The notes beneath the pieces were generated by a model, which did no database searches, had not been told where the DNA came from, and saw only the letters and a program-made list of their open reading frames with translations. A program made the translations under genes and the position numbers. This document shows positions 1 to 64,000 of a DNA stretch of 64,000 bases, piece by piece. The DNA is from Sandaracinaceae bacterium. GTDB lineage: Bacteria > Myxococcota_A > Polyangia > Polyangiales > Sandaracinaceae. The DNA lies in contig JAVJQK010000071.1 of the NCBI GenBank assembly GCA_040218145.1, positions 62,001-126,000 of the forward strand, written 5' to 3'. Position 1 is the first letter of the stretch; every line of letters starts with the position of its first letter.

Positions 1-158
1 AGCACGAGCGCCGCGAGAAGGCGCGCATCCTCCGGAGCCTCGAGGCCACGGGCTGGAACGTCAGCGCCTCGGCCCGCGAGCTCTCGATGGGCCGCGCGAC
101 CCTCTATCGCAAGCTCGCGCGTCACGGCATCCCGACCGCCCGCGAGCGAGGCGCTTGA
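1..158 (+). CDS. C-terminal end of a sigma-54-dependent response regulator/enhancer-binding protein (partial)
   Basis: The window opens inside a gene; codons starting at base 3 give about 51 residues ending at TGA 156-158. The fragment has an Fis-type helix-turn-helix (ILRSLEATGWNVSASARELS followed by GRATLYRKLARHGI), the pattern that closes NtrC-family activators: L..tgWN...AA..L...R.tLYRKL...gI. In such proteins this helix-turn-helix binds enhancer DNA while an upstream AAA+ domain remodels sigma-54 RNA polymerase; that domain lies outside the window. A stand-alone Fis-like protein is the alternative. A sigma-54-type promoter does occur elsewhere in the window (near 36951), but no link between the two can be shown. 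Confidence 0.85.
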   Translation, partial: HERREKARILRSLEATGWNVSASARELSMGRATLYRKLARHGIPTARERGA

Positions 159-176
159 GATCCTGCTGCAGAAACG

Positions 177-213
177 CGAAGCGCCGCGCGAGACGAGCCC
201 GCGCGGCGCTTCG
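177..213. terminator. Hairpin between convergent genes, likely bidirectional terminator
   Basis: A perfect 14-bp inverted repeat (CGAAGCGCCGCGCG at 177-190 and its complement at 200-213) encloses a 9-nt loop. It sits between the stop of the partial regulator (158) and the stop of the convergent EGF lipoprotein (231). No long T-tract follows, so this is an inferred strong-stem terminator rather than a classical one. Confidence 0.65.
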
Positions 214-230
214 AGGGTTCTGAACGAGGC

Positions 231-2369
231 TCAGCGGATCATGACGCGGACGTCATCGATGCCCCAGGACTCGTCGGTCGGCCCCTGGTCGAGGGTCGAG
301 CCAGCCTGCACGGTGAGGCTGTTCGTCGAGTGGCCGGGCTGTCCGGCGACGGGGTTCGGCCCGCGATCGAGCCAGCCGCCGCCGCAGATGCCCGCACCGG
401 TGGACTGGGTGTAGGAGGTGCGGAAGATGTCGGCGCCGTCCACGCGGACATACGCCTGCTCCCCGTCCCAGCTGTCGATGCTCCAGTAGCTCAGCGTGAC
501 TCTCGCCTCGCTGTGCGGAACGCCCAGGAGACCGAAGGTCTTCTGCACGCTGCTGGTCGCACCGTTCGAGAAGGTGTTGTAGCCGCCGAGGATGCTGGCC
601 GTGCCGCACGTGGTCGTGCGGTTGTCCGACCAGCCGCTGGCGGAGCCGCTGAAGTCCTCGAACGAGATCACCGTCCAGCCGCCGCCGGCGGTGGTCATGT
701 CGCAGGTGACCGAGATCGGGGCGCTCCCACCCGCTCCGTCGGGGTCGATGATGTAGGTGCCGTCGGCCGCGCTCGGGTCGGCGGTGTGGATCTCGTCGCA
801 GCTCCGGTAGCCCACGCAAGTCGCGGTGCCGCTCGCGTCGTCACACGACTCGCCCGAACCGCAGGTCAGCGGAGGCGCGCCGCAGTACGAGGTGCAACGG
901 TAGCCGTTGATCGAGCCGTCGAAGCCGCAGTTGTCGCCCGCGCTCATCGAGAGGCTACAGCCCTCGCTGCAGCCGCTGGCCACGCAGGCGCTCCGGGCGT
1001 TGTTCCGCGCGGTGTTCCACGACGCCGCCGAGGTGCCGCAGCCGGAGCAGGTCCCCTCGTAGCCGTCGCCGGCCGCCGCGGTGGCGCAGGTGGCCTCGCA
1101 GGTGCCGTTCATGTCGTTGTCCTGGTAGCCGGTGGCGCAGCTGCAGGTGGGCGGCCCGCCCACGACGTTGGTGCACGCGTACATCGTCGCGTCGCCGCAG
1201 CCGCCGTTGGCGGTCGCGCACTCGTCGACGTCGTCGCAGCTCGCGCCGTCGCCGTTGAGCGTGTAGCCGGGATCGCAGGAGCAGCTGAAGCTGCCCGCGC
1301 TGTTCGTGCAGGTCTGGGCGCAGCCGCCGTTGCCGATGGCGCACTCGTTCACGTCGTCGCAGCCCGCGCCGTCAGCGCTGAGCGTGTAGCCGGGTCCACA
1401 GGAGCAGCTGAAGCTGCCCGCGGAGTTCGTGCAGGTCTGGGCGCAGCCGCCGTTGGCGGTGGCGCACTCGTTGACGTCATCGCAGCTCGCGCCGTCGGCG
1501 TTGAGCGTGTAGCCCGGGTCGCAGGAGCAGCTGAAGCTGCCGGGCGCGTCGGTGCAGGTCTGTGCGCAGCCGCCGTTGGCGGTGGCGCACTCGTCGACGT
1601 TGACGCAGCCGACCTCGCCGTCGCCCGTGTAGCCGCCCGGGCACGCGCCGCAGGTGCGGCTCCCCGGGGTGTTGGTGCAGCTCGTCAGCGCGTCGCAGCC
1701 GCCGTTGCTGGTGGCGCACTCGTCGATGTCCACGCAGCCCCCGGCGCCGTCGTCCAGGTAGCCCATCGGGCAGTCGCCGCAGGTGAAGCCGCCCTCGGCG
1801 TTGGTGCACACGACCAGGTCGCTGCACCCGCCGTTGTCCACCGCGCACTCGTCGATGTCGACGCAGGACGTGCCGTCGCCCAGCTCGTCCTCGTAGCCCA
1901 TCGGGCAGAGCCCACACTCGCGCGCGCCCGGCGTGTTGGTGCAGAGCACCATCTCGTCGCAGCCGCCGTTGTCGGTCTCACACTCGTCGACGTCGTCGCA
2001 GGTCGCGCCGTCCTCGTTCAGCGTGTAGCCGTCGTCGCACGCGCAGCTGAAGCTGCCGTCGTCGTTCGTGCAGGTCTGATCGCAGCCGCCGTTGTCGGTC
2101 TCGCATTCGTCCGTGTCGACGCAGGTCCCGGCCCCGTCGTCTTCGTAGCCGAGCGGGCAGTCGCCGCACATGACCACGCCGTCCTCGACCGAGCAGGTCG
2201 TCGCCGGGTCACAGCCGCCGTTGTCCACCGCGCAGGGATCTCCCGTGGTCCCGTCGAGCCCGGTCGCCGCGTCGCCCGCGTCGGCGGGGTCCATGCCGGC
2301 GCCGTCGCACCCGCTCAATACCAACAGCGTGCCCAGTACGGCGACGCTCCAACCATTCCACTTCAACAT
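231..2369 (-). CDS. Secreted lipoprotein with nine EGF-like modules and a C-terminal fibrinogen-like domain
   Basis: A 712-residue protein. The start at 2369 gives MLKWNGWSVAVLGTLLVLSGC, a lipoprotein signal with lipobox LSGC; GGAGAG (complement of 2377-2382) is a plausible ribosome site. An Asp-rich linker leads into nine cysteine-rich modules, each marked by a NGGC motif and most opened by D-(V/I/T)-(D/N)-EC, the calcium-binding EGF signature. Modules six to eight are near-identical 41-residue units. A further Cys-rich stretch is followed by SCDEIHTADPSAADGTYIID and VTCDMTTAGGGWTVI, the opening of fibrinogen C-terminal/collagen-like C domains (GG.W). The last ~150 residues look like a beta-sandwich ending in SWGIDDVRVMIR. 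Probable role is adhesion or recognition at the cell surface; the ligand is unknown. EGF plus fibrinogen-like fusions are typical of animal proteins and of predatory myxobacteria. Confidence 0.85.
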   Translation of the reverse strand: MLKWNGWSVAVLGTLLVLSGCDGAGMDPADAGDAATGLDGTTGDPCAVDNGGCDPATTCSVEDGVVMCGDCPLGYEDDGAGTCVDTDECETDNGGCDQTCTNDDGSFSCACDDGYTLNEDGATCDDVDECETDNGGCDEMVLCTNTPGARECGLCPMGYEDELGDGTSCVDIDECAVDNGGCSDLVVCTNAEGGFTCGDCPMGYLDDGAGGCVDIDECATSNGGCDALTSCTNTPGSRTCGACPGGYTGDGEVGCVNVDECATANGGCAQTCTDAPGSFSCSCDPGYTLNADGASCDDVNECATANGGCAQTCTNSAGSFSCSCGPGYTLSADGAGCDDVNECAIGNGGCAQTCTNSAGSFSCSCDPGYTLNGDGASCDDVDECATANGGCGDATMYACTNVVGGPPTCSCATGYQDNDMNGTCEATCATAAAGDGYEGTCSGCGTSAASWNTARNNARSACVASGCSEGCSLSMSAGDNCGFDGSINGYRCTSYCGAPPLTCGSGESCDDASGTATCVGYRSCDEIHTADPSAADGTYIIDPDGAGGSAPISVTCDMTTAGGGWTVISFEDFSGSASGWSDNRTTTCGTASILGGYNTFSNGATSSVQKTFGLLGVPHSEARVTLSYWSIDSWDGEQAYVRVDGADIFRTSYTQSTGAGICGGGWLDRGPNPVAGQPGHSTNSLTVQAGSTLDQGPTDESWGIDDVRVMIR
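1221..1589 (-). repeat. Three tandem 123-bp repeats encoding EGF modules
   Basis: Units 1221-1343, 1344-1466 and 1467-1589 are in exact 123-bp register (41 codons) and nearly identical in sequence, each encoding NGGCAQTCT...GSFSC.C.PGYTL. The high DNA identity compared with the more diverged flanking modules suggests recent in-frame duplication. Confidence 0.85.
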
Positions 2370-2387
2370 GATCGATCTCTCCACAGG

Positions 2388-2405
2388 GAGCCTCGAGCGA
2401 GGCTC
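2388..2405. promoter_or_regulatory. Palindromic hairpin upstream of the EGF lipoprotein start
   Basis: GAGCCTCG-AG-CGAGGCTC forms an 8-bp stem with a 2-nt centre, 19-36 bases upstream of the EGF lipoprotein start codon. It could be an operator or a 5'-UTR hairpin. A second small hairpin (GCACCG at 2413-2418 with CGGTGC at 2425-2430) is next to it. Confidence 0.45.
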
Positions 2406-2693
2406 GCGATATGCACCGCTGGAACGGTGCGTGAGTGCTGCAACTGAGCCCCCCCCCCCGGCCGAAGGTCGTCCTGAAACCCCGTTCTCTCGAGTGATCG
2501 ACGGGGACGCGCGCCTGTCCTCTGGCCGAGATGGCGTCCTGGCGAGAACGGCGGCGCGAGGAGGAGGTGAAGCCCCGGCGCGACAAGGGGCGGCGTGCGA
2601 GCTCCGGCCCGCGTCGCCAGCCTGGCCGACCGGGGAGACGTAGGGCTGGAGGCGGCGAGAGTGAGGTCGCGCCCGGCGCCTGTTGACGCGCCT

Positions 2694-2716
2694 CGCGGAC
2701 CGGTCAAGGGTCCGCG
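2694..2716 (+). promoter_or_regulatory. Hairpin enclosing the ribosome binding site of the polyprenyl synthase
   Basis: CGCGGACC (2694-2701) pairs with GGTCCGCG (2709-2716) across the loop GGTCAAG. The Shine-Dalgarno-like AAGGG (2706-2710) lies in the loop and the 3' arm, and the ATG begins two bases after the stem (2718). This is compatible with translational control; no experiment supports it. Confidence 0.4.
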
Positions 2717-2717
2717 C

Positions 2718-3740
2718 ATGACGACCTGGCTCGACGAAGTGGTGAGCGGGACCGAGCGCCGACTCTCGGCGTTCTTCGGAGAAGAGCGGGCGCGCCTCGA
2801 GGGCTTGGCCGTCGAGTCGTCCGAGCTCGTCGAGGCCCTCGAGAGCCTGACGATGCGCGGCGGCAAGCGCCTGCGCCCGGCCGTGCTGTTCGCGGCCTTC
2901 AAGGCCGTCGAGCCCGCGGGCCGCTTCGAGCAGGTCGCCGACGCCTGCGCGGCCCTCGAGCTGTTGCAGACCTACCTGCTCGTGCACGACGACTGGATGG
3001 ACGGGGACGACGAGCGGCGCGGCGGCCCGTCCGTGCACGCCAGCCTCGGCGCGCGCCACGGCGACGCCCACCTCGGCGCCTCGCTCGCCATCCTCGCCGG
3101 GGACCTCGCGAGCGCGCAGTCCTGGCGCCTCCTGATGAGCGCGACCGACGACCCCGATCGCCGCGCGGCGCTGACCGCGGTCGCCCTGCGCATGCACGAG
3201 GAGGTCATCGTCGGCCAGCAGCTCGACGTGCTCGCGGTCGAAGACGTCACGCGCATGCAGCAGCTCAAGACGGGCAGCTACACCCTGCGCGGCCCGCTCG
3301 CGCTCGGCGCGGTGCTCGGCGACGCGAACGAAGCCCAGCGCGCCGCCCTCGACGCCTTCGGCGTGCCGCTCGGCGAGGCCTTCCAGATCCGCGACGACAT
3401 CCTCGGCACCTTCGGCGACCCGGGCGCCACCGGGAAGCCGGCGGGCAACGATCTGCGCGCGGGCAAGCGCACCTCGCTCGTGCGCGCGGCCGAGCAGTCC
3501 GGCGACGACGCGGCGCTGAAGGCCATCCGCAAGGTGCACGGCCAGGCCGACGCCAAGGACGCCGACGTCGCCGCGGCCATCGCCGCCCTCGAGTCCTGCG
3601 GCGCCAAAGCCAGCGTCCTGGCCCGCCTCGAGAGCTTGCTCGTCGATGCCCGCGCCGCGATCGCCGGGGCCGACTTCAGCGACGAGGGCCGCGCGATGCT
3701 CGACGCCCTCGCCGAGAAGCTCGCCGTCCGCGCGACGTGA
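2718..3740 (+). CDS. Polyprenyl (farnesyl/geranylgeranyl) diphosphate synthase
   Basis: A 340-residue trans-isoprenyl diphosphate synthase. It condenses allylic diphosphates with isopentenyl diphosphate to make C15-C20 or longer prenyl chains for quinones, carotenoids or lipids. Visible motifs: GGKRLRP at residues 48-54 (IPP binding), first Asp-rich motif DDWMD at 91-95, GQ at 166-167, KTG at 184-186, and the second Asp-rich site QIRDDILGTFGD around 223-234. The start MTTWL at 2718 is chosen because it follows AAGGG and gives a normal family length; an upstream in-frame ATG would add a stretch with no family resemblance. Product chain length cannot be read with confidence. The geranylgeranyl-reductase-type enzyme at 4750 is a possible downstream partner. 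Confidence 0.9.
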   Translation: MTTWLDEVVSGTERRLSAFFGEERARLEGLAVESSELVEALESLTMRGGKRLRPAVLFAAFKAVEPAGRFEQVADACAALELLQTYLLVHDDWMDGDDERRGGPSVHASLGARHGDAHLGASLAILAGDLASAQSWRLLMSATDDPDRRAALTAVALRMHEEVIVGQQLDVLAVEDVTRMQQLKTGSYTLRGPLALGAVLGDANEAQRAALDAFGVPLGEAFQIRDDILGTFGDPGATGKPAGNDLRAGKRTSLVRAAEQSGDDAALKAIRKVHGQADAKDADVAAAIAALESCGAKASVLARLESLLVDARAAIAGADFSDEGRAMLDALAEKLAVRAT

Positions 3741-3784
3741 GCGTTCTCGTGGAGGATTTTCGCGCGGCGTCCGTATCCTGAGCC

Positions 3785-3952
3785 GTGCACGCAGTTCGCG
3801 CCCTCTTCCTCCGCCTCTACCGCAAGCCCAAGCTGCGCCTCGCCCCCCAGGGCGGCGCCTGGCTCGCCAACACCCTCCACACCGGCTACCGGGACGCGCT
3901 CGACACGCAGCGCCTCCCCGCGCTCCGCGTCGCGACCAGCTCCAACGATTGA
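3785..3952 (+). CDS. Possible 55-residue small protein, function unknown
   Basis: A short frame starting GTG at 3785 encodes VHAVRALFLRLYRKPKLRLA and then a segment with GGAWLANTLHTGYRDALD. It follows a TATCCT hexamer (3774-3779) by 5 nt, shorter than the 6-9 nt spacing seen at other probable leaderless starts. It fills the gap between the polyprenyl synthase and the convergent gene at 3969. No family is recognised, and it may be a chance frame in GC-rich DNA. Confidence 0.35.
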   Translation: MHAVRALFLRLYRKPKLRLAPQGGAWLANTLHTGYRDALDTQRLPALRVATSSND

Positions 3953-3968
3953 CCGACAGCCTCTGAGC

Positions 3969-4671
3969 TCAGAACGCGCCGGAGACCTGCAGACCGCCGG
4001 GCCCCAACCCGAGGCGCAGGCTCCGCGTCTCGCCATCGAAGACGAGCACCGAGCTCGGGTCGAGGAAGGCGAGCGCGAAGAGCACCGCGCCCCCGATCTG
4101 CACCACGCTGGCGCTCAGCGCGCCCAGCGCCCAGTTGTCGGCGTTCGTCACGCCTCTCGTCCCGGACCGGCAGGCGGCGACGACGAGACCGCCCACGAGC
4201 CCACCGACCACCGGGACCAGCATCAGCCCTCCGGCTACCGCCTGGCAGTCACCGACGGTCGAGAAGGTGGTCATCGAGATGACCCCGAGCAGGGCCGAGG
4301 TCCCATAGCCCGCGAGGAGGAGCGACACGCCCGGGACGAGCCAGTCGCTGTTCGCCTGCTTCGTGCGGCGCGGGTTCAGCTCCCCCCACGGGATCCGCGT
4401 CGTGAGCGTCGGCCACCCCTCACCCACGTCGCCAGTCGCGGCTTGCGTGGCCACCGTCGCCCCGTCCTCGCCGAAGACACCCTCGTAGCTCGCTCCGTCA
4501 CGCACACCCACCGCGGCGGCGTCGGCGGCCGGCGCCGGCGGCTCGTCGCTCGAGGGCGAAGCGTCGGCTCCCTCCGGCACGGCATCCACAGCCACGCACT
4601 CGTCGCCCTCGCCCACGCCAGGCCGCGAGGCCGAGCACGGCTACCAGCGCGACGAGAGAGCGCGGTTGCAC
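3969..4671 (-). pseudogene. Small membrane protein with its signal peptide out of frame (apparent frameshift)
   Basis: The long frame from GTG 4616 to 3969 encodes about 215 residues: an acidic, Pro/Ala-rich N-terminal part and three likely membrane helices (WLVPGVSLLLAGYGTSALLG, an AVAGGLMLVPVVGGLVGG segment, and VVQIGGAVLFALAF). It lacks any export signal. Immediately upstream, one frame off, GTG 4671 begins VQPRSLVALVAVLGLAAW, a good signal peptide, and this GTG is preceded by TAGGGT plus 7 nt (complement of 4672-4684), the same promoter/start layout as many genes here. Dropping one base near 4617 would fuse the two (LGLAAWVGEGDEC). Either a real frameshift mutation, a sequencing error, or two separate starts; the first two are preferred. 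Function unknown. Confidence 0.6.
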
Positions 4672-4734
4672 GGCGGTGACCCTACCGCGATGCGCACGCA
4701 ACGTCGACGGCCGTGCGGCGGCCGCGGGGTGGGC

Positions 4735-4740
4735 TATCCT
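4735..4740 (+). promoter_or_regulatory. Probable -10 element, leaderless start of the flavoprotein
   Basis: TATCCT lies 9 nt before GTG 4750, and no Shine-Dalgarno sequence precedes the codon. It is one of the clearest members of the TANNNT-(6-9 nt)-start series in this window. Confidence 0.6.
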
Positions 4741-4749
4741 CCGCGCGCC

Positions 4750-5991
4750 GTGAGCGAGAAGAAGGTCGCGATCCTGGGTGGAGGGCCCGCCGGCAGCGCG
4801 CTGGCGCTGAACCTCGTGCGGCTCGGCGTCGATCCGGGCGACCTCGTGATCCTCGACAAGGCGCGCTTCCCGCGGCCGAAGCTCTGCGGCGGCGCGCTGA
4901 CGTGGCGCGGCACCGAGGCGCTGCGCGCGCTGATCGGGGAGCCCGAGGGCGGGGCCAAGACGGTGGGGCTCTCGTTCCGCTCGGCGCTGGGCGACATGGA
5001 CGTGTTCGAGCGCGGCGGTCAGTGGCTCTACGACCGCGGCCTGCTCGACCATCGCCTCTTGCTCGCCGCGCAGGAGGCGGGGGTCGAGGTGCGCGAGGGC
5101 TGCGGCGTGACGGAGCTGACCCCGGCGAGCGAGGGCTGGCGGGTGGTCACCGAGAGCGGGGCCGAGACCTTCCCGTGGGTGGCGGGCGCGGATGGAGCGT
5201 GCGGGATCAGCCGCCGCGCGAGCGAGCTGCCCGGCGGGATCACCGGGCGGCTGGTCGAGGCGGTCTTCGAGCCGATCGGCGAGACGCCCGATCCGTCGCT
5301 CCTGCACTTCGACTTCGACCCGCTCCTCGACGGCATCCCCGGCTACGCGTGGATCTTCCCCTACCCGAAGCCCGACGGCGCCGACGGCTACTGGAAGCTC
5401 GGCATCATGGACGGCCGGGGGCGCGTCCCGGGCAAGGCGCTGCGCGCGTGGACGATGCGCTTCGCCGAGCGCCATGGGTTCCGGCTGGTCGACGACAAGC
5501 TCGCCGGGTGGCCCGAGCGCTACTACGACGCGGGCACCCGCGGACATCGGCCGGGGCTGGTGCTCGTTGGCGAGGCCTTCGGGATCGACGCGCTCCTCGG
5601 CGAGGGGATCGCGCCCGCGCTCTACCACGCGCGCTATGTCGCGGAGCGGCTCAAGGGCGCGCTCGACGCGGGGACCGATCGCATCCGGGGCTTCGAGCGC
5701 GGCTTCCTCGCCACGCTCGAGGGCCGCAACCTCTGGTTCCAGGCGCGCCTCGCGGACCGCATCTACGGCGACAAGGGGCTGCGCTGGATGAAGACGCTCT
5801 TCGGGCTGCCCCGGCTGACGCAGCTCGCCAAGGCGGGTGGGGACGCGTACGGACGCCTGAGCCGCCGCATCCCGTCGTTGATCGGCAGCTACCTCCTCCA
5901 CGTGGCGACGCACGGCCTGCCCGACAACGCGCCGCCGCCGCAGGCGAGGGCCCTCGTCCGCGACTCGTCCGCCGGACCGACCGCGCCATGA
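4750..5991 (+). CDS. FAD-dependent oxidoreductase, geranylgeranyl reductase family
   Basis: A 413-residue flavoprotein. Family members use FAD to reduce or epoxidise/hydroxylate prenyl and related substrates (GGR, TIGR02032-like). Motifs: dinucleotide-binding [10 protein letters not shown] at residues ~10-19, KLCGGAL at ~38 (K-x-C-G-G of the reductase group), GADGACG (GD-type second motif), the [10 protein letters not shown] aromatic patch, and the FAD-binding [20 protein letters not shown]. Start GTG 4750 follows a TATCCT hexamer and puts the nucleotide-binding loop at the usual distance from the N-terminus. It overlaps pyrD by 4 bp (ATGA), so both are likely co-transcribed. A prenyl substrate is inferred from family and from the nearby polyprenyl synthase; a tetracycline-type monooxygenase role cannot be excluded. 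Confidence 0.82.
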
Positions 5992-7064
5992 TCTACCGCG
6001 CCCTACGGCCGCTCCTGTTCCTCCTCCCGCCCGAGACCGCGCACCACGTGGGCTTCGGCGCGCTCCGGCTCGCCATGGCGGTCCCGGGCGTCGGCGCGTT
6101 GACCGAGGCGCTGCTCGCGCCCTCGGATCCCGCGCTCGAGGTGGAGGCGTTCGGGGTGCGCTTCCCGACCCCGGTCGGGCTCGCGGCCGGCTTCGACAAG
6201 GACGCGATCGGCTTCGCCGCGCTCGGGCGCCTGGGCTTCGGGCACGTGGAGGTCGGCACGCTCACCGCGCACGCGCAGGCCGGAAACGACAAGCCGCGCA
6301 TGTTCCGGTTGCCCGCCGACCGCGCGCTCATCAACCGGATGGGCTTCAACAACCGGGGCTCCGCGGACGCGGTGCGACGCCTCGCTGCGCCGCGATCGAT
6401 CCCGCTCGGCGTGAACATCGGCAAGAGCAAGATCACCCCCGAGGCCGAGGCGGCCGACGACTACCGAACGAGCGCGCTCCGGGTCGCGCCCCACGCGGAC
6501 TACCTGGTCGTCAACGTCAGCTCGCCCAACACGCCGGGGCTCCGCGATCTCCAGTCGGTCGAGAAGCTGCGGCCCATCCTCGCCGCGGTCCGGGAGGCCT
6601 CGGAGGAGGCGTGCGACGTGGCGCCGCCCCTGCTGGTGAAGATCGCGCCCGACCTGAGCGACGAGGACGTCGACGCGGTCGGCGCGCTGGCGCTCGAGCT
6701 GGGGCTGGCCGGCGTGATCGCCACCAACACGACCATCTCGCGCGAGGGCCTGCGCACCCCGAAAGCGGAGTCGTTCGGGCCGGGTGGGCTCAGCGGCGCC
6801 CCCCTGAAGGCGCGCTCGCTCGCGGTGCTCGCCCGGCTCCGGCGCGTGGTCGGCGAGGAGTGCGCGCTGGTCGCGGCGGGCGGGATCGAGGACGCGGACG
6901 ACGCGTGGGCGCGCATCACGCACGGCGCGTCGCTCGTGCAGATCTACACGGGCTTCATCTACGGGGGCCCGCTGTCGCCCCGCCACATCGCGCTGGGGCT
7001 CGCTCGGCGAGCGAAGGCGGAGGGGTTCGCCCGGGTGGCGGACGCGGTCGGGACCGCGCTCTGA
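5988..7064 (+). CDS. pyrD: Dihydroorotate dehydrogenase (quinone), class 2
   Basis: A 358-residue enzyme oxidising dihydroorotate to orotate and passing electrons to membrane quinone, the fourth step of UMP synthesis. Class 2 features: an N-terminal membrane-associating helix ([20 protein letters not shown]), GLAAGFDKD, the FMN/substrate segment [28 protein letters not shown] with the catalytic serine characteristic of class 2, a [10 protein letters not shown] lysine loop, [13 protein letters not shown] and the phosphate-binding GGIEDADDA...[13 protein letters not shown]. Length fits the family (E. coli 336). ATG overlaps the upstream flavoprotein stop (ATGA), implying translational coupling. 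Confidence 0.96.
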
Positions 7065-7073
7065 CGTCGACCC

Positions 7074-7574
7074 TCAGAACAGGATCATCGTCGCCGCCTC
7101 TAGGTCGCCCAGGCTCGTCTCCTCGGGCGGGAAGCAGCCGCCCCACTCGACGCCCACGGCCACGGTCGTGCCCTCGTGCTCGAAGGAGACGTGGAAGGGA
7201 GGCGCGACGGGCCAGTTCCGGGCGAGGCACGGCAGGCTGATGTTGCAGCGGATGCCCATCTGCGCGAGCTCGTACTTCACGCGGCCGGCCCAGATGTTGG
7301 CGAGCTCGAGCGCGAAGTCGTCGATGAGCTCGTCTTCGACGTAGCCGAGGCTCTTCTCGAGCTCGCGCGCGACCACCGCGCGGCAGGTGACGATCGTCAG
7401 ATCGATGTCGAACGAGTCCCCCTCCGCGCCGATGCGCACGACGAAGCAGCCCTCGGGGCGCTCCGCACGCCACGCGTTCTCGATGCGGCGGACGTCCGGG
7501 CCGACGACGGTGTCGGCGGCGCGGCTGATGGCGATGAGGAGGACGTTTTGGGGCGGGAGGTCCGAGATGCGCAC
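7074..7574 (-). CDS. CheX/CheC-like chemotaxis phosphatase-fold protein
   Basis: About 166 residues from GTG 7574 (a TTG at 7586 would add four). The middle carries DDFALELANIWAGRVKYEL followed by ISLPCLAR, which matches the E-x2-N helix and following strand of CheX/CheC/FliY-type CheY-P phosphatases; the second half is a beta-rich repeat of the first. Predicted to be cytoplasmic and to act on a phosphorylated receiver domain or be a derived, non-chemotaxis relative. No other chemotaxis gene is adjacent. It lies downstream of corA on the same strand, separated by a hairpin (7588-7621). Confidence 0.6.
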   Translation of the reverse strand: MRISDLPPQNVLLIAISRAADTVVGPDVRRIENAWRAERPEGCFVVRIGAEGDSFDIDLTIVTCRAVVARELEKSLGYVEDELIDDFALELANIWAGRVKYELAQMGIRCNISLPCLARNWPVAPPFHVSFEHEGTTVAVGVEWGGCFPPEETSLGDLEAATMILF

Positions 7575-7587
7575 GCGGCTGGACAAC

Positions 7588-7621
7588 GGCCTCCGCCGCG
7601 GCGGTTTGAGACGCGGAGGCC
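7588..7621 (-). terminator. Stem-loop after corA
   Basis: GGCCTCCGC (7588-7596) pairs perfectly with GCGGAGGCC (7613-7621) across a 16-nt loop. It lies downstream of corA and just upstream of the CheX-like gene, so it may end corA transcription; no T-tract is present. Confidence 0.45.
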
Positions 7622-7667
7622 CCCGAGCATGCAGACGGATTCAGAATGGCCGCTCGGGCTCCGCCCC

Positions 7668-8648
7668 TCAGATCCAGCGGCGGCGACGGAAGAAGAAGAA
7701 CATCGTCGCCGCGACGAGCAGCATCACCCCGATGGCCAGCTCGAAGCCGAACTGGAAGTGCAGGTAGGGCATGTACTCGAAGTTCATCCCGTAGAGCCCG
7801 GTGATGAAGGTCAGCGGCAGCATCACGGTGGAGAACACGGTGAGCACCCGCATCACCTCGTTGAGCCGATGGGACTGCACGCTCAGGTACGCGTCCATCG
7901 AGCTGACCATGAGCGAGTTGTAGGCGTCGTTCAGATCCATCACCCGGACCATGTGGTCGTGCACGTCGCTGAAGAACGGGCGCACCGCGTCGGGGATGAG
8001 CGCGAACTCCCCGTGGGCCAGGCGCGACAGCAGGTTCTTCTGGTGCATCCCGACCCGGCGCAGGCGCTGCAGCGAGTGCTTCATGCGGAAGATGCGCTCG
8101 AGCAGCGCGGGCCCACCCTGGTTGAGGATGGCCGCCTCGATGCCGTCGACCTCCGCGTCGAGCTTCTCCATCAGCGGGAGATACTCGTCTACGAGGCAGT
8201 CGATGATGCGGTGGGCCAACACGGCCGGGCCGCGGGCCAGGAAGCTCGGGTCTTGCGTCACGCGGTCCCGCGCCTCCGCCACCGCGGCGAAGGGCACGCG
8301 GTAGTGCGTGATGAGGTAGCGCGCGCCCAGGAACAGATCGAGGTCGGCGGTGTGCACCTCTCCGTCTCCCGGGTCGTCATCGCTGAGGCCGTGCACGATC
8401 AAGTACAGGTGGTCGCCGAAGCTCTCGATCTTCGGCGTCGTCGCGTCGGCGAAGGCGTCCTCGACGAGCAGCGGGTGGAACTCGAAGGTGTCCTCGAGGA
8501 TGCGCTTGGTCTCGCCGTCCTGGCTGTCGAGGTCGACCCACACGATGACCGCGGGGTCCGCGAGCAGCGCCGGCAACTCGCCCACCGTCGCCTCGAGCCG
8601 CAGGTGCTCGCCCCTCTCGGTTCGCACCGCGTGGATACGCGTCGTCAC
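7668..8648 (-). CDS. corA: CorA family Mg2+/Co2+ transporter
   Basis: A 326-residue inner-membrane divalent cation channel. The N-terminal two-thirds is the cytoplasmic funnel with long helices; the C-terminus has the two membrane helices, the first ending in the signature GLYGMNFEYMP (GMN selectivity motif), the second an AIGVMLLVAATMFFFF segment followed by the basic tail RRRRWI that closes CorA proteins. Start GTG 8648 follows TACGCT plus 6 nt and no Shine-Dalgarno sequence. Members of this family also carry Ni2+ or Zn2+, so the physiological ion is inferred. Confidence 0.93.
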   Translation of the reverse strand: MTTRIHAVRTERGEHLRLEATVGELPALLADPAVIVWVDLDSQDGETKRILEDTFEFHPLLVEDAFADATTPKIESFGDHLYLIVHGLSDDDPGDGEVHTADLDLFLGARYLITHYRVPFAAVAEARDRVTQDPSFLARGPAVLAHRIIDCLVDEYLPLMEKLDAEVDGIEAAILNQGGPALLERIFRMKHSLQRLRRVGMHQKNLLSRLAHGEFALIPDAVRPFFSDVHDHMVRVMDLNDAYNSLMVSSMDAYLSVQSHRLNEVMRVLTVFSTVMLPLTFITGLYGMNFEYMPYLHFQFGFELAIGVMLLVAATMFFFFRRRRWI

Positions 8649-8654
8649 GAGGGC

Positions 8655-8660
8655 AGCGTA
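8655..8660 (-). promoter_or_regulatory. Probable -10 element, leaderless corA start
   Basis: On the minus strand TACGCT is followed by 6 nt and GTG (8648). The identical hexamer with the same spacing precedes tyrA (22095-22100). Confidence 0.55.
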
Positions 8661-8706
8661 CGAAGGCGGCGATGAAGCGGGCCAGTTTGCGGCCAGCCGA
8701 GCGGGC

Positions 8707-9303
8707 TCACTGCAGGCTGACGGGGACCAGCCGTGGGCTCTCCGCGAGCGCGGCGGGGGTGACCACGATGGCGTCCGGCCGGGGCAGACGCCCGAGCCGA
8801 CGGCGGGCCAGCCTCCGCGCGCGGCGCCCGAGCCGAAGCTCGCGCCAGCGCTGCGGGACCGAGAGCGCCTCGCCGAGCGCGCGCTCGTAGATCATCCAGA
8901 CGAGCTCGGAGCAATAGAGGCGGGCGTCGCCCCACTCGAAGCGGGCGTCGTAGGGGCGCCCGAGGAGCCGCTCGCCTTCGCGGCGCAGCGCCTCGATCTC
9001 GTCCGCGGTGAGCGCGCGCGGGAGCCGACGCGCGGTGATCCGCTGCCCGACCCCGCGCCGCCGCCACGCGTCGAGGCGAGTCCAACGCACGGGGCTCACC
9101 GCCTCGAGCACCCAGAGCTCGCCGTCGCGGGGCAGCACCACGCCGACGTGGGTCCACGGGGAGCGCGTGACCTGGCGGATCACCCGGCTCTGGCGAGAGC
9201 GCGAGGTCTGGAACACCAGGTCACCCGGGCGGAGCTGTGCGTGACCGCGCGAGGGGAGGGCCACCGAGGTGAGGAGCAGCCCGAGGAGCAGTACGAGGCG
9301 CAT
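8707..9303 (-). CDS. Exported YiiX/NlpC-P60-like (permuted papain-fold) hydrolase
   Basis: A 198-residue protein with a Sec signal peptide (MRLVLLLGLLLTSVALPSRG then HAQ). The mature part opens with LRPGDLVFQTS, has SPWTHVGVVL and later LYCSELVWMIYE, which fit the YiiX (DUF830)/poxvirus G6R permuted NlpC/P60 layout: His in the TH.GVV strand and a catalytic Cys in YCSELVW. Members are thought to cleave amide or acyl bonds in cell-wall or lipid substrates; the substrate here is unknown. The C-terminal ~50 residues are Arg-rich. It is transcribed toward corA but 58 bp separate the two genes. Confidence 0.75.
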   Translation of the reverse strand: MRLVLLLGLLLTSVALPSRGHAQLRPGDLVFQTSRSRQSRVIRQVTRSPWTHVGVVLPRDGELWVLEAVSPVRWTRLDAWRRRGVGQRITARRLPRALTADEIEALRREGERLLGRPYDARFEWGDARLYCSELVWMIYERALGEALSVPQRWRELRLGRRARRLARRRLGRLPRPDAIVVTPAALAESPRLVPVSLQ

Positions 9304-9433
9304 CGAAGCAGCGTGGCGCGCGCCCTCGACCCGAGCGTTGCGGAGATGAGGAGATCTCGAGGCAGACCGAAGCGGGGCCTCACGCGTCTCTCCCGCTCAC
9401 GGCGTGGTACATCTCGCGCCGGGGAGGGATCGA

Positions 9434-10960
9434 ATGAGACGACTCATGGCGGCGATCGCCGGGCTCGGGGTGCTGCTGGGGGCGGGGCCAGCGAGCGCGT
9501 TCTGCGGCTTCTATGTGAGCGGCGCGGGCACCGACCTCTACAACAACGCCACGATGGTGGTGATGATGCGCGACGGCACCCGCACGGTGCTCTCGATGCA
9601 GAACAACTACGACGGTCCACCCGAGGACTTCGCGATGGTCGTCCCGGTCCCGGTCGTGCTGGGCGAGGAGGACGTCAAGACGCTGCCCGACGCCATCTTC
9701 GCGCGGGTCGACCAGCTCGCCGCCCCGCGCCTGGTGGAGTACTGGGAGCAGGACCCGTGCGCGCCCGAGGTCTACCCGGGGCAGATGGTCATGGCGGCGG
9801 GCGCGATGCCGGACATGGCCGAGGCCGAGGAGACGGGCGGGGATCTCGGGGTGACGGTCGAGGCGGAGTTCGTGGTCGGCGAGTACGACATCGCGATCCT
9901 GAGCGCCAACGACTCCTCCGGGCTCGATACGTGGCTGCGCCGAGAGGGCTACCGCATCCCGGAGGGCGCCGAGCCGGTCCTCCGGCCGTACGTGGCCCAG
10001 GGCACCAAGTTCTTCGTCGCGCGCGTCGACGTCGAGCGGGTGACGCGGGTGGACGGTCGCGCGGTGCTCTCGCCGCTCCGCTTCCACTACGACAGCGAGA
10101 CGTTCTCGCTCCCGGTGCGCCTCGGGCTGCTCAACAGCCGGGGACAGCAGGACCTCATCGTGCACGTGCTCGCGCGCGGACAGCGCTACGAGGTGGCCAA
10201 CTACGACAACGTGATGATCCCCACCAACCTGGTGGTCAGCCACGGCGTGCGCGGGGAGTTCGGGCCCTTCTACGCGTCGCTCCTGGATCGCACGCTCGAG
10301 CGGCACCGCGGCGCGGTGGTCACCGAGTACGCATGGGACGCCTCGAGCTGCGATCCGTGCCCGACGCCCGGGCTCACGCCGGACGAGATCACCACCCTCG
10401 GCGCCGACGTCGTGGCGGCCGACCCGTACGGGTTCACCCTCACGCGCCTGCACTACCGCTACGGGCGCGACGACCTCGGCGAAGATCTCGTGTTCCGCGC
10501 CGCGCCGCCCATCGTCGGCGGCCGCGGCATGCCGGACGCGGAGGGCCAGCTCACCGAGCAGGGCGCCCAGCCCAGCGGGAGCAACGCGTTCCAGGGGCGC
10601 TACGTGATGCTCAACTCCTGGCAGGGCGAGGTCGCGTGCGACGATCCGCGACCCGGTCGCTGGGGCGGGCCGCCGAGCGGAGGGGAGCCGCCGCCGATCG
10701 CGGCCACCAACACCGCGTTCGTGGATCGCTCCGGCTCACTCGGCTCGTACCTCACGCAGGATCTGCCGGAGCTCGGCGTGGAGGCGGGGGCGAGCGACTC
10801 CGACGACGGCTCGGGGCCGCGGACGAGCGCCGGGCCCGACGCGCCCCGCGGGGGCGGCTGCGCGAGCTGCAGCGTCGGCGCGGGCTCGCTCTCGTTCGGG
10901 GGCGGGGCGCTGGTGGCGCTGCTCGGGCTGGCGCTGCTCTGGCGTCGCCGCTCGCGCTGA
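9434..10960 (+). CDS. DUF2330 exported protein with MYXO-CTERM-like C-terminal anchor
   Basis: A 508-residue protein. Start ATG 9434 is set by GGGGAGGG at 9421-9428 and yields a clean signal peptide (MRRLMAAIAGLGVLLGAGPA then SAFCGFYV). The mature N-terminus (FCGFYVSGAGTDLYNNAT, NYDGPPEDFAMVVPVP) is the DUF2330 signature found in myxobacteria and actinobacteria; its function is unknown. The C-terminus has GGCASC, a hydrophobic helix (GALVALLGLALLW) and RRRSR, matching the tripartite MYXO-CTERM sorting signal (Cys motif, transmembrane segment, basic tail), which is thought to be processed for surface anchoring in Myxococcota. Mono-cistronic by appearance; convergent with folA. Confidence 0.85.
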   Translation: MRRLMAAIAGLGVLLGAGPASAFCGFYVSGAGTDLYNNATMVVMMRDGTRTVLSMQNNYDGPPEDFAMVVPVPVVLGEEDVKTLPDAIFARVDQLAAPRLVEYWEQDPCAPEVYPGQMVMAAGAMPDMAEAEETGGDLGVTVEAEFVVGEYDIAILSANDSSGLDTWLRREGYRIPEGAEPVLRPYVAQGTKFFVARVDVERVTRVDGRAVLSPLRFHYDSETFSLPVRLGLLNSRGQQDLIVHVLARGQRYEVANYDNVMIPTNLVVSHGVRGEFGPFYASLLDRTLERHRGAVVTEYAWDASSCDPCPTPGLTPDEITTLGADVVAADPYGFTLTRLHYRYGRDDLGEDLVFRAAPPIVGGRGMPDAEGQLTEQGAQPSGSNAFQGRYVMLNSWQGEVACDDPRPGRWGGPPSGGEPPPIAATNTAFVDRSGSLGSYLTQDLPELGVEAGASDSDDGSGPRTSAGPDAPRGGGCASCSVGAGSLSFGGGALVALLGLALLWRRRSR

Positions 10961-10984
10961 AGCGGCACGGCTGAAGAGACGCGC

Positions 10985-11470
10985 TCAGCGAGCGCGACGG
11001 TACTCGACCATCCGGAAGGCGTGGGCGTGGCGCTCGTCCGCCTCGTGCCGCGCCTCGTCGGTCGGCTCCCACGCGGCCCAGTCGACCGGGGGGAAGAACG
11101 TGTCGCCCTCGATCACCGCCTCGACGTGGGTGACGTAGAGGACGTCGGCGCGCGCGAGCGCCTCGGCGTAGAGAGACGCGCCGCCGATGACGACCTTCTC
11201 GTCGCCCTCGGTGGAGAGCGCCTCCTCGAAGGACGAGACGACGGTCGCGCCCTCCGCCTCGTAGCCCGGCTGACGGGTCACGACGACGTTGTGGCGCTTC
11301 TTCAGCGGGCGCCGCGGCAGCGACTCCCACGTCTTCCGGCCCATGATGACCGTCTTGCCGAGCGTGCAGCGGCGGAAGTGCTTCATCTCGTCCGGGAGCC
11401 GCCAGGGCAGGTCGCCGTCCCGCCCGATGACGCCGTTGTCGGAGACGGCGACGACGAGGCCGAGCGTCAT
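10985..11470 (-). CDS. folA: Dihydrofolate reductase
   Basis: 161 residues, close to the E. coli enzyme (159). It reduces dihydrofolate to tetrahydrofolate with NADPH, regenerating the cofactor oxidised by thymidylate synthase. Motifs: LVVAVSDNGVIGRDGDLPWR (substrate loop with the conserved W-R after LP), LGKTVIMGRKTWESLP (NADPH binding), and VVIGGASLYAEAL (nucleotide-binding GG). The ATG lies 8 bp after the thyA stop, so thyA-folA is a two-gene unit. Confidence 0.97.
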   Translation of the reverse strand: MTLGLVVAVSDNGVIGRDGDLPWRLPDEMKHFRRCTLGKTVIMGRKTWESLPRRPLKKRHNVVVTRQPGYEAEGATVVSSFEEALSTEGDEKVVIGGASLYAEALARADVLYVTHVEAVIEGDTFFPPVDWAAWEPTDEARHEADERHAHAFRMVEYRRAR

Positions 11471-11477
11471 ACCGCCC

Positions 11478-12272
11478 TCACACCGCCACCGGCGCCTTGA
11501 TGCGCGGGTGCGGGTCGTAGCCCTCGAGCGTGAAGTGCTCGAGCTCGAAGGCGAAGAGATCGCGCACGCTCGGGTCCAGGCGCATCTTCGGGAGCGGGCG
11601 CGGCGCGCGCGAGAGCTGCAGCTCCACCTGCTCGAGGTGGTTGAGGTAGATGTGCGCGTCGCCGAAGGTGTGCACGAAGTCGCCCGGCTCGAGCCCCGTC
11701 ACCTGCGCGATCATCAGGGTCAGGAGCGCGTAGCTCGCGATGTTGAACGGCACGCCCAGGAAGAGGTCGGCGCTGCGCTGGTAGAGCTGGCAAGATAGTT
11801 TGCCGTCGGCCACGTAGAACTGGAAGAGGCAGTGGCAGGGCGCGAGGGCCATCCGGTCGAGGTCCGCGACGTTCCAGGCGCTGACCAGGATGCGCCGCGA
11901 GTCCGGGGTCTCGCGGAGCTGCGAGAGGACGCGCGCGATCTGATCGATGTGCTGTCCGTCGGGGGTGGGCCAGGAGCGCCACTGCACGCCGTACACCGGC
12001 CCGAGGTCGCCGTCGGCGTCGGCCCACTCGTCCCAGATCGAGACCTTCCGCTCCTGGAGCCACCGCACGTTGGAGTCTCCGCGGAGGAACCAGAGCAGCT
12101 CGTGGATGATGGACTTGAGGTGGACCTTCTTGGTCGTCACCAGCGGGAAGCCCGCCTCGAGGTCGAAGCGGAGCTGGCGCCCGAACACGCTCAGCGTGCC
12201 GGTGCCCGTCCGGTCCGCTTTTCGGGTGCCGTTCTCGCGAACGTCGCGGAGGAGGTCGAGGTAGGCGTCCAT
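11478..12272 (-). CDS. thyA: Thymidylate synthase
   Basis: 264 residues, exactly the length of E. coli ThyA. It methylates dUMP to dTMP using methylenetetrahydrofolate, producing dihydrofolate for the adjacent FolA. Motifs: [38 protein letters not shown], the catalytic Cys in [12 protein letters not shown], the dUMP-phosphate RSAD motif in [20 protein letters not shown], and [16 protein letters not shown]. The terminal PVAV is the family's APVAV end. The start at ATG 12272 matches the family start ([11 protein letters not shown]). The kinase gene upstream ends 41 bp before it. Confidence 0.98.
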
Positions 12273-12313
12273 CAGGCGCGGAGTCTGCGTCGCCGTCACT
12301 TCACCATCAAGGC

Positions 12314-14497
12314 TCACTCTGCCATCAAGGCCGCGATCCTCTCGTCCAGCTCTCGCAACCGGAAGGGCTTGGTGAGGTGATGCCCCCCTTGCTCGTCGAG
12401 GAACGCGCGCGCCTTCGGGGTGAACGTGCCGCCGGTCATGAAGAGCATGCGCTTCGCGAGCTGCGGCTGGTGCGCGCTGACCCAGCGGTGCACGTCCATG
12501 CCCGTGCCGTCGAGCATCATCATGTCGCAGAGGATGACGTCGAAGGACGGATCCGCCTCGATCCGCGCCACCGCGCTCTCGAGCCCGTCCGCCGTCACGA
12601 CCGTGTACCGCTCCGCGATCAACCGGCCGAGGACCTCGACGATCATCGGCTCGTCGTCCACGAGCAGCAGCCGTCGCCGGGTGGTCGGCGCCACCGGGGA
12701 GGGCTCGTCTGCGGACGGTGTCGGCGACGGCACGGTGCGGACCGCCCGGGGCAGGCTGACCGTGAACCGCGAGCCGCTGCCGAGCTGCGAGTCGACGGCG
12801 ATCCGTCCGCCGTGCGCGGTGACGACGCTGTGGCAGATGGACAGCCCCAGCCCGGCGCCCGCGCCGTGCGCGCGCGTGCTGAAGAAGGGGTCGAAGAGCC
12901 GGTCCAGGTGCTCCGGGGGCACGCCCTCGCCCGAGTCGGCCACCTCCACGCGCACCTCGTCCGCCTCCATCCACGTGCGCACCGAGATGACGTGCTCGTC
13001 GGGGTGTCCCTCGTCGATGGCGCGGGCCGCGTTCAGGAGGAGGTTCAGGAACACCTGACTGAGCCGGCCTTCATGCCCGATGACGGGGGAGATGTCGCCC
13101 AGGTCGGTCTGGAGCTGCGCGCGGTACTTGATCTCGTGGTGCGCCATCTTGATCGCGATGCGGACCGATTCGTTCACGTCGACGTGGCTCTTCTGCTCCT
13201 CGTTGACGCGTGAGAAGGTCATCAGATCTCGCACGATGCGTTGCACTCTCTCCGCGCCCTCGAGGGCGTCGGCGCCGTGGCGGCGGATCAGCTCGAGGTC
13301 GTCCGGGGCGCTCAGCTCGACGCGGTCGAGCAGCGCATCGATGTCGGGGGAGGAGAGATGGTCTCCGAGCGCTTCGCGGAGGCGCTGGAGCTTGTCCGAG
13401 AGACGCGCTGCGTGTCGCTCGTAGGCCTGGAGGTTGAGGAGCACGTAGGCGAGCGGGTTGTTGATCTCGTGCGCCATGCCTGCGGCCAGGGTGCCCACGC
13501 TCGCGAGCCGCCCGGCCTGCGCGAGCTGCGCCTCCAGTTGCCGACGGCGTTGACGCTCTCCGAGGGCCGCGACCAGATCCGCCGACGCCTCCAGCAGGGG
13601 GCCGAGGTCGGCGAGCTGCTCGTGGTCGTAGGGGTTGCGGGCGTCCGCGAGACCGACCACGCCCACCAGGCGCTCCCCGACCGCGAGCGGTAGCACCGCC
13701 GCGCGCTGCCGCGCGACGCGTCCCCAGGGGCCACCGAGGACGCCCGGGTCCTCCGCCATCGCGGGCTCGCCGCTGCTCAGTACCCGCTGGCTCAGCGCGT
13801 CGACTGGGACCGGCTCCAGGGTCTTGCCCTTCGACGCGCCGCCGTCGATGCGAGCGTGCAGCGCCAGCTCCGCCGAGCCGTCGTCGAGGGGGCGCGCGAC
13901 GAAGCCGAAGCGGCTCCCGGTCAGCTCGAGCAAGGACGCCAGCGGCGCGTGAAAGATGGCGACCACCGCGCCCGCGTCGTCCCGGGAGTGGACCATGCGC
14001 ACCGTGTCGAGGAGCTGCGCGTGGGCTCGCGCGCGCACCTCGGCGCGCTTGCGGTCGGTGATGTCGACGAAGGTGACCACCGCCCCCTGCGCGCCCTGGC
14101 CCGACTCCGGGAAGGGCAGCGCGGTGAAGATGGCCCAGCGCAGATCTCCCTCTGGCTGACGGACGCCCAGCGTCAGCGGTGGCTGCGCCTGGCCCGTCGT
14201 GAGGCAGCGCGCCACGGGATAGTCCTCGACCGGGCAGGGGCGCCCGTCTTCGTGGAAGGTCTCACCCTCGAAGTCCGTGATGAAGCGCGCGCTGAGCCGA
14301 TCCCAGGCGAGCCCGAGGAAGTCTTGCGCCTGGCGGTTGGCCCTCAGGATCCCGCCGTCGGCGGCCACCTGCACGATGCCGCCGGGCACCACCTCGAGGA
14401 TTCGGGCCAGGAGCCGCGCTTCGGTGCTGTCCGGGTTCACGCGGGGGAGCCCCCCCTCGGGGGTCGTCAGCGGCTTCCGGTCCGTCAGCTTCGTCAC
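12314..14497 (-). CDS. Hybrid sensor histidine kinase (PAS-GAF-HisKA-HATPase-receiver)
   Basis: 727 residues, no transmembrane segment, so a cytoplasmic sensor. Order: PAS domain (~25-150, ending in [11 protein letters not shown]), GAF-like domain (~160-315), HisKA with phosphoacceptor His343 in [12 protein letters not shown], HATPase with [25 protein letters not shown] and [15 protein letters not shown], then a C-terminal receiver (605-727) with acidic D614/D615, phosphoacceptor D658 in ILCDMMML and K710 in TKPF. The start is GTG 14497, preceded by TAAGAT plus 7 nt; this hexamer overlaps the stop codon of the symporter gene upstream. The input signal and output partner are unknown; a dicarboxylate-sensing link to the adjacent symporter is possible but unproven. 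Confidence 0.92.
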
Positions 14498-14504
14498 TAC
14501 CCCT

Positions 14505-14510
14505 ATCTTA
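14505..14510 (-). promoter_or_regulatory. Probable -10 element inside the symporter stop, for the hybrid kinase
   Basis: On the minus strand TAAGAT ends 7 nt before GTG 14497. Its first three bases are the TAA stop codon of the symporter gene, so the promoter would start the kinase independently within a run of same-strand genes. Confidence 0.5.
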
Positions 14511-15821
14511 CCCCACCGCCGCCCCTTCGTCGCTCGGTTCGGAGGGCTCGTCGCCCCCGATCCGGTCGAGCCGCGCGACCACCGCGGCGGCCGTCGAATC
14601 CGACCACACGTTCACGCTGGTGCGCGCCATGTCCAGCACCCGGTCCACGGCGAGGATGAGCCCGACCGCGGTGGCCGGCAGCCCGACCGCGTCCAGCACC
14701 ACCACCATCATCACCGTCCCCGCGTGCGGGATCCCGGCCGCGCCCACGCTGGCCAGCAGCGCGGTGAAGGCGACCACCACCTGCTGCGCGAGGGTCAGGT
14801 CCGCGCCGAAGGCCTGGGCGATGAAGAGCACCGCGACCGCCTCGTAGAGCGCCGTCCCGTCCATGTTCACCGTCGCGCCGAGCGGCAGCACGAACGAGCT
14901 GACGCGGTTGGAGACCCCGGCGCGCTCCTCGATCGAGGTGATGGTCAGGGGGAGCGTCGCGTTGCTGCTCGCGGTGCTGAAGGCGGTCAGCAGGGCTGGC
15001 CACATCGCGCGCGCGAACTCGAAGGGCGAGCGTCGGGCGAGGACGAACAGGAGCAGCGGGAGCGTGATCAGCGCGTGGAACGCCAGCGCGAGCAGCACGG
15101 TGAGCATGTACTTGCCCAGCGCGACGAACGCGCCGAGGCCCGCGCCGGCGGCCGCGTAGAGCATGAAGCCGAAGACCCCGAACGGCGCGAGCCGGATGAC
15201 GAACATCGTCATCTTCATCATCACCGCGAAGACGTCCTCGAAGAACATCTTCAGGCGCCCGCCCGACTCGCCCCCCGTGAAGGTGATGAAGAGGCCGAAC
15301 AACAGCGAGAAGAAGATGATCGGCAGCATGTCCCCCTCCGCGGTGGCCGCGAAGGGGTTGGTCGGGATCATCTCGGTCAGCTGCGTCCACAGGATTTGCC
15401 CCAGCGAGCGGTCGCCGGCGACGACGTCGGGCATCGTGTGTCCCGCGCTCTCGGCCTCGAGCGCCTCGAGCGCCACCCCGTCGCCCGGCCGGATCAGGTT
15501 GGTCATCACGATGCCGACGGTGATCGCGAGCAGGCTGGTCAGCGCGTAGTACGCGAACGTGCGCCCGCCGAGTCGGCCGAGGGCCCGCGGATCGCCGAGG
15601 CCCGTGACCCCGGTGATCAGGCTCGAGACGATGAGCGGCACGACGATCATCTGGAGCAGCCGGAGGAACACCCGGCCGAGCTCCTCGCCCACGCGCGCGA
15701 CCTCTCGCACCAGCGCGACGTCGATCGTGCCCTGCTCGGCCAGGAGGTTGAGCGGGAGCCCCACCGCGGCGCCGAGCGCCATGCCGATCAGGATCCAGTG
15801 ATGGAGCTGCAGCTTGCGCAC
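14508..15821 (-). CDS. Dicarboxylate/amino acid:cation symporter (DAACS family)
   Basis: 437 residues from GTG 15821 (VRKLQLHHWILIGMALGAAV). DAACS/GltPh-type secondary transporter that couples uptake of glutamate, aspartate or C4-dicarboxylates to Na+ or H+. Signatures: the early helix RLLQMIVVPLIVSSLITGVT, the serine-rich hairpin region TASSNATLPLTITS, the NMDGT motif (GATVNMDGTALYEAVAVLF), and the second hairpin ASVGAAGIPHAGTVMMVVVL, ending in AVDRVLDMARTSVNVWSDS. An acidic cytoplasmic tail follows. It begins 11 bp after the stop of the upstream gene, suggesting co-transcription. Which substrate or cation is used cannot be read reliably. Confidence 0.92.
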   Translation of the reverse strand: MRKLQLHHWILIGMALGAAVGLPLNLLAEQGTIDVALVREVARVGEELGRVFLRLLQMIVVPLIVSSLITGVTGLGDPRALGRLGGRTFAYYALTSLLAITVGIVMTNLIRPGDGVALEALEAESAGHTMPDVVAGDRSLGQILWTQLTEMIPTNPFAATAEGDMLPIIFFSLLFGLFITFTGGESGGRLKMFFEDVFAVMMKMTMFVIRLAPFGVFGFMLYAAAGAGLGAFVALGKYMLTVLLALAFHALITLPLLLFVLARRSPFEFARAMWPALLTAFSTASSNATLPLTITSIEERAGVSNRVSSFVLPLGATVNMDGTALYEAVAVLFIAQAFGADLTLAQQVVVAFTALLASVGAAGIPHAGTVMMVVVLDAVGLPATAVGLILAVDRVLDMARTSVNVWSDSTAAAVVARLDRIGGDEPSEPSDEGAAVG

Positions 15822-15832
15822 GCGCTCTCGTA

Positions 15833-17260
15833 TCAGGCGGCGCGACGGCGTGTCGAGCACTCCTCGCGGACGCGGCGCCACCAGCGAGCGAGGTCGGCGG
15901 CCTCCGGGAGGCTCGGGCAGGAGAGCTCCAGGGTGAGGCCGCCGGGCGTGAGCGCGTACTCCGTGACCGTCGCGTCGAGCGCCCGGGCGAGCTCGTCCGT
16001 CCACGCGCGCGCCTCCGCGTCGGCGCGGCGCGCGGAGGGGCGCCACCGTCGCGTCGCCGCGCGCAGGGCGCGACCGATCCAGCCGCTCGGCGCGGGGCCG
16101 TCTCGGTCGACGAGCGACAGCCGCAGCGCGCCTTCGTGCGGCTCGAGGCGCAGCCTGCGGTGCGCGCCCATCGTCAACTCCGCCCCGTCCCGGTCGAGCG
16201 ACGGAATCTGGGAGGCGTCGCGATAGCCGGTCGCGCCTCGCTCGACGACGGCGGCGAGGGTGGCGCGGACGCGCTGCCGCAGCCTCCGCGTGTCGGCGTC
16301 GACGGGCTCGAGGGGGAGGGTGCGGCGCTGCACCGCGTGCCCCTCCCGGTCGCACCGCAGGAGCTGCAGCGCGCCGGGCTGATCGGCGAAGGCGTACAGG
16401 TGCTTGGCCCGATGGCGGAAGGTGAGCGAAGGCCCCAGGGCGGGGAGCGCGAAGGGGGGCTGCGCCTCCAGCCGGGCGCGCAGGGTCTGGTCGGGCGCCG
16501 CCGCGAGCACCGCCCAGCGATCCTCCACCCAGACCGGGGCGGCGCTGCGCAGCGGGGGCGTGCCCGTGGGGAAGAAGGGATGCGGCCTCTCGAACACCCG
16601 CGCTCCCGCCCCGAGGATGGCGAGCCGGGTCTCCTCGCCCGCGTCGATCGTGACCGCGACGCGCCCACCGCCCGCCGACGTCCGCACGTCACGCACCGCG
16701 CCCGGCAGCGGATGGCGCACCGTCGTCCAGCGCTCTCCGCGGCCGCAGCTCGTGCCCCAGGCCTCGTCGCCGGCGAAGGCCCAGACGAGGAGCCGCTCGT
16801 CGCGGAGGACGGCCGCCGCGAGGCGCGCCCCGGCTCGCCGCTCGGACAGGAGCCGCCTCGAGGGCCCCGCCGCCTCGGGCCCGTCGTCGCTCGCGCGGAG
16901 GTCGACCGCGGCGATCCCCTCTGCGTCGGCCGCGAAGAGGGTGGCCTGACCGCCGTCCCCGGCGAGCGCGACCTGCGCGGCGCCCTCGAGCACCAGCCGG
17001 GGCGTGGTGGCCGCGCCGTCCTCCCAGTCGAGCGCGCACATCCACGCGCCGTCCTCCTCGCACCACGCGACCCAGAGGCCCTCGCGCGAGGCGTGGAGCG
17101 CGGGCACGGCGGCGAGCGCGGTCCCCACCACGCCGACGTGTCGGCAGAAGACGGGCGCCCCGCGCCGCCAGCTCTCGAAGCGCGCCACCACCGGGCCCAG
17201 CGGATCGGAGACGCCGACGGTGAGGCCCCGCGCGTCGAGGATCACCGCGGGCGGGGTCAC
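15833..17260 (-). CDS. Uncharacterised 475-residue protein, possibly beta-propeller-like
   Basis: Starts at GTG 17260, overlapping the pgi stop by 3 bases (GTGA), so it is translationally coupled to pgi. No signal peptide or membrane segment. The first ~330 residues have recurring strand-rich units with Trp/Asp turns ([51 protein letters not shown]), reminiscent of a propeller. The last ~140 residues are helical and Arg-rich ([35 protein letters not shown]). No catalytic motif or known family recognised. Confidence 0.6.
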
Positions 17261-18912
17261 TCCGACTGCGGACCGGCCTGGATCAGACGGATGAGCGCGG
17301 TGGTCGAGGCGTCATGGCCGCGCGGCTCCTCCTTGCCCGAGAGCTCGGGGAGGACCTTCTTGGCCAGCGCCTTGCCGAGCTCGACCCCCCACTGATCGAA
17401 GCTGTTGAGCCCCCAGATGATCCCCTGCACGAACACGCGGTGCTCGTAGTACGCGAGCAACGAGCCCAGCGTCTTCGGGTCGAGGCGGTCGAAGAGGATG
17501 GTGCTGCTCGGGCGGTTGCCTTCGAAGACCTTGTGGGGAAGCAGCTGCTCGACCTGGGCCGCGCTCAGGCCGCTCTCCTCGAGCTCCGCGCGCGCCTCGG
17601 CCTCGGTCCGCCCGATCATCAAGGCCTCCGACTGCGCGACGAGGTTCGCGAGCAGCTTCGTGTGATGGTCGCCCATCGCGTAGTGGCTCTCGAGGGGCGC
17701 TAGGAAGTCCGCGGGCACCAGCCGGGTCCCCTGGTGCAGCAGCTGGAAGAAGCTGTGCTGCGCGTTGGTGCCCGGCTCGCCCCAGACGATGGGGCCGGTC
17801 ACGTAGCCGTCGACCACGTCGCCGTCACGGCGCGTCCGCTTGCCGTTGCTCTCCATGTCGGCCTGCTGGAGCCACGCGGGCAGCCGATGCAGCGACTGAT
17901 CGTAGGGCAACACGGCGTGCGAAGACGCGCCGAAGAAGCTCGTGTACCAGACGCCGAGCATCGCGCCGATCACGGGGAGGTTCTCCTCCAGCTCGGCCGT
18001 GCGGAAGTGCTCGTCCATCCGGTGCGCGCCGAGCAGCAGCTCCTCGAAGCCGTCCATGCCGATCAGGCACGCGATGGGGAGCCCGATCGCGCTCCAGAGC
18101 GAGTAGCGCCCGCCGACCCAGTCCCAGAACTCGAAGACGTTGGCCGGGTCGATGCCGAAGGCCTTCACCGCCTCGTGGTTCGTGCTCACCGCGACGAAGT
18201 GCTTGGCGACGGCGGCGTCGCTCTCGAGCCCCTCCACGAGCCACGCGCGCGCGCTCCGGGCGTTGGTGAGGGTCTCCTGCGTCGTGAAGGTCTTCGACGC
18301 GACGATGAAGAGGGTCGTGGCCGGGTTCAGGTGCTTCAGCGTGCGGCCGAGGTGCGCGCCGTCGACGTTGGAGACGAAGTGCGGCGTGAGGCCCGCCTTC
18401 CAGTACGGCTCGAGCGCCTCACAGACCATGAGCGGGCCGAGGTCGCTCCCGCCGATGCCCAGGTTCACCACGTCCGTGATGGCCTCGCCCGTGAACCCGG
18501 TGTGCTCGCCCGCGCGGAGCCGCTCGGTGAAGCCGCGCATCCTGGCCAGCACCGCGCTCACCTGCGGCATCACGTTCTTGCCGTCGACGCGGATCGGGCG
18601 GTTGGCGCGGTTGCGGAGCGCGACGTGCAGGACCGCGCGCGCCTCGGTCACGTTGATCTTCTCGCCCGAGAACATGCGCTCGATCCACGCGGGAAGCTCA
18701 CGCTGGCGCGCGAGGGCGAAGAGCGCCTCCATCGTCTCGCCCGTGACGCGATGCTTGGAGAAGTCGAAGCAGAGATCGTCCAGGCGAAACCGCATGCGCT
18801 CGGCGCGCTCCGGGTCGTCGGCGAAGAGCGTCCGCAGGTGCACGTCGCGCATGGAGGCGGCGTGCGCGGTGAGCGCGCGCCAGGCTTCTTCTTCGGTCGG
18901 CGAGGTCGACAT
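17257..18912 (-). CDS. pgi: Glucose-6-phosphate isomerase
   Basis: 551 residues (E. coli 549). Interconverts glucose-6-phosphate and fructose-6-phosphate in glycolysis/gluconeogenesis. Motifs: [33 protein letters not shown] (PGI signature 1 region), [53 protein letters not shown] (catalytic His), and [17 protein letters not shown] (signature 2, catalytic Lys). ATG 18912 follows AAGGAGAG, a good ribosome site. Next in the strand are the unknown 15833 gene (overlap) and the symporter. Confidence 0.97.
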
Positions 18913-18941
18913 GGTCTCTCCTTCGGAGTGGCGATCCGACG

Positions 18942-19622
18942 TCAGACGGGGCGGATCAGCTCGGGGCCCTCGTTTCGCACATTGTTCACCGCCTGGGAAA
19001 CCTCGAACGACGTCAGCTCCCGCGCGCGGTGCCACGCGAGGATCTCGGCCACGTCGTCCGGGTCGGTGCGCGCGCGATCCAGCCACGCGGCGTAGGTGTC
19101 GGGCTGCAGGATCGCCGGCATCCGATCGTGGATCTCCGCGGCGACCCCCTCGGCCTCGCGGGTGAGGATGGTGAAGCTGCTGACCTTCTCCCCGTCCGGG
19201 TCGTCCCAGATCGCCCAGAGGCCGGCCATCGCGAACGGCTTCATCGCCTCGCCGCTCCCCTCGAGGTGGAAGTGGTGCGGGATCTTCTGCTTGCCCTCAC
19301 GCCGCCACTCGTAGAACCCGTCCGCGATCACCAGGCAGCGTCGCTTGCGGAAGGCATCGCGAAACGCGGGCTTCTCCGCCGCGCTCTCGCTCCGGGCGTT
19401 GAGGAGCCGCGCCCCGATCTTCGCGTCCTTGGCCCAGTGGGGGATCAGGCCGAAGCGAGAGAGCCCGAGCCGCCGCTCGCCCTCCTTGCTGGCGACGACG
19501 ATCGGCGCCTCGGTGGTGGGCGTGATGTTGTAGCGGGCCGGGAGCGCGTCCGCGACCAGCGTGGCCTCGAACTCCTCGATCAGCTCGTCCGGCGCGGTGG
19601 CCATCGTGTAGCGGGCGCACAT
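18942..19622 (-). CDS. SRAP-domain protein (HMCES/YedK type), abasic-site DNA-protein crosslinker
   Basis: 226 residues. SRAP proteins cover abasic sites in single-stranded DNA by a thiazolidine bond through Cys2, so the start must expose Cys next to Met: ATG 19622 gives MCARYTM, exactly that. Other conserved active-site elements are present: [15 protein letters not shown] (Asn), DGFYEWRR (Glu), and [10 protein letters not shown] (His). Cytoplasmic, DNA-protective. It is divergent from the DMT transporter with only 25 bp between start codons. Confidence 0.93.
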
Positions 19623-19630
19623 GACTCGTC

Positions 19631-19640
19631 GCAGTATGCG
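19631..19640. promoter_or_regulatory. Overlapping divergent -10-like elements between SRAP and DMT genes
   Basis: In the 25-bp gap, TATGCG (19635-19640, plus) lies 7 nt before ATG 19648 and TACTGC (complement of 19631-19636) lies 8 nt before ATG 19622. Neither fits TANNNT perfectly. There is no room for a normal leader on either side, so both transcripts are probably leaderless or start within the other gene. Confidence 0.4.
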
Positions 19641-19647
19641 GCGCCCC

Positions 19648-20568
19648 ATGCCAGACGCCACGCAGCCCGAGGGCCCGCCGCCTCCGTCGCCCGCCCTCGT
19701 GCACGCGGGGCTGCTCGCGGTGCAGGTCGGCTTCGCGAGCCACTACGTCGTGAGCAAGGTCGCGGTGCGGGAGCTGTCGCCGGCTGGGCTGGCGCTCGTC
19801 CGCGCGACGGTGGCCGCGGCCGTGATGCTGGGCGTGCACCTCCTGTCGCGGGGCGCGCCGCGCGTCCCGTTTCGAGATCTCGCGAAGCTCGCGGGCTGCG
19901 CCGCGCTCGGCATCGCGGGCAATCAGCTGCTCTTCTTCTCCGGCCTCCAGCGCACGACGGCGTCCAACGCGAGCGTGCTCGTGACGACGATCCCCGTGTT
20001 CACCTTGCTCGTGAGCCTCGTGCTGCGCCGCGAGCGGGCGACCCCGAAGGGCGTGGCCGGCGTCGCGCTCGCGCTCGCGGGCGTCCTCTATCTGCTCGGC
20101 GCCGAGGCGCTCTCGCTCGGGCCCGAGACGGTGATCGGCGACCTGATGATCGTCGGCAACTCGCTCTTCTACGGGACCTACCTCGTGCTCGTCGCCGACC
20201 TCGCGCGGCGACACGGATCGATGACCACGGTGGTGTGGCTCTTCGGCTTCGGCGCGCTCTGGGTCTTGCCCTTCGGCGGGCAGGCGTTGCTCGACGACGC
20301 ACCCGGCGTGCGGGGCACGACCTGGCTGCTCGTCGCCTACATCGTGCTGGTGCCGACGATCTTCACGTACCTGACCAACGCGTGGGCGCTGCGACACGCC
20401 CCGCCCTCGATCGTCGCGATCTACATCTACCTGCAGCCGGTGGGCGCGACCCTGCTGGCCGTGCTCTTCCTCGACGAGACGCCCACGCCGCGCCTGTTCG
20501 GCGCCGCCGCGCTGGTGTTCGCGGGGATATTCCTCGTGACCCGCCGCGCGCCGCGCCCGGCCACCTGA
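19648..20568 (+). CDS. EamA/DMT-superfamily transporter
   Basis: 306 residues with about ten membrane helices arranged as two EamA repeats. Visible features: FASHYVVSKVAVRELSP in the first repeat, ALGIAGNQLLFFSGLQRTTA followed by TTIPVFTLLVSLVL, and in the second repeat LMIVGNSLFYGTYLVLVADL, AIYIYLQPVGATLLAVLFLD and the terminal AALVFAGIFLVT. Family members export amino acids, nucleotides or metabolites; substrate unknown. Start ATG 19648 is preferred to the upstream in-frame ATGs because it follows a -10-like TATGCG by 7 nt and avoids overlap with the divergent SRAP start. Confidence 0.88.
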   Translation: MPDATQPEGPPPPSPALVHAGLLAVQVGFASHYVVSKVAVRELSPAGLALVRATVAAAVMLGVHLLSRGAPRVPFRDLAKLAGCAALGIAGNQLLFFSGLQRTTASNASVLVTTIPVFTLLVSLVLRRERATPKGVAGVALALAGVLYLLGAEALSLGPETVIGDLMIVGNSLFYGTYLVLVADLARRHGSMTTVVWLFGFGALWVLPFGGQALLDDAPGVRGTTWLLVAYIVLVPTIFTYLTNAWALRHAPPSIVAIYIYLQPVGATLLAVLFLDETPTPRLFGAAALVFAGIFLVTRRAPRPAT

Positions 20569-20575
20569 GCGGCGC

Positions 20576-20827
20576 TCAGGCGGAGCGCTTGACGATGCTG
20601 AGCAGGTCCACGAGCCGGTCCATCGCCGAGCCGAGGTCTGCGTCGTGGAGCCTCAGCTCCACGCTCGAGTGCGGCGTCGGCGTCTGTAGTCGCGCCTCGT
20701 ATCCCATGCCGCACTTCCGTAGTCCGATGATGGGTCCTTCCATGGTCCCCATGCGCTCGATGCTGGCTTGCACACGCGCCCGCTGACCTGCGGACGGCCG
20801 CAGGTCTCCCCAATCGACTCGAACCAT
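20576..20827 (-). CDS. Small protein resembling ribosome hibernation factor (HPF/RaiA) N-domain
   Basis: 83 residues from ATG 20827. The order of secondary-structure elements and the pattern VELRLHDADLGSAMDRLVDL near the end resemble the HPF/RaiA/YfiA domain (…A..eg.DmyaAID.liDKL), and the start has an edge strand (MVRVDWGDL) then a helix (SAGQRARVQASIERM). Overall similarity is weak and several conserved basic residues are missing, so ribosome binding is only a suggestion. It is convergent with the DMT gene (7 bp between stops). A run of seven C (complement G7) precedes its start. Confidence 0.5.
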   Translation of the reverse strand: MVRVDWGDLRPSAGQRARVQASIERMGTMEGPIIGLRKCGMGYEARLQTPTPHSSVELRLHDADLGSAMDRLVDLLSIVKRSA

Positions 20828-20942
20828 CGAACCCCCCCGGGTCGATGCTTCCCCCTTGGAAGCGTCGGAGAACAGAACTACGCAATCGGACGCGAAGCTG
20901 CAAGACCCAACAACGGTCACCCGCGAACGGCGACACGTCGGC

Positions 20943-22088
20943 TCAGGACCGCTCCACGAGACGGTCGATGAGGAAGCCGCTTTGCTCGGCCGCCTCGCGC
21001 TGGAAGCGCTCTCCGTAGTAGTCGCGGACCTCCTGGAAGACCTCCGCGAAGGCGTCCTGATCGCGGGCCTCGATCACCTCCGCGAGCTCGCGCGCGGCGT
21101 CCTGGAACGCGCGGGTCACCTCGGCGGTGCGCGGGTTTCGCATCTCGATCTCGCCGTAGAGCTGCGGCGACTGCACGAAGTGTCGACCCGCGACGTAGAG
21201 CTCCATGAGGTACGCGGGCGAGGCGAAGCGGAGCGTCTCCTCGACCGGCACCCCGAAGCGGGCGAGCGTCAGCCCGAGGACCTGCGTCTGGAAGTGGTTC
21301 AGGACCTGCACGACGGCCATCGCGCGGTCGTGCTGCTCCGCGTTGGCGTCGGTGATCTCGAGGCCGCGCGCGCTCAGCATGCGCCGCACCCACGCCTCCC
21401 ATCGCTCCCCGCGCCCGGGGCAGATCACCACGCGCTGCCCCTGCACCGAGTGCACGTTGGGACCGAACATCGGGTGGGTGCCGACCACCGAGGCCTTCGT
21501 CGAGGCGAGCATCGCGGCGAGCGGCGCCTCCTTCACGCTCGTGACGTCCATCAGCAGCGCGTCCTCGCGCACGTGCGGCCCGATCTGCCGGATGACTTCC
21601 TCGGTCACCGCGATGGGCACGCTGATCACGACCACGTCCGCGAGCGCCGCCGCCTCCTCGGGGCGAAGCCGGGTGTCGACGTCGGCGACCATGACCGCGT
21701 GGCCGAGGTCGCCGAAGAGCTGCGCCATGCAGCGGCCCATGCCGCCCTTGCCGCCGATGATCGCGACGGTGACCGGCTCGACGTCGAGGGGGACCTCGGC
21801 CCGGAGCGACGCCTGCTTGTCGCGGCTCGCCCAGAGCACGAGCCGCCACATCGACTCGATGACGCCCGCGCCGAGGCCCAGCCTCTCCGCGCGCTCGCGG
21901 CGGTCGTCGAGCACCTCGCGCTCCCGCTCGAAGTCCCGGATGCGCCGCCCGTGACCGCGTTTGTACTCCGCCACCTCGGCCACGATGGCCATGCGGCGGC
22001 TCAGCAGCTGGAGCACGTCGCGGTCGATGGCGTCGATCAGGGCGCGGAGGACCGCGAGGGGACGCGCGCGAGGGGTCGGCTCGGACAT
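20943..22088 (-). CDS. tyrA: Bifunctional chorismate mutase / prephenate dehydrogenase
   Basis: 381 residues, the E. coli TyrA type (373). Residues ~1-95 are an AroQ-fold chorismate mutase (LIDAIDRDVLQLLSRRMAIV, AEYKRGHGRRIRDFEREREV); the rest is the NAD-dependent prephenate dehydrogenase with VTVAIIGGKGGMGRCMAQLF, HPMFGPNVHSVQGQ and the TyrA-specific FASPAYLMELYVAGRHFVQS. It makes prephenate from chorismate and then 4-hydroxyphenylpyruvate for tyrosine. ATG 22088 follows TACGCT plus 6 nt without a Shine-Dalgarno site. A fused CM-PDH of this enteric type is unusual in this phylum and may be a transfer. Confidence 0.95.
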   Translation of the reverse strand: MSEPTPRARPLAVLRALIDAIDRDVLQLLSRRMAIVAEVAEYKRGHGRRIRDFEREREVLDDRRERAERLGLGAGVIESMWRLVLWASRDKQASLRAEVPLDVEPVTVAIIGGKGGMGRCMAQLFGDLGHAVMVADVDTRLRPEEAAALADVVVISVPIAVTEEVIRQIGPHVREDALLMDVTSVKEAPLAAMLASTKASVVGTHPMFGPNVHSVQGQRVVICPGRGERWEAWVRRMLSARGLEITDANAEQHDRAMAVVQVLNHFQTQVLGLTLARFGVPVEETLRFASPAYLMELYVAGRHFVQSPQLYGEIEMRNPRTAEVTRAFQDAARELAEVIEARDQDAFAEVFQEVRDYYGERFQREAAEQSGFLIDRLVERS

Positions 22089-22094
22089 GCGGGG

Positions 22095-22143
22095 AGCGTA
22101 TCCGGAGACCGGCGAAATATCCGTCCTCGTTTCCCGGTACTCT
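22095..22143. promoter_or_regulatory. Divergent -10 elements between tyrA and the DUF4126 gene
   Basis: Minus strand: TACGCT (22095-22100) ends 6 nt before the tyrA ATG. Plus strand: TACTCT (22138-22143) ends 9 nt before ATG 22153. The 64-bp gap thus carries two face-out promoters directly at the start codons. Confidence 0.55.
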
Positions 22144-22152
22144 CGGGCGGCG

Positions 22153-23787
22153 ATGGTGCTCCCGAGCTCGATGGTGGCCGCGGTCGCGAGCAGCGCGGCG
22201 GCGGGCAAGAACCCCTGGCTGCCGCTCGCGCTGATCTTCCTGCTCGCCGCGCCGTCTTCGGTGCCCGGCGTGATGATGGATCCGGCGCTGCACGGTCAGC
22301 TCCATTCGCTCGGCCCGGTCGAGCTGCTCTGGACGCTCGGCGCGGTCTTCGCCGTGCTCGCGGTGCTCGACTCCATCGCGGACAAGGTGGGCTTCCTCGA
22401 GAAGTGGCTCGTCCCCGTCAGCACCTCGTGGCGCCCGTTCGCGGGCGTGGCGTGCGCGGCGCTCATCGGCGTGGCCGCGGCGCGTGAGCTCCCCGAGGCG
22501 ACCCAGCTCGAGGCCCTGCACCTCGCCCTGACCGAGACCCGCCACGCCGACTCGCTCTGGCTCGGCGGCTCGATGGTGGCCCTCACGATCGCGGTCGCGC
22601 TGGTCTTCAACTGGATCAGCACGATGAGCAAGACCGGGGTGCGCCTGCTCCTGACCATGGTGCCCATCCCCGGGCTCAAGCTGGCGCACTCCTTCGTCGA
22701 CGACTTCTTCGCGTTCGGCGCCACGGTCGCCGGCTTCGCCTTCGCGGACACGCTGCTCGTCCCCGCCCTGCTCGCGCTCTACCTGCTGCTCGGGGTCTTC
22801 ACGGGGCCGCTGCTGACGCGCCTGACGTGGATCCACGTGCGCATCGGGTGGTCGCTGCTGCGCAAGATGTTCAAGGACGACGCGGCGCCGCCCGCGCCCC
22901 CGAAGTGGGCCCGGCGATGGCTCGAGGCGGAGGGGCTCGGGGGCGCCACCGCGCTGCCCGCCTACGTCTACCGGGCGCCGGAGCTGGGCTGGTGTCGGGC
23001 CGGGCACCTGGTGATCGCCGACGGGCGCGCGCTCTTCCTCAGCCGGGTGTGGTGGCGGCCCACCGCGTGGGTCGTGCCCTCCGACGCGCTCGCGCGGATC
23101 GGCTACGCCGACACCGCCACCACGCGCGTCGTGACGGTGGTGGAGCGCCTGCCGTCGGGCGCGCTCCGTGAGGCCCACGTGCAGCTCTTCCCGGCCATCG
23201 AAGACGAGGTGATCCCGGTCCTGGACCGCGCGACCTCGGCCCTCGTCCGCGTGCGCCTCGACAGCCAGTCGGCGCGCGCCGCGTTGCCGGGGTTCGCGGA
23301 CCGCACCCGCTCGGTGCGCTTCCTGCCCCAGGAGCGAGCGGGGAGCCTCCGCTTGCAAGGGCTGCTGACGATCGCGGCCGCGATCGCGGGAGGGGTGCTC
23401 ACGGCGGGCGTGTTCGTGCCCATCGGCGCGGGCTACCTGGCCTCTCCCTTCAAGCGACGCTTCCTCCTCGGCCTCTTGGTCAGCGGCTACCTCGGCCTCT
23501 GCGTGGTGGGGAGCGTGGGGCTCGGCTGGCCGTTCGCGGTGCTCTACGCGAGCGTGCTCAACGCCGTCGCGCTGCGCGATCTGACCCGCAACGCGCTCAA
23601 GGCGCGCCTCGACGGCTTCGTCGATCGCCGGGCGTGGCTGCCCGTCGTCGCCGATCGCGTCTGGGTGCCCCCCGCGGGGCTCGACGCGGAGGCGGATCGC
23701 TGGAGCTCCGCGCAGGAGGCGGAGACCACCGACGGGACCTGGCGCGTGGTGACGAGGCTCCTGGCCGATCCGCTCCCGGCTGGTTGA
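22153..23787 (+). CDS. DUF4126-domain integral membrane protein
   Basis: 544 residues. The N-terminal ~210 residues are DUF4126-like, with several membrane helices (LPLALIFLLAAPSSVPGVMM, LWTLGAVFAVLAVLDSIADK, WRPFAGVACAALIGVAAA, HSFVDDFFAFGATVAGFAFA). A middle cytoplasmic part (KWARRWLEAEGLGG, VTVVERLPSGALREAHVQLF) is followed by two more helical membrane segments (LLTIAAAIAGGVLTAGVFVP and the LLGLLVSGYLGLCVVGSVGL region) and a soluble tail. Function is unknown. Start ATG 22153 lies 9 nt after TACTCT. The dapA start is 35 bp downstream on the same strand, perhaps with its own promoter. Confidence 0.75.
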   Translation: MVLPSSMVAAVASSAAAGKNPWLPLALIFLLAAPSSVPGVMMDPALHGQLHSLGPVELLWTLGAVFAVLAVLDSIADKVGFLEKWLVPVSTSWRPFAGVACAALIGVAAARELPEATQLEALHLALTETRHADSLWLGGSMVALTIAVALVFNWISTMSKTGVRLLLTMVPIPGLKLAHSFVDDFFAFGATVAGFAFADTLLVPALLALYLLLGVFTGPLLTRLTWIHVRIGWSLLRKMFKDDAAPPAPPKWARRWLEAEGLGGATALPAYVYRAPELGWCRAGHLVIADGRALFLSRVWWRPTAWVVPSDALARIGYADTATTRVVTVVERLPSGALREAHVQLFPAIEDEVIPVLDRATSALVRVRLDSQSARAALPGFADRTRSVRFLPQERAGSLRLQGLLTIAAAIAGGVLTAGVFVPIGAGYLASPFKRRFLLGLLVSGYLGLCVVGSVGLGWPFAVLYASVLNAVALRDLTRNALKARLDGFVDRRAWLPVVADRVWVPPAGLDAEADRWSSAQEAETTDGTWRVVTRLLADPLPAG

Positions 23788-23822
23788 CCGAGGGGATCGG
23801 CGCTCATAGTGTCCCGCGGCTC

Positions 23823-24701
23823 ATGGACCTGACCGGCACGCTGCCTGCGCTCGTCACGCCCTTCCGTGATGGGCACGTCGACGAAGACGCGCTCCGCGCG
23901 CTGGTCGAGCGGGTGATCGAAGGTGGGGTGGACGGCCTCGTGCCCTGCGGCACGACCGGCGAGAGCGTCACGCTCTCGGACGAGGAGCAGATGCGCGTCG
24001 TGCGCATCACGGTCGACCAGGCGAAGGGGAGGGTGCCGGTCGTGGCGGGCGCGGGCAGCGTCTCGACGCGCCACACCATCCACCTGGCCCAGGGAGCGAA
24101 GGGGGCCGGCGCCGACGCGCTGCTCCTCGTCTGCCCCTACTACAACCGCCCGACCCAGGCGGGGCTCGAGGCGCACTTCCGCGCCGTGCTCGAGGCGGTC
24201 TCTCTCCCGGCGGTCCTCTACAACATCCCGGGGCGGACCGGCGTCGATCTCTCGGTCGAGACCCTCGCGCGGCTGAGCGACGTGCCCGAGCTGATCGGCA
24301 TCAAGGAGGCGACGGGCAACGTCATGCGCTCGCAGGAGATCCTCGCGCGTCTCGGGGACCGCTACGCGGTGCTGAGCGGGGACGACGCGCTGACGCTCCC
24401 GGTGCTCGCGGTCGGCGGCCGCGGGGTGATCAGCGTCACCGCGAACGCGTTCCCCCGGGAGACCTCGGACGTCTGCCGGCTGTTCTTCGCCGGCGAGCTC
24501 GACGCGGCGCGCGCGCTGCACTTGAGGTTGCTCCCCGTGCACCAGAGCATGTTCTGCGAGTCGAACCCCGGGCCGGTCAAAGCGCTGCTCGCCGCGGCCG
24601 GGCACCTCGCCCCCGAGGTCCGCCTCCCGCTCGCCTGGCCGAGCGACGCCGCGCTGGCACATGTTCGCGAACAAGCAGAGAAAGCAGGGTTGACGGTATG
24701 A
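23823..24701 (+). CDS. dapA: 4-hydroxy-tetrahydrodipicolinate synthase
   Basis: 292 residues, same length as E. coli DapA. Condenses pyruvate with aspartate semialdehyde, first committed step to diaminopimelate and lysine. Motifs: LVPCGTTGESVTLSDEE (GTTGE with the catalytic Thr pair), PYYNRPTQAGLEAHF, LYNIPGRTGVDLS (catalytic Tyr and Arg), the Schiff-base lysine in IGIKEATGN, and LSGDDALTLP. Start ATG 23823; CATAGT at 23805-23810 may be its -10. The dapB start overlaps the stop by 4 bp. Confidence 0.97.
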   Translation: MDLTGTLPALVTPFRDGHVDEDALRALVERVIEGGVDGLVPCGTTGESVTLSDEEQMRVVRITVDQAKGRVPVVAGAGSVSTRHTIHLAQGAKGAGADALLLVCPYYNRPTQAGLEAHFRAVLEAVSLPAVLYNIPGRTGVDLSVETLARLSDVPELIGIKEATGNVMRSQEILARLGDRYAVLSGDDALTLPVLAVGGRGVISVTANAFPRETSDVCRLFFAGELDAARALHLRLLPVHQSMFCESNPGPVKALLAAAGHLAPEVRLPLAWPSDAALAHVREQAEKAGLTV

Positions 24702-25477
24702 CGCGCATCGCGCTCGCCGGGGCCACCGGCCGCATGGGTCACGCGATCGCCGACGTGATCGCGGAGGACCCGCTCCTCACGCTCACCGCTGCCTACGGGC
24801 GCGACGACGACGAGGCGCTCGGGACCTCGCTCCGCGGGATCACGGTGACGAAGCTCGGCCCGATCGACGCCGACGTGGTCATCGACTTCACCCGGCCCGA
24901 CGGGACCCGCGCGGTGATCGAGCGCTGCGCCGCGGCGAAGTGCCCGCTCGTCAGCGGGACCACGGGGCTCGGCGCGGAGGAGCTGGCCGCGCTGGACGCG
25001 CTCGCGGCGGACGTGCCCGTGGTCTGGGCGCCGAACATGAGCGTGGGGGTCACGCTGCTCTTCCACCTCGCGGAGCAGGCGAGCCGCCTCCTCGGTCCGG
25101 ACTTCGACGCCGAGATCGTGGAGATGCACCACCGGCACAAGGTGGACGCGCCCAGCGGCACCGCGGTGCGGCTCGCGGAGCGGGTGGCGGCGGGCCGCGG
25201 GCTCGATCCGGCCGAGGCGGTCGTGCACGGTCGCAGCGGGCACGTGGGTCCCCGGCCCGGCGGTGAGATCGGCGTGATGACGCTCCGCGGCGGCAGCGTG
25301 ATCGGGGACCACACGCTGGTCCTCGCGGGCCCGGGTGAGCGACTCGAGCTCAGCCACCGGGCCCAGGACCGCAGCATCTTCGCCCGCGGCGCGGTGCGCG
25401 CGGCCCGGTGGGTCGTCTCCCAGGCGCCGGGCCGCTACGAGATGCCGCACGTCCTCGGGATCGACGCGCTGGGTTGA
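24698..25477 (+). CDS. dapB: 4-hydroxy-tetrahydrodipicolinate reductase
   Basis: 259 residues. NAD(P)H-dependent reductase acting directly on the DapA product. Motifs: IALAGATGRMGHAI (nucleotide binding), VIDFTRPDGT, SGTTGLG, APNMSVGVTLLFHLAEQASR, and the catalytic/substrate box EMHHRHKVDAPSGTAVRLAE with H-H-x-x-K-x-D-A-P-S-G-T. Start ATG 24698 overlaps the dapA stop (ATGA), so DapA and DapB are translationally coupled. Confidence 0.97.
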   Translation: MTRIALAGATGRMGHAIADVIAEDPLLTLTAAYGRDDDEALGTSLRGITVTKLGPIDADVVIDFTRPDGTRAVIERCAAAKCPLVSGTTGLGAEELAALDALAADVPVVWAPNMSVGVTLLFHLAEQASRLLGPDFDAEIVEMHHRHKVDAPSGTAVRLAERVAAGRGLDPAEAVVHGRSGHVGPRPGGEIGVMTLRGGSVIGDHTLVLAGPGERLELSHRAQDRSIFARGAVRAARWVVSQAPGRYEMPHVLGIDALG

Positions 25478-25496
25478 GCCTCGGCGCTGACGCGGA

Positions 25497-26105
25497 TCAG
25501 CGCGCGAGCTGCATCACGCAGGTGCGCGTGCCGTCGTTGCAGGTGACGGTCAGCGTGTCGCCACCGAGGTTGCCCGAGCACGGGATCGCCGGGTCGTCGC
25601 CCACCGACAGGTTGCTCATCGCCATGTCGAAGTTGCCGTCCGACAGGAGCACGAACGAGCCGTCGAGCGCCGGCGTGGGCGGGTCGCCGGCCATCGACGT
25701 CGCGGTGAACTCGCAGACCGCCGCGCCTGCGGTGACGTCGACCACGTAGCCGGTCATCGCCGCGCCGCACGGGCCGCTGAGGATGTTGGACACCGACCAG
25801 CTCCCGACCGCGTCGGGGCAGTCCATGACGCCGCCGTCTGCGCCGCCGTCCATCTCGCCGCCGCCGTCCATCGCGACGCCGGAGTCGTCCATCACGCCCG
25901 AGTCGCCCGGCGGCCCGGAGTCGACCGACGGCCCGGAGTCGGCGACCCCGCCTTCGGGGACCGCGCCCGCGGGCTGACATCGCTGCTCGACGCAGACCTG
26001 CGAGACGTCCGCGCAGTCCGAGTCGATGATGCACGGCGCGCCGTCCCCGCCGTCGCATCCGAGGAGGGAGACCAAGGCCAGACCCAAGCAAGCAGAAGCA
26101 CGCAT
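25497..26105 (-). CDS. Small Asp/Gly-rich lipoprotein
   Basis: 202 residues from ATG 26105: MRASACLGLALVSLLGC gives a lipoprotein signal with lipobox LLGC. A short disulphide-rich piece (CIIDSDCADVSQVCVEQRC) is the 'known-Cys' leader common in myxobacterial lipoproteins. A linker rich in D, S, G, M and P (residues ~50-95) precedes a C-terminal beta-rich domain with paired cysteines (CPDAVGSWSVSNILSGPCGA, CSGNLGGDTLTVTCNDGTR), lipocalin-like in appearance. No family named. TAGGCT plus 7 nt precedes the start. Confidence 0.72.
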   Translation of the reverse strand: MRASACLGLALVSLLGCDGGDGAPCIIDSDCADVSQVCVEQRCQPAGAVPEGGVADSGPSVDSGPPGDSGVMDDSGVAMDGGGEMDGGADGGVMDCPDAVGSWSVSNILSGPCGAAMTGYVVDVTAGAAVCEFTATSMAGDPPTPALDGSFVLLSDGNFDMAMSNLSVGDDPAIPCSGNLGGDTLTVTCNDGTRTCVMQLAR

Positions 26106-26112
26106 CAGGGCG

Positions 26113-26118
26113 AGCCTA
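26113..26118 (-). promoter_or_regulatory. Probable -10 element, leaderless start of the small lipoprotein
   Basis: TAGGCT (minus strand) is followed by 7 nt and ATG 26105, with no Shine-Dalgarno sequence between. Confidence 0.5.
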
Positions 26119-26142
26119 ACGCGTGGGCTGGCCCCACGAAAA

Positions 26143-26166
26143 GAGCCGACCCCGAAGGGCCGGCTC
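26143..26166 (-). terminator. Rho-independent terminator after the DUF4397 lipoprotein
   Basis: GAGCCG-A-CCC / GGG-C-CGGCTC forms a 10-position stem with one A:C mismatch and a CGAA loop. It is flanked by AAAA on the left and ATTTTC on the right, so it has a T-tract on both strands. It lies 23 bp past the stop at 26190 and before the next minus-strand gene. Confidence 0.75.
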
Positions 26167-26189
26167 ATTTTCAGATCACCCCGCCGCGG

Positions 26190-27392
26190 TCACTCGGCGA
26201 CGAAGTTGTCCTGCCACATGAACATCGACGGCCCGAAGTCCTCCGCGTCGTCGCCGCTCAGGCCGAAGGCTCCGTTGATGAACAGCGTCGTCCGGTGCCC
26301 CGCCTCGAGCTGCGGCTGGATGTTGTCCGACGGGGGCGGCGACGGGAACATCGCGAGGATGGGCAGGCAGGACTGCTCGGACGCCGCCAGGTCGGTGAAC
26401 CTCGGACAGCCCCGCGTCCCGCTCGCGTCCGCCACGAGGTAGATGGCGCCGCCGAAGCCCGCCAGCGGGTTCGTCGGCACGATCGGCGCGCGCTCGGTGT
26501 AGTCGGTGGTCGACCCGTAGCCGACCAGCGCGAACAGCGTCTCGGCCGTGTCGCCCGGATCGGTGTCGGTGCAGGAGCCGGGCGGGCCGGACGGGTTGGG
26601 CGCCAGCGTCGGCTCGTAGCAGACGTTGAAGGGCACGGGCGAGATGTTCGGCAGCTGCTGCGACACCCGAATGAGCGCCATGTCGGCGCCCGGCTCCGTC
26701 TGCGGGTCCGGCTGGACGATGAGCTGCGCGGCGACCTCGGCCGTGCAGGTCTCGTCGAACGGGGCGGGATCCGGCGCCGGGTTGCAGAGGTCGGGGAGGG
26801 CGTCGTCGGCGGCGCCGAAGGTGCCGGTGGCGAAGCCGCTGAGGATGGCGCTCGAGAAGCTGTCGGCGGGGACCGAGTCGGGGCCGATCGTCGCGAGCAG
26901 GCGCGCGGCGGGCGCGGCGGCGTCCTCCGGGTCGTCGGGGCAGCCGTCGGTCATGACCGCGTCGGGCTCGTAGACGCCGACGAGGTAGTCGGCCGGCGCG
27001 ACGACGGGGAAGGTGACGTAGGAGCTGACCCCGCGGAACGGGATCGGGCCGGTCGCCTCGGTGAGGAACTGCTTGGTGGCCGCGATGGCGCCGCCGCCCG
27101 CGCTGACCCAGAGGCAGAGGTGGGCGCTGCCCGGGGCGGCGGCGGTGCCCGTCATGCCCGGCAGGTTGTGGACCAGGCGGATCTGGAAGCTCGGCGGCGG
27201 CCCCGCGTCGCCCGGCCCGGTGTCCTCGTCCACGCCGGTGTCCATCTCGACGCCGGTGTCGCCGTCGTCGACTCCGGTGTCCATGTCGACCGCGCCGTCC
27301 ATGCCGGCGTCCGTGTCGTCCACGCCGTCGTCGCAGGCGCCTACGATCAGTCCGAGTGCCGCGATCGCGGCGAGCGTCTGACGCTTCCTCAT
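26190..27392 (-). CDS. DUF4397-like surface lipoprotein
   Basis: 400 residues. MRKRQTLAAIAALGLIVGAC is a lipoprotein signal (lipobox VGAC). A low-complexity D/G/T/V/M linker (to ~65) is followed by FQIRLVHNLPG...SAHLCLWVSAGG, the start pattern of DUF4397 ('vrlvHa.pdap.vdvyv.g'), and a second related stretch (MALIRVSQQLPNISPVPFNV). Cysteines are paired, suiting an extracellular location. Function unknown. A hairpin terminator follows the gene; upstream (27393-27569) is a 177-bp divergent region toward the zinc-ribbon gene. Confidence 0.75.
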   Translation of the reverse strand: MRKRQTLAAIAALGLIVGACDDGVDDTDAGMDGAVDMDTGVDDGDTGVEMDTGVDEDTGPGDAGPPPSFQIRLVHNLPGMTGTAAAPGSAHLCLWVSAGGGAIAATKQFLTEATGPIPFRGVSSYVTFPVVAPADYLVGVYEPDAVMTDGCPDDPEDAAAPAARLLATIGPDSVPADSFSSAILSGFATGTFGAADDALPDLCNPAPDPAPFDETCTAEVAAQLIVQPDPQTEPGADMALIRVSQQLPNISPVPFNVCYEPTLAPNPSGPPGSCTDTDPGDTAETLFALVGYGSTTDYTERAPIVPTNPLAGFGGAIYLVADASGTRGCPRFTDLAASEQSCLPILAMFPSPPPSDNIQPQLEAGHRTTLFINGAFGLSGDDAEDFGPSMFMWQDNFVAE

Positions 27393-27569
27393 TTCACCAC
27401 CCCACCGGCCACGCGAGGGGGCGCGCGACGGCCGTGCAGTCCAAGCCCATTACGGGTGTGCCCCCACGCCCGATCATAGCCCAAGCCCCAGACGGAAAGG
27501 AAATCTGCCGCCGGACGCGCAGATGAAACCCCCATCATTTCGAGGCCGCAATCCGGTCGCAGGTCTTGC

Positions 27570-27575
27570 TAAGCT
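27570..27575 (+). promoter_or_regulatory. Probable -10 element for the zinc-ribbon/kinase/propeller operon
   Basis: TAAGCT is followed by 8 nt and ATG 27584; no Shine-Dalgarno sequence is visible. It would drive the three overlapping genes to 32885. Confidence 0.5.
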
Positions 27576-27583
27576 CCCCGCCC

Positions 27584-29605
27584 ATGAGCGGTATCCGGAC
27601 CTGCGGCAGCTGTGGGCACCCCAACACCGGGGACGCCATGTTCTGCAGCAAGTGTGGGCACAAGCTCCCGCTTCACGCCGACGCGCCCGCGGCGACCCCG
27701 CCCGAGCCGGCGCCGCCCGCGCCCGAAGAGCGGGCCGTCGAGCCGGTCGCGGAGGCACCCGCGCCGACGCCGCAGAGCGCGCCCCGCGTGGCGGGGGCGG
27801 CGAGGACGATGCTCGGCATGCCCATGCCCGACGCGGAGGCGGTGGCGAGGGCGAAGGCCGAGGCCGAGCGTCGCCGGGCGGATCGAGCGGCGGCCACGAT
27901 CGTCGACCCGGTGCCCGCGCCGGAGGCCGCCGAGGCGCCGGCCGCCGAGGAGCCGATCGCCGAGGAGCCGGCCCCCGAGGCGTCAGCCTCCGAGGCGCCC
28001 GCCACCGAGCCGGCCCCCGAGCCGGCTGGCGAGGCGTCTGCGCCCGCCAAGCGGATCGCGGGGAGCGCCCGGACGATGCTCGGCATGCCCGCGCCTCAGG
28101 CGGCGGCGGTGCAAGAGGCCGTCGCGGCGGCGAAGCAGAAGAAGGCGGAGGCAGAGGCCACGAGAGCGCAGGCGGCGAAGCAAGAAGCGGCGCCGAAGGA
28201 CGAAGCCGCGCCGCCGGCGCGCTCCCCCGCGGCCGCGCTCGACCCGACCACCAACCGCACCATGCTCGGCCAGCCCGCGCCAAAGCGTGACGAGGTCGAG
28301 AACCCGCCCGCCGCCGCGGGCTCTCCCGACACGCCGCTGCGGTCTCGCGCGCCCGTGATGTACCCCAGCAGCAGCGGGGAGGACGACGCGTACACCCTCC
28401 CGCCCGCCACGCGGAGCGGCGGTCGGGGGCTCGCGCTCGGCGTGCTGGCCATCGGGGTGATCGTGCTGGTGATCGGCGGCGGCGCGCTCGCCTGGACGCT
28501 GCTCATGGGCGGCTCGGATCTGCGCGCAGGCGTCGTGCGTGGGGACGCAGGCGAGATGCTCGAGATCGAGGTCCCAGGCGCCCAGGCCGGGACCTCCGTG
28601 CGCTTTCGGGGGGCCGAGCGCGAGCTCGAGGCGGGGGCCGCGCGTTTCCCGCTCTCGGCCGCGGATCTCAGCCTCGGCGACAACGAGCTGACCGTCGACG
28701 TCGTCTCGCCCGAGGGGGACGTCGAGAGCCACACCGTCGACCTCCACCTCGAGATGCGCATCCGCGCCGATCTGGGGCCGCTCCAGTCCGCGCCGGCCGC
28801 GATCGACGTCATCGTCGAGGCGCCCCCCGGCTCCGAGGTGAGCCTGGACGGCGAGGCGCTCGAGCTCGACGCGCAGGGCCGCGCCACCCGCCGCTTCCCG
28901 ATCGACGGCTCGGACGCGAGCGCCGAGGGCGTGGTCGAGCACGTGGTGCGTTACCGGGTCCAGCCGCCCGAAGGCGAGACGGAGCAGGGCGCGCTGCACA
29001 CCCGCATCCCGCTGACCACGATGCAGATCGATCGGCCGGGCACCCAGGTGGTCACCGACCGCAGCTCGGTGGAGATCGCGGGGGCCGTCGCGCCGGGCTC
29101 GACGGTGACGGTCGACGGTGACGAGGTCGAGGTCCGCATGGGGCGGTTCCTCCACACCTACCCGCTGCCCGAGCCGGCGGCCCACGAGGTGGAGGTCGTC
29201 GCCCGCGCGCCCGGGAAGGCGCCGCGCGTGGCGCGGCTCGCGATCCGTCGCGTGGCGGATCTCGAGGCCGAGGCGGCGCGCTTCGAGGTCAACGAGAGTC
29301 TCACCTATGCGCGCATCGCCCAGAACCCGGCCACCTACCGAGGTCAGCGGGTGGAGCTGCGCGGCATGGTCTACAACGTCGACGTGCGCGCGGGGCAGAG
29401 CGTGCTCCAGATCCTGGTCGAGCAGTGCCCCGGCGGGGAGCGCTGCCCGGTCTGGGTGACCTATCCCGCCGCGACGGACGCAGAGCTCCGCAGCCGCGTG
29501 AGGGTGCTGGGCACGGTCGCGGGCGAGCAGCAGTTCCGGACGCAGAACGATCAGATTCGAACCGTTCCGCGCGTGGACGCTACCTTCGTACTGCCGGCGA
29601 GATGA
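27584..29605 (+). CDS. Zinc-ribbon membrane protein with three RTMLG motifs and a periplasmic OB-like domain
   Basis: 673 residues. N-terminal zinc ribbon (C7-x2-C10 ... C21-x2-C24) followed by a disordered Ala/Pro/Glu region up to ~275 in which the motif RTMLG(M/Q)P.P occurs three times (Thr75, Thr164, Thr226), the first two each followed by an Ala/Lys-rich helix. One membrane helix (281-306) then leads to an extracytoplasmic part of beta domains (residues ~310-560, with VEIAGAVAPGSTVTVDGDEV) and a C-terminal OB-like domain (ATYRGQRVELRGMVYNVDVR, CPGGERCPVWVTYP). It overlaps the Ser/Thr kinase gene (ATGA). Because Thr-Met-Leu-Gly motifs recur in front of a kinase, they are candidate phosphorylation or FHA-docking sites; this is inference. 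No enzymatic activity recognised. Confidence 0.8.
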   Translation: MSGIRTCGSCGHPNTGDAMFCSKCGHKLPLHADAPAATPPEPAPPAPEERAVEPVAEAPAPTPQSAPRVAGAARTMLGMPMPDAEAVARAKAEAERRRADRAAATIVDPVPAPEAAEAPAAEEPIAEEPAPEASASEAPATEPAPEPAGEASAPAKRIAGSARTMLGMPAPQAAAVQEAVAAAKQKKAEAEATRAQAAKQEAAPKDEAAPPARSPAAALDPTTNRTMLGQPAPKRDEVENPPAAAGSPDTPLRSRAPVMYPSSSGEDDAYTLPPATRSGGRGLALGVLAIGVIVLVIGGGALAWTLLMGGSDLRAGVVRGDAGEMLEIEVPGAQAGTSVRFRGAERELEAGAARFPLSAADLSLGDNELTVDVVSPEGDVESHTVDLHLEMRIRADLGPLQSAPAAIDVIVEAPPGSEVSLDGEALELDAQGRATRRFPIDGSDASAEGVVEHVVRYRVQPPEGETEQGALHTRIPLTTMQIDRPGTQVVTDRSSVEIAGAVAPGSTVTVDGDEVEVRMGRFLHTYPLPEPAAHEVEVVARAPGKAPRVARLAIRRVADLEAEAARFEVNESLTYARIAQNPATYRGQRVELRGMVYNVDVRAGQSVLQILVEQCPGGERCPVWVTYPAATDAELRSRVRVLGTVAGEQQFRTQNDQIRTVPRVDATFVLPAR

Positions 29606-31749
29606 CGGAGCGAAGCGAAGCGGACGCGGACGACGGGGACGAAGGCGCCCCACATGGCATCGAGCGCTCGGAGACCCTCCCGGGCGTGAGTCAGAGCGGG
29701 CCGGGTCGGTCGGGCGACGTTCGCCAGCGCGTCACGCAGCTCGAGTGCCCCGTCTGCCAGCGCGGCAACCCCGTCGACGCGCGCTTCTGCGCCGGGTGCG
29801 GGCACCGCTTCGCCGGGGTCGATCCAGGCGCGCACCACGACGACGGCGGCGCCGACCCCCTGCTCGGCCGGATCATCGCGGAGCGCTATCGCATCGAGGA
29901 GCTGCTGGGCCGCGGCGGCATGGGCGTCGTCTACCGGGTCGAGCACGTCCGCATCAACAAGCTGATGGCGATGAAGCTGCTGCACGGCGCGCTGGCGCGC
30001 GACCGGGAGGTGGTCAAGCGCTTCAAGCGCGAGGCGGAGGCGGTCTCGCGCCTCGACCACCCCAACACGGTGCAGGTCTTCGACTTCGGCCAGAGCGAGG
30101 GGATGATGTTCCTCGTGATGGAGTACCTGCCCGGGCGCGACCTGGGGCAGGTCATCAAGGAGGACGGGGCGCTGACCTTCGTGCGCGTCGCCCGCATCGC
30201 GGCGCAGGTGTGTGGCTCGGTCCAGCAGGCGCACGAGCTGGGCATCGTGCACCGCGACCTGAAGCCCGAGAACCTGATGATGATCGGCGACCGCGCCGTG
30301 AAGGACTTCGTCAAGGTCCTCGACTTCGGCCTCGCCAAGCTGCGCGAGCACGAGGAGTCGGCCGAGAAGAGCATCACGCGCGCCGGCCACATCCTCGGCA
30401 CGCCCTACTACATGGCGCCCGAGCACATCCGCGGGGAGGACGTCGACGCGCGCAGCGACGTCTACGCGATGGGCGCCCTGATGTACAAGGCCCTGACGGG
30501 CGTGCCCCCCTTCTGGTCGACCACGCCCGTCGGCGTGCTGACCATGCACCTGACCGAGGACGTGGTCGCGCCGTCGGAGAAGGCGCCGAAGCTCGACGTG
30601 CCGCCCGAGGCGGACCGGATCCTGCTGCGCTGCATGCAGAAGGATCCGCGCGACCGCTACCAGAGCATGAGCGAGCTGCGCGGGGACCTCCTGGCGTACC
30701 TCGAGGCGGTCGGACAGAACGAGGGGCTCTCGTCCACGAAGCTCGCGCGCGTCGGCGGCGCGGTGATCCCGAGCGAGTCGGGGCGCCAGCGCGAGGTCGC
30801 GACGCGAGGAGACGTCGACGAGTTCGAGAGGCGACTGCGGCGCCGGAGCCAGGTCGGCTACGCGCTGGCGTTCATCATGCTCGCGGTCGCCCTCGGCGGC
30901 GGCTGGTGGGCGTGGCAGCAGCGGCCGCGCGAGGTGGCGACGGCGGAGACCGAGCCGAACGACGCCCTCGTCACCGCCGATCGCCTGCCGCCCGACGTGC
31001 CGTTCGAGGCCTACCTCGGCCGACGGCTCGACGAGGAGCGGAGCGACGCGGACTTCTACCGCCTCGAAAACCCGGGCGGCGAGCGCCGGGTCATCCGGAT
31101 CGAGGTCAGCGCCATCCCGAACATGGACCTGGTGTTCGAGGTCTACAAAGAGGGCATCACGAGCGCGCCCGTGCTCACCGCCGACTCGGGATCCATGGGG
31201 GTCGCCGAGGCGGTGCCGAACTTCGTGATCGACGGCCCCACCTACTATTTGCGCGTGCGCGAGCTGTGGGAGTCGGGCCGGCTCCCGACGGAGAATGTCA
31301 GCGACTCATACACCGTTCGGTGGGGTTTCGTGACGCCCCAGGAGGGAGACGAGGGGGAGGTCAACGACTCGCTCGAGCTCGCCGAGGGCGTCCGCGTGGG
31401 CGACCGTCGGCGTGGATGGATCGGCTGGGGCGGCGACGTGGACGCCTACTGCATGGCCGAGGACGCGACCGACGTGGTGGCCCGCGTGGAGGGCATCTCC
31501 AGCCTCGACCTGGTGCTCGAGGTCGTCGACCGCGTCACGGGCCGCGTGCGTCGATACGACGCGAACGACGTGGGGCAGGGCGAGGTCGCCGAGCCGGTCG
31601 AGCGCGCGGGGGCGGGGAGCGTCTGCTTCGAGGTGAGCGCGCATCGACCCAAGCTCGGCCGGGGCAACGACGCCGAGGAGCCGTACCTGCTCGTGATCGA
31701 GCACGGGAGCGCGGACGCGACCGAGGACGCCGCCGAGGGGGCGGAGTGA
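29602..31749 (+). CDS. Zinc-ribbon Ser/Thr protein kinase with extracytoplasmic PPC-like domains
   Basis: 715 residues. An N-terminal zinc ribbon (C49-x2-C52, C63-x2-C66) precedes a PknB-type kinase: glycine loop LGRGGMGVVY (102-111), Lys125 in AMKLL, HRDLKPEN (217-224), DFG 241-243, APE 272-274. All catalytic residues are present, so it should be active; the segment SITRAGHILGTPYY is the activation loop. A membrane helix (418-438) is followed by two beta-sandwich domains that begin ETEPNDALVTADRLP and EGEVNDSLELAEGV, the pre-peptidase C-terminal (PPC) pattern, placed outside the cytoplasm as likely sensors. ATG 29602 overlaps the upstream stop; the downstream propeller gene overlaps it in turn. 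Confidence 0.93.
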   Translation: MTERSEADADDGDEGAPHGIERSETLPGVSQSGPGRSGDVRQRVTQLECPVCQRGNPVDARFCAGCGHRFAGVDPGAHHDDGGADPLLGRIIAERYRIEELLGRGGMGVVYRVEHVRINKLMAMKLLHGALARDREVVKRFKREAEAVSRLDHPNTVQVFDFGQSEGMMFLVMEYLPGRDLGQVIKEDGALTFVRVARIAAQVCGSVQQAHELGIVHRDLKPENLMMIGDRAVKDFVKVLDFGLAKLREHEESAEKSITRAGHILGTPYYMAPEHIRGEDVDARSDVYAMGALMYKALTGVPPFWSTTPVGVLTMHLTEDVVAPSEKAPKLDVPPEADRILLRCMQKDPRDRYQSMSELRGDLLAYLEAVGQNEGLSSTKLARVGGAVIPSESGRQREVATRGDVDEFERRLRRRSQVGYALAFIMLAVALGGGWWAWQQRPREVATAETEPNDALVTADRLPPDVPFEAYLGRRLDEERSDADFYRLENPGGERRVIRIEVSAIPNMDLVFEVYKEGITSAPVLTADSGSMGVAEAVPNFVIDGPTYYLRVRELWESGRLPTENVSDSYTVRWGFVTPQEGDEGEVNDSLELAEGVRVGDRRRGWIGWGGDVDAYCMAEDATDVVARVEGISSLDLVLEVVDRVTGRVRRYDANDVGQGEVAEPVERAGAGSVCFEVSAHRPKLGRGNDAEEPYLLVIEHGSADATEDAAEGAE

Positions 31750-32885
31750 AGCGCGCCCTCGTCCTCGCGGCCCTCGGCTGCCTCGTGGCGGTGCCCGCGG
31801 GCGCGCACCCGGTCCCGATCGGACGCTACGCGCAGATCCCCTACGGCGTGAGCCCCGCCCACCCGCACCCGACCGAGGGCGGCAGCGCGGCTCGCACGGG
31901 GCGGCTGCGGGGCGCGGTGGCGGAGCGCGAGCCGACGCGGATCTGGGAGCGGAACCTGCGCTTTCGGCGCCCCCGCGGGCCGACCGTCGCGGCCGACGGG
32001 ACGCTCTACGTGGGCACGATGGGCGGGCTCACCGCGCTCGCCCCGGACGGCGCCGAGCGCTGGTCGGCCCGGCTCGGCGCGGTGCACGCGGCGCCGAGCC
32101 TCGCGCCGTCCGACGACGTCGTGGTCGTGACCCGGGGTGGGCTGGTCGCGCTCGTGAGCCCGGAGGGGGTCACCCGACGCACCGCGGATCTCGGCGCGCC
32201 GGCGCGGGGCTCTCCCCTCGTGCTCGACGACGGATCGGTGGTGGTCGGCACCGTCGACCGGCGCGTCCACCGCCTCGACGCGAGCCTGCGGCCGGTGTTC
32301 GCGACGGAGCTCTCGGACGGCACCGCGAGCACGCTGGCGCTCACGGCGCGCGGCGCGCTGGCGGTCTCGAGCGGCCGCATCCTCGCGCTCCTCTCGCCGA
32401 CGGGCGCGCTCGTGCGACAGGTGAGCCTCGGGGGGCGGGCGAGCGCGCCGCCTTCGATCGCCGATGACGGAACCATCTGGGTCCCGACCGTCGAGGGCGT
32501 GCTCCACGCGATCGAGCCCGGCGGTCGCGTCCGCTCACGCACCGACATGGGCAGCCGCCACTACGACGGCGCGTCACCCGCGATCGGGCGCGACGGCGCG
32601 GTGCGCGTGCCCACGATGAGCGAGGGCGTGGTCTGCGTGGGCGCCGGTGGGACGGAGCGCTGGCGCTTCCCCAGCTCGGCCGGCTTCAACGCGCCGGCGG
32701 CCATCGACGCGCGCGACACCACCCTCGTGATGGACCGCGGCGGGCGCCTCTACGCCATCGACGCGACCGGGGTCGAGCGATGGCGCGTGGTGCTCGGGAC
32801 CTACTCGTTTCAGGCGCCGGTGCTGGGCGCCGACGGCACGCTCTACGTCGTCACCGAGACGGGCGCCCTGCACGCCTACCGGTGA
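31746..32885 (+). CDS. Exported PQQ-type beta-propeller protein
   Basis: 379 residues from GTG 31746, overlapping the kinase stop (GTGA). Signal peptide VKRALVLAALGCLVAVPAGA. The mature part is made of repeated blades with the PQQ/BamB pattern: PTVAADGTLYVGTMGGLTAL, GSPLVLDDGSVVVGTVDRRV, PPSIADDGTIWVPTVEGVLH, SPAIGRDGAVRVPTMSEGVV, PVLGADGTLYVVTETGALHA. No PQQ-dehydrogenase active-site motif is seen, so it is likely a binding or scaffolding protein in the periplasm. Coupling to the kinase suggests it supplies or senses the kinase's extracytoplasmic signal; this is inferred. Confidence 0.85.
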   Translation: MKRALVLAALGCLVAVPAGAHPVPIGRYAQIPYGVSPAHPHPTEGGSAARTGRLRGAVAEREPTRIWERNLRFRRPRGPTVAADGTLYVGTMGGLTALAPDGAERWSARLGAVHAAPSLAPSDDVVVVTRGGLVALVSPEGVTRRTADLGAPARGSPLVLDDGSVVVGTVDRRVHRLDASLRPVFATELSDGTASTLALTARGALAVSSGRILALLSPTGALVRQVSLGGRASAPPSIADDGTIWVPTVEGVLHAIEPGGRVRSRTDMGSRHYDGASPAIGRDGAVRVPTMSEGVVCVGAGGTERWRFPSSAGFNAPAAIDARDTTLVMDRGGRLYAIDATGVERWRVVLGTYSFQAPVLGADGTLYVVTETGALHAYR

Positions 32886-32889
32886 GCGC

Positions 32890-33603
32890 TCACGCGACCT
32901 GACGGGTCGCCGAGGGGAGGCCGAGCACGACGAACGCGGTCGGTCCGGGCTGACGGCCCCAGCTGGAGCGAAGCAGGCGGGCCAGCTCGGCCGGGGGCGC
33001 TTCGGCGACGGTCCCGCCGAGGGGGTCGAGCGCCATCGCGCGGACGAAGCCGCGCAGCTCCTTGAAGTCCGCGTCGCGCGTGAGGACGCCGGGCGTGGCG
33101 AAGGCGAGGGCGGCGCCGCCCGAGAGGCGGAGGATCTCCGTGCGCACGTCGAGGCCGAGCGCGTCGAGGGAGTCGCAGGCCGGCTCGAAGGGGCTCATGC
33201 CCTCGACGGGGTCCCAGTGGAGCACCGCCGGGAGGCTCACGTTGAGCAGCTCGACGATGCGGCCGTAGGGGCCGACCCGGGCCACCGCGAGTCCGACGCC
33301 CGCCGCGCGCGGGCCGAGCGCCACGCGGAGGATCCGCGCGGTCTGCACGGGGTCGGCGCATTCGTCGGCCGCGAGGCGCATGGCCTCGATCACGTCCGGG
33401 CCGTCGGACGACCCGTCGGGCACGGAGATGAGCGTGATCGTCGTCCACCCGAGCCGGTCCGTCGTGACGTGCCAGCTGGCGCCGTCGTCGAGCACGGTCC
33501 CCGAGATGCGGAGGTCTCCATGTTCCAGGCTCTGCTCGGGCCAGCCGCGGTCGTCTCCCGACCAACTCCGAACGGGGAATCCGATACTGCTTCGTTCGCT
33601 CAT
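32890..33603 (-). CDS. Degenerate SpoIIE/PP2C-like phosphatase domain protein
   Basis: 237 residues from ATG 33603; cytoplasmic. From ~50 on it follows the outline of SpoIIE/RsbX-type PP2C domains: a first strand pair, the helix with EAMRLAADECADPVQTARIL, AVARVGPYGRIVELLNVSLP (…n.G.p… position), LGLDVRTEILRLSGGAALAF and the following ATPGVLTRDADF where active enzymes have YTDGV, then WGRQPGPTAFVVLGLP in place of DDATVVVL. The metal-binding aspartates are therefore not in place at either the DG or the C-terminal DD position. It is probably a catalytically dead regulator or a divergent RsbX relative. It converges on the propeller gene with a 4-bp gap. Confidence 0.6.
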   Translation of the reverse strand: MSERSSIGFPVRSWSGDDRGWPEQSLEHGDLRISGTVLDDGASWHVTTDRLGWTTITLISVPDGSSDGPDVIEAMRLAADECADPVQTARILRVALGPRAAGVGLAVARVGPYGRIVELLNVSLPAVLHWDPVEGMSPFEPACDSLDALGLDVRTEILRLSGGAALAFATPGVLTRDADFKELRGFVRAMALDPLGGTVAEAPPAELARLLRSSWGRQPGPTAFVVLGLPSATRQVA

Positions 33604-33879
33604 GTGACGAATGCTTTGCAAGCACCGTGCACATCCTGCGAAGTCCCATCGTGAGGCGCACGAGACGCGCTCGACCCACAATTCACGATCGATGTGTCGC
33701 GTGAAGAGACAGGGGCCTCGCGATCGCGCGTCCCCGCCTTCGAACATGACGCGGATGTCCCACTGCAAGAACGAAGCATCCGGTTTCGGATCTGAATTCT
33801 CCTGCGACCGGAACCGCGGATTTCCGATCCCGGATCTCCGTTTGCGGATCATCACCACGTCGGGCTAAGCCCCTTCCCG
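33604..33879. other. Divergent intergenic region with CGGAT-type repeats
   Basis: 276 bp, less GC-rich than its surroundings, between the PP2C-like gene (minus) and queA (plus). Two near-identical 10-mers, CGGATTTCCG (33817-33826) and CGGATCTCCG (33831-33840), lie 14 bp apart, with further CGGAT copies at 33786-33791 and 33845-33850. TAAGCC (33866-33871) stands 8 nt before queA. The repeats may be an operator; no gene is supported here. Confidence 0.4.
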
Positions 33880-34947
33880 ATGGAGACGGATGAGCTGGAC
33901 TACGACCTGCCGGAGTCGCTCATCGCCCAGCGACCGGCCGAGGATCGGGACGCGGCGCGTCTGCTCCTGGTCCGCCGCGGCGACGGCGCACCGGTCCACC
34001 ACCACGTCCGCGATCTCCCCTCGCTGCTCCGCCCCGCGCTCTTCGTGGTGAACGACACGCGGGTGATCCCGGCGCGGCTCTTCGGACGCAAGGAGAGCGG
34101 CGGCAAGGTCGAGCTGCTCCTCGTCCAACGACACGGGCTGCCCGGCACCGAGGAGACCTGGATGGCCATGGGGCGCGCGTCGAAGCCGATCCGGGCGGGC
34201 GCGCACATCCAGGTCGACGGAGGGTTGGGCGTGCTGGTGGAGGAGAAGCTCGAGGGGGGACGCCTCCGGCTCCGGCTGACGAGCGACCGCCCCGTGGCCG
34301 AGGTGCTCGAGGCCGTCGGCCACGTGCCCCTCCCTCCTTACGTGCGACGCGACGACGAGGACTCGGATCGGGAGCGCTACCAGACGGTCTTCGCGCGCGA
34401 GGACGGAGCGGTGGCCGCGCCGACCGCGGGCCTGCACTTCACGGAGCGTCTGCTCACCGCGCTCGAGGCGGCCGGACACCAGCGCGTCGCGGTCACGCTC
34501 CACGTCGGGCCCGGCACCTTCCGGCCCGTCAGCGCCGCGCGGCTCGAGGACCACGACATGCACGAGGAGCGCTACGTCGTGCCGCAGGCGACGGTCGAGG
34601 CCATCGCCGCGGCCAAGCGCGACGGTCGGCCCGTGGTGGCGGTGGGCACGACGGTGGTGCGCACCCTCGAGTCGGCGGCCCGGCCCGACGGAAGCGTCGC
34701 GGCGGGGCCGGGCGAGACCGCGCTGCTGATCCAGCCCCCGTACGCGTTCCGTGTGGTCGACGCGCTGATGACGAACTTCCACCTGCCGCGCTCGACCTTG
34801 CTCGCGCTGGTGATGGCGTTCGGCGGCGTCGAGCCGCTCCGCGCCGCCTACGCCGAGGCGGTGGCGGCGCGCTACCGCTTCTTCAGCTACGGAGACGCGA
34901 TGCTGATCGCCGGCGAAGACGCTCTGACGCACGAGGGCCACGCGTGA
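33880..34947 (+). CDS. queA: S-adenosylmethionine:tRNA ribosyltransferase-isomerase
   Basis: 355 residues (E. coli 356). Transfers and isomerises the ribosyl of AdoMet onto preQ1 in tRNA, giving epoxyqueuosine. Motifs: DYDLPESLIAQRPAEDRDAA, LFVVNDTRVIPARLFG, VGHVPLPPYVRR, ERYQTVFAREDGAVAAPTAG followed by LHFT, HVGPGTFRPV, and MTNFHLPRSTLLALVMAFGG. It overlaps tgt by 4 bp, the common queA-tgt queuosine pair. Confidence 0.97.
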   Translation: METDELDYDLPESLIAQRPAEDRDAARLLLVRRGDGAPVHHHVRDLPSLLRPALFVVNDTRVIPARLFGRKESGGKVELLLVQRHGLPGTEETWMAMGRASKPIRAGAHIQVDGGLGVLVEEKLEGGRLRLRLTSDRPVAEVLEAVGHVPLPPYVRRDDEDSDRERYQTVFAREDGAVAAPTAGLHFTERLLTALEAAGHQRVAVTLHVGPGTFRPVSAARLEDHDMHEERYVVPQATVEAIAAAKRDGRPVVAVGTTVVRTLESAARPDGSVAAGPGETALLIQPPYAFRVVDALMTNFHLPRSTLLALVMAFGGVEPLRAAYAEAVAARYRFFSYGDAMLIAGEDALTHEGHA

Positions 34948-36119
34948 CCCTGCCCACCGACGGATTCGCCTTCGACGAGCTGGCTCGGGACGGCGACGCG
35001 CGCCGCGGGCGCTTCACGACGCCGCGGGCGACCGTGGAGACCCCGGCCTTCATGCCCGTGGGCACGCAGGCCACCGTGAAGGCCACGACGCCCGAAGAGC
35101 TCGAGCGGACCGGCGCGCGCCTGATCCTCGCCAACACCTATCACCTCTGGCTGCGGCCCGGGGCCGAGCGGATCGCGAAGCTCGGCGGGGTGCAGCGGTT
35201 CATGGCGTGGCCCCACGCTTTGCTGACCGACAGCGGCGGCTTCCAGGTCTTCTCGCTCACCCACATGAACCAGATCGACGACGACGGGGTGACCTTCCGC
35301 TCCCACCTCGACGGCGCGAAGCTGCGGCTGACGCCCGAGGAGTCGATGCGCGTGCAGGGGCTGCTCGGCTCGGACGTCGCGATGCTCTTCGACGAGTGCC
35401 CTCCCGGCGGGGCGCCACGCGAGGTCGTGGAGCGCGCGATGCGACGCACGACGGCCTGGGCGCGGCGCTCGCTCGCGGTGCCCGCGCCGGAGGGGCAAGC
35501 CCGCTTCGGGATCGTGCAGGGCGGCACGCACGTGGACCTGCGTCTCTCCCACCTCGAGGACATCGCCTCGCTCGCGGTCGACGGCGTCGCGCTCGGGGGC
35601 TTCTCGGTCGGCGAGCCGATCGAGGAGATGGTGCGGGTGCTGGGCGAGGTGACCCCGAAGCTCCCGACCGATCGCCCGCGCTACCTGATGGGGGTCGGGA
35701 CGCCCTTCGACCTGCTCGCGGCCATCGGGACGGGGGTCGATCTGTTCGACTGCGTGCTGCCGACCCGGAACGCGCGCAACGGGCAAGCGCTGACCTGGAC
35801 GGGGCGGGTGAACCTCCGCCAGGCGCGCCACAAGGAGGACGAGCGCGCGCTCGATCCGGGCTGCGAGTGCCCCACCTGCCGCACCTTCAGCCGCGCCTAC
35901 CTCCACCACCTCGTGCGCACCAAGGAGATGCTGGCGCCGCGCCTCGTGACGCAGCACAACTTGTGGTTCTATCAGGATCTCACCCGCGGCGCGCGCGCGG
36001 CCATCGAGCGAGGGCGCTACGCCGCCTGGTCCGACGAGGTGGCGACGCGCATGCGCGAGGGGGACGAGATCGGCAGCCCCGATCCGAACCAGCGCGAGTG
36101 GCGGGCGAACCGCACCTGA
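34944..36119 (+). CDS. tgt: tRNA-guanine transglycosylase (bacterial, preQ1-inserting)
   Basis: 391 residues from GTG 34944 (GTGA overlap with queA). Exchanges guanine-34 of the GUN anticodon tRNAs for preQ1, the substrate of QueA. Motifs: TPAFMPVGTQATVKATTPEE, LLTDSGGFQVFSL (catalytic/substrate Asp), MLFDECPP, FGIVQGG, GGFSVGEP, the second catalytic Asp in LFDCVLPTRNARNGQAL, and the zinc site CECPTC...LHHLV (three Cys and a His). Confidence 0.97.
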   Translation: MTLPTDGFAFDELARDGDARRGRFTTPRATVETPAFMPVGTQATVKATTPEELERTGARLILANTYHLWLRPGAERIAKLGGVQRFMAWPHALLTDSGGFQVFSLTHMNQIDDDGVTFRSHLDGAKLRLTPEESMRVQGLLGSDVAMLFDECPPGGAPREVVERAMRRTTAWARRSLAVPAPEGQARFGIVQGGTHVDLRLSHLEDIASLAVDGVALGGFSVGEPIEEMVRVLGEVTPKLPTDRPRYLMGVGTPFDLLAAIGTGVDLFDCVLPTRNARNGQALTWTGRVNLRQARHKEDERALDPGCECPTCRTFSRAYLHHLVRTKEMLAPRLVTQHNLWFYQDLTRGARAAIERGRYAAWSDEVATRMREGDEIGSPDPNQREWRANRT

Positions 36120-36131
36120 GGGGTAGGACTC

Positions 36132-36209
36132 CTTGGTCACATTCACGACGGCCCTCGCTCGTTCAGCGGTTACGGGCACGTCGCGATCATCCGCCGACAT
36201 GTGACCAAG
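36132..36209. repeat. 11-bp perfect inverted repeat spanning 78 bp between tgt and the nitroreductase
   Basis: CTTGGTCACAT (36132-36142) and its exact complement (36199-36209) enclose 56 nt. The arms are too far apart for a simple terminator but could form a long structured RNA or a pair of regulator sites before the nitroreductase. Short inner complementarity (GCGG near 36165 with CCGC at 36191) exists. Confidence 0.5.
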
Positions 36210-36286
36210 TAGTCGTAGCAGCCGGTTGAAGTACCGAGCCCGAAGGATCTCGGGGCGCGACTTCGCCGGCCTGCTACATCCTCCCC

Positions 36287-36847
36287 ATGGATGCCATGGA
36301 GCTGCTCCGCACGCGCGCCTCGAACGGCAAGCTCGACGCGCCCGCGCCCGACGAGGCCACGCTGAACGAGATCCTCGAGGCGGCCCTCCGCGCGCCGGAT
36401 CACGCGGCGCTGCGGCCGTGGAGGATCCTGGTCCTGCGGGGCGAGGCCCGGGAGGCGCTCGGGGAGGTGTTCGCGCGGGCGGCGCTGGCGCGAGAGCCGG
36501 GTCTGGACGAGGAGAAGCTGGCGCGCATCCGACGCAAGCCGCTCCGGGCCCCGCTGCTGCTCGTGGTCGCCGCGACCCCGGTCGCGCACCCCAAGGCGCC
36601 GGAGATCGAGCAGGTCCTGAGCGCGGGCGCGCTGGCCCACGGGATCCTGCTCGGGCTCCAGGCGAAGGGCTACGCCGGGATGTGGCGGACGGGCGCGCCC
36701 GCCTACGACCCCCAGGTGAAGGAGGCGCTCGGGCTGCGCGGCGAGGACCACATCGTGGCCTTCCTCTATGCGGGCACGCCGACCACGCCCGCGCCCGAGA
36801 TGGCGAGACCCACCGTCGCGACCCACGTCGAGCTCTGGCGCGGTTGA
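36287..36847 (+). CDS. Nitroreductase family protein, YdjA-like
   Basis: 186 residues (E. coli YdjA 183). Small FMN nitroreductases reduce nitro groups, quinones or flavins with NAD(P)H. Family matches: MDAMELLRTRAS, ALRAPDHAALRPWR (RAPDH..mqPW), KPLRAPLLLVVAATP, EIEQVLSAGALAHGILLGLQ, YAGMWRTGAPAYDPQVKEAL and DHIVAFLYAGTP. The start is the first ATG, 6 nt after TACATC (36275-36280). Physiological substrate unknown. Confidence 0.9.
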   Translation: MDAMELLRTRASNGKLDAPAPDEATLNEILEAALRAPDHAALRPWRILVLRGEAREALGEVFARAALAREPGLDEEKLARIRRKPLRAPLLLVVAATPVAHPKAPEIEQVLSAGALAHGILLGLQAKGYAGMWRTGAPAYDPQVKEALGLRGEDHIVAFLYAGTPTTPAPEMARPTVATHVELWRG

Positions 36848-36858
36848 AGGCTCGGCAG

Positions 36859-36877
36859 CTGTGCAAATCGGGCACAG
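36859..36877 (+). promoter_or_regulatory. Candidate upstream activator site (inverted repeat CTGTGC-N7-GCACAG)
   Basis: A 6-bp inverted repeat with 7-nt centre, ending about 73 bp upstream of the sigma-54-type -24 element at 36951. Distance and symmetry suit an enhancer-binding protein site. A second small palindrome, GGGGA-N6-TCCCC (36883-36898), follows. Confidence 0.4.
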
Positions 36878-36950
36878 TGGCTGGGGATCGATGTCCCCGG
36901 CAGCCGCCGATCTGCCTGAAAACGGGGGCTTGGCGGGCCCGTCCGGGCGC

Positions 36951-36965
36951 TGGTAGGGCTCTTGC
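36951..36965 (+). promoter_or_regulatory. Sigma-54-type promoter of the Flp-like pilin gene
   Basis: TGGTAGGGCTCTTGC has GG and GC separated by exactly 10 nt, and matches TGGYR-N6-TTGC (consensus TGGCAC-N5-TTGC). Transcription would start near 36976-36978, about 47 nt before the GTG at 37024. Sigma-54 control of pilin genes is known in other bacteria, which supports the assignment. Confidence 0.6.
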
Positions 36966-37010
36966 GTGAGCCTCGCGCGTGCGCTGTCTGCAGAGCCCAG
37001 ATGATTCCGG

Positions 37011-37016
37011 TACCAT
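37011..37016 (+). promoter_or_regulatory. Possible second promoter (-10) at the pilin start
   Basis: TACCAT ends 7 nt before GTG 37024, the same arrangement as TACCAT before the TPR gene (61134-61139). If active it would give a leaderless transcript in addition to the sigma-54 one. Confidence 0.4.
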
Positions 37017-37023
37017 CGGACAC

Positions 37024-37218
37024 GTGAGGCGACGGGACCGGTTCGAAGCGCTGCTCGCCGACGAGGCCGGGCTGACGACCGTGGAGTACATCATCGTGCT
37101 CTGCCTCATCGCCGTGGTCGGCTTCGCCATCTGGAAGCAGTTCGGCCAGACCGTCGAGTACAAGGCCAAGGGCGCCACGAACGTGGTGAGCGACCTGCCG
37201 ACGGAGTCGTCCGAATGA
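37024..37218 (+). CDS. Flp/type IVb-like small pilin
   Basis: 64 residues from GTG 37024. A short basic/acidic leader (VRRRDRFEALLADEAG) is followed by LTTVEYIIVLCLIAVVGFAI: cleavage after the Gly would leave a mature N-terminus with Glu at +5 and Tyr at +6, the Flp pilin signature (G-x-T-x-x-E-Y plus ~20 hydrophobic residues). The tail is only ~30 residues, typical of Flp subunits. No Tad assembly gene or prepilin peptidase is in the window, so assembly would depend on genes elsewhere. The stop overlaps an in-frame ATG of the next gene (37215), linking it to the Cys-rich lipoprotein. An earlier GTG at 36979 is in frame but adds 15 residues. Confidence 0.8.
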   Translation: MRRRDRFEALLADEAGLTTVEYIIVLCLIAVVGFAIWKQFGQTVEYKAKGATNVVSDLPTESSE

Positions 37219-37241
37219 AGGTCGCGAGTCCAGGGGGAACG

Positions 37242-38891
37242 ATGTTTCGCAAGCTGCTGACGCTCGCCGCCATCGCGGGGCTGACCTCGTGCACGCCGGG
37301 CTCGTCCGGCCCGCCCGCCGAGGACGACCCCGAGGTCGAGGTCGAGATCCTGCGTGAGATCCAGCTGACCCAGAACGCCAGGCTCCCCGAGTCGCGGGAC
37401 GGCAGCCTGGTCGACGTGGAGGTGTTCGAGGACCGGCTGGTCTTCATCTACGAAGGCACGCCGAAGCTCGCCCTCGAGTCGGGCCACGTCGTCTCCGGCG
37501 TGCTGCACGGCGGCTACTTGCGGCGGCTCGTCGAGCGGCGCGAGCTGTCGCCCGAGCGCATCGAGTGGACCACCGAGCACGCGGAGCTGGGCGAGCTGAT
37601 CGGCGACGGCCACTTCATCGTGCACATGCGGCCGGGCGACGGGGACGACAGCTTCGTGCTCCGCACCGGCGACGGCGACGTGGGCGCGTCCACCGAGCCG
37701 CTCGACAGCGGCTGGAGCCTGCTCACGCCCGAGGTGCGGAACATCAGCTGCGGCGGCGGGCGCACCGGCACCGTCACCTTCGATCCCCGCTTCGACATGG
37801 ACGCCGACGCGGACATCGAGATCGACCTCCGCTGGAGCTTCGGCCGCTTCTACATTCCGCGGGGCGAGCTGCACTACGCGCGCTTCGAGCTGATGGGCTC
37901 GATCGCCCCCGGGATCACCATCGAGACGAGCGAGAGCACGGCCGTCTCGTGTGCCTGGAGCCTGACGAGCTTCCTCCGCGAGCGCGGCGTGGGCGTGCCG
38001 AAGCGCGAGTGGGTCACCACCTTCCCGGTGGGCCCGGTGCCGGTCGCCGTCACCCACACCATCGAGCCGAGCTTCGACATCACGGTGGGCGGGTCGGTCG
38101 AGACCGGGGCGTCCACGATGTCCGCCGACGTGACCCTCGGCTTCCGCGCGGGCGCGGTCTACGACCGGGAGGGCGGCTGGCGCGGCATCTGGGATCCGCA
38201 GCGCAGCGGCAGCGTGAGCCTGACCGCGAGCGAGCCGGGCACCTTGACCGTGACGGCCGGCGCCGGCGGCGCGGTGGGCTACCTCGCCAAGCTCTACGAC
38301 ACGGCGGGCCCCGGCGTGAGCCTCGGGCCGTCGATGACGGGCAACTTCCGGGTCCTGCCCGACCGCTGCACCTGGGAGGCCGACGCGAGCGCGGGGCTGG
38401 GCGTGACGGTCCGGGCGAAGCTCGACATCCCCGCCTTCGACTACACGCTCGCCGAGTACAGCCACAGCGAGAACCTCGTCAGCGCGCAGATCGCGATGTC
38501 GATGGGGACCTTCCCGTGGTGTGAGGACGGGGGCACGCCCGACGGCGGGATGCCGATGGGCGACGGCGGCGGGCCGAGCGACCCCTGCGAGGCGGCGGGC
38601 GCCACCTGCCAGACCTGCAACGAGACCGCGGGCTGCGGCTTCTGCGCGACCACGGGGACGTGCATGAGCGACGCGCGCGCCACCGAGTGCGGGAGCGACC
38701 TCGACTGGCAGGACGGGCCGAGCGAGTGTGAGCCGTGCACCGGCTACGGCAGCTGCGGGGCCTGCGTGGGCGACGCCTTCTGCGGCTGGTGCGCGTCGGC
38801 GGGCCGCTGCATGACGGCCGAGAGCGGCGGCGCGCCGCCCGAGCCCTGCGACGACTGGCAGTACAGCATCACGCCGGCGATGTGTCGCTGA
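37242..38891 (+). CDS. Large lipoprotein with C-terminal PSI-like cysteine repeats, pilin-linked
   Basis: 549 residues from ATG 37242, chosen because GGGGG (37233-37237) precedes it and it gives a proper lipoprotein signal (MFRKLLTLAAIAGLTSC). A start at 37215 overlapping the pilin stop is possible. The body (~20-440) is beta-rich with no named domain. After an Asp/Gly/Met-rich linker (~440-460) come two cysteine-rich modules, CEAAGATCQTCNETAGCGFC and CTGYGSCGACVGDAFCGWC..., each resembling PSI/plexin repeats (C..C..C....CGWC). Extracellular and disulphide-bonded by prediction. Close coupling to a pilin suggests a pilus-associated or adhesin role, unproven. The last 23 bp overlap the convergent GGDEF gene. 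Confidence 0.75.
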   Translation: MFRKLLTLAAIAGLTSCTPGSSGPPAEDDPEVEVEILREIQLTQNARLPESRDGSLVDVEVFEDRLVFIYEGTPKLALESGHVVSGVLHGGYLRRLVERRELSPERIEWTTEHAELGELIGDGHFIVHMRPGDGDDSFVLRTGDGDVGASTEPLDSGWSLLTPEVRNISCGGGRTGTVTFDPRFDMDADADIEIDLRWSFGRFYIPRGELHYARFELMGSIAPGITIETSESTAVSCAWSLTSFLRERGVGVPKREWVTTFPVGPVPVAVTHTIEPSFDITVGGSVETGASTMSADVTLGFRAGAVYDREGGWRGIWDPQRSGSVSLTASEPGTLTVTAGAGGAVGYLAKLYDTAGPGVSLGPSMTGNFRVLPDRCTWEADASAGLGVTVRAKLDIPAFDYTLAEYSHSENLVSAQIAMSMGTFPWCEDGGTPDGGMPMGDGGGPSDPCEAAGATCQTCNETAGCGFCATTGTCMSDARATECGSDLDWQDGPSECEPCTGYGSCGACVGDAFCGWCASAGRCMTAESGGAPPEPCDDWQYSITPAMCR

Positions 38892-39711
38892 CCCAGCGAT
38901 CTCGCCCGGCCGCCTTGGCGGCATAGAGGGCCGCGTCGGCGCGCGTGAGGAGCGCGTCGTCGAGCGGGCCCACCGCGACGCCGATCGACGTGGTCACGTC
39001 GACCGAGCCGCCTTCGACCTCGACCGGCGCTCCTCGCACGGCCTCGCACGCGCTCTGTGCCACGCGATGCGCGACGGCGTCTCCCGCGCCCTTGAGGATC
39101 ACCAGGATCTCCTCGCCGCCGACGCGGGCCACCAGATCGCCCTGACGCACGAGGGGGCTGAGCCGCCGCGCGACCTCTCGCAGGACGGCGTCACCCGCGG
39201 CGTGGCCATGCGTGTCGTTGATCCGCTTGAAGTGGTCGAGGTCGAGGGCGAGCACGCTCGCGAGGCGCCCGGCCTCTTCCAGCTGGAACAGCTCCAGCGC
39301 TCTGCGATTGGCGAGGCCGGTGAGCGGATCCCGCTCGGTCTCGTCGGCGAGGGCGCGGATGGCGCGCTGCTGGGTGGCGAGGGTGACCACCAACCATCCG
39401 GCGCCCACGTAGCCGACCACGGTGCTCACCGCGTTCGACACCAGCTGCGCGTCCTCACCCACCGTGAAGGTCACGCGGGCGAGCGAGAGCGGATCGCCGA
39501 CGGGCCCGAAGAAGATGCGCGCGGCCGAGCAGACGAGCGCGAGCAGGAGCAGCTCCGCGCGAGGCAGCCGCATGGCGGCCATCACGATCGGCACGAAATA
39601 CAGGACCGGCAGCCCCACCGGGGTCGCGATCAGCGCGTCGAGCCCGATGACCACGGCGGCGCCGAGCCACGCGATCAGTCGCGTTCGTTTCCGCAGGGGG
39701 GAGGGCGGCAT
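38869..39711 (-). CDS. Membrane diguanylate cyclase (GGDEF domain)
   Basis: 280 residues. The N-terminal ~115 residues have about four membrane helices (LIAWLGAAVVIGLDALIATP, LPVLYFVPIVMAAMRL, AELLLLALVCSAARIFFGP, VVGYVGAGWLVVTLA), a MASE-like sensor. The GGDEF domain follows: DPLTGLANRRALELF, ALDLDHFKRINDTHGHAAGD, and the active-site variant VGGEEILVIL (GGEE with I instead of F, still competent in many cyclases). An I-site RQGD lies five residues before GGEE, so product inhibition by c-di-GMP is expected. Makes c-di-GMP from GTP. Start ATG 39711 is 29 bp from the divergent gene's ATG. Confidence 0.93.
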   Translation of the reverse strand: MPPSPLRKRTRLIAWLGAAVVIGLDALIATPVGLPVLYFVPIVMAAMRLPRAELLLLALVCSAARIFFGPVGDPLSLARVTFTVGEDAQLVSNAVSTVVGYVGAGWLVVTLATQQRAIRALADETERDPLTGLANRRALELFQLEEAGRLASVLALDLDHFKRINDTHGHAAGDAVLREVARRLSPLVRQGDLVARVGGEEILVILKGAGDAVAHRVAQSACEAVRGAPVEVEGGSVDVTTSIGVAVGPLDDALLTRADAALYAAKAAGRDRWVSDTSPA

Positions 39712-39717
39712 CGGCGC

Positions 39718-39733
39718 AGCTTATCGCTATGCT
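39718..39733. promoter_or_regulatory. Face-to-face -10 elements in a 29-bp divergent gap
   Basis: TAAGCT on the minus strand (39718-39723) ends 6 nt before the GGDEF ATG; TATGCT on the plus strand (39728-39733) ends 7 nt before ATG 39741. The two hexamers are only 4 bp apart, so the two promoters cannot be occupied together. Confidence 0.6.
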
Positions 39734-39740
39734 CCGCGCC

Positions 39741-40643
39741 ATGGCGCGCGCAGACGAGGGGCTGAAGAGCGAGGGGCTTCAACGGGCGCTCGAGGGCGCG
39801 CTGAAGGGCGAGCGGCGGCGGCTCGACGCGCTGCTCTCGCGCCACGGAGGCCTCCCGGGGCCCAACCCGAACGTGAAGCTCGGCGCCGCCTTCGGGGAGG
39901 CGCTCGCGGCGGAGGATCCGGGGCGCGCCCTCCGGCTCGCGCTCGATCTGGCGCGGCACCAGACCGACGGCGAGAGCTCCGACACCTTCCTCCCGGTCGC
40001 GGGGGTGTTCGGCCTGTGCGCCCTCGCGCGCCGCCTCGACCGCGAGCCGCGTGACGTCGACGGAGCGCTCCTGTCGCTCGCGGGCGACGAGCGCGCGGGG
40101 GTGCGCATCGGCACCACGCAGGCGCTCGCCGCGATGGCCGCGAGGGGAGGCGCGGACGCGCTCGTGAAGCGGGCCGAGGGATGGCTCTTCGCGGAGGATC
40201 GAGAGGAGCGCTACGCCGCCGCGGCCACCGCCCTGGACGCCATCACCGATCCCCACTCCATCGCCGAGGCCACCGACCGCCAGGCCGTGCTGAGCTACCT
40301 CGACGGCGTGATCCGCGAGGTCGTCGAGGCGCCCCGCTCCGCCGAGCGCTCCCCGTCCCGTCGCCGCCTGCTCGCGGCCCTGCGCGACGCCCTCGTCCGC
40401 GTCGTCCCCGCCTACGCCGACGCCCCTGCCTGGCTCGAGGCCCACTGCGCCGAGGCGAAGCACGAGGACCTGCGCGTCCTCATCGACGACGTCCTGGGCC
40501 GCCTCCGCACCGCCAAGCTCGGCCACGCCGAGCTCGTCGCCATGCACGACGCCCTCGCCTCGAGCGCCAAGCCCCCCCGCGACCCCACGCGCACCAACGA
40601 AGAAGCTCGAGGCCGCGGCCGCAAGCGTCGCCGCCGCAAGTAG
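39741..40643 (+). CDS. Helical-repeat (HEAT-like) protein with basic tail
   Basis: 300 residues, almost wholly alpha-helical, with repeated helix pairs (ALRLALDLARHQTDG, VFGLCALARRLDREPRD, GVRIGTTQALAAMAARGGAD, RYAAAATALDAITDP), like HEAT or DNA-alkylation-repair type scaffolds. The C-terminus ends GRGRKRRRRK, a nucleic-acid-binding type tail. No enzyme motif. Start ATG 39741 is 7 nt after TATGCT; an in-frame ATG at 39729 overlaps that hexamer and is less likely. The MITE-like element starts 18 bp after the stop. Confidence 0.65.
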   Translation: MARADEGLKSEGLQRALEGALKGERRRLDALLSRHGGLPGPNPNVKLGAAFGEALAAEDPGRALRLALDLARHQTDGESSDTFLPVAGVFGLCALARRLDREPRDVDGALLSLAGDERAGVRIGTTQALAAMAARGGADALVKRAEGWLFAEDREERYAAAATALDAITDPHSIAEATDRQAVLSYLDGVIREVVEAPRSAERSPSRRRLLAALRDALVRVVPAYADAPAWLEAHCAEAKHEDLRVLIDDVLGRLRTAKLGHAELVAMHDALASSAKPPRDPTRTNEEARGRGRKRRRRK

Positions 40644-40660
40644 CCCCGTCCGAGGACAGA

Positions 40661-40763
40661 GGGACGGTGTTTACTTGTGACCGGAAAGTTTGCGTACCCC
40701 GAATCGAGGATGTGTTCGGTGGCTATCTGAGTTGACAGGAAGTCAACAAGTAAACACCGTCCC
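40661..40763. mobile_element. Short non-autonomous element (REPIN/MITE-like) with 18-bp terminal inverted repeats
   Basis: GGGACGGTGTTTACTTGT at 40661-40678 is the exact complement of 40746-40763. Outside, GGAC.AG sequences extend the symmetry imperfectly on both sides. Inside lies an AT-richer core with its own hairpin (GTTGAC/GTCAAC, 40731-40747). Termini of the form GGGGACGGTGTTTACTT occur around REP-associated tyrosine transposase (RAYT) families in several phyla (from general knowledge, not searched). No transposase is in the window, so it would be moved in trans. It lies between convergent gene ends. Confidence 0.65.
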
Positions 40764-40789
40764 CTGGTCCTGGTCGAGGGGTACCCATT

Positions 40790-42307
40790 TCAGGGGAGGT
40801 CTGGGTCCGGCGCGGCGCGGGCGGCTTGCTCGGGGGGCTCTCCAGCTTCGTCGACGCGGCGGTTCAGATCGCGCATGAGGTCGTCGTCGATGGCGCCCTC
40901 GAGGGCTCGGAGCCGCTCGATGAGGGCAGGGTGGGCGCGAGCGAAGGCGCCGTTCGCGACGAGGATCGCGTCGTACGGGGGGATGGCGCCGCGGTCGTCC
41001 TCGAGGACCCGCAGGTCGTAGGCGGCGATGCGGCCGTCGGTGGTGTAGGCGCCGATGACGTCGACCTGCCGCGCGTCGATCGCCTCGTACAGCAAGGTCG
41101 GGTCCATGGTGCGCTCCTCGGCGAAGGAGAGGCCGTACGTGTCTTCCAGGCTGCGCCACTCTCCGCGACCGAAGAGCTCGTAGTCACCTGCCACCGTGAG
41201 CCGGGGGCTGAGCGGGGCCAGCTCGCTGATGCGCGTGACGGGAGGGCCGCCGTCCGCGGGGGCGCGCACGGCGAGCGCGTAGGCGTTCTCGAAGCCGAGC
41301 CGCGCCACGATCTCCACGTCGTGCGCGTCGCGCAGCCACGCCTCCACCGCGGCGCTCAGCTCGGCGCGCGGCGCCCGGTCCTCGCGCCCCATCATGGAGG
41401 TCCAGACGGTGCCCGTGTACTCGACGTAGAGGTCGAGGTCCCCGGCCACGAGGGCGTCGAAGGCGACGTTCGACCCGAGCGAGCGCATCACGCGCGTCTC
41501 CGTGCGCGCCCGCCGGGCGACGATCTCCGCCAACACGTATTGCTCGGTGAAGGGCTTGGCGCCGATGCGCACCGGACGCGCGCCCGAGCCCACCGAGAGC
41601 AGGGGCGCGACGAGGGCGTAGAGGCACAGCGCGCCGAGGATCGTCGCGGCGGGCGCCCAGAGGACACGGGTCCGCGTGCGCGCGCCGCGCTCCACGGCGC
41701 GGATCAGCCCGTCGAGCGCGAGCGCCAGCGCCGCCGACGCGAGGCAGCCGGCGAGCACCGCGCCGTGATCCCGGGTCTGCAGGCCGCCGAAGATGAGGTC
41801 CCCGAGGCTCGACGCGCCCACGGGCGTCGCGAGGGTCGCCATGCCCACCGTCCACACCGTGGCCGTGCGCAGCCCCGCGACGATCACGGGCATCGCCAGC
41901 GGGAGCTCCACGAGCCGCAGCTTCTGCCCCGGCGTCATGCCCACGCCCAGCGCCGCGCGGCGCACGCTCGGGTCCACCTCGGAGAGGCCGACCACGGTGT
42001 TCCGCAGCATCGGGAGGAGGCTGTAGAGCGTGAGCCCCAGGACGGCGGGCAGCGCGCCGATGCTCGGCAGCTCCAGACCGATGGCGGAGAACGCGGCGAG
42101 GGCCGGCACCATGATGGCGAGGAGCGCGAGGCCGGGGATGGTCTGGATCACGCTCGCGAAGGCGAGGGCGGCGCGCTCGAGCGCCGGCCGCCGCGCCGCC
42201 AGCACCCCGAGCGGCAGGCTGATCGCGGCCCCGAGCATCAGGGCCCAGAGGCTCAGCTTCAGGTGCGCGAGCGTCAGGGTCAGCAGCCGCGGCCAGTCGA
42301 CGCTCAC
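40790..42307 (-). CDS. Glycine betaine/choline-type ABC transporter, fused permease and substrate-binding protein
   Basis: 505 residues from GTG 42307. The first ~235 residues are a BPD-type permease with six or so helices and the EAA loop (GLSEVDPSVRRAALGVGMTP, G then QKLRLVELPLAMPVI), like OpuCB/OsmW. The remainder is an OpuAC/OsmF-type binding domain (RPVRIGAKPFTEQYVLAEIV, NVAFDALVAGDLDLYVEYTG, DVIGAYTTDGRIAAYDLRVL). Such fusions import quaternary amines such as glycine betaine, choline or carnitine; the binding domain would face the periplasm. The stop of the ATPase gene overlaps its start (GTGA). Which osmolyte is bound is not readable. Confidence 0.9.
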   Translation of the reverse strand: MSVDWPRLLTLTLAHLKLSLWALMLGAAISLPLGVLAARRPALERAALAFASVIQTIPGLALLAIMVPALAAFSAIGLELPSIGALPAVLGLTLYSLLPMLRNTVVGLSEVDPSVRRAALGVGMTPGQKLRLVELPLAMPVIVAGLRTATVWTVGMATLATPVGASSLGDLIFGGLQTRDHGAVLAGCLASAALALALDGLIRAVERGARTRTRVLWAPAATILGALCLYALVAPLLSVGSGARPVRIGAKPFTEQYVLAEIVARRARTETRVMRSLGSNVAFDALVAGDLDLYVEYTGTVWTSMMGREDRAPRAELSAAVEAWLRDAHDVEIVARLGFENAYALAVRAPADGGPPVTRISELAPLSPRLTVAGDYELFGRGEWRSLEDTYGLSFAEERTMDPTLLYEAIDARQVDVIGAYTTDGRIAAYDLRVLEDDRGAIPPYDAILVANGAFARAHPALIERLRALEGAIDDDLMRDLNRRVDEAGEPPEQAARAAPDPDLP

Positions 42308-43056
42308 GCGAGGCGATCCAGCGCGCGGCGCGGCGCCTCGAGGAGCGCCGTGACGTAGGGATCGGCGGGGGCCTCGGCGAGCTCGCGCGGGGTGCCGACC
42401 TGGAGCAGCGCGCCCTCCCGCAAGACCGCGATGCGGTCGCCGAGGGTGAGCGCCTCCAGCACGTCGTGCGTGACGAAGACGCAGGTGAGCCCGAGCGCGT
42501 CCTTGAGCGTGAGCAGCTCGGATTGCAATTGCTCACGCGTGATCGGGTCGAGCGCGCCGAAGGGCTCGTCGAAGAGCACCACCTCGGGCTCGGCCGCGAG
42601 CGCGCGCGCCACCCCGACCCGCTGTCGCTGCCCGCCGCTCAGGGCGTCCGGGAGGCGATGCGCGTAGTCGGCGTAGGGCAGCGCGACCCGCGCGAGCAGA
42701 TCCTCGACGCGCGCCGTCGTGCGCTCCTCTGGCCAGCCGAGCAGCCTTGGCGTGACGCCGACGTTCTCCGCCACCGTCATGTGGGGGAAGAGCCCGATCG
42801 CCTGGAAGCAGTAGCCGACGCGCCGCCGCAGGACGTGGGGCTCGAGGGAGCGCACGTCCTCTCCCCGCAGACGCACCTCTCCCGCGCTCGGCGTGACCAG
42901 CGCGTTGATGCACTCCAGCGTCGTCGTCTTGCCGCTGCCGGAGCCGCCGAGGAGCATGAGCAGCTCGCCCTCGCGCACCGAGAGCGTGAGGTCATGAACC
43001 GCGACGACGTCCCCGAAGCGAACGGTGAGCGCGTCGAGCTCGATCGCGTCAGGCAT
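42304..43056 (-). CDS. ABC transporter ATPase (OpuCA/ProV type, without CBS tail)
   Basis: 250 residues from ATG 43056. Powers the adjacent permease-binding protein. Walker A LLGGSGSGKTTTLECIN, Q-loop GYCFQAIGLFPHMTV, signature LSGGQRQRVGVARALA, Walker B PEVVLFDEPFGALD, H-loop FVTHDVLEAL. At 250 residues it lacks the C-terminal CBS domains that sense ionic strength in OpuA/OpuCA, so osmotic gating by that route is not expected. It overlaps the dehydrogenase stop by 8 bp. Confidence 0.94.
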   Translation of the reverse strand: MPDAIELDALTVRFGDVVAVHDLTLSVREGELLMLLGGSGSGKTTTLECINALVTPSAGEVRLRGEDVRSLEPHVLRRRVGYCFQAIGLFPHMTVAENVGVTPRLLGWPEERTTARVEDLLARVALPYADYAHRLPDALSGGQRQRVGVARALAAEPEVVLFDEPFGALDPITREQLQSELLTLKDALGLTCVFVTHDVLEALTLGDRIAVLREGALLQVGTPRELAEAPADPYVTALLEAPRRALDRLA

Positions 43057-44002
43057 CACAGACGAGCTGCACCTTGCGCACGCCGCGCTCTGCCGCCTTC
43101 TCGAGCGCTCGCACGCCGTCCGCGAGCGCGAAGCTGTCCTCGATGAGCGGCGTCGGGTCCACGCGCCCGCCATGGAGCGCGCGCAGCGCGGGCGCGAACG
43201 GCCCGCAGCGGGAGCCCACGACGGTGATCTCGTCGATGACCAGCGGCGCCGCGTCGAGCTCGAGCTTGCCGTGGTAGGTGCTCTTGAGGACCAGCGTGCC
43301 GCGCGGTCGGAGCAGGGCGCGCGCCCGCTCGAAGCCCGCCGCGGAGCCGGTCGCCTCGACCACCACGTCGAAGTCTCCCGCCACGTCGTCGGCCGCGAGC
43401 GCGGTCCGGATCCCCAGCGGCGCGAGGCGCTCGAGCTTGTGCGCGTGGCGGCCGATCACCACCACCTCGGCCCCCGTCTGAAGGAGCACCATGGCGATCA
43501 GCGAGCCGAGCTTCCCGTCGCCGAGGATGGCCACGCGGTCGGTGGGCGCGATGTGGAGCTGCTCCAGGATCTCGTACGCCGCGGCGAGCGGCTCGGCGAA
43601 GACGGCGAGCGCGTCCGAGAGCCCGTCGGGGACGCGGTGCAGGTTGCGGAGCGGCAGCGTGAGGTACTCGGCGAAGCAGCCGTCTTTGCCGAGGATGCCC
43701 ATCACGGTCCGCGTCGCGCAGTGTCGGCCGAGCCCGCGGAGACATCGCTCGCACGCGCCGCACGCGAGGTTGATCTCGCCCGTCACGCGCGCGCCCACCC
43801 AGCCGCGCTCGGTCGCGCCGACGACCTCGCCCACCAGCTCGTGGCCCAGGGTGCCCTCGAATCCCATGTAGCCCCTGACGATCTCGAGGTCGGTCGAGCA
43901 GATCCCCGCGCGCCGGACGCGGATGAGCGCCTCGTCGTCGGCGGGCTCGGGTACGTCGACGTCCACCACCTCCGGGACGCCGAAGAATCGCAAGGCCTTC
44001 AT
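43049..44002 (-). CDS. Zinc-dependent medium-chain dehydrogenase
   Basis: 317 residues. NAD(P)-dependent alcohol/polyol dehydrogenase of the MDR family. Catalytic zinc ligands Cys35 (GICSTDLE), His54-Glu55 (GHELVGEV) and the structural zinc site C81/C84/C87/C95 (CGACERCLRGLGRHC); Rossmann loop ILGDGKLGSLIAM. It is slightly short for the family (~340-350). First gene of a three-gene overlapping operon with the ATPase and permease, so it may act on the imported compound (for example oxidising choline- or carnitine-type alcohols), but MDR sequence does not show this. Confidence 0.9.
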   Translation of the reverse strand: MKALRFFGVPEVVDVDVPEPADDEALIRVRRAGICSTDLEIVRGYMGFEGTLGHELVGEVVGATERGWVGARVTGEINLACGACERCLRGLGRHCATRTVMGILGKDGCFAEYLTLPLRNLHRVPDGLSDALAVFAEPLAAAYEILEQLHIAPTDRVAILGDGKLGSLIAMVLLQTGAEVVVIGRHAHKLERLAPLGIRTALAADDVAGDFDVVVEATGSAAGFERARALLRPRGTLVLKSTYHGKLELDAAPLVIDEITVVGSRCGPFAPALRALHGGRVDPTPLIEDSFALADGVRALEKAAERGVRKVQLVCDA

Positions 44003-44027
44003 GCGCGGGAGGGTAGCGCGGACGGGC

Positions 44028-45275
44028 TCAGAGCGGGTCGGCGTCGCGGTGGCCCAGCAACAGCCCGTAGAGGATCTCGGCCGGGTCCTCGAGGTGTTCG
44101 GTGCTCATCTCGAGGTGCAGGTGCGCGGCGCTGCGCTGCATGCCGGTGCGCCCCACGCTGCCGATCGAGCCGCCCGCCTCCACGTGATCGCCGTACGCCA
44201 CGTCGACCCGCTCGAGGTGCATGTAGCAGTGGCGCACCGAGTGGAGCCCCTCGCGCTGCGTGCGCACGCAGACGTACCGGCCGCCGGCGCCCAGCGTGTC
44301 GTCGTCGATCGCCTCGAACGCCGCCTGCCCGCGCAGCTGGCGGTGGTTCTGTCCGCCCGGGAGATCCACCCCCGCGAACACCACCAGCCCACCCGCGATC
44401 GCGCGGACCGGCTCGCCGGGGAGGCTCTCGAGATCCACGCCGCGGTGATGGCGCGATCCGCCGTCGCGCTCGCTGCCGATCCAGCTCGAGATCACGCGCG
44501 GGCATCCGTCGAGCGGGCAGCCGAAGGTAAGCCCGCCCCAATGCACCGGTCGCGCGCCGTCGTGGGCGCCGTAGTACTCCAGGATGCGGCGCCGCTCGAG
44601 CAGGATGCGGTCCTCCTGCCGGTCGCTCCGCACGCGATCCCCCCAGAGCCAGTGCGAGATGAAGTGGCGGTGCGGCGCCTGCTCGAAGTGCGCGTCGACC
44701 GTCTCGTGCTGCTCTTTCCACAGATGCAGCAGCGCGGCCGCGAAGTAGATGTTCGGCTCGGGTGAGCCCAGCCGCGGCCCGTTGAAGGGGAACGCGTCGA
44801 CCGTCTCCTCGCGCTCGACCCACCGATCGTTCTCCCGCACGCGGTAGCTCAGGGTGCCGCGCCGCAGGTTCTCCCAGTACATGCGCGTGTCGATCAGGGT
44901 CAGCCCCGTGCCCGAGCCGCGGTCTCCGTTCTCCGCGTCGGCCCGGCAGCGCCCCTCCCGGTAGACGAGCGCCGCGACGAGGAAGGGGTCCACGTCGAAG
45001 GTCGCGGCGTGCTCGAGGATCCAGCCGGCGTAGCGCTCCGAGCGGCGCTGCGGCATCCAGCCGCAGATCTCGCGCAGCGCCGCGGCCAGCCGGTCCCGGT
45101 CGACCTGGGCGGGGCTCTCCGGCTCGGGCGGCCAGTCCGCGATCGCCACGCGCGCCTGCGCGATCCGGTTCGGCCTCGGCATCGCGCGGCGCCGCGCGTA
45201 CCACGGCGGTCGCTCGTTCCCCATGAGCAGCATGCTCAGGCACATGAGGATCAGGACCGGCCAGCGCGCGCGCAT
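44028..45275 (-). CDS. Exported protein with lysozyme-like and M23 metallopeptidase domains
   Basis: 415 residues from ATG 45275; signal/anchor MRARWPVLILMCLSMLLMGN. An N-terminal helical domain with ATFDVDPFLVAALVYREGRC resembles the soluble transglycosylase fold near its catalytic Glu. The C-terminal part is a LytM/M23 endopeptidase: HHRGVDLESLPGEPVRAIAG holds H-x3-D (first zinc ligands), GGRYVCVRTQ, and AHLHLEMS gives H-x-H. All zinc ligands are present, so it probably cuts peptidoglycan cross-links. A bifunctional wall hydrolase is suggested, the N-terminal activity being less certain. Located divergently from purH. Confidence 0.82.
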   Translation of the reverse strand: MRARWPVLILMCLSMLLMGNERPPWYARRRAMPRPNRIAQARVAIADWPPEPESPAQVDRDRLAAALREICGWMPQRRSERYAGWILEHAATFDVDPFLVAALVYREGRCRADAENGDRGSGTGLTLIDTRMYWENLRRGTLSYRVRENDRWVEREETVDAFPFNGPRLGSPEPNIYFAAALLHLWKEQHETVDAHFEQAPHRHFISHWLWGDRVRSDRQEDRILLERRRILEYYGAHDGARPVHWGGLTFGCPLDGCPRVISSWIGSERDGGSRHHRGVDLESLPGEPVRAIAGGLVVFAGVDLPGGQNHRQLRGQAAFEAIDDDTLGAGGRYVCVRTQREGLHSVRHCYMHLERVDVAYGDHVEAGGSIGSVGRTGMQRSAAHLHLEMSTEHLEDPAEILYGLLLGHRDADPL

Positions 45276-45424
45276 CGAACGGTCACGATGATGCCGGCGC
45301 GCCGCAAGCGTCAAGAACGCGGCGCTCGGCGTTGACGCTCGCCGGTGCCGGCGGTACTTCCACCGCGACCCCTGTTCGACCTCGTTCGACCCCCGTGTTC
45401 TCCGCGGGGACCCGGAGGATTCGC

Positions 45425-46984
45425 GTGGCACGCATTCGCACCGCTCTCATCTCGGTCTCGGACAAGCGCGGGATCATCGACCTGGCGCGCGCGCTGGTCG
45501 ACGCCGGCGTCGAGATCCTCTCCACCGGAGGCACGGCCCGCTCGATGCGCGGCGCCGACGTGCCGGTGACCGATGTCTCCGCGTACACGCAGTCGCCCGA
45601 GGTCATGGACGGCCGGGTCAAGACGCTCCATCCGCGCGTGCACGGCGGCATCCTCATGCGCGACACCATCGGGGACCGCACCCAGCTGACCGAGCTCGGC
45701 GGCAAGCCAATCGATCTCGTCGTGGTCAACCTCTACCCGTTCGAGGAGACGGTCGCGCGCGACGCGGGGCACGAGGAGATCATCGAGAACATCGACATCG
45801 GCGGCCCGTCGATGATCCGCTCCGCCGCGAAGAACCACGCGCGCGTCACGGTGGTGGTCGACCCGGACGACTACGAGAAGGTGATGGAGGCGGCCAAGAG
45901 CGAGGAGGGCCCGTCGCTCGAGCTGCGCACGCGGCTGGCGCAGAAGGCGTTCAGTCACACCGCCGCCTACGACGCGGCCATCGCCCGCTACCTGACCTCG
46001 CGGGATCCGGATGGAACCACGCACACCTTCCCCGGCACCCTCGCGCTGACGTTCGAGAAGGTCTACGACCTCCGCTACGGCGAGAACCCGCACCAGAAGG
46101 GCGCCTTCTATCTCGAGCACAACGCGCGGGCGGGCACGCTCTCGCGGGCCGACTCGCTCGGCGCGGGCGGCAAGGAGCTGAGCTTCAACAACCTCGTCGA
46201 CGTCGACGCGGCGCTCGAGGCCGTGCGCGAGTTCGAGCGGCCGGCGGCGGTGGTCGTCAAGCACACCAACCCGTGCGGCGTCGCGGTCAAGGAGACCCTC
46301 GCCGAGGCCTACCACGCCGCGCGCGAGGCCGACGCGCTGAGCGCGTTCGGGGGCATCGTCGCGCTGAACCGCACGGTGGACGACGAGACGGCGCAGAAGC
46401 TGAAGGAGACCTTCATCGAGTGCGTCGTGGCGCCGGGCTTCTCCGAGGCGGCGCTCGAGCTGCTCCGAAAGAAGAAGAACCTGCGGCTGATCGCGACGGG
46501 CGAGTGGCTCGACGCCGACTACGCGGACCTGACCTTCAAGCGCATCGGGGGCGGCCTCGCGGTGCACGAGCGCGACGCGACCGGTCCGGGCGAGGCGCGG
46601 GCGGGGAAGGTCGTGACGAAGCGCGCGCCGACCGACGACGAGATGGCGGCGATGGACTTCGCGTGGCGCGTCTGCAAGCACGTGAAGTCCAACGCGATCG
46701 TCTTCGCGAAGAGGGATCACACCGTCGGCGTCGGCGCGGGTCAGATGAGCCGCGTGGTCGCGGTGGAGCTCGCGGCCAAGAAGGCGGGCGAGCTCGCGAA
46801 GGGCGCGGTCATGGCGTCCGACGCGTTCTTCCCCTTCCCCGACGGGGTCGAAGCCGCGGTCGCGGCGGGCATCACGGCGGTGGTCCAGCCCGGAGGCTCG
46901 AAGAAGGACGACGAGGTCATCGCCGCCGCCGACGCGGCCGGGATCGCGATGGTCATGACGGGGCACCGCCACTTCCGGCATTGA
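45425..46984 (+). CDS. purH: Bifunctional AICAR transformylase / IMP cyclohydrolase
   Basis: 519 residues (E. coli 529). Last two steps of IMP synthesis. IMP cyclohydrolase part: [49 protein letters not shown]. Transformylase part: [26 protein letters not shown], and [20 protein letters not shown] with [14 protein letters not shown]. Start GTG 45425 is supported by GGAGG at 45414-45418 and by the family start; an upstream in-frame start would add ~31 unrelated residues. Confidence 0.97.
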
Positions 46985-46998
46985 TCGCGGAGAGGCCC

Positions 46999-48849
46999 CT
47001 ACGTGGCTCGAGCGTCGGGCGCCAGCGCCTGGACGCGGGACAGGAGCTGCGCCTCGGTGAAGGGCTTCTGGAGCAGCTCCACGTCCGCGCGGAGGATGCC
47101 CTGCTCGATCATCGAGCCCTCGAGGTAGCCGCTCATGAAGAGCACCGGGAGCTCGGGCGCGCGCTCGTGAAGTCGCTCCGCCAGCTCCGCGCCGCCCAGG
47201 CCGGGCATGATCACGTCGCAGACCATGACGTCCGCCTCGGCGCCGATGTCCTCGGCCTGCTCGGCGGCGCGGACGGGGTCGGCGAGGGCGCGCACCTTCG
47301 CCCCCGCGGCGGTCAGCAGGCGGGTCACCAGCCCCCGCACCATGTCGTCGTCCTCCACGAGCAGCACCCGCAGGCCCTCGAGCCTGACGCGCTCGCGCTG
47401 CGGCGCCCGCAGCGGCACCGGCGCCTCGTCGATGCGCGGGAAGAGGCAGCGAATGGTCGTGCCGACTCCGGGCTCGCTGTAGATGCGGATGGCGCCCCCC
47501 GACCGCTCCATGATCGAGTTGACCGAGCTGAGCCCGAGGCCGGTCCCGCGCGCCAGGCCCTTCGTGCTGAAGAACGGCTCCAGGGCGCGCGAGAGGGTCT
47601 CCGCGTCCATGCCGCAGCCGGTGTCGCTCACGACGAGCTCGACGTGCGGCCCCACGGCGAGCCCCTCGTAGTGGCTGCGCGCGGCCTCGTCGAGGTCGAC
47701 GCAGGCGGTTCGGATCGTGACCGTCCCGCCGGGCGCCATGGCGTCGCGCGCGTTGAGCACGAGGTTGATCAGGACCTGCTCGATCTGTGACGCGTCCACC
47801 CGGACCGTCGCGGCCTCGCCGCCCAGCTCGACGTCGAGCTCTCGATGCTCCCCCAGGATCTTGCGCAGCATGCTCCCCGCGTCCGCGACCAGCGCGTCGA
47901 GGTCGGCGGGCTTCGGGTCGAAGACCTGCTGGCGCCCGAAGGCCAGCAGCTGCCGGGTGAGCCGAGCCGAGCGCTCCGCCGCGCGCAGGATCTCCTGCGC
48001 CAGCTCGGGGTGCTCCTCCGGGGGGACCACCTCGTCGGCGATCAGGGCCGCGTAGCCGTCGATGACGGTGAGGTAGTTGTTGAAGTCGTGCGCGATCGCG
48101 CCCGAGATGGCCCCCACCGTCTCCATCTTCTGGGCGCGGAGCATCTGGTCGCGGGTCTCGCTCAGGGCGCGGTTGCTCTCCTCGAGCTCGGCGAGGCTCC
48201 GGTCGGCGACCCTGAAAGCGGCGTCGATGCGGCGAGCGGCGTAGCCGAGGAGCAGCCCGAGGGTGACCAGGGCGACGCTGTTGGCGCGGGCCACGTCCCA
48301 CTCGGTCTGCCCCGACCCGGGGCTCGGGAGCATGTTGACGCCGTCCCAAGCCGCGAAGCCGACGAGCACGGCGCATCCGAAGACCGCCGCCAGCACCGCG
48401 GCCGGGCCCCCGGCCAGGACGCCCGCGGCGACGACGAGCACGTAGAATCCCCCGAGCGTGGGCGCCAGCTCGGGCCCACCGAGGACGAGGTGCAGGGTCA
48501 CCGCCACGCACCCGAAGCCCACGATCAGCACCGACCCCACCCGGGCCGCACCGCGGCGGGCCGCCACCATGCACCCGACGCTCACGAGGGCCATGCTGCT
48601 CGCGACCGCGAGCCGCGCCGCCCCCCAGTCGTTGATCCACGTGACGATCACCCAGACCACGCAGCCCACGGCCACGGTGGCGGACAGGCCGTAGAGGGTG
48701 CTCGCGCGCCGCTGGCGCTCTCGGTCGCCGAACGCGGGCGGGCCAATGATGTCGCGCCACTGCACAGCCCCAGTTGGGATCGATCTTCGGACCCTGTCAA
48801 AGCGGGCATCTCGAAGCGGACGCGACGTGGCCCAGCCGGTCGCGCCCAT
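46999..48849 (-). CDS. Membrane hybrid sensor histidine kinase
   Basis: 616 residues from ATG 48849 (other in-frame choices include GTG 48765). Five to six membrane helices (~52-205) form an integral sensor. A short coiled region leads to HisKA with His254 in GAIAHDFNNYLTVIDGYAAL, the NtrB/PAS-hybrid 'HDFNN' type. HATPase: QVLINLVLNARDAM, VVSDTGCGMD, ARGTGLGLSSVNSIM. Receiver domain (~492-616) with LLVEDDD, phosphoacceptor Asp545 (VCDVIMPG) and QKPF. It is convergent with purH, 14 bp apart. The signal is unknown. Confidence 0.9.
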   Translation of the reverse strand: MGATGWATSRPLRDARFDRVRRSIPTGAVQWRDIIGPPAFGDRERQRRASTLYGLSATVAVGCVVWVIVTWINDWGAARLAVASSMALVSVGCMVAARRGAARVGSVLIVGFGCVAVTLHLVLGGPELAPTLGGFYVLVVAAGVLAGGPAAVLAAVFGCAVLVGFAAWDGVNMLPSPGSGQTEWDVARANSVALVTLGLLLGYAARRIDAAFRVADRSLAELEESNRALSETRDQMLRAQKMETVGAISGAIAHDFNNYLTVIDGYAALIADEVVPPEEHPELAQEILRAAERSARLTRQLLAFGRQQVFDPKPADLDALVADAGSMLRKILGEHRELDVELGGEAATVRVDASQIEQVLINLVLNARDAMAPGGTVTIRTACVDLDEAARSHYEGLAVGPHVELVVSDTGCGMDAETLSRALEPFFSTKGLARGTGLGLSSVNSIMERSGGAIRIYSEPGVGTTIRCLFPRIDEAPVPLRAPQRERVRLEGLRVLLVEDDDMVRGLVTRLLTAAGAKVRALADPVRAAEQAEDIGAEADVMVCDVIMPGLGGAELAERLHERAPELPVLFMSGYLEGSMIEQGILRADVELLQKPFTEAQLLSRVQALAPDARAT

Positions 48850-48987
48850 ATGCGTTTCCAGCCGTGAGCATCGTGTGTACGCGTGCAGACCTCCAGTGAA
48901 CACGTAGTGTCGGATTCCTCCGCGCTCGCCTTCGCGCGGCGTTGGATCGCGACTTGCGGAGACCCTCCTCGACCAGGAGGTGAAGCG

Positions 48988-49248
48988 ATGAGCACGCGTA
49001 CGACGAACACCGCCGCGTGGCGGTTCCAGGTGTGGGTCTCGTTCGTTCTGTCGAGCGGACTGACGGCGATGGGGATCGCCTATTTGCCTGCGGATCTGTG
49101 GACGAAGGGGTTCATGGCGATGGGGCTGCTCTTCACGGTCGGCTCGTGCTTCAGCCTGGCCAAGACGCTGCGCGACGACCACGAGGTGGAGCGCCGCGAG
49201 CCGCGCGAGACCCCCGAGCGCGTCGGACCCTTCCGCACCGCGGCGTAG
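48988..49248 (+). CDS. YiaA/YiaB-type two-helix inner membrane protein
   Basis: 86 residues from ATG 48988, with AGGAGG at 48975-48980 as a strong ribosome site. Two membrane helices: QVWVSFVLSSGLTAMGIAYL and GFMAMGLLFTVGSCFSLAKT, followed by the conserved RDDHE, matching the YiaAB two-helix domain (W..f..s…GL…kgf…lf…s.f.LaKt.RD). Function unknown. The tail is charged. Confidence 0.82.
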   Translation: MSTRTTNTAAWRFQVWVSFVLSSGLTAMGIAYLPADLWTKGFMAMGLLFTVGSCFSLAKTLRDDHEVERREPRETPERVGPFRTAA

Positions 49249-49274
49249 TACCGGCGCGATTCACTCGCGTGGGG

Positions 49275-49297
49275 GGAGGGGCTGGGACAGCCCCTCC
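49275..49297 (+). terminator. Hairpin after the YiaA-like gene
   Basis: GGAGGGGCT / AGCCCCTCC gives a 9-bp stem with loop GGGAC, 27 bp after the stop at 49248. What follows is A-rich, not T-rich, on the plus strand. A tandem 9-mer GCGAGTACT occurs twice further on (49349-49366); nothing else is recognisable up to 49424. Confidence 0.5.
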
Positions 49298-49424
49298 AAG
49301 AAAGAAAGGTAGGACTCGCGTGCCCGAAAGACGGAACGGATTCGGGCCGCGAGTACTGCGAGTACTACCTCTACGACAGCGTCGACCAAGGAACGATCGG
49401 AGGGGCCGGTCACGTAGTACGAAC

Positions 49425-50372
49425 ATGCGCACCCTCATCGCCCTCCTGCTCGTCCTGTCGTCCGCGGGTTGCGACCGCGACGGTCCCCCGCCTCCGCCCG
49501 AGGCGCGGCCTCGCGTCGTCGCGGTGGACTGGATGGGCCGCGGCGCGATCTACGCGGCCACGGTGACGGGTGAGCGGAGCGGGCTGACCGGCGTGCGCTA
49601 CGCGGACGGCGAGCGCGAGTGGGTGGAGCCGTCTCGCGTCCGGCCGTGGCCCAACCTGCACGGCCGGTCGGTGTCGGTGTGGTCGCGTGGGGCGGCGCGG
49701 CCCGCGCAGGTGGTGGAGGAGCGCGCGGGGCTCCTCCACGTTCGCTTCGCGGAGGGAGGCGACAGCTGGGTCTCGCTCGACATGCTCTACGCGCTCGACG
49801 CCTCGGCTCCGACCTCGACGCCAGAGGCGACGCCCACCTTCCCGGCGCGTCCGCCCGTGCAGGGCGTCTCCGTGCGGCCCGGCGACCACGTGCTCGCCTA
49901 CTGGGTCAGCGCCGGAGAGGTGAGCCGCAGCCGGCCCTACGTCTGTGAGGTGGCCTCGGTGGGCGAGGAGGGCGTCGCCCTTCGCTACCTCGAGGACGGC
50001 TCGGAGGCGACGGTCACCGCGGCGGAGATCCTGCGGGTGCTCGAGCCGGTCGCCTCGACCGAGCGGGGGCGGCGCCACTGGCTCGCCGACCCGGCCCCGG
50101 TCGGGACCGTGCTCGAGCGGCGAGGGGAGCTGACCAAGCTGCGGGTGGGCGCGCAGGAGCGCTGGGTCGAGGCGCCGCGCCTGCTCGAGCCGGCCGATCC
50201 GTTCCCCGCCTCGCAGCTCCACTCCGGCGCGCGCGTGACCGCGCTCTGGAACGGCGAGAGCCTCTACCACGCGACGGTCGTCTCCGTCGCGGGCGGACAG
50301 GTCACGCTGCGCTGGCACGACGGCAGCGAGGCGAGCGCCGTGCCCCTCTCGGACGTCGTCGAGGTCTGGTAG
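49425..50372 (+). CDS. Lipoprotein made of tandem Tudor/Agenet-like SH3-barrel repeats
   Basis: 315 residues from ATG 49425. Signal MRTLIALLLVLSSAGC (lipobox SAGC). The mature protein has about five small beta-barrel units with the pattern V.A.W.G...Y.A.V....G...V.Y.DG....V....: AVDWMGRGAIYAATVTGERS with VRYADGEREWV; VSVWSRGAARPAQVVEE with VRFAEGGDSWV; VLAYWVSAGEV with LRYLEDGSEATV; VGTVLERRGELTKLRVGAQE; VTALWNGESLYHATVVSVAG with LRWHDGSEASAV. This resembles eukaryotic Tudor/Agenet domains, which read methylated residues, but an outer-membrane lipoprotein would bind something else. Aromatic residues in each unit could form a cage. Function unknown. Confidence 0.7.
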   Translation: MRTLIALLLVLSSAGCDRDGPPPPPEARPRVVAVDWMGRGAIYAATVTGERSGLTGVRYADGEREWVEPSRVRPWPNLHGRSVSVWSRGAARPAQVVEERAGLLHVRFAEGGDSWVSLDMLYALDASAPTSTPEATPTFPARPPVQGVSVRPGDHVLAYWVSAGEVSRSRPYVCEVASVGEEGVALRYLEDGSEATVTAAEILRVLEPVASTERGRRHWLADPAPVGTVLERRGELTKLRVGAQERWVEAPRLLEPADPFPASQLHSGARVTALWNGESLYHATVVSVAGGQVTLRWHDGSEASAVPLSDVVEVW

Positions 50373-50378
50373 GCGCGA

Positions 50379-51740
50379 TCAGCGCGCGCGCATCTCGGCC
50401 ACCGAGTGCGCGATCAGCTCCGCCAGGACGCGGAGATCGATGTCGCCGAGGTTGCCGATGTACAGGCAGGACTTGCCCGTCTCGTGCTTGCCGAGCTTCG
50501 CGAGCAGCTCGTCGTACCGCTCGAACCCGGGCATGATGTAGAGCACGAGCTTCGCCTTGCGGGGCGAGAAGCCTACGAGCATCCAGTCGACCTCGCGGCC
50601 GCTCTCGTAGCGCAGGAGCTTGCTCCCGAACCCGACGATGCTCCCGCCCCACATCTGCGGGGCCTCGCCGACGATCTCCTCCATCATCCGGCTGACCGTC
50701 CACGCGTCGGCGCGGCGCCTCTCGTTCGGCACCGCCTCGAGGAAGTCGGCGACGGACGAGTCGGTCGGCCGCGTCTTCAGGTCGGCCGGCTCGGGCGCCT
50801 CGGGCTGCTTCTTCTTCGAGACCGCGGCCTTGGCCGCGGAGAGCGCCTTCTCGGTCAGCTCGCTCGCCTTCTCCGCGATCGCGCTCGCCGCCTCCGCGAC
50901 CCGAGACTTCTTCTTCTTGGCGGGCGCCTTCTTGGAGGAGCTCTTCGCGGGCTTCGAGGAGGCCTTCTTGGCGGGCGCCTTCTCGGAGGCGCTCTTCTTC
51001 GCGGCGGGCGCCTTCTCGGAGGCGCTCTTCTTCGAAGTGGCTTTCTTGGAGGTGGCCTTCTTGGCGGTGGCCTTCTTGGCGGTGGCCTTCTTCGAGGTGG
51101 CCTTCTTGGCGGTGGCCTTCTTTGCGGTGGCCTTCTTTGCGGTGGCCTTCTTGGCGGTTGCCTTCTTGGCGGTTGCCTTCTTTGCGGTGGCCTTCTTCGC
51201 GGTGGCCTTCTTGGCGGTGGCTTTCTTGGCGGTGGCCTTCTTTGCGGTGGCCTTCTTGGCGGTTGCCTTCTTTGCGGTGGCCTTCTTTGCGGTGGCCTTC
51301 TTTGCGGTGGCCTTCTTGGCGGTGGTCTTCTTCGCGGTGGCCTTCTTCGCGGTGGCCTTCTTCGCGGTGGCCTTCTTGGCGGTGGCCTTCTTGGCGGTGG
51401 CCTTCTTCGCGGTGGCCTTCTTCGCGGTGGCCTTCTTCGCGGTGGCCTTCTTCGCGGTGGCCTTCTTCGAGGTGGCCTTCTTCGAGGTGGCCTTCTTTGC
51501 GGTGGCCTTCTTCGCGGCGGCCTTCTTGGGGGCCTTCTTCGCGGCGGCCTTCTTGGGGGCCTTCTTCGCGGCAGCCTTCTTGGGGGCCTTCTTCGCGGCA
51601 GCCTTCTTGGGGGCCTTCTTCGCGGTGGCCTTCTTGGGCGCCTTCTTGGCGGCGGCCTTCTTCGGCGCCTTCTTGGCGGGGGTCTTCTTCGCCGCCTTCT
51701 TGGACGCGGTCTTCTTGCTGGTCTTCTTCGGGGAGGCCAT
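50379..51740 (-). CDS. Histone H1-like lysine-rich protein fused to a DUF1801 domain
   Basis: 453 residues from ATG 51740. Residues ~1-280 are almost only K, A, T, S and P: six 9-residue units of APKKAAAKK type, then 32 units of ATAKK type, then [10 protein letters not shown]-like stretches, as in bacterial H1-like proteins (HctB, AlgP, BpH1) that coat DNA. A helical linker ([20 protein letters not shown]) leads to a complete DUF1801 domain of ~120 residues: [79 protein letters not shown]. The tail probably binds DNA; the domain's role is unknown. No signal peptide, hence nucleoid-associated by inference. Confidence 0.85.
51031..51510 (-). repeat. 32 tandem 15-bp repeats encoding (A-T-A/S-K-K)n
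   Basis: In exact 15-bp register over 480 bp, coding for 32 pentapeptides. Units differ mostly at wobble positions (TTG/TTC/TTT for Lys on the complement), so protein sequence is under tighter constraint than the DNA. Copy-number variation between strains is likely. Confidence 0.9.
51511..51672 (-). repeat. Six tandem 27-bp repeats encoding (APKKAAAKK)n
   Basis: Six 27-bp units follow directly after the 15-bp array and encode the N-terminal lysine-rich part of the same protein. The first two units are identical, the next two identical to each other, the last two diverged. Confidence 0.85.
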
Positions 51741-51817
51741 GTCGAAAAGCTCCTGTCGTGCTCGGCGGGAGCGCCGGTCATGCCTCAAAGTCGGCGCCGC
51801 GTCGAGCGCGGCGGAGC

Positions 51818-53350
51818 TCAGATCTCGAGGAGGATGGCGACCGACGCGGTGACGAGCGAAGCGAGCGTGATGAGCGCGAGGCGAAAGCCCACGCGTCGAG
51901 CGCGCGCGAGATGTCGGCCGAGCGCCGCCTCGCGTGAGCCGAGCACGAGGAGCGCGTCGGGCGGACACGGCGCGTACGCCTCACGAAACGTCATCGACGC
52001 GATCGCGCAGTTCGACACCAGGGTCGCCGCGCTCGGGTACACACGATCCGGCTCGGGCGACGAGACGCGATCGTCCGGCACGTGGACGCGGTGGGAGCCG
52101 TCGGTCGCCTCGAACCGGAGAGGGCCGCCGTCCTCCGATGACGAGACCGTGCCCTCGAGCGTGAAGGGCGGGCGGAACAGGAGGCGCAACGAGACCCCGA
52201 GGCGCCCGAGCCGGAAAAGCGCGATGGCCAAGCTGAGCAGGGCGAGGAAGAGCGCCGCGCTCGCCGTCGACGTCATCGCCTGCCGTATCCGGGCCCCGGG
52301 GCCGAGGGGGATCGGCGCGCCCGCCGCGTCGAGCCGGGCTTCGACTCTTCGCTCGCCGCGGTCGCATTGCACGATCTGCCCGCCGTCCGCTCCTTCGCTA
52401 GCGCTGCACTCCGGCCACTCCGTTCCCAGCACCCGATCGACGAGCGCGTCGCGTGGGAGATCGAGCGTGCGCTCGCCCTGCGCGGACCGGATCGTCACGC
52501 GCGTCCGCGAGGCCCGCGCCGTGACCCCGTACGACTCGAGGCGGGCCCCTTCGCTCGAGACGACCTGGAAGTAGCGGGGCGAGAGGAGCGCGGCGCCCAG
52601 CGCGAACGCGAGGGCGAGGAGACCGATCGACGTCGCGCCGAACAGCGGCGTGGACGCCCCGGCGAGCTGCGTCGGCGCGTCGTTGCGGCGCTCGAGTCGC
52701 AGGTACCGCAGCGTCAGCGCCGCGCCGCTGATCGGCACCGCGGCCATCCAGACCACGAAGGCGACCGCACCCGCCACGACGATCGCGGAGCTCGACTGCA
52801 GGACGAGCTGACCCAGCCCCATCGCGACCACGGGCACGGGGACGAGGAGCGCCACGGCGATCGCGGCGCACAGCGGCGCGAGCCGCGACAGCCGATCCCC
52901 GCCCGCGAGATCGATGGCGCGCACGAGGCCCTCTCGGACCGAGAGCTTCGACTGGATCGTCGCGATCGGCGTGAAAGCGATCGGCGCCAGCGCGGCGCCC
53001 ATCAGCGCGCCTGCGAGCGTGTAAGTGCCGACGGATGTCCAGAAGTCACCGTCCGCCACCGAGACCCCGAGCGTCGCGGCGAGCCCGAGCAGCATCGCGA
53101 GCCCGAACGCGATCACCCCTGGCGTGAAGCGGGTGCGAGGCGGGGCCCCGCCCGCCGCGAGCGTCAGCTGCTCGAGCAGCACCGCGCTCCCAATGGCCAC
53201 GACGAACGCGCCGATCCCGCAGCAGGGGAGCGCGGCGACGCCAGCGCCGATCATCGCGGTCGCAGCCAACAGCTGCCACGGCCGCCGCCCGAGCAGGCCC
53301 CAGATCGTGGGCAGCGCGTCGTGCGAAGACGTCTCACTCGGCGAGCTCAT
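51818..53350 (-). CDS. Polytopic membrane protein, paralogue of the upstream gene (copy B)
   Basis: 510 residues from ATG 53350. About six N-terminal membrane helices ([80 protein letters not shown] and others), a soluble beta domain ([20 protein letters not shown] … [20 protein letters not shown]), a further helix pair ([17 protein letters not shown]), a small beta domain ([20 protein letters not shown]) and a terminal helix. The whole layout repeats in the gene at 53448. Function unknown. It is coupled (ATGA) to an 18-codon leader frame. Confidence 0.75.
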
Positions 53351-53403
53351 GTTCGCCACTCCGGTGGCGCCTGCCCTGTCGGCGCGCTGTCCACGTCGCT
53401 CAC
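53347..53403 (-). CDS. 18-codon leader frame, likely remnant of the paralogue's N-terminus
   Basis: GTG 53403 encodes [18 protein letters not shown] and stops at TGA overlapping ATG 53350 of copy B. The other paralogue begins VSDVDTTDAPTEP, and the DNA around both starts is nearly identical (GTCCACGTCGCTCAC at 53389 and 54898). The leader thus looks like the old start of copy B cut off by a frameshift, with translation now re-initiating; it could also act as a translational coupler. Confidence 0.5.
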   Translation of the reverse strand: MSDVDSAPTGQAPPEWRT

Positions 53404-53447
53404 CATGACACACGCTCGTCCCGGTGTCCGGGAGAACGGCGCGGCGC

Positions 53448-54914
53448 TCACGGCCAGCCCGCCAGCACACCGAGGGCGGCGAACACCAGCAGCCCGAGCG
53501 CGACGGTCGCGCCGCGGAAACCCAGGCGACGCGCCCACCCGGCGCATCGCGCCGCCTCGTCCTCCATCGTGCCCATGATCAGCTGCGCGCCCGACGGGAG
53601 CGGCGCGAGCGCGTCGCGGAAGGTCATCGACGCGAGCGGCGCGTCGGCGCAGAGCAGGGCCGGGCCGCCGAGCGCGGTCGGTCCGCGCGCCCGTCGCGCA
53701 GGGACCCGCACCCGCTGGGTTCCGTCGGCGGCCGCGAAGACGAGCCCGTCCGTGTCGTGGGTCACCTCGCCCTCCGTGGCGAAGCGCGGACGCAAGCGTC
53801 GACGGAGGCGCCATCGCACGGCCACCACGCCCAGCAAGGAGACGAGCAGGATGCCGAGGGCGGCTGACGCCGAGACGAGGGTCACGCTCCCGACCGCGTC
53901 TCGCAGGCGCTCGCCGAGGGGGCGCGCGATCGGCGCTCCGTCCGCGTCGAGCGCCACCTCCCAGCGCCCGGCGGAGGTGTCGCACGCGAGCGTGACGATC
54001 CCGACGCGCGTCTCCGCGGCGCAGGGCGCGACCTCGAGATCGTGCTCGGGGATCAGCTCGTGCCGGCTGCGTCCGTCGACCCGGATCCGCCCCAGCCGTC
54101 GGCTCAGAGTGAGCTCTCCGACGCGCAGGTCGTGGCTGAGCTCCACCCCCGAGAGCGGATCGGTCGCGTCTCCCACGCGCGCATGCCGTGGGGGCAATGT
54201 CATCGCGGCGAGCGCCATCGCGAGGATGCAGGTCCCGAGCGCGGCCGCGCCGACCACCGGGACCCCGATCGGGCTCGCGCGAAACGTCGGCGGCTCGGAC
54301 TGCAACCGGCGGTGGCGCGCTGCGAGCACTCTCAGCAGCGCGGGGAGGCCCACGAGCCAGATCGAGAGCGCAGCGGCGCCCGGCCCGACCGCGCCCAGGT
54401 CGCCGCCGAGGAGCTGCGCTCCCGCGGCCGTCATCACGGGGAAGCACGAAGCGAGGAGCGCGCAGCCGACGGCGCAGATCAGCGCCACCACCTCGACGCG
54501 GTCGCGGCCCGCGTCGTCGATCGCGCCGAGCAGCACGCCCGCGCCGTCGGGGTTCCCGCGCGCCGCGCGGATGGGGGCGTACGCGAGGGGGCTGAGCAGC
54601 GCCCCGCCCAGACCTGCGGCCGCGGCCGCGGTCAGGTGGGTGGGGAGCCCCAGCTCGCGCGCGACGACCCACGCGCCCAGCGACGCCAGCATCACCCCGA
54701 GCGCGAGCCCCGCGAACAGGACGCCGGAGACGGCGCGGACCGGCTGCCCCATCAGCCGCGCCAGGAGGTGGCTCGCCCCGACGCCGACCAGGACGAGGCC
54801 GAAGCCGACGACCGGCGCGGTGAGGACGCCGACGCCGACGACCGCCGCCCACACGGCGGCGAGTCCCCACGCGCGCGGTTCGGTGGGCGCGTCTGTCGTG
54901 TCCACGTCGCTCAC
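53448..54914 (-). CDS. Polytopic membrane protein, paralogue (copy A)
   Basis: 488 residues from GTG 54914. Same plan as the 51818 gene: N-terminal helices (WGLAAVWAAVVGVGVLTAPV, VLFAGLALGVMLASLGAWVV, VALICAVGCALLASCFPVMT, VVGAAALGTCILAMALAAMT), a soluble domain (RLGRIRVDGRSRHELIPEHD, CDTSAGRWEVALDADGAPIA), a helix (SAALGILLVSLLGVVAVRWR), a small beta domain (LVFAAADGTQRVRVPARRAR) and a last helix (ATVALGLLVFAALGVLAGWP). Shared motif ASMTFR(D/E)A.AP.P near the end in both copies. The small beta domain plus terminal helix distantly recalls GIDE-type domains, which is speculative. Confidence 0.75.
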   Translation of the reverse strand: MSDVDTTDAPTEPRAWGLAAVWAAVVGVGVLTAPVVGFGLVLVGVGASHLLARLMGQPVRAVSGVLFAGLALGVMLASLGAWVVARELGLPTHLTAAAAAGLGGALLSPLAYAPIRAARGNPDGAGVLLGAIDDAGRDRVEVVALICAVGCALLASCFPVMTAAGAQLLGGDLGAVGPGAAALSIWLVGLPALLRVLAARHRRLQSEPPTFRASPIGVPVVGAAALGTCILAMALAAMTLPPRHARVGDATDPLSGVELSHDLRVGELTLSRRLGRIRVDGRSRHELIPEHDLEVAPCAAETRVGIVTLACDTSAGRWEVALDADGAPIARPLGERLRDAVGSVTLVSASAALGILLVSLLGVVAVRWRLRRRLRPRFATEGEVTHDTDGLVFAAADGTQRVRVPARRARGPTALGGPALLCADAPLASMTFRDALAPLPSGAQLIMGTMEDEAARCAGWARRLGFRGATVALGLLVFAALGVLAGWP

Positions 54915-54982
54915 GATGGCGCACCCTCGCTCCGACCGCCCGGGGCTCGACTCATGGGCTCCGATCCGCTACTCGACCGGCC

Positions 54983-56260
54983 ATGAAGGTCATGGTCATC
55001 GGCAGCGGCGCGCGCGAGCACGCGCTCGCGTGGAAGCTCGCCCAGTCCCCGCAGGTCGAGGCGGTCTTCAGCGCGCCCGGCAACCCCGGGACGGCGGCGC
55101 TGGGCACGAACCTGCCCGAGGTGAAGGCGACCGACATCCATGCGGTGGTAGCGGCGGCGAAGGACGCCGGGGTGGAGTTGGTCGTCGTAGGACCGGAGGC
55201 GCCCCTCGCCGCTGGCCTCGTAGATGCGCTGGAGGCCGAAAATGTTCCCGCGTTCGGTCCGCGCCAGGCCGCGGCGCGGCTCGAGGCCTCGAAGGGCTTC
55301 GCGAAGGACTTCATGAAGCGCTTCGACATCCCGACCGCGGCCTACGGCACGTTCGAGGATCCCGAGGCGGCCAAGGCGTTCGTGCGCGCGCGCGGCGAGG
55401 CCATGGTCGTCAAGGCGGACGGGCTCGCGGCGGGCAAGGGCGTGGTCGTCGCCGAGACGGTCGAGGAGACCTGCGCCGCCATCGACGAGATGCTGGTCGA
55501 CGCGCGCTTCGGCGAGGCCGGCGCGCGGGTGGTGGTCGAGGAGAAGCTGGTGGGGCCGGAGGTGAGCTTCCACGCGATCTGCGACGGCACCGGCTACGTC
55601 GCGCTCGCCGCGGCCCAGGACCACAAGCGCCTGCTCGCGGGCGACGAGGGCCCGAACACGGGCGGCATGGGCGCCTACTCGCCGCCGCCCATGGTCACCC
55701 CCGAGATCGAGGCGCAGATCCGCGCCCAGGTGATCGAGCCGACGCTGAGGGGCATGGCCGAGCTGGGCTGCCCTTTCCGGGGCGCGCTCTTCGTGGGCCT
55801 GATGATCGTGGACGGAGCGCCCAGGGTGCTCGAGTACAACGTGCGCTTCGGCGACCCGGAGACCGAGGTGCTCATGGCGCGGTGGGACGGGGACGTGCTG
55901 CCGCTCTTCCTCGGATCGGCCCGGGGGGACCTGTCCGGGGTCGCGCCGTCGTGGGGCGCGCCGGCCGCGCTCTGCGTCGTGATGGCGTCGGAGGGCTACC
56001 CCGAGCGCTATCCGAAGGGCCGGACGATCGCCGGGATCGACGCCGCGAACGCGATCGAGGGGGTCACGGTCTTCCAGGCCGGCACCCGCCAGGAGGGGGA
56101 GCGGACCGTCACGAGCGGAGGCCGCGTGCTCTGCGTCACGGCCACCGGGGCCGACGTGCGCGAGGCCGCGAGCCGCGCCTACGCCGGGGTGGACGCCGTC
56201 GCGTTCGAGGGCGCGCAGCACCGCCGTGACATCGGATGGCAGGCGCGTGGCGACGCTTGA
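54983..56260 (+). CDS. purD: Phosphoribosylamine-glycine ligase (GAR synthetase)
   Basis: 425 residues (E. coli 429). ATP-dependent joining of glycine to phosphoribosylamine, second step of purine synthesis. Motifs: MKVMVIGSGAREHALAWKLA, VVVGPEAPLAAGLVDAL, MVVKADGLAAGKGVVVAET (ATP-grasp loop), AAAQDHKRLLAGDEGPNTGG then MGAYSP, and VLEYNVRFGDPETEVLM (metal-binding Glu/Asn). The ATG follows TACTCG by 7 nt, near the leaderless pattern. purH is 8 kb away on the same strand. Confidence 0.97.
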   Translation: MKVMVIGSGAREHALAWKLAQSPQVEAVFSAPGNPGTAALGTNLPEVKATDIHAVVAAAKDAGVELVVVGPEAPLAAGLVDALEAENVPAFGPRQAAARLEASKGFAKDFMKRFDIPTAAYGTFEDPEAAKAFVRARGEAMVVKADGLAAGKGVVVAETVEETCAAIDEMLVDARFGEAGARVVVEEKLVGPEVSFHAICDGTGYVALAAAQDHKRLLAGDEGPNTGGMGAYSPPPMVTPEIEAQIRAQVIEPTLRGMAELGCPFRGALFVGLMIVDGAPRVLEYNVRFGDPETEVLMARWDGDVLPLFLGSARGDLSGVAPSWGAPAALCVVMASEGYPERYPKGRTIAGIDAANAIEGVTVFQAGTRQEGERTVTSGGRVLCVTATGADVREAASRAYAGVDAVAFEGAQHRRDIGWQARGDA

Positions 56261-56262
56261 TG

Positions 56263-56268
56263 TATCCT
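56263..56268 (+). promoter_or_regulatory. Probable -10 element, leaderless start of the NifU-like gene
   Basis: TATCCT is followed by 8 nt and GTG 56277; identical hexamer to that at 4735. It sits directly after the purD stop. Confidence 0.6.
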
Positions 56269-56276
56269 CCGGCGCC

Positions 56277-56519
56277 GTGAGCCGACGAGACCGCATCGAC
56301 GAGGTCGTTTCGACCCTCCTCGCACCCCTCCTCGAGAAGGACGGGGCGACGATCGAGGTGGTCGGCTTCTCGGGATCCGTCCTGACCCTCCGCCTCGGGG
56401 GCACCCTCGCGGGCGACCCGAGCGCCGCCTACGTCAAGCGGGGCGTCATCGAGCCGGCGATCCAACACGCGGCCGGCCGGGACATCGAGATCGTCTACGA
56501 GCGCGCGCCGACCGCCTGA
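56277..56519 (+). CDS. NifU C-terminal-like small protein lacking the Fe-S cysteines
   Basis: 80 residues from GTG 56277. The order follows the NifU/Nfu C-terminal domain: helix RIDEVVSTLLAPLLEKDGAT, strand IEVVGFSGSVLTLRLGGTLA, then GDPSAAYVKRGVIEPAIQHA and a last strand. In true Nfu proteins the middle reads G.C.GCP.S..T with C-x2-C binding a cluster; here it is GTLAGDPSAAY, with no cysteine anywhere in the protein. It therefore cannot carry a cluster and may be an adaptor or a repurposed fold. The next two genes are on the same strand and close (13 bp, 3 bp). Confidence 0.65.
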   Translation: MSRRDRIDEVVSTLLAPLLEKDGATIEVVGFSGSVLTLRLGGTLAGDPSAAYVKRGVIEPAIQHAAGRDIEIVYERAPTA

Positions 56520-56532
56520 CGCATCTACTCTT

Positions 56533-56832
56533 TTGACAGCCGCGAAGAAGCTCGGGTACACCAGCACCGTGGCGCTCATCGAGACCGAAGAAGCCGCCCG
56601 GCGCCTCGCCCGGGCCATCGCCAGCGATCTCTCTCTCTACAACGAAGAGAAGATCGTGCAGGGCATCACGGGCGACAACCTCTTCGACGCGCTCGCCGAG
56701 GAGATCGAAGAAGGGCGCGCGCTCTTCAAGAGCCGGGTCGCGCCGGAGCTCTACTCGAAGAACTTCTACGACCGCGCCATCGTCGACATCCTGGTCCGCT
56801 CCAAGGGCCACGTGCAGTCGAAGCTCTGGTAG
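56533..56832 (+). CDS. Conserved small alpha-helical protein of unknown function
   Basis: About 99 residues from TTG 56533, or fewer if GTG 56569 is used. Sequence: LARAIASDLSLYNEEKIVQG then DNLFDALAEEIEEGRALFKS and FYDRAIVDILVRSKGHVQSK, ending LW. The acidic helix with SLYNEEKI and EGR...F is of the kind seen in conserved myxobacterial hypotheticals placed before rluD (recollection, not searched). No domain name. The start is uncertain because no ATG/GTG with a clear ribosome site is present. Confidence 0.65.
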   Translation: MTAAKKLGYTSTVALIETEEAARRLARAIASDLSLYNEEKIVQGITGDNLFDALAEEIEEGRALFKSRVAPELYSKNFYDRAIVDILVRSKGHVQSKLW

Positions 56833-56835
56833 CGC

Positions 56836-57774
56836 TTGGCGCTCCCGCGCGAGGCGTACGTCGTCCTCCCGGAAGAGGAGGGCGAGCGCATCGATCGCGT
56901 CCTGGCCGCGCGGGATCCCGAGCGCTCGCGGTCCACGATCAAGCGCTGGATCGACGAGGGCCGCGTCACGCTCGACGGAGCGATCGCGCGCCCGAAGGAC
57001 AAGCCCCGCGCGGGGCAGCGCATCGAGGTCCGGCCGGCGCCGCCGCAGACCACCGACGCGGTGCCGCAAGACCTCCCGCTCGACGTGCTTCACGAGGACG
57101 CCCAGGTCATCGTGTTGAACAAGGCGCCGGGCATGGTGGTGCATCCGGGCGCGGGTCACCCGGACGGCACCCTCGTCAACGCGCTGCTCCACCACTTCGG
57201 CGCGCTCCCGGGGGACGACCCGGAGCGGCCGGGCATCGTGCATCGCCTCGACGCGCGCACCAGCGGCGTGATGGTCGTGGCCCGCAGCGACGTCGCCAAG
57301 GCGCGCCTGCAGGCGCAGTTCGCAGCCCACGATCTCGAGCGGGCCTATCTCGCGATCGCCCTCGGGGAGGTCGCCGCGCAGACGTTCTCGACCTTGCACG
57401 GTCGCCATCCGCGGGATCGCAAGCGCTTCAGCGGTCAGGTCAAGCGCGGCAAGCGCGCCGTCACCCACGTGGCCCCCGTCGAGGCCCTCCACGGCGCCAC
57501 CCTCGTGCGCTGCACCCTCGAGACGGGTCGAACGCACCAGATCCGCGTGCACCTCTCCGAGGCGGGCCACCCGCTCCTCGGTGATCCCACCTACGGCCGG
57601 CGCCCGAAGGACGCGCGCCTGCGCGCCGCGCACGACGCCCTCGGCCGCCAGGCGCTCCACGCGGCCGTGCTCGGCTTCGTGCACCCCACCACCGAGGAGA
57701 CGCTCCGCTTCGAGTCGCCGCTCCCCGCCGACTTCCAGGCGGCGCTCGACGCGCTCAGAGAGCTAGCAGGGTGA
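56836..57774 (+). CDS. RluA/RluD-family 23S rRNA pseudouridine synthase
   Basis: 312 residues from TTG 56836. An N-terminal S4-like RNA-binding part (GERIDRVLAARDPERSRSTI, RWIDEGRVTLDGAIARPKDK) precedes the RluA catalytic domain: VIVLNKAPGMVVHPGAGHPD, the active-site IVHRLDARTSGVMVVARSD (catalytic Asp in HRLD), LVRCTLETGRTHQIRVHLSE and GHPLLGDPTYG. It isomerises uridines in ribosomal RNA helices; RluD is the closest type (S4 domain present), but the precise target is inferred. Confidence 0.93.
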   Translation: MALPREAYVVLPEEEGERIDRVLAARDPERSRSTIKRWIDEGRVTLDGAIARPKDKPRAGQRIEVRPAPPQTTDAVPQDLPLDVLHEDAQVIVLNKAPGMVVHPGAGHPDGTLVNALLHHFGALPGDDPERPGIVHRLDARTSGVMVVARSDVAKARLQAQFAAHDLERAYLAIALGEVAAQTFSTLHGRHPRDRKRFSGQVKRGKRAVTHVAPVEALHGATLVRCTLETGRTHQIRVHLSEAGHPLLGDPTYGRRPKDARLRAAHDALGRQALHAAVLGFVHPTTEETLRFESPLPADFQAALDALRELAG

Positions 57775-57837
57775 AGAAGAGTCCGACCGCGTGCCTCTGG
57801 GGCGGGACGCGGCGCGCTTCGCCCGGGGTCGCTCCTC

Positions 57838-57857
57838 CGAAATGCTTCTGCATTTCG
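57838..57857. other. Perfect 8-bp hairpin between rluD-type and DUF72 genes
   Basis: CGAAATGC-TTCT-GCATTTCG lies in the 145-bp gap between convergent stops (57774 and 57920). It may end transcription from either side, though no T-tract follows. Confidence 0.45.
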
Positions 57858-57919
57858 TCGTCGGCCCCGCGCGAATCGCACCACGTCGCGCTCCCAGATT
57901 CATCACGGCGACTTCGTCA

Positions 57920-58570
57920 TCAACCTGCCAGGCGCTCGATGAGGCCCTTCGCGTTCGACTCCATGTCGATGTTGCGGAAGACGCAGTAGGTCGTGTCGGC
58001 CTGGGAGCGCTTGCAGACGTCGGCGATCTGGTCGAGCGCGTCGTCGTCGTAGCGCGAGCGGTGCCCGGCGGGGCCGGGGAGGGTGAGGTAGGCCGTCCGT
58101 CCGGGGCCGGGCGCCTCCGGGAGCGTGAGCGGATCGAACGCGCCGATCGCGCCGGTCGCCTCGCAGAGCTTGTCGACCTGCGTCTTCTTCCAGTGAGGCG
58201 CGTCGAGCACCGCCTGCGGCGCGCCGCTCGGCAGGTTCGAGAGCGTCTTCTTGATCCGGGTCGTGACGGCGCCCTTGTGCGCCACCTCCTCCGGGACGCG
58301 GAAGACGAGCGCCTGCGCCTCGAGCTTCTTGCAGAAGCTGAGGATGTTCTTCAGCGCGCCGTCGGTCTCGCTCGCCGCGAAGCCGCTCGCGCCGATCTCG
58401 GCCGGCGCCAGCGCGGTGAAGACGAAGCCCTCGGGCGCCTCGCGTTGCCAGCGGCGCAACGTACCGGTGCCCGGGATGCCGATCTCCGTATCGGAGATCT
58501 CCACCGCCATGAGCTCTTGGAGATAGCGGCTCACCGCGATCGGGAAGCCGGAGCACGCGACCACGAACAT
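57920..58570 (-). CDS. DUF72 (YecE-like) family protein
   Basis: 216 residues. DUF72 proteins are TIM-barrel-like with unknown activity. Family patterns: SGFPIAVSRYLQELMAVEIS (G.P…yl..l..vEi), LRRWQREAPEGFVFTALAPA (w....P..F.f..K), VFRVPEEVA, YLTLPGPAGHRSRYDDDALD (lyfRlHG....Y....YsdeeL-like, here RSRYDDDAL), and TYCVFRNIDMESNAKGLIER (Y..F.N...g.a..nA..l). Start ATG 58570 follows TACCCT plus 7 nt. Confidence 0.82.
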   Translation of the reverse strand: MFVVACSGFPIAVSRYLQELMAVEISDTEIGIPGTGTLRRWQREAPEGFVFTALAPAEIGASGFAASETDGALKNILSFCKKLEAQALVFRVPEEVAHKGAVTTRIKKTLSNLPSGAPQAVLDAPHWKKTQVDKLCEATGAIGAFDPLTLPEAPGPGRTAYLTLPGPAGHRSRYDDDALDQIADVCKRSQADTTYCVFRNIDMESNAKGLIERLAG

Positions 58571-58577
58571 GCGGCGC

Positions 58578-58583
58578 AGGGTA
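58578..58583 (-). promoter_or_regulatory. Probable -10 element, leaderless DUF72 start
   Basis: TACCCT on the minus strand, 7 nt, then ATG 58570. No ribosome site intervenes. Confidence 0.55.
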
Positions 58584-58681
58584 CAGAAAGCCGCGCCGAT
58601 CTCACAGGGGGGCTTTTCGTCGACGCTCTGCCCGCCTGTTCAGGGTGCATCGAAGACTATCCCTCGCGGTCCCGAGTCCGC

Positions 58682-58687
58682 TACGAT
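58682..58687 (+). promoter_or_regulatory. Probable -10 element for the OmpA-family gene
   Basis: TACGAT ends 7 nt before GTG 58695. The in-frame ATG at 58686 overlaps the hexamer and so would not be in a transcript made from it; hence GTG is the preferred start. Confidence 0.45.
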
Positions 58688-58694
58688 GGCGCCG

Positions 58695-60407
58695 GTGACT
58701 TGGCTTGGGGTGGAGAAGCGGGGGCGCGCCGCGACGCTCGCGTTCGCGTCGCTCGTGTTCGTGGCGGCGCTCGGCACGACCGGGCCGGCCGCGCAGGCGC
58801 AGGGCGCTCGCTACTACGACATGCAGCTCTTCCTCCCGCCGGCGGCGGGCGGCAGCACCTTCACCATCGCGCGCCCCTCGGTGCCGCGGCACCTCAACGC
58901 GGTCTTCGGGATCGCCGGCAACTACGCGCTCGACCCGTTCGTGCGCTCCGAGACGGTGAGCGGCGGCGCGGTCCTGTTCCCGGCCGCGCCCGTGATCCGT
59001 CACTACGCGCAGCTCGAGGCGATGGCGGCGCTCGGCCTCTTCGAGTTCCTCGAGCTCGGCGTGGTCGTGCCGGTCACGATCGTCGACGGCGCGATCGATC
59101 CGCTCGAAGCGACCTACCGCTACACGACGCAGGCGGGCATGGGAGACATCCGCCTGAGCGCGAAGATCCCGATCTTGCGAGGCGACTTCTCCCTCGCGGC
59201 GCGCTTCGTCGCCCAGCTCCCCAGCGGCGACTGGAACAACTACTCGGGCAACGAGTACTGGATCGCGACGCCCAGCGCGGTCGTCGCCTGGGATCCCGGG
59301 CCGCTGACGATCTCCGGCGAGGTCGGCTATCGGCTGCGTCAGCGCCGGGCGATGCCGGGCTTCGAGCAGGACGACGAGATCCACGTCGCGGCCGGCGTCG
59401 GGGTGCCGGTCATCGAGGAGCTCGAGATCATCGCGGAGTCGCAGCTGCGCATCGGCGTCGGCGGGCGCGAGCTGCGGTCCAACGAGGTGCCCTGGGAGGT
59501 CGACGCCGGCGTGCGCATCTGGCCGATCCGCGGCCTGTCGATCGAGCTGGGCGCGGGCACCGGGCTCCTCGCTGGCTACGGCGCGCCCCCGCTCCGGGTC
59601 TTCGCCGCGCTGCGCTTCGCGACCGAGCAGGGGGACTCGTGTGACGCGGGGCCCGAGGACTTCGACGGCTTCGAGGACGGTGACTTCTGCGCCGACCCCG
59701 ACAACGACGGTGACGGCATCGAGGACGCCGCCGACGAGTGCGTCAATGACGCCGAGGACATGGACCGCTTCCTCGACGAGGACGGCTGCCCGGACACCGA
59801 CAACGACGCCGACGGCGTGCCGGACGAGACCGACAGCTGCCCCACGCAGTCCGAGGATCGCGACGGCTTCCAGGACGAGGACGGCTGCCCCGAGCCGGAC
59901 AACGACGAGGACGGCGTGCCCGATGGGCTCGATCGCTGCCCGATGGAGCCCGAGGATCGCGATCGCTTCCAGGACGAGGACGGCTGCCCCGAGCCCGGCC
60001 CCGAGGCGGCGAGCGTCACGGTCACGGACACGCGCATTCTGATCTCCGAGCGGATCTACTTCGACTACGACCGGGACACGATCCGCGACGTGTCGATGCC
60101 GCTCCTCGATCAGGTGGCGGACGTCATCCAGGAGCTGCCGCAGGGCCTGCGCGTCAGGGTGGACGGCTACTCCGACGATCAGGGCGTGCGCGCCTACAAC
60201 GTCGACCTCTCCTATCGCCGCGCGCGGGCCGTGGTGGAGTACCTCGCGGGCCGCGGCGTCGAACGAGATCGCCTCGACTATCGGGGCTATGGCCCGGACA
60301 ACCCCGTGGCGCCGAACGACTCGCCCGAGGGCCGCGCCCTCAACCGGCGCGTCGAGTTCACCATCCTCCAGCAGGGCGAATCGGCGGGCGGCGGGCGCCG
60401 GCGTTGA
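58695..60407 (+). CDS. OmpA-family outer-membrane protein with thrombospondin type 3 repeats
   Basis: 570 residues from GTG 58695. Signal peptide (TLAFASLVFVAALGTTGPAA then QAQ). A beta-barrel-like domain of ~270 residues (FGIAGNYALDPFV, LELGVVVPVTIVDG, DIRLSAKIPILRGDFSLAAR, GVRIWPIRGLSIELGAGTGL) is followed by Ca2+-binding TSP3 repeats (CADPDNDGDGIEDAADEC, CPDTDNDADGVPDETDSC, CPEPDNDEDGVPDGLDRC). The C-terminal OmpA domain (IYFDYDRDTIRDVSMPLLDQ, RVDGYSDDQGVRAYNVDLSY, RALNRRVEF) should bind peptidoglycan. It anchors the outer membrane to the wall; such proteins are abundant in Myxococcota. The lipoprotein at 60434 starts 26 bp downstream. Confidence 0.93.
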   Translation: MTWLGVEKRGRAATLAFASLVFVAALGTTGPAAQAQGARYYDMQLFLPPAAGGSTFTIARPSVPRHLNAVFGIAGNYALDPFVRSETVSGGAVLFPAAPVIRHYAQLEAMAALGLFEFLELGVVVPVTIVDGAIDPLEATYRYTTQAGMGDIRLSAKIPILRGDFSLAARFVAQLPSGDWNNYSGNEYWIATPSAVVAWDPGPLTISGEVGYRLRQRRAMPGFEQDDEIHVAAGVGVPVIEELEIIAESQLRIGVGGRELRSNEVPWEVDAGVRIWPIRGLSIELGAGTGLLAGYGAPPLRVFAALRFATEQGDSCDAGPEDFDGFEDGDFCADPDNDGDGIEDAADECVNDAEDMDRFLDEDGCPDTDNDADGVPDETDSCPTQSEDRDGFQDEDGCPEPDNDEDGVPDGLDRCPMEPEDRDRFQDEDGCPEPGPEAASVTVTDTRILISERIYFDYDRDTIRDVSMPLLDQVADVIQELPQGLRVRVDGYSDDQGVRAYNVDLSYRRARAVVEYLAGRGVERDRLDYRGYGPDNPVAPNDSPEGRALNRRVEFTILQQGESAGGGRRR

Positions 60408-60433
60408 TCGCCATTCGTGGTAAAGCGGCTCGC

Positions 60434-61099
60434 ATGCGCGCCGCGCCCGCTCTCTTGCTCGCGCTCAGCCTCGGCCTCACCAGCTGCGGCGGCGTCGATC
60501 CCGGGCGCACGCCCGAGTCGACGGTCAGCGCCTTCGCCTCGGCGCTCCGGGAGGGGCGGACGGAGGACGCCTACGGCCTGATGAGCGACGGCTACCGCCG
60601 CAGGGTCAGCCTCGAGGAGTTCCGTCGCTACGTCACGGACTACCCGGCCGAGGTGCAGCAGACCGCGCGCGCCCTCTCGCAGCGCCGCGGCCGCGCGGAA
60701 GAGGAGGCCGTGGTCGAGTACGGGGAGGGCGAGTCGCTCCGGCTGGTGCGCGAGAGCGGCGACTGGCGCGTGGCGACGGACGTCGTCGACTTCTACGACC
60801 AGGCGACGCCGCGCGCGGCGCTGAGGTCGTTCGTGCGCGCCATGGAGCGCCGCCGCTACGACGTCGTGCTCGCCCTCATCCCCGAGGCGGATCGCGAGGG
60901 CATGACCCCGGAGCGGATGCAGGAGGCCTGGGAGGGCGAAGGGCGCGAGGAGGTGGAGCGTCTGCTCGCCAACCTCCGCGCCGCGCTCGACAACCCCATC
61001 GAGGAGGTCGGCGACCGCGCCACCATGACCTACGGAGATCGCTTCCGAGTGCAATTCGTCCGTGAGGACGGAGTGTGGCGCATCGAAGACCCGGACTGA
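60434..61099 (+). CDS. Small lipoprotein with two NTF2-like segments
   Basis: 221 residues from ATG 60434: MRAAPALLLALSLGLTSC is a lipoprotein signal (LTSC). The mature part has two similar units beginning PESTVSAFASALREGRTEDA and PRAALRSFVRAMERRRYDVV, each a helix that opens an NTF2-like cone, with strands such as SLRLVRESGDWRVAT and FRVQFVREDGVWRIED. Related to DUF4878/DUF4440-type lumazine-like folds in outline, but not assigned. TAAAGC stands 7 nt before the start. Confidence 0.65.
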   Translation: MRAAPALLLALSLGLTSCGGVDPGRTPESTVSAFASALREGRTEDAYGLMSDGYRRRVSLEEFRRYVTDYPAEVQQTARALSQRRGRAEEEAVVEYGEGESLRLVRESGDWRVATDVVDFYDQATPRAALRSFVRAMERRRYDVVLALIPEADREGMTPERMQEAWEGEGREEVERLLANLRAALDNPIEEVGDRATMTYGDRFRVQFVREDGVWRIEDPD

Positions 61100-61133
61100 C
61101 TTGCTGTTTCGAAGAGAACGGCGCGTGATCTGG

Positions 61134-61139
61134 TACCAT
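61134..61139 (+). promoter_or_regulatory. Probable -10 element, leaderless start of the TPR protein
   Basis: TACCAT is followed by 8 nt and GTG 61148, the same hexamer as before the pilin gene (37011). Confidence 0.55.
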
Positions 61140-61147
61140 CCGACGCC

Positions 61148-64000
61148 GTGAGCACTGGCGGCGTGGGCTCTCCCAATCTCGACAGACGACTCCTCCGCTT
61201 CCGAACCCGGAGCGGCCAGGAAGACGCGACCGTGCTCGCGCGCGACCTGCTCGACGCGGGGCGACACGCGGACGCGGGTGACGTGCTCGGCAAGGCGCTG
61301 GAGAGCGACCCGGAAGACGGCGAGCTGCTCCTGCTCGACGGACGGATCCGGTTCGCGGGCGGAGATCTGCTCGGCGCGCAGGCGGCGCTGCTGAAGGCGG
61401 CGCGGTCCCTGCCTCGCAACAAGGAGCCGTTCCGATGGCTCGGAGAGGTGCTGCTCAAGCGCGGGGATCCGGCGCGGGCCGCGAAGGTGCTGTCGCGGGC
61501 ACGCGCGATCGACGCCAACGATCGCGCGATCCACCTGCTCGAGGAGCGCGCGCTGCGTCTGAGCGAGGTCGCGGCGCGCGCCGGGAGCGAGGAGGCGGCC
61601 CGACAGGCGCGCGCGTCGTACGAGCCCCGCGCTGAACCCCAGGGGCCTGCCGACTCCGAGCCGCCCGAAGAGCGCACGGTCATCCGCACCGACCTCACCG
61701 AGCAGCTGCGCAGCATGACCGCCACCGCGGACGAGGCGGCCGCGGCGCCCCCGCTGACCGCTCCGTCACCGGACGCCTTCAGCGCCGACTTCGAAGACGA
61801 GCCCACCAACGTCGTCGGCGACGAGGCCGTCCTCGACGCGATGCAGCACGTGCGAGGGAGGGTCGCCAGCGAGCCCGTGAGCGGAGAGTACGAGCCCGCG
61901 ACGGTCATGGAGCCCGTCCGCTCGAAGACCTCCACGTCGCCCGGCGCGGCGGCCGCGCCCATCCCGCCTCCGCCCAAGCGCGATCTGCGCCCCAAGAAGC
62001 CGTCCGACTCCCCGTTCGGCGCGTCGGACGACGAGATCGACTCGGCGCTGGGTGCGCTGAGCGGCAAGAAGAAGTCGGCGTTCGCCGACGTGGCCGACCC
62101 ATTCGCGCCCGCGCCGCCGATGCCTCCGCGCGGCGGGGTGCCCAAGGCGCCCCCCCTCCCGCCGAAGCGCCCGCTCGCGGCCGCGCCCCCCGCCGAGCCG
62201 GCGGAGGAGAAGCTCGCGCCCCCGCCCTTCGCGGTGACGGCCGATCCCTTCGCGGCGCCGGATCTGGATCCGGAGCCGGCCGTCGAGGCGCCCGTCCTGG
62301 AGGAGCCCGAGCGGCCGCGCGGTCCAGCGCCGGAGCCCTCGCCCCCCGCGCTCGACGCGTCCCCGCCCGAGCCCGCCGCGGACGCCCCGCTGGGCGGAGA
62401 GTCGAAGGAGAACGTCGACCAGATCCTGCGGATGCTGAAGGACGAAGGCCTGTTCGAGCCGCCCACGGGCACGGCGACGGGATGGGCGAACCGGGCCGAG
62501 GTCAAGAAGAGCGAGCGCGGCGGCACGCGCGTCGGGGTCTGGCTCGGCGTCGTCTGGGTGCTCGCCCTGCTCGCGGGCGGCGGCGGCTGGTACGGCTGGC
62601 AGGAGTGGCTCGAGTACCGGCACGCCGAGGCGGCGCGCTTCGTCGCGATGGCGACCGAGGAGGCCTACGGCGGCGACCACGCGGACCTCGTCGACGCGGA
62701 GCGACACCTCCGAGAGGCGCGCGATCTGCACCCGCAAGACACGAGCGGCCCGACGCTGCTGCTCTTCGTGCACAGCCAGCGCGCGCTCGAGGACGGCGCC
62801 TTCGAGGCGGGCTACCTGCGGCCCTCGATCGCCCGCGCCGAGCGCATGGAGGGCGAGGAGATCGAGGCCTACCTGCAGGCTGCGCGCGCGGTGATGACGG
62901 CGGCCGAGGGAGGCTTCGAGCAGGCGCGCGAGCGGATCGGGCAGGCGCTCGAGGCGCGACCGGACGATCCCGCGATCCTCTACCTCGCCGGGCGGCTCGA
63001 GCAGCGCCTGGGCGAGGACGACGCGCTCGGTCACCTCGAGGCGGCGTCCGAGGCCGAGGAGGCCCTCAACGCGCCGCGCATCGCGCTCGCGGAGGCGCGC
63101 TACGACGAGGGGCGGGCCGAGGAGGCCCTCGCGCTCCTCGACGAGGTCCTCGCCCGTGACGACGAGCATCTGCGGGCGGGGCTGTGGCGCCGCTTCATGA
63201 CCTCCGACAGCGACGAGCCCGCGGCCGCGCTCTCGAGCCTGCTGGAGCTGGAGGAGGGGCTGGCGGACCTGGGCGCGCCGACCGACCACGTGCTCTTCCA
63301 GCTGACCAAGGCGCGCCTCTCGCGCCGTGAGGGCAACACCGAGGCGGCGGGCGACGCGGTCGACGCCGCGCTGCGGGCGGGCGGCTCCGAGCCTCGGCTC
63401 CTGTCCCTGGTGGCCACCGAGGGCCGCCGCGCGGGGCGGCTCGTCGCGTCCGAGATGGCCGCGCGCCAGGCGGTCGAGCGGGCCCCGTCGAACCCCGAGT
63501 TCCGGAAGCTCCTCGCGGGGATCCAGCTCGCGCGCCGCAACGGCCGAGCGGCGCTCGCGACGCTCGCAGACATGGACGCGTCCGACCCGGACGTCCTCGA
63601 GATGCGCGCGGAGTCGGCGCTGCTGGTGGGCACCGAGGAGGCGCTGACCGCGGCCGCGCAGGGGCTCGACGCCTACGTCGAGGGGACCGAGGACCCGGGG
63701 GTCGGGGTGCAGGCGCTCCGCATCCGCACGCACGTCGGGCTCGGGCAGGCGCAAGAGATGCTGTCCGAGGCGCGCGCGTTGGTGCGCGAGGCGCCGGGGG
63801 ATCCGAGCGCCGCGCTGGCCCTCGGGGAGGCGGCGCTCGCCCTCTACGAGCCGGAGACCGCGGTCGAGGCGCTCGACCAGGTGGTCCGCGCCGACTCCGA
63901 GCACGCGGAGGGGCACTATCTGCTCGGCCGCGCCAAGCGCATGGCCGGCGACGCGGAGGGCGCCGAGGCGGCCCTGCGGCGCGCCCTCGAGCTGACGCCC
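61148..64000 (+). CDS. Large TPR-repeat membrane protein (3' end outside the window)
   Basis: GTG 61148 opens a frame that stays open for 951 codons to the window edge, with no stop. The N-terminus has TPR-type helix pairs (ARDLLDAGRHADAGDVLGKA, WLGEVLLKRGDPARAAKVLS). A long Pro/Ala/Glu-rich disordered part (~165-450) contains EERTVIRTDL and GTATG. One membrane helix (VGVWLGVVWVLALLAGGGGW, ~residues 459-479) is followed by extracytoplasmic TPRs (GGFEQARERIGQALEARPDD, EEALALLDEVLARDDEHLRA, AEGAEAALRRALELTP). Comparable to the gliding/secretion-associated TPR proteins of myxobacteria, but no specific family is identified. Cytoplasmic TPRs, a disordered linker and outer TPRs suggest a scaffold spanning the inner membrane. 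Confidence 0.82.
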   Translation, partial: MSTGGVGSPNLDRRLLRFRTRSGQEDATVLARDLLDAGRHADAGDVLGKALESDPEDGELLLLDGRIRFAGGDLLGAQAALLKAARSLPRNKEPFRWLGEVLLKRGDPARAAKVLSRARAIDANDRAIHLLEERALRLSEVAARAGSEEAARQARASYEPRAEPQGPADSEPPEERTVIRTDLTEQLRSMTATADEAAAAPPLTAPSPDAFSADFEDEPTNVVGDEAVLDAMQHVRGRVASEPVSGEYEPATVMEPVRSKTSTSPGAAAAPIPPPPKRDLRPKKPSDSPFGASDDEIDSALGALSGKKKSAFADVADPFAPAPPMPPRGGVPKAPPLPPKRPLAAAPPAEPAEEKLAPPPFAVTADPFAAPDLDPEPAVEAPVLEEPERPRGPAPEPSPPALDASPPEPAADAPLGGESKENVDQILRMLKDEGLFEPPTGTATGWANRAEVKKSERGGTRVGVWLGVVWVLALLAGGGGWYGWQEWLEYRHAEAARFVAMATEEAYGGDHADLVDAERHLREARDLHPQDTSGPTLLLFVHSQRALEDGAFEAGYLRPSIARAERMEGEEIEAYLQAARAVMTAAEGGFEQARERIGQALEARPDDPAILYLAGRLEQRLGEDDALGHLEAASEAEEALNAPRIALAEARYDEGRAEEALALLDEVLARDDEHLRAGLWRRFMTSDSDEPAAALSSLLELEEGLADLGAPTDHVLFQLTKARLSRREGNTEAAGDAVDAALRAGGSEPRLLSLVATEGRRAGRLVASEMAARQAVERAPSNPEFRKLLAGIQLARRNGRAALATLADMDASDPDVLEMRAESALLVGTEEALTAAAQGLDAYVEGTEDPGVGVQALRIRTHVGLGQAQEMLSEARALVREAPGDPSAALALGEAALALYEPETAVEALDQVVRADSEHAEGHYLLGRAKRMAGDAEGAEAALRRALELTP

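Follow-up and report, generated by a model that had tools for sequence, protein, structure and literature searches.

The pilin-lipoprotein locus

The window, by which we mean the whole 64 kb stretch analysed here (G000:C71:62001-126000, from the host genome of a marine myxobacterium, 11.06 Mb in 148 contigs), contains a short Flp-type pilin gene and, after a gap of 23 bp on the same strand (counted to the start ATG at 37242), the gene of a cysteine-rich lipoprotein, called LP below. The locus comprises the following features.

36859-36877: exact inverted repeat CTGTGC-N7-GCACAG
36951..36965, + strand: predicted sigma-54-like -24/-12 promoter element TGGTAGGGCTCTTGC, 73 bp upstream of the pilin start
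37024..37218, + strand: Flp-type (Tad, type IVb) prepilin, 64 aa, predicted cleavage after G16 (codon 37069-37071), mature E5/Y6
37232..37238, + strand: ribosome binding site AGGGGGA of the LP gene, read directly from the sequence
37242..38891, + strand: Tad-associated PSI-repeat lipoprotein (LP), 549 aa, SPII signal, lipobox LTS-C17 (Cys codon 37290-37292)
37293..38531, + strand: LP core domain, about 400 aa, all-beta, family-defining, without Pfam or NCBIfam match
38580..38873, + strand: two tandem Cys-rich PSI modules (about 38580-38729 and 38736-38873), PF01437 and plexin PSI structure match

A GGDEF diguanylate cyclase gene (38869-39711) is convergent with the LP gene, the two sharing 23 bp at their ends; in G004 (L068) this neighbour has not been retained.

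The pilin gene runs from a GTG at 37024 to a stop codon at 37216-37218. Direct reading gives a basic leader, VRRRDRFEALLADEAG, a predicted cleavage between G16 and L17 (G16/LTTVEY) and the mature sequence LTTVEYIIVLCLIAVVGFAIWKQFG, with glycine at -1, E5 and Y6 and a single hydrophobic helix, the characters of a Flp/Tad prepilin. Together with the alignment to Tad-locus pilins, this bears out the minimal Flp pilin with mature E5/Y6 recognised in the first-pass annotation. Matches to Pfam models lie under the curated cut-offs (DUF4244, 5e-5; Flp_Fap, 0.015, with 15.5 bits against a cut-off of 32.2). Pilins from the Tad loci of family f7 also score below the Flp_Fap cut-off, so that this model is insensitive to the present lineage. 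Homologues of the window pilin occur in 43 of 56 relatives.

The same annotation had the pilin stop overlapping a possible start of a lipoprotein of about 550 residues. An ATG at 37215 does overlap the stop and would give 558 residues, but the ATG at 37242 is the better start, with its AGGGGGA ribosome binding site and a compact signal peptide like that of homologues. The signal peptide is followed by the lipobox LTSC, whose cysteine is invariant in a 13-member alignment and present in at least 90% of 19 sequences. At the C-terminus, one PSI repeat exceeds the PF01437 cut-off (2.9e-7, 31.1 bits versus 23.1), and a second is recovered by structural alignment with a plexin PSI domain (Z 7.1, rmsd 1.5 A over 47 residues), giving the module both the sequence and the fold of PSI repeats. 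The description as a cysteine-rich, PSI-repeat lipoprotein thus stands.

Between the lipobox and the PSI modules lies a core that matched no Pfam or NCBIfam family. Its AlphaFold model (pLDDT 81.6, pTM 0.77, from 39 sequences) predicts an N-terminal beta subdomain followed by long amphipathic strands, an amphipathicity compatible with a barrel or a sandwich alike. Foldseek searches of the PDB and of viral models gave no match to this fold at E <= 0.001, and a PDB sequence search with LP returned weak PSI matches and chance matches only. Outer-membrane barrels and MTP, which appeared among the VIA-align 2 rows for the core, were set aside as lying within noise (Z <= 6.2).

The upstream region

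A sigma-54 promoter ahead of the pilin had been proposed, and the predicted element holds up well. TGGTAGGGCTCTTGC has GG at -24 and GC at -12, ten bases apart and near TGGCACG-N4-TTGC, and is the one place in the 64 kb window that matches the relaxed consensus TGGYRNRN4TTGC exactly, against 0.42 matches expected. Its score is 11.7 with an approximate weight matrix, derived from what is generally known of the consensus, a value equalled by only two sites in 64 kb on both strands and reached in 1.3% of control upstream regions and 0.8% of shuffles. The element is aligned and kept upstream of the nearest homologous pilin, that of G004 (TGGCGGCGTTCTTGCG), and an rpoN gene is present in the host genome. 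Across this order, sigma-54-like sites are over-represented upstream of Flp genes compared with control genes (Mann-Whitney p = 1.2e-7). Strong examples are found in G062 (TGGCACCCGAGTTGCT), at G042:C11 and before the first Flp gene of the Tad loci of G001, G003, G004 and G007, and such a site is absent from some pair pilins (e.g. G035, G085 and G021). In the literature on sigma-54 and Flp, the Pectobacterium matches concern VasH, with no flp or tad gene regulated by it (PMC3767616).

The G042:C11 gene (L080:4848-5045) is an orphan Flp pilin without LP; its sigma-54 site, TGGAACGCTCCTTGCT, is near consensus, and its product shares 70% identity with the pilin of the G042 pair. Repeated motifs of the GTGTCAC type lie 5' of the sigma-54-like site of f7 pair pilins (L177:12380-12520, L178:15190-15330) and are candidate activator sites.

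The CTGTGC-N7-GCACAG repeat, which had been read as an upstream site, exists exactly as described, but a regulatory role is unsupported. About 0.11 repeats of the same geometry are expected in such a gap, or 1.2 when spacers of 3-12 are allowed, and the repeat is not kept in G004. As an enhancer or regulatory site it was dropped on these two grounds.

Conservation of the pair

We searched 183 genomes of the order with an LP profile of 13 sequences, scanned the surroundings of the LP matches with a Flp profile and called genes in these neighbourhoods with a purpose-written codon-usage caller. Seventeen species of families f1, f4, f7 and f12 have a Flp gene and an LP-family gene as immediate neighbours in the same orientation: G000 (with the conspecific G182), G004, G042, G066, G062, G052, G083, G014, G037, G027, G021, G097, G087, G098, G020, G035 and G085, the pairs of G020, G035 and G085 having been recovered with a later profile of 19 sequences. 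The order is reversed, LP preceding the pilin, in G052 and G083. The search in other genomes that the first-pass annotation had called for therefore found its pilin-lipoprotein coupling to be conserved, and the lack of conservation that it had named as a refuting outcome did not occur.

The lipoproteins of f7 and f12 are homologous to those of f1 and f4 (hhalign probability 99.3, E 7e-21, 449 columns, about 450 residues), and remote members were recovered with an LP profile that included none of them. In the LP tree (41 rows, with some long branches unsure), linkage to flp appears on four separate branches. As each genome holds only about one to three Flp-type matches, chance adjacency would be of the order of 1e-4 per LP locus. 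Many LP homologues have no Flp neighbour (e.g. in G007, G003, G005, G052:C4, G000:C14 and the g82 genomes), and LP is therefore not strictly dependent on a pilin.

Outside the core, the C-termini of LP homologues are variable and consist of PSI repeats, other Cys-rich tails or, in one case, a low-scoring HNH domain, a pattern which suggests a conserved core with exchangeable heads within this order. The LP core is also found across the phylum in larger open frames, without Flp neighbours. The HNH case is a paralogue in G042:C129 (L176:905-3496), whose C-terminal extension gives a weak HNH-type nuclease match (PF14279, 4e-5, below the cut-off) and resembles a polymorphic-toxin architecture on a lipoprotein.

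Relation to Tad loci

The pair had been described as lying outside any Tad locus. This is locally true, since the 64 kb window yielded no Tad gene and the pair is not adjacent to tad or cpa genes there, but it is misleading for the genome and for its relatives. The host encodes a Tad assembly machine on contig C50, at about 86-113 kb, with genes for CpaA, TadE, a TadG-like protein, CpaB, CpaC, FHA-CpaF, TadB, TadC, a TadD-like protein and a second CpaF-type ATPase, and this locus includes a pilin 68% identical to that of the window. Between a pair pilin and the Tad-locus pilin of the same genome, identity is usually 64-86% (G087, at 43%, is the exception), as expected if both share one machine.

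Two further observations concern the C50 locus. A cluster of the type VI secretion spike type (VgrG-like, PAAR-like, DUF2169 and pentapeptide-repeat genes; L067:971-7762) lies inside it, with the cpaB-side genes on one flank and flp-cpaA-tadE on the other, and a partial protein-kinase-like gene directly adjoins cpaB (L105:10119-11336).

In several relatives the pair is part of a tad locus. In the f7 genomes G014, G037 and G027, the flp2 and LP genes directly precede cpaB, in the order flp - cpaA - tadE - tadG-like - tadF-like - (unknown) - flp2 - LP - cpaB - cpaC - FHA-cpaF; the f7 exception is G021, where the pair lies apart from its cpaB. The contig of G032 opens at LP and continues with cpaB - cpaC - FHA-cpaF - tadB - tadC, and the pair adjoins or sits among tad genes in G087, G097 and G098. 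Closer to the window, in G001 and G006 of the same family, LP heads a second tad operon, LP-cpaB-tadB-tadC-..-flp-tadE-..-tadG-tadF, again directly before cpaB. CpaB/RcpC is encoded in 13 of 13 other genomes checked, most of them with the pair and two (G007 and G003) with LP only. An isolated pilus of its own, as first imagined, thus gives way to a satellite of a Tad system encoded elsewhere in the genome.

A proposed accessory module

We favour, with moderate confidence, the interpretation that flp and LP serve the cell's Tad pilus system as a dispersed accessory module. Because relatives keep the pair together, and often inside the tad cluster, LP is probably an accessory of the Tad pilus that has not been named before. 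Under a specific condition, sigma-54 RNA polymerase and an activator would transcribe the pilin gene, with which LP, 23 bp downstream, is probably co-transcribed. The Tad prepilin peptidase encoded on C50 would cut the prepilin at G16/L17, and the TadA/B/C machine of the same contig would polymerise it, so that it joins the C50 pilin as a minor or alternative subunit. LP, to judge from its signal peptide and lipobox, would leave the cytoplasm by the Sec route, receive its lipid at Cys17 and be delivered to the outer membrane. Since LP directly precedes cpaB/rcpC in the operons that contain it, it may act at or near the outer-membrane exit of the Tad system, displaying beside the pilus a C-terminal binding module that varies between lineages (here two PSI repeats). 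Together, pilin and LP would adapt the pilus to a particular surface or partner. A tip or base adhesin, as the first-pass annotation had it, is possible, but LP is more likely to sit at the outer-membrane base or surface, since a pilus tip is an awkward site for a protein with a lipid anchor.

A bolder and unlikely extension would make LP the founder of a new Tad component class, a lipoprotein of the outer membrane that docks at the Tad exit and bears exchangeable C-terminal modules, so that one machine is re-equipped by satellite flp-LP cassettes. The modules would include the PSI adhesin, other Cys-rich domains and the HNH nuclease, as heads either bound to the surface or delivered.

To a predation module resembling Kil, a contact-dependent killing pilus in which LP presents or tethers prey-binding or toxic C-terminal modules, we likewise assign a low probability. 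Myxobacterial Tad/Kil pili kill prey, according to the relevant passages of PMC12075869 and PMC8460266; the former also places the locus number of KilP outside both kil clusters and treats KilK and KilO as Flp-type minor adapter pilins, and a Tad-unlinked pilin, flp4, is described in PMC5430801 as required for Bdellovibrio predation. The HNH-type domain of the G042:C129 paralogue (PF14279, 4e-5, below the cut-off) would fit the same idea, but the LP of the window ends in PSI repeats and no nuclease, and the known Tips are minor-pilin trimers, not lipoproteins.

Slightly less probable still is a pseudopilin-dependent surface display, in which a short Flp pseudopilus would push LP through the outer membrane as in type II secretion. 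The genes are close and on the same strand, LP ends in disulphide-rich modules of an exposed type and a Tad secretin is available in the genome; against this, LP occurs in many genomes without any Flp neighbour, its own lipobox provides it with a Sec/Lol route, and Flp pilins normally form long pili. A coincidental neighbourhood, in which a Flp copy that is spare or in decay happens to adjoin the gene of an unrelated surface lipoprotein, might be read from the many LPs without a pilin and the orphan pilin of G042:C11 without LP, but it is largely refuted and very improbable given the linkage in 17 species of four families, the placement inside tad operons and the fact that pilin and LP diverge yet remain intact.

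Known systems and significance

Flp pilins outside a tad locus have precedents in Bdellovibrio flp3 and flp4 (PMC5430801) and in the major pilin KilP of Myxococcus (MXAN_5121), whose locus number falls outside the two kil clusters (PMC12075869). As the passages describing them present these pilins, the window pilin resembles them in being a short Flp pilin with the G/XXXXE(Y) motif (the slash marking the cleavage), encoded away from the machine genes in a genome with more than one Flp. It differs in that a specific lipoprotein family travels with the pilin, whereas those passages report no lipoprotein partner. The Kil Tip clusters with KilK and KilO, as presented in PMC12075869, are similarly dispersed genes by which a Tad pilus is customised, one for a Flp-type minor pilin among them, but the Tip proteins described there are minor pilins of the KilL/M/N type, whereas LP starts with the signal peptide of a lipoprotein in place of a prepilin leader.

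The outer-membrane lipoprotein TadD, in the account given in PMC10499894, offers a parallel in that a lipoprotein gene lies within tad operons. The TadD-like gene of the host encodes a small TPR protein and is separate in the genome, whereas LP is all-beta, has 550 residues and carries C-terminal modules. With PSI (plexin-semaphorin-integrin) repeat proteins, LP shares its C-terminal modules by sequence and structure, but the likeness is limited to its last 100 residues and the core has no sequence relation to them. For this order, we found no description in the open-licence literature of a lipoprotein linked to Flp, or of LP before cpaB. Satellite Flp pilins are thus already known, and the linked lipoprotein family appears to be new.

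If confirmed, the module would add an outer-membrane accessory to Tad pili, and LP would serve as a marker to locate dispersed Tad modules in myxobacterial genomes. It would also suggest how cassettes at other sites in the genome adapt a single pilus machine to particular uses, in parallel to the Kil Tip cassettes.
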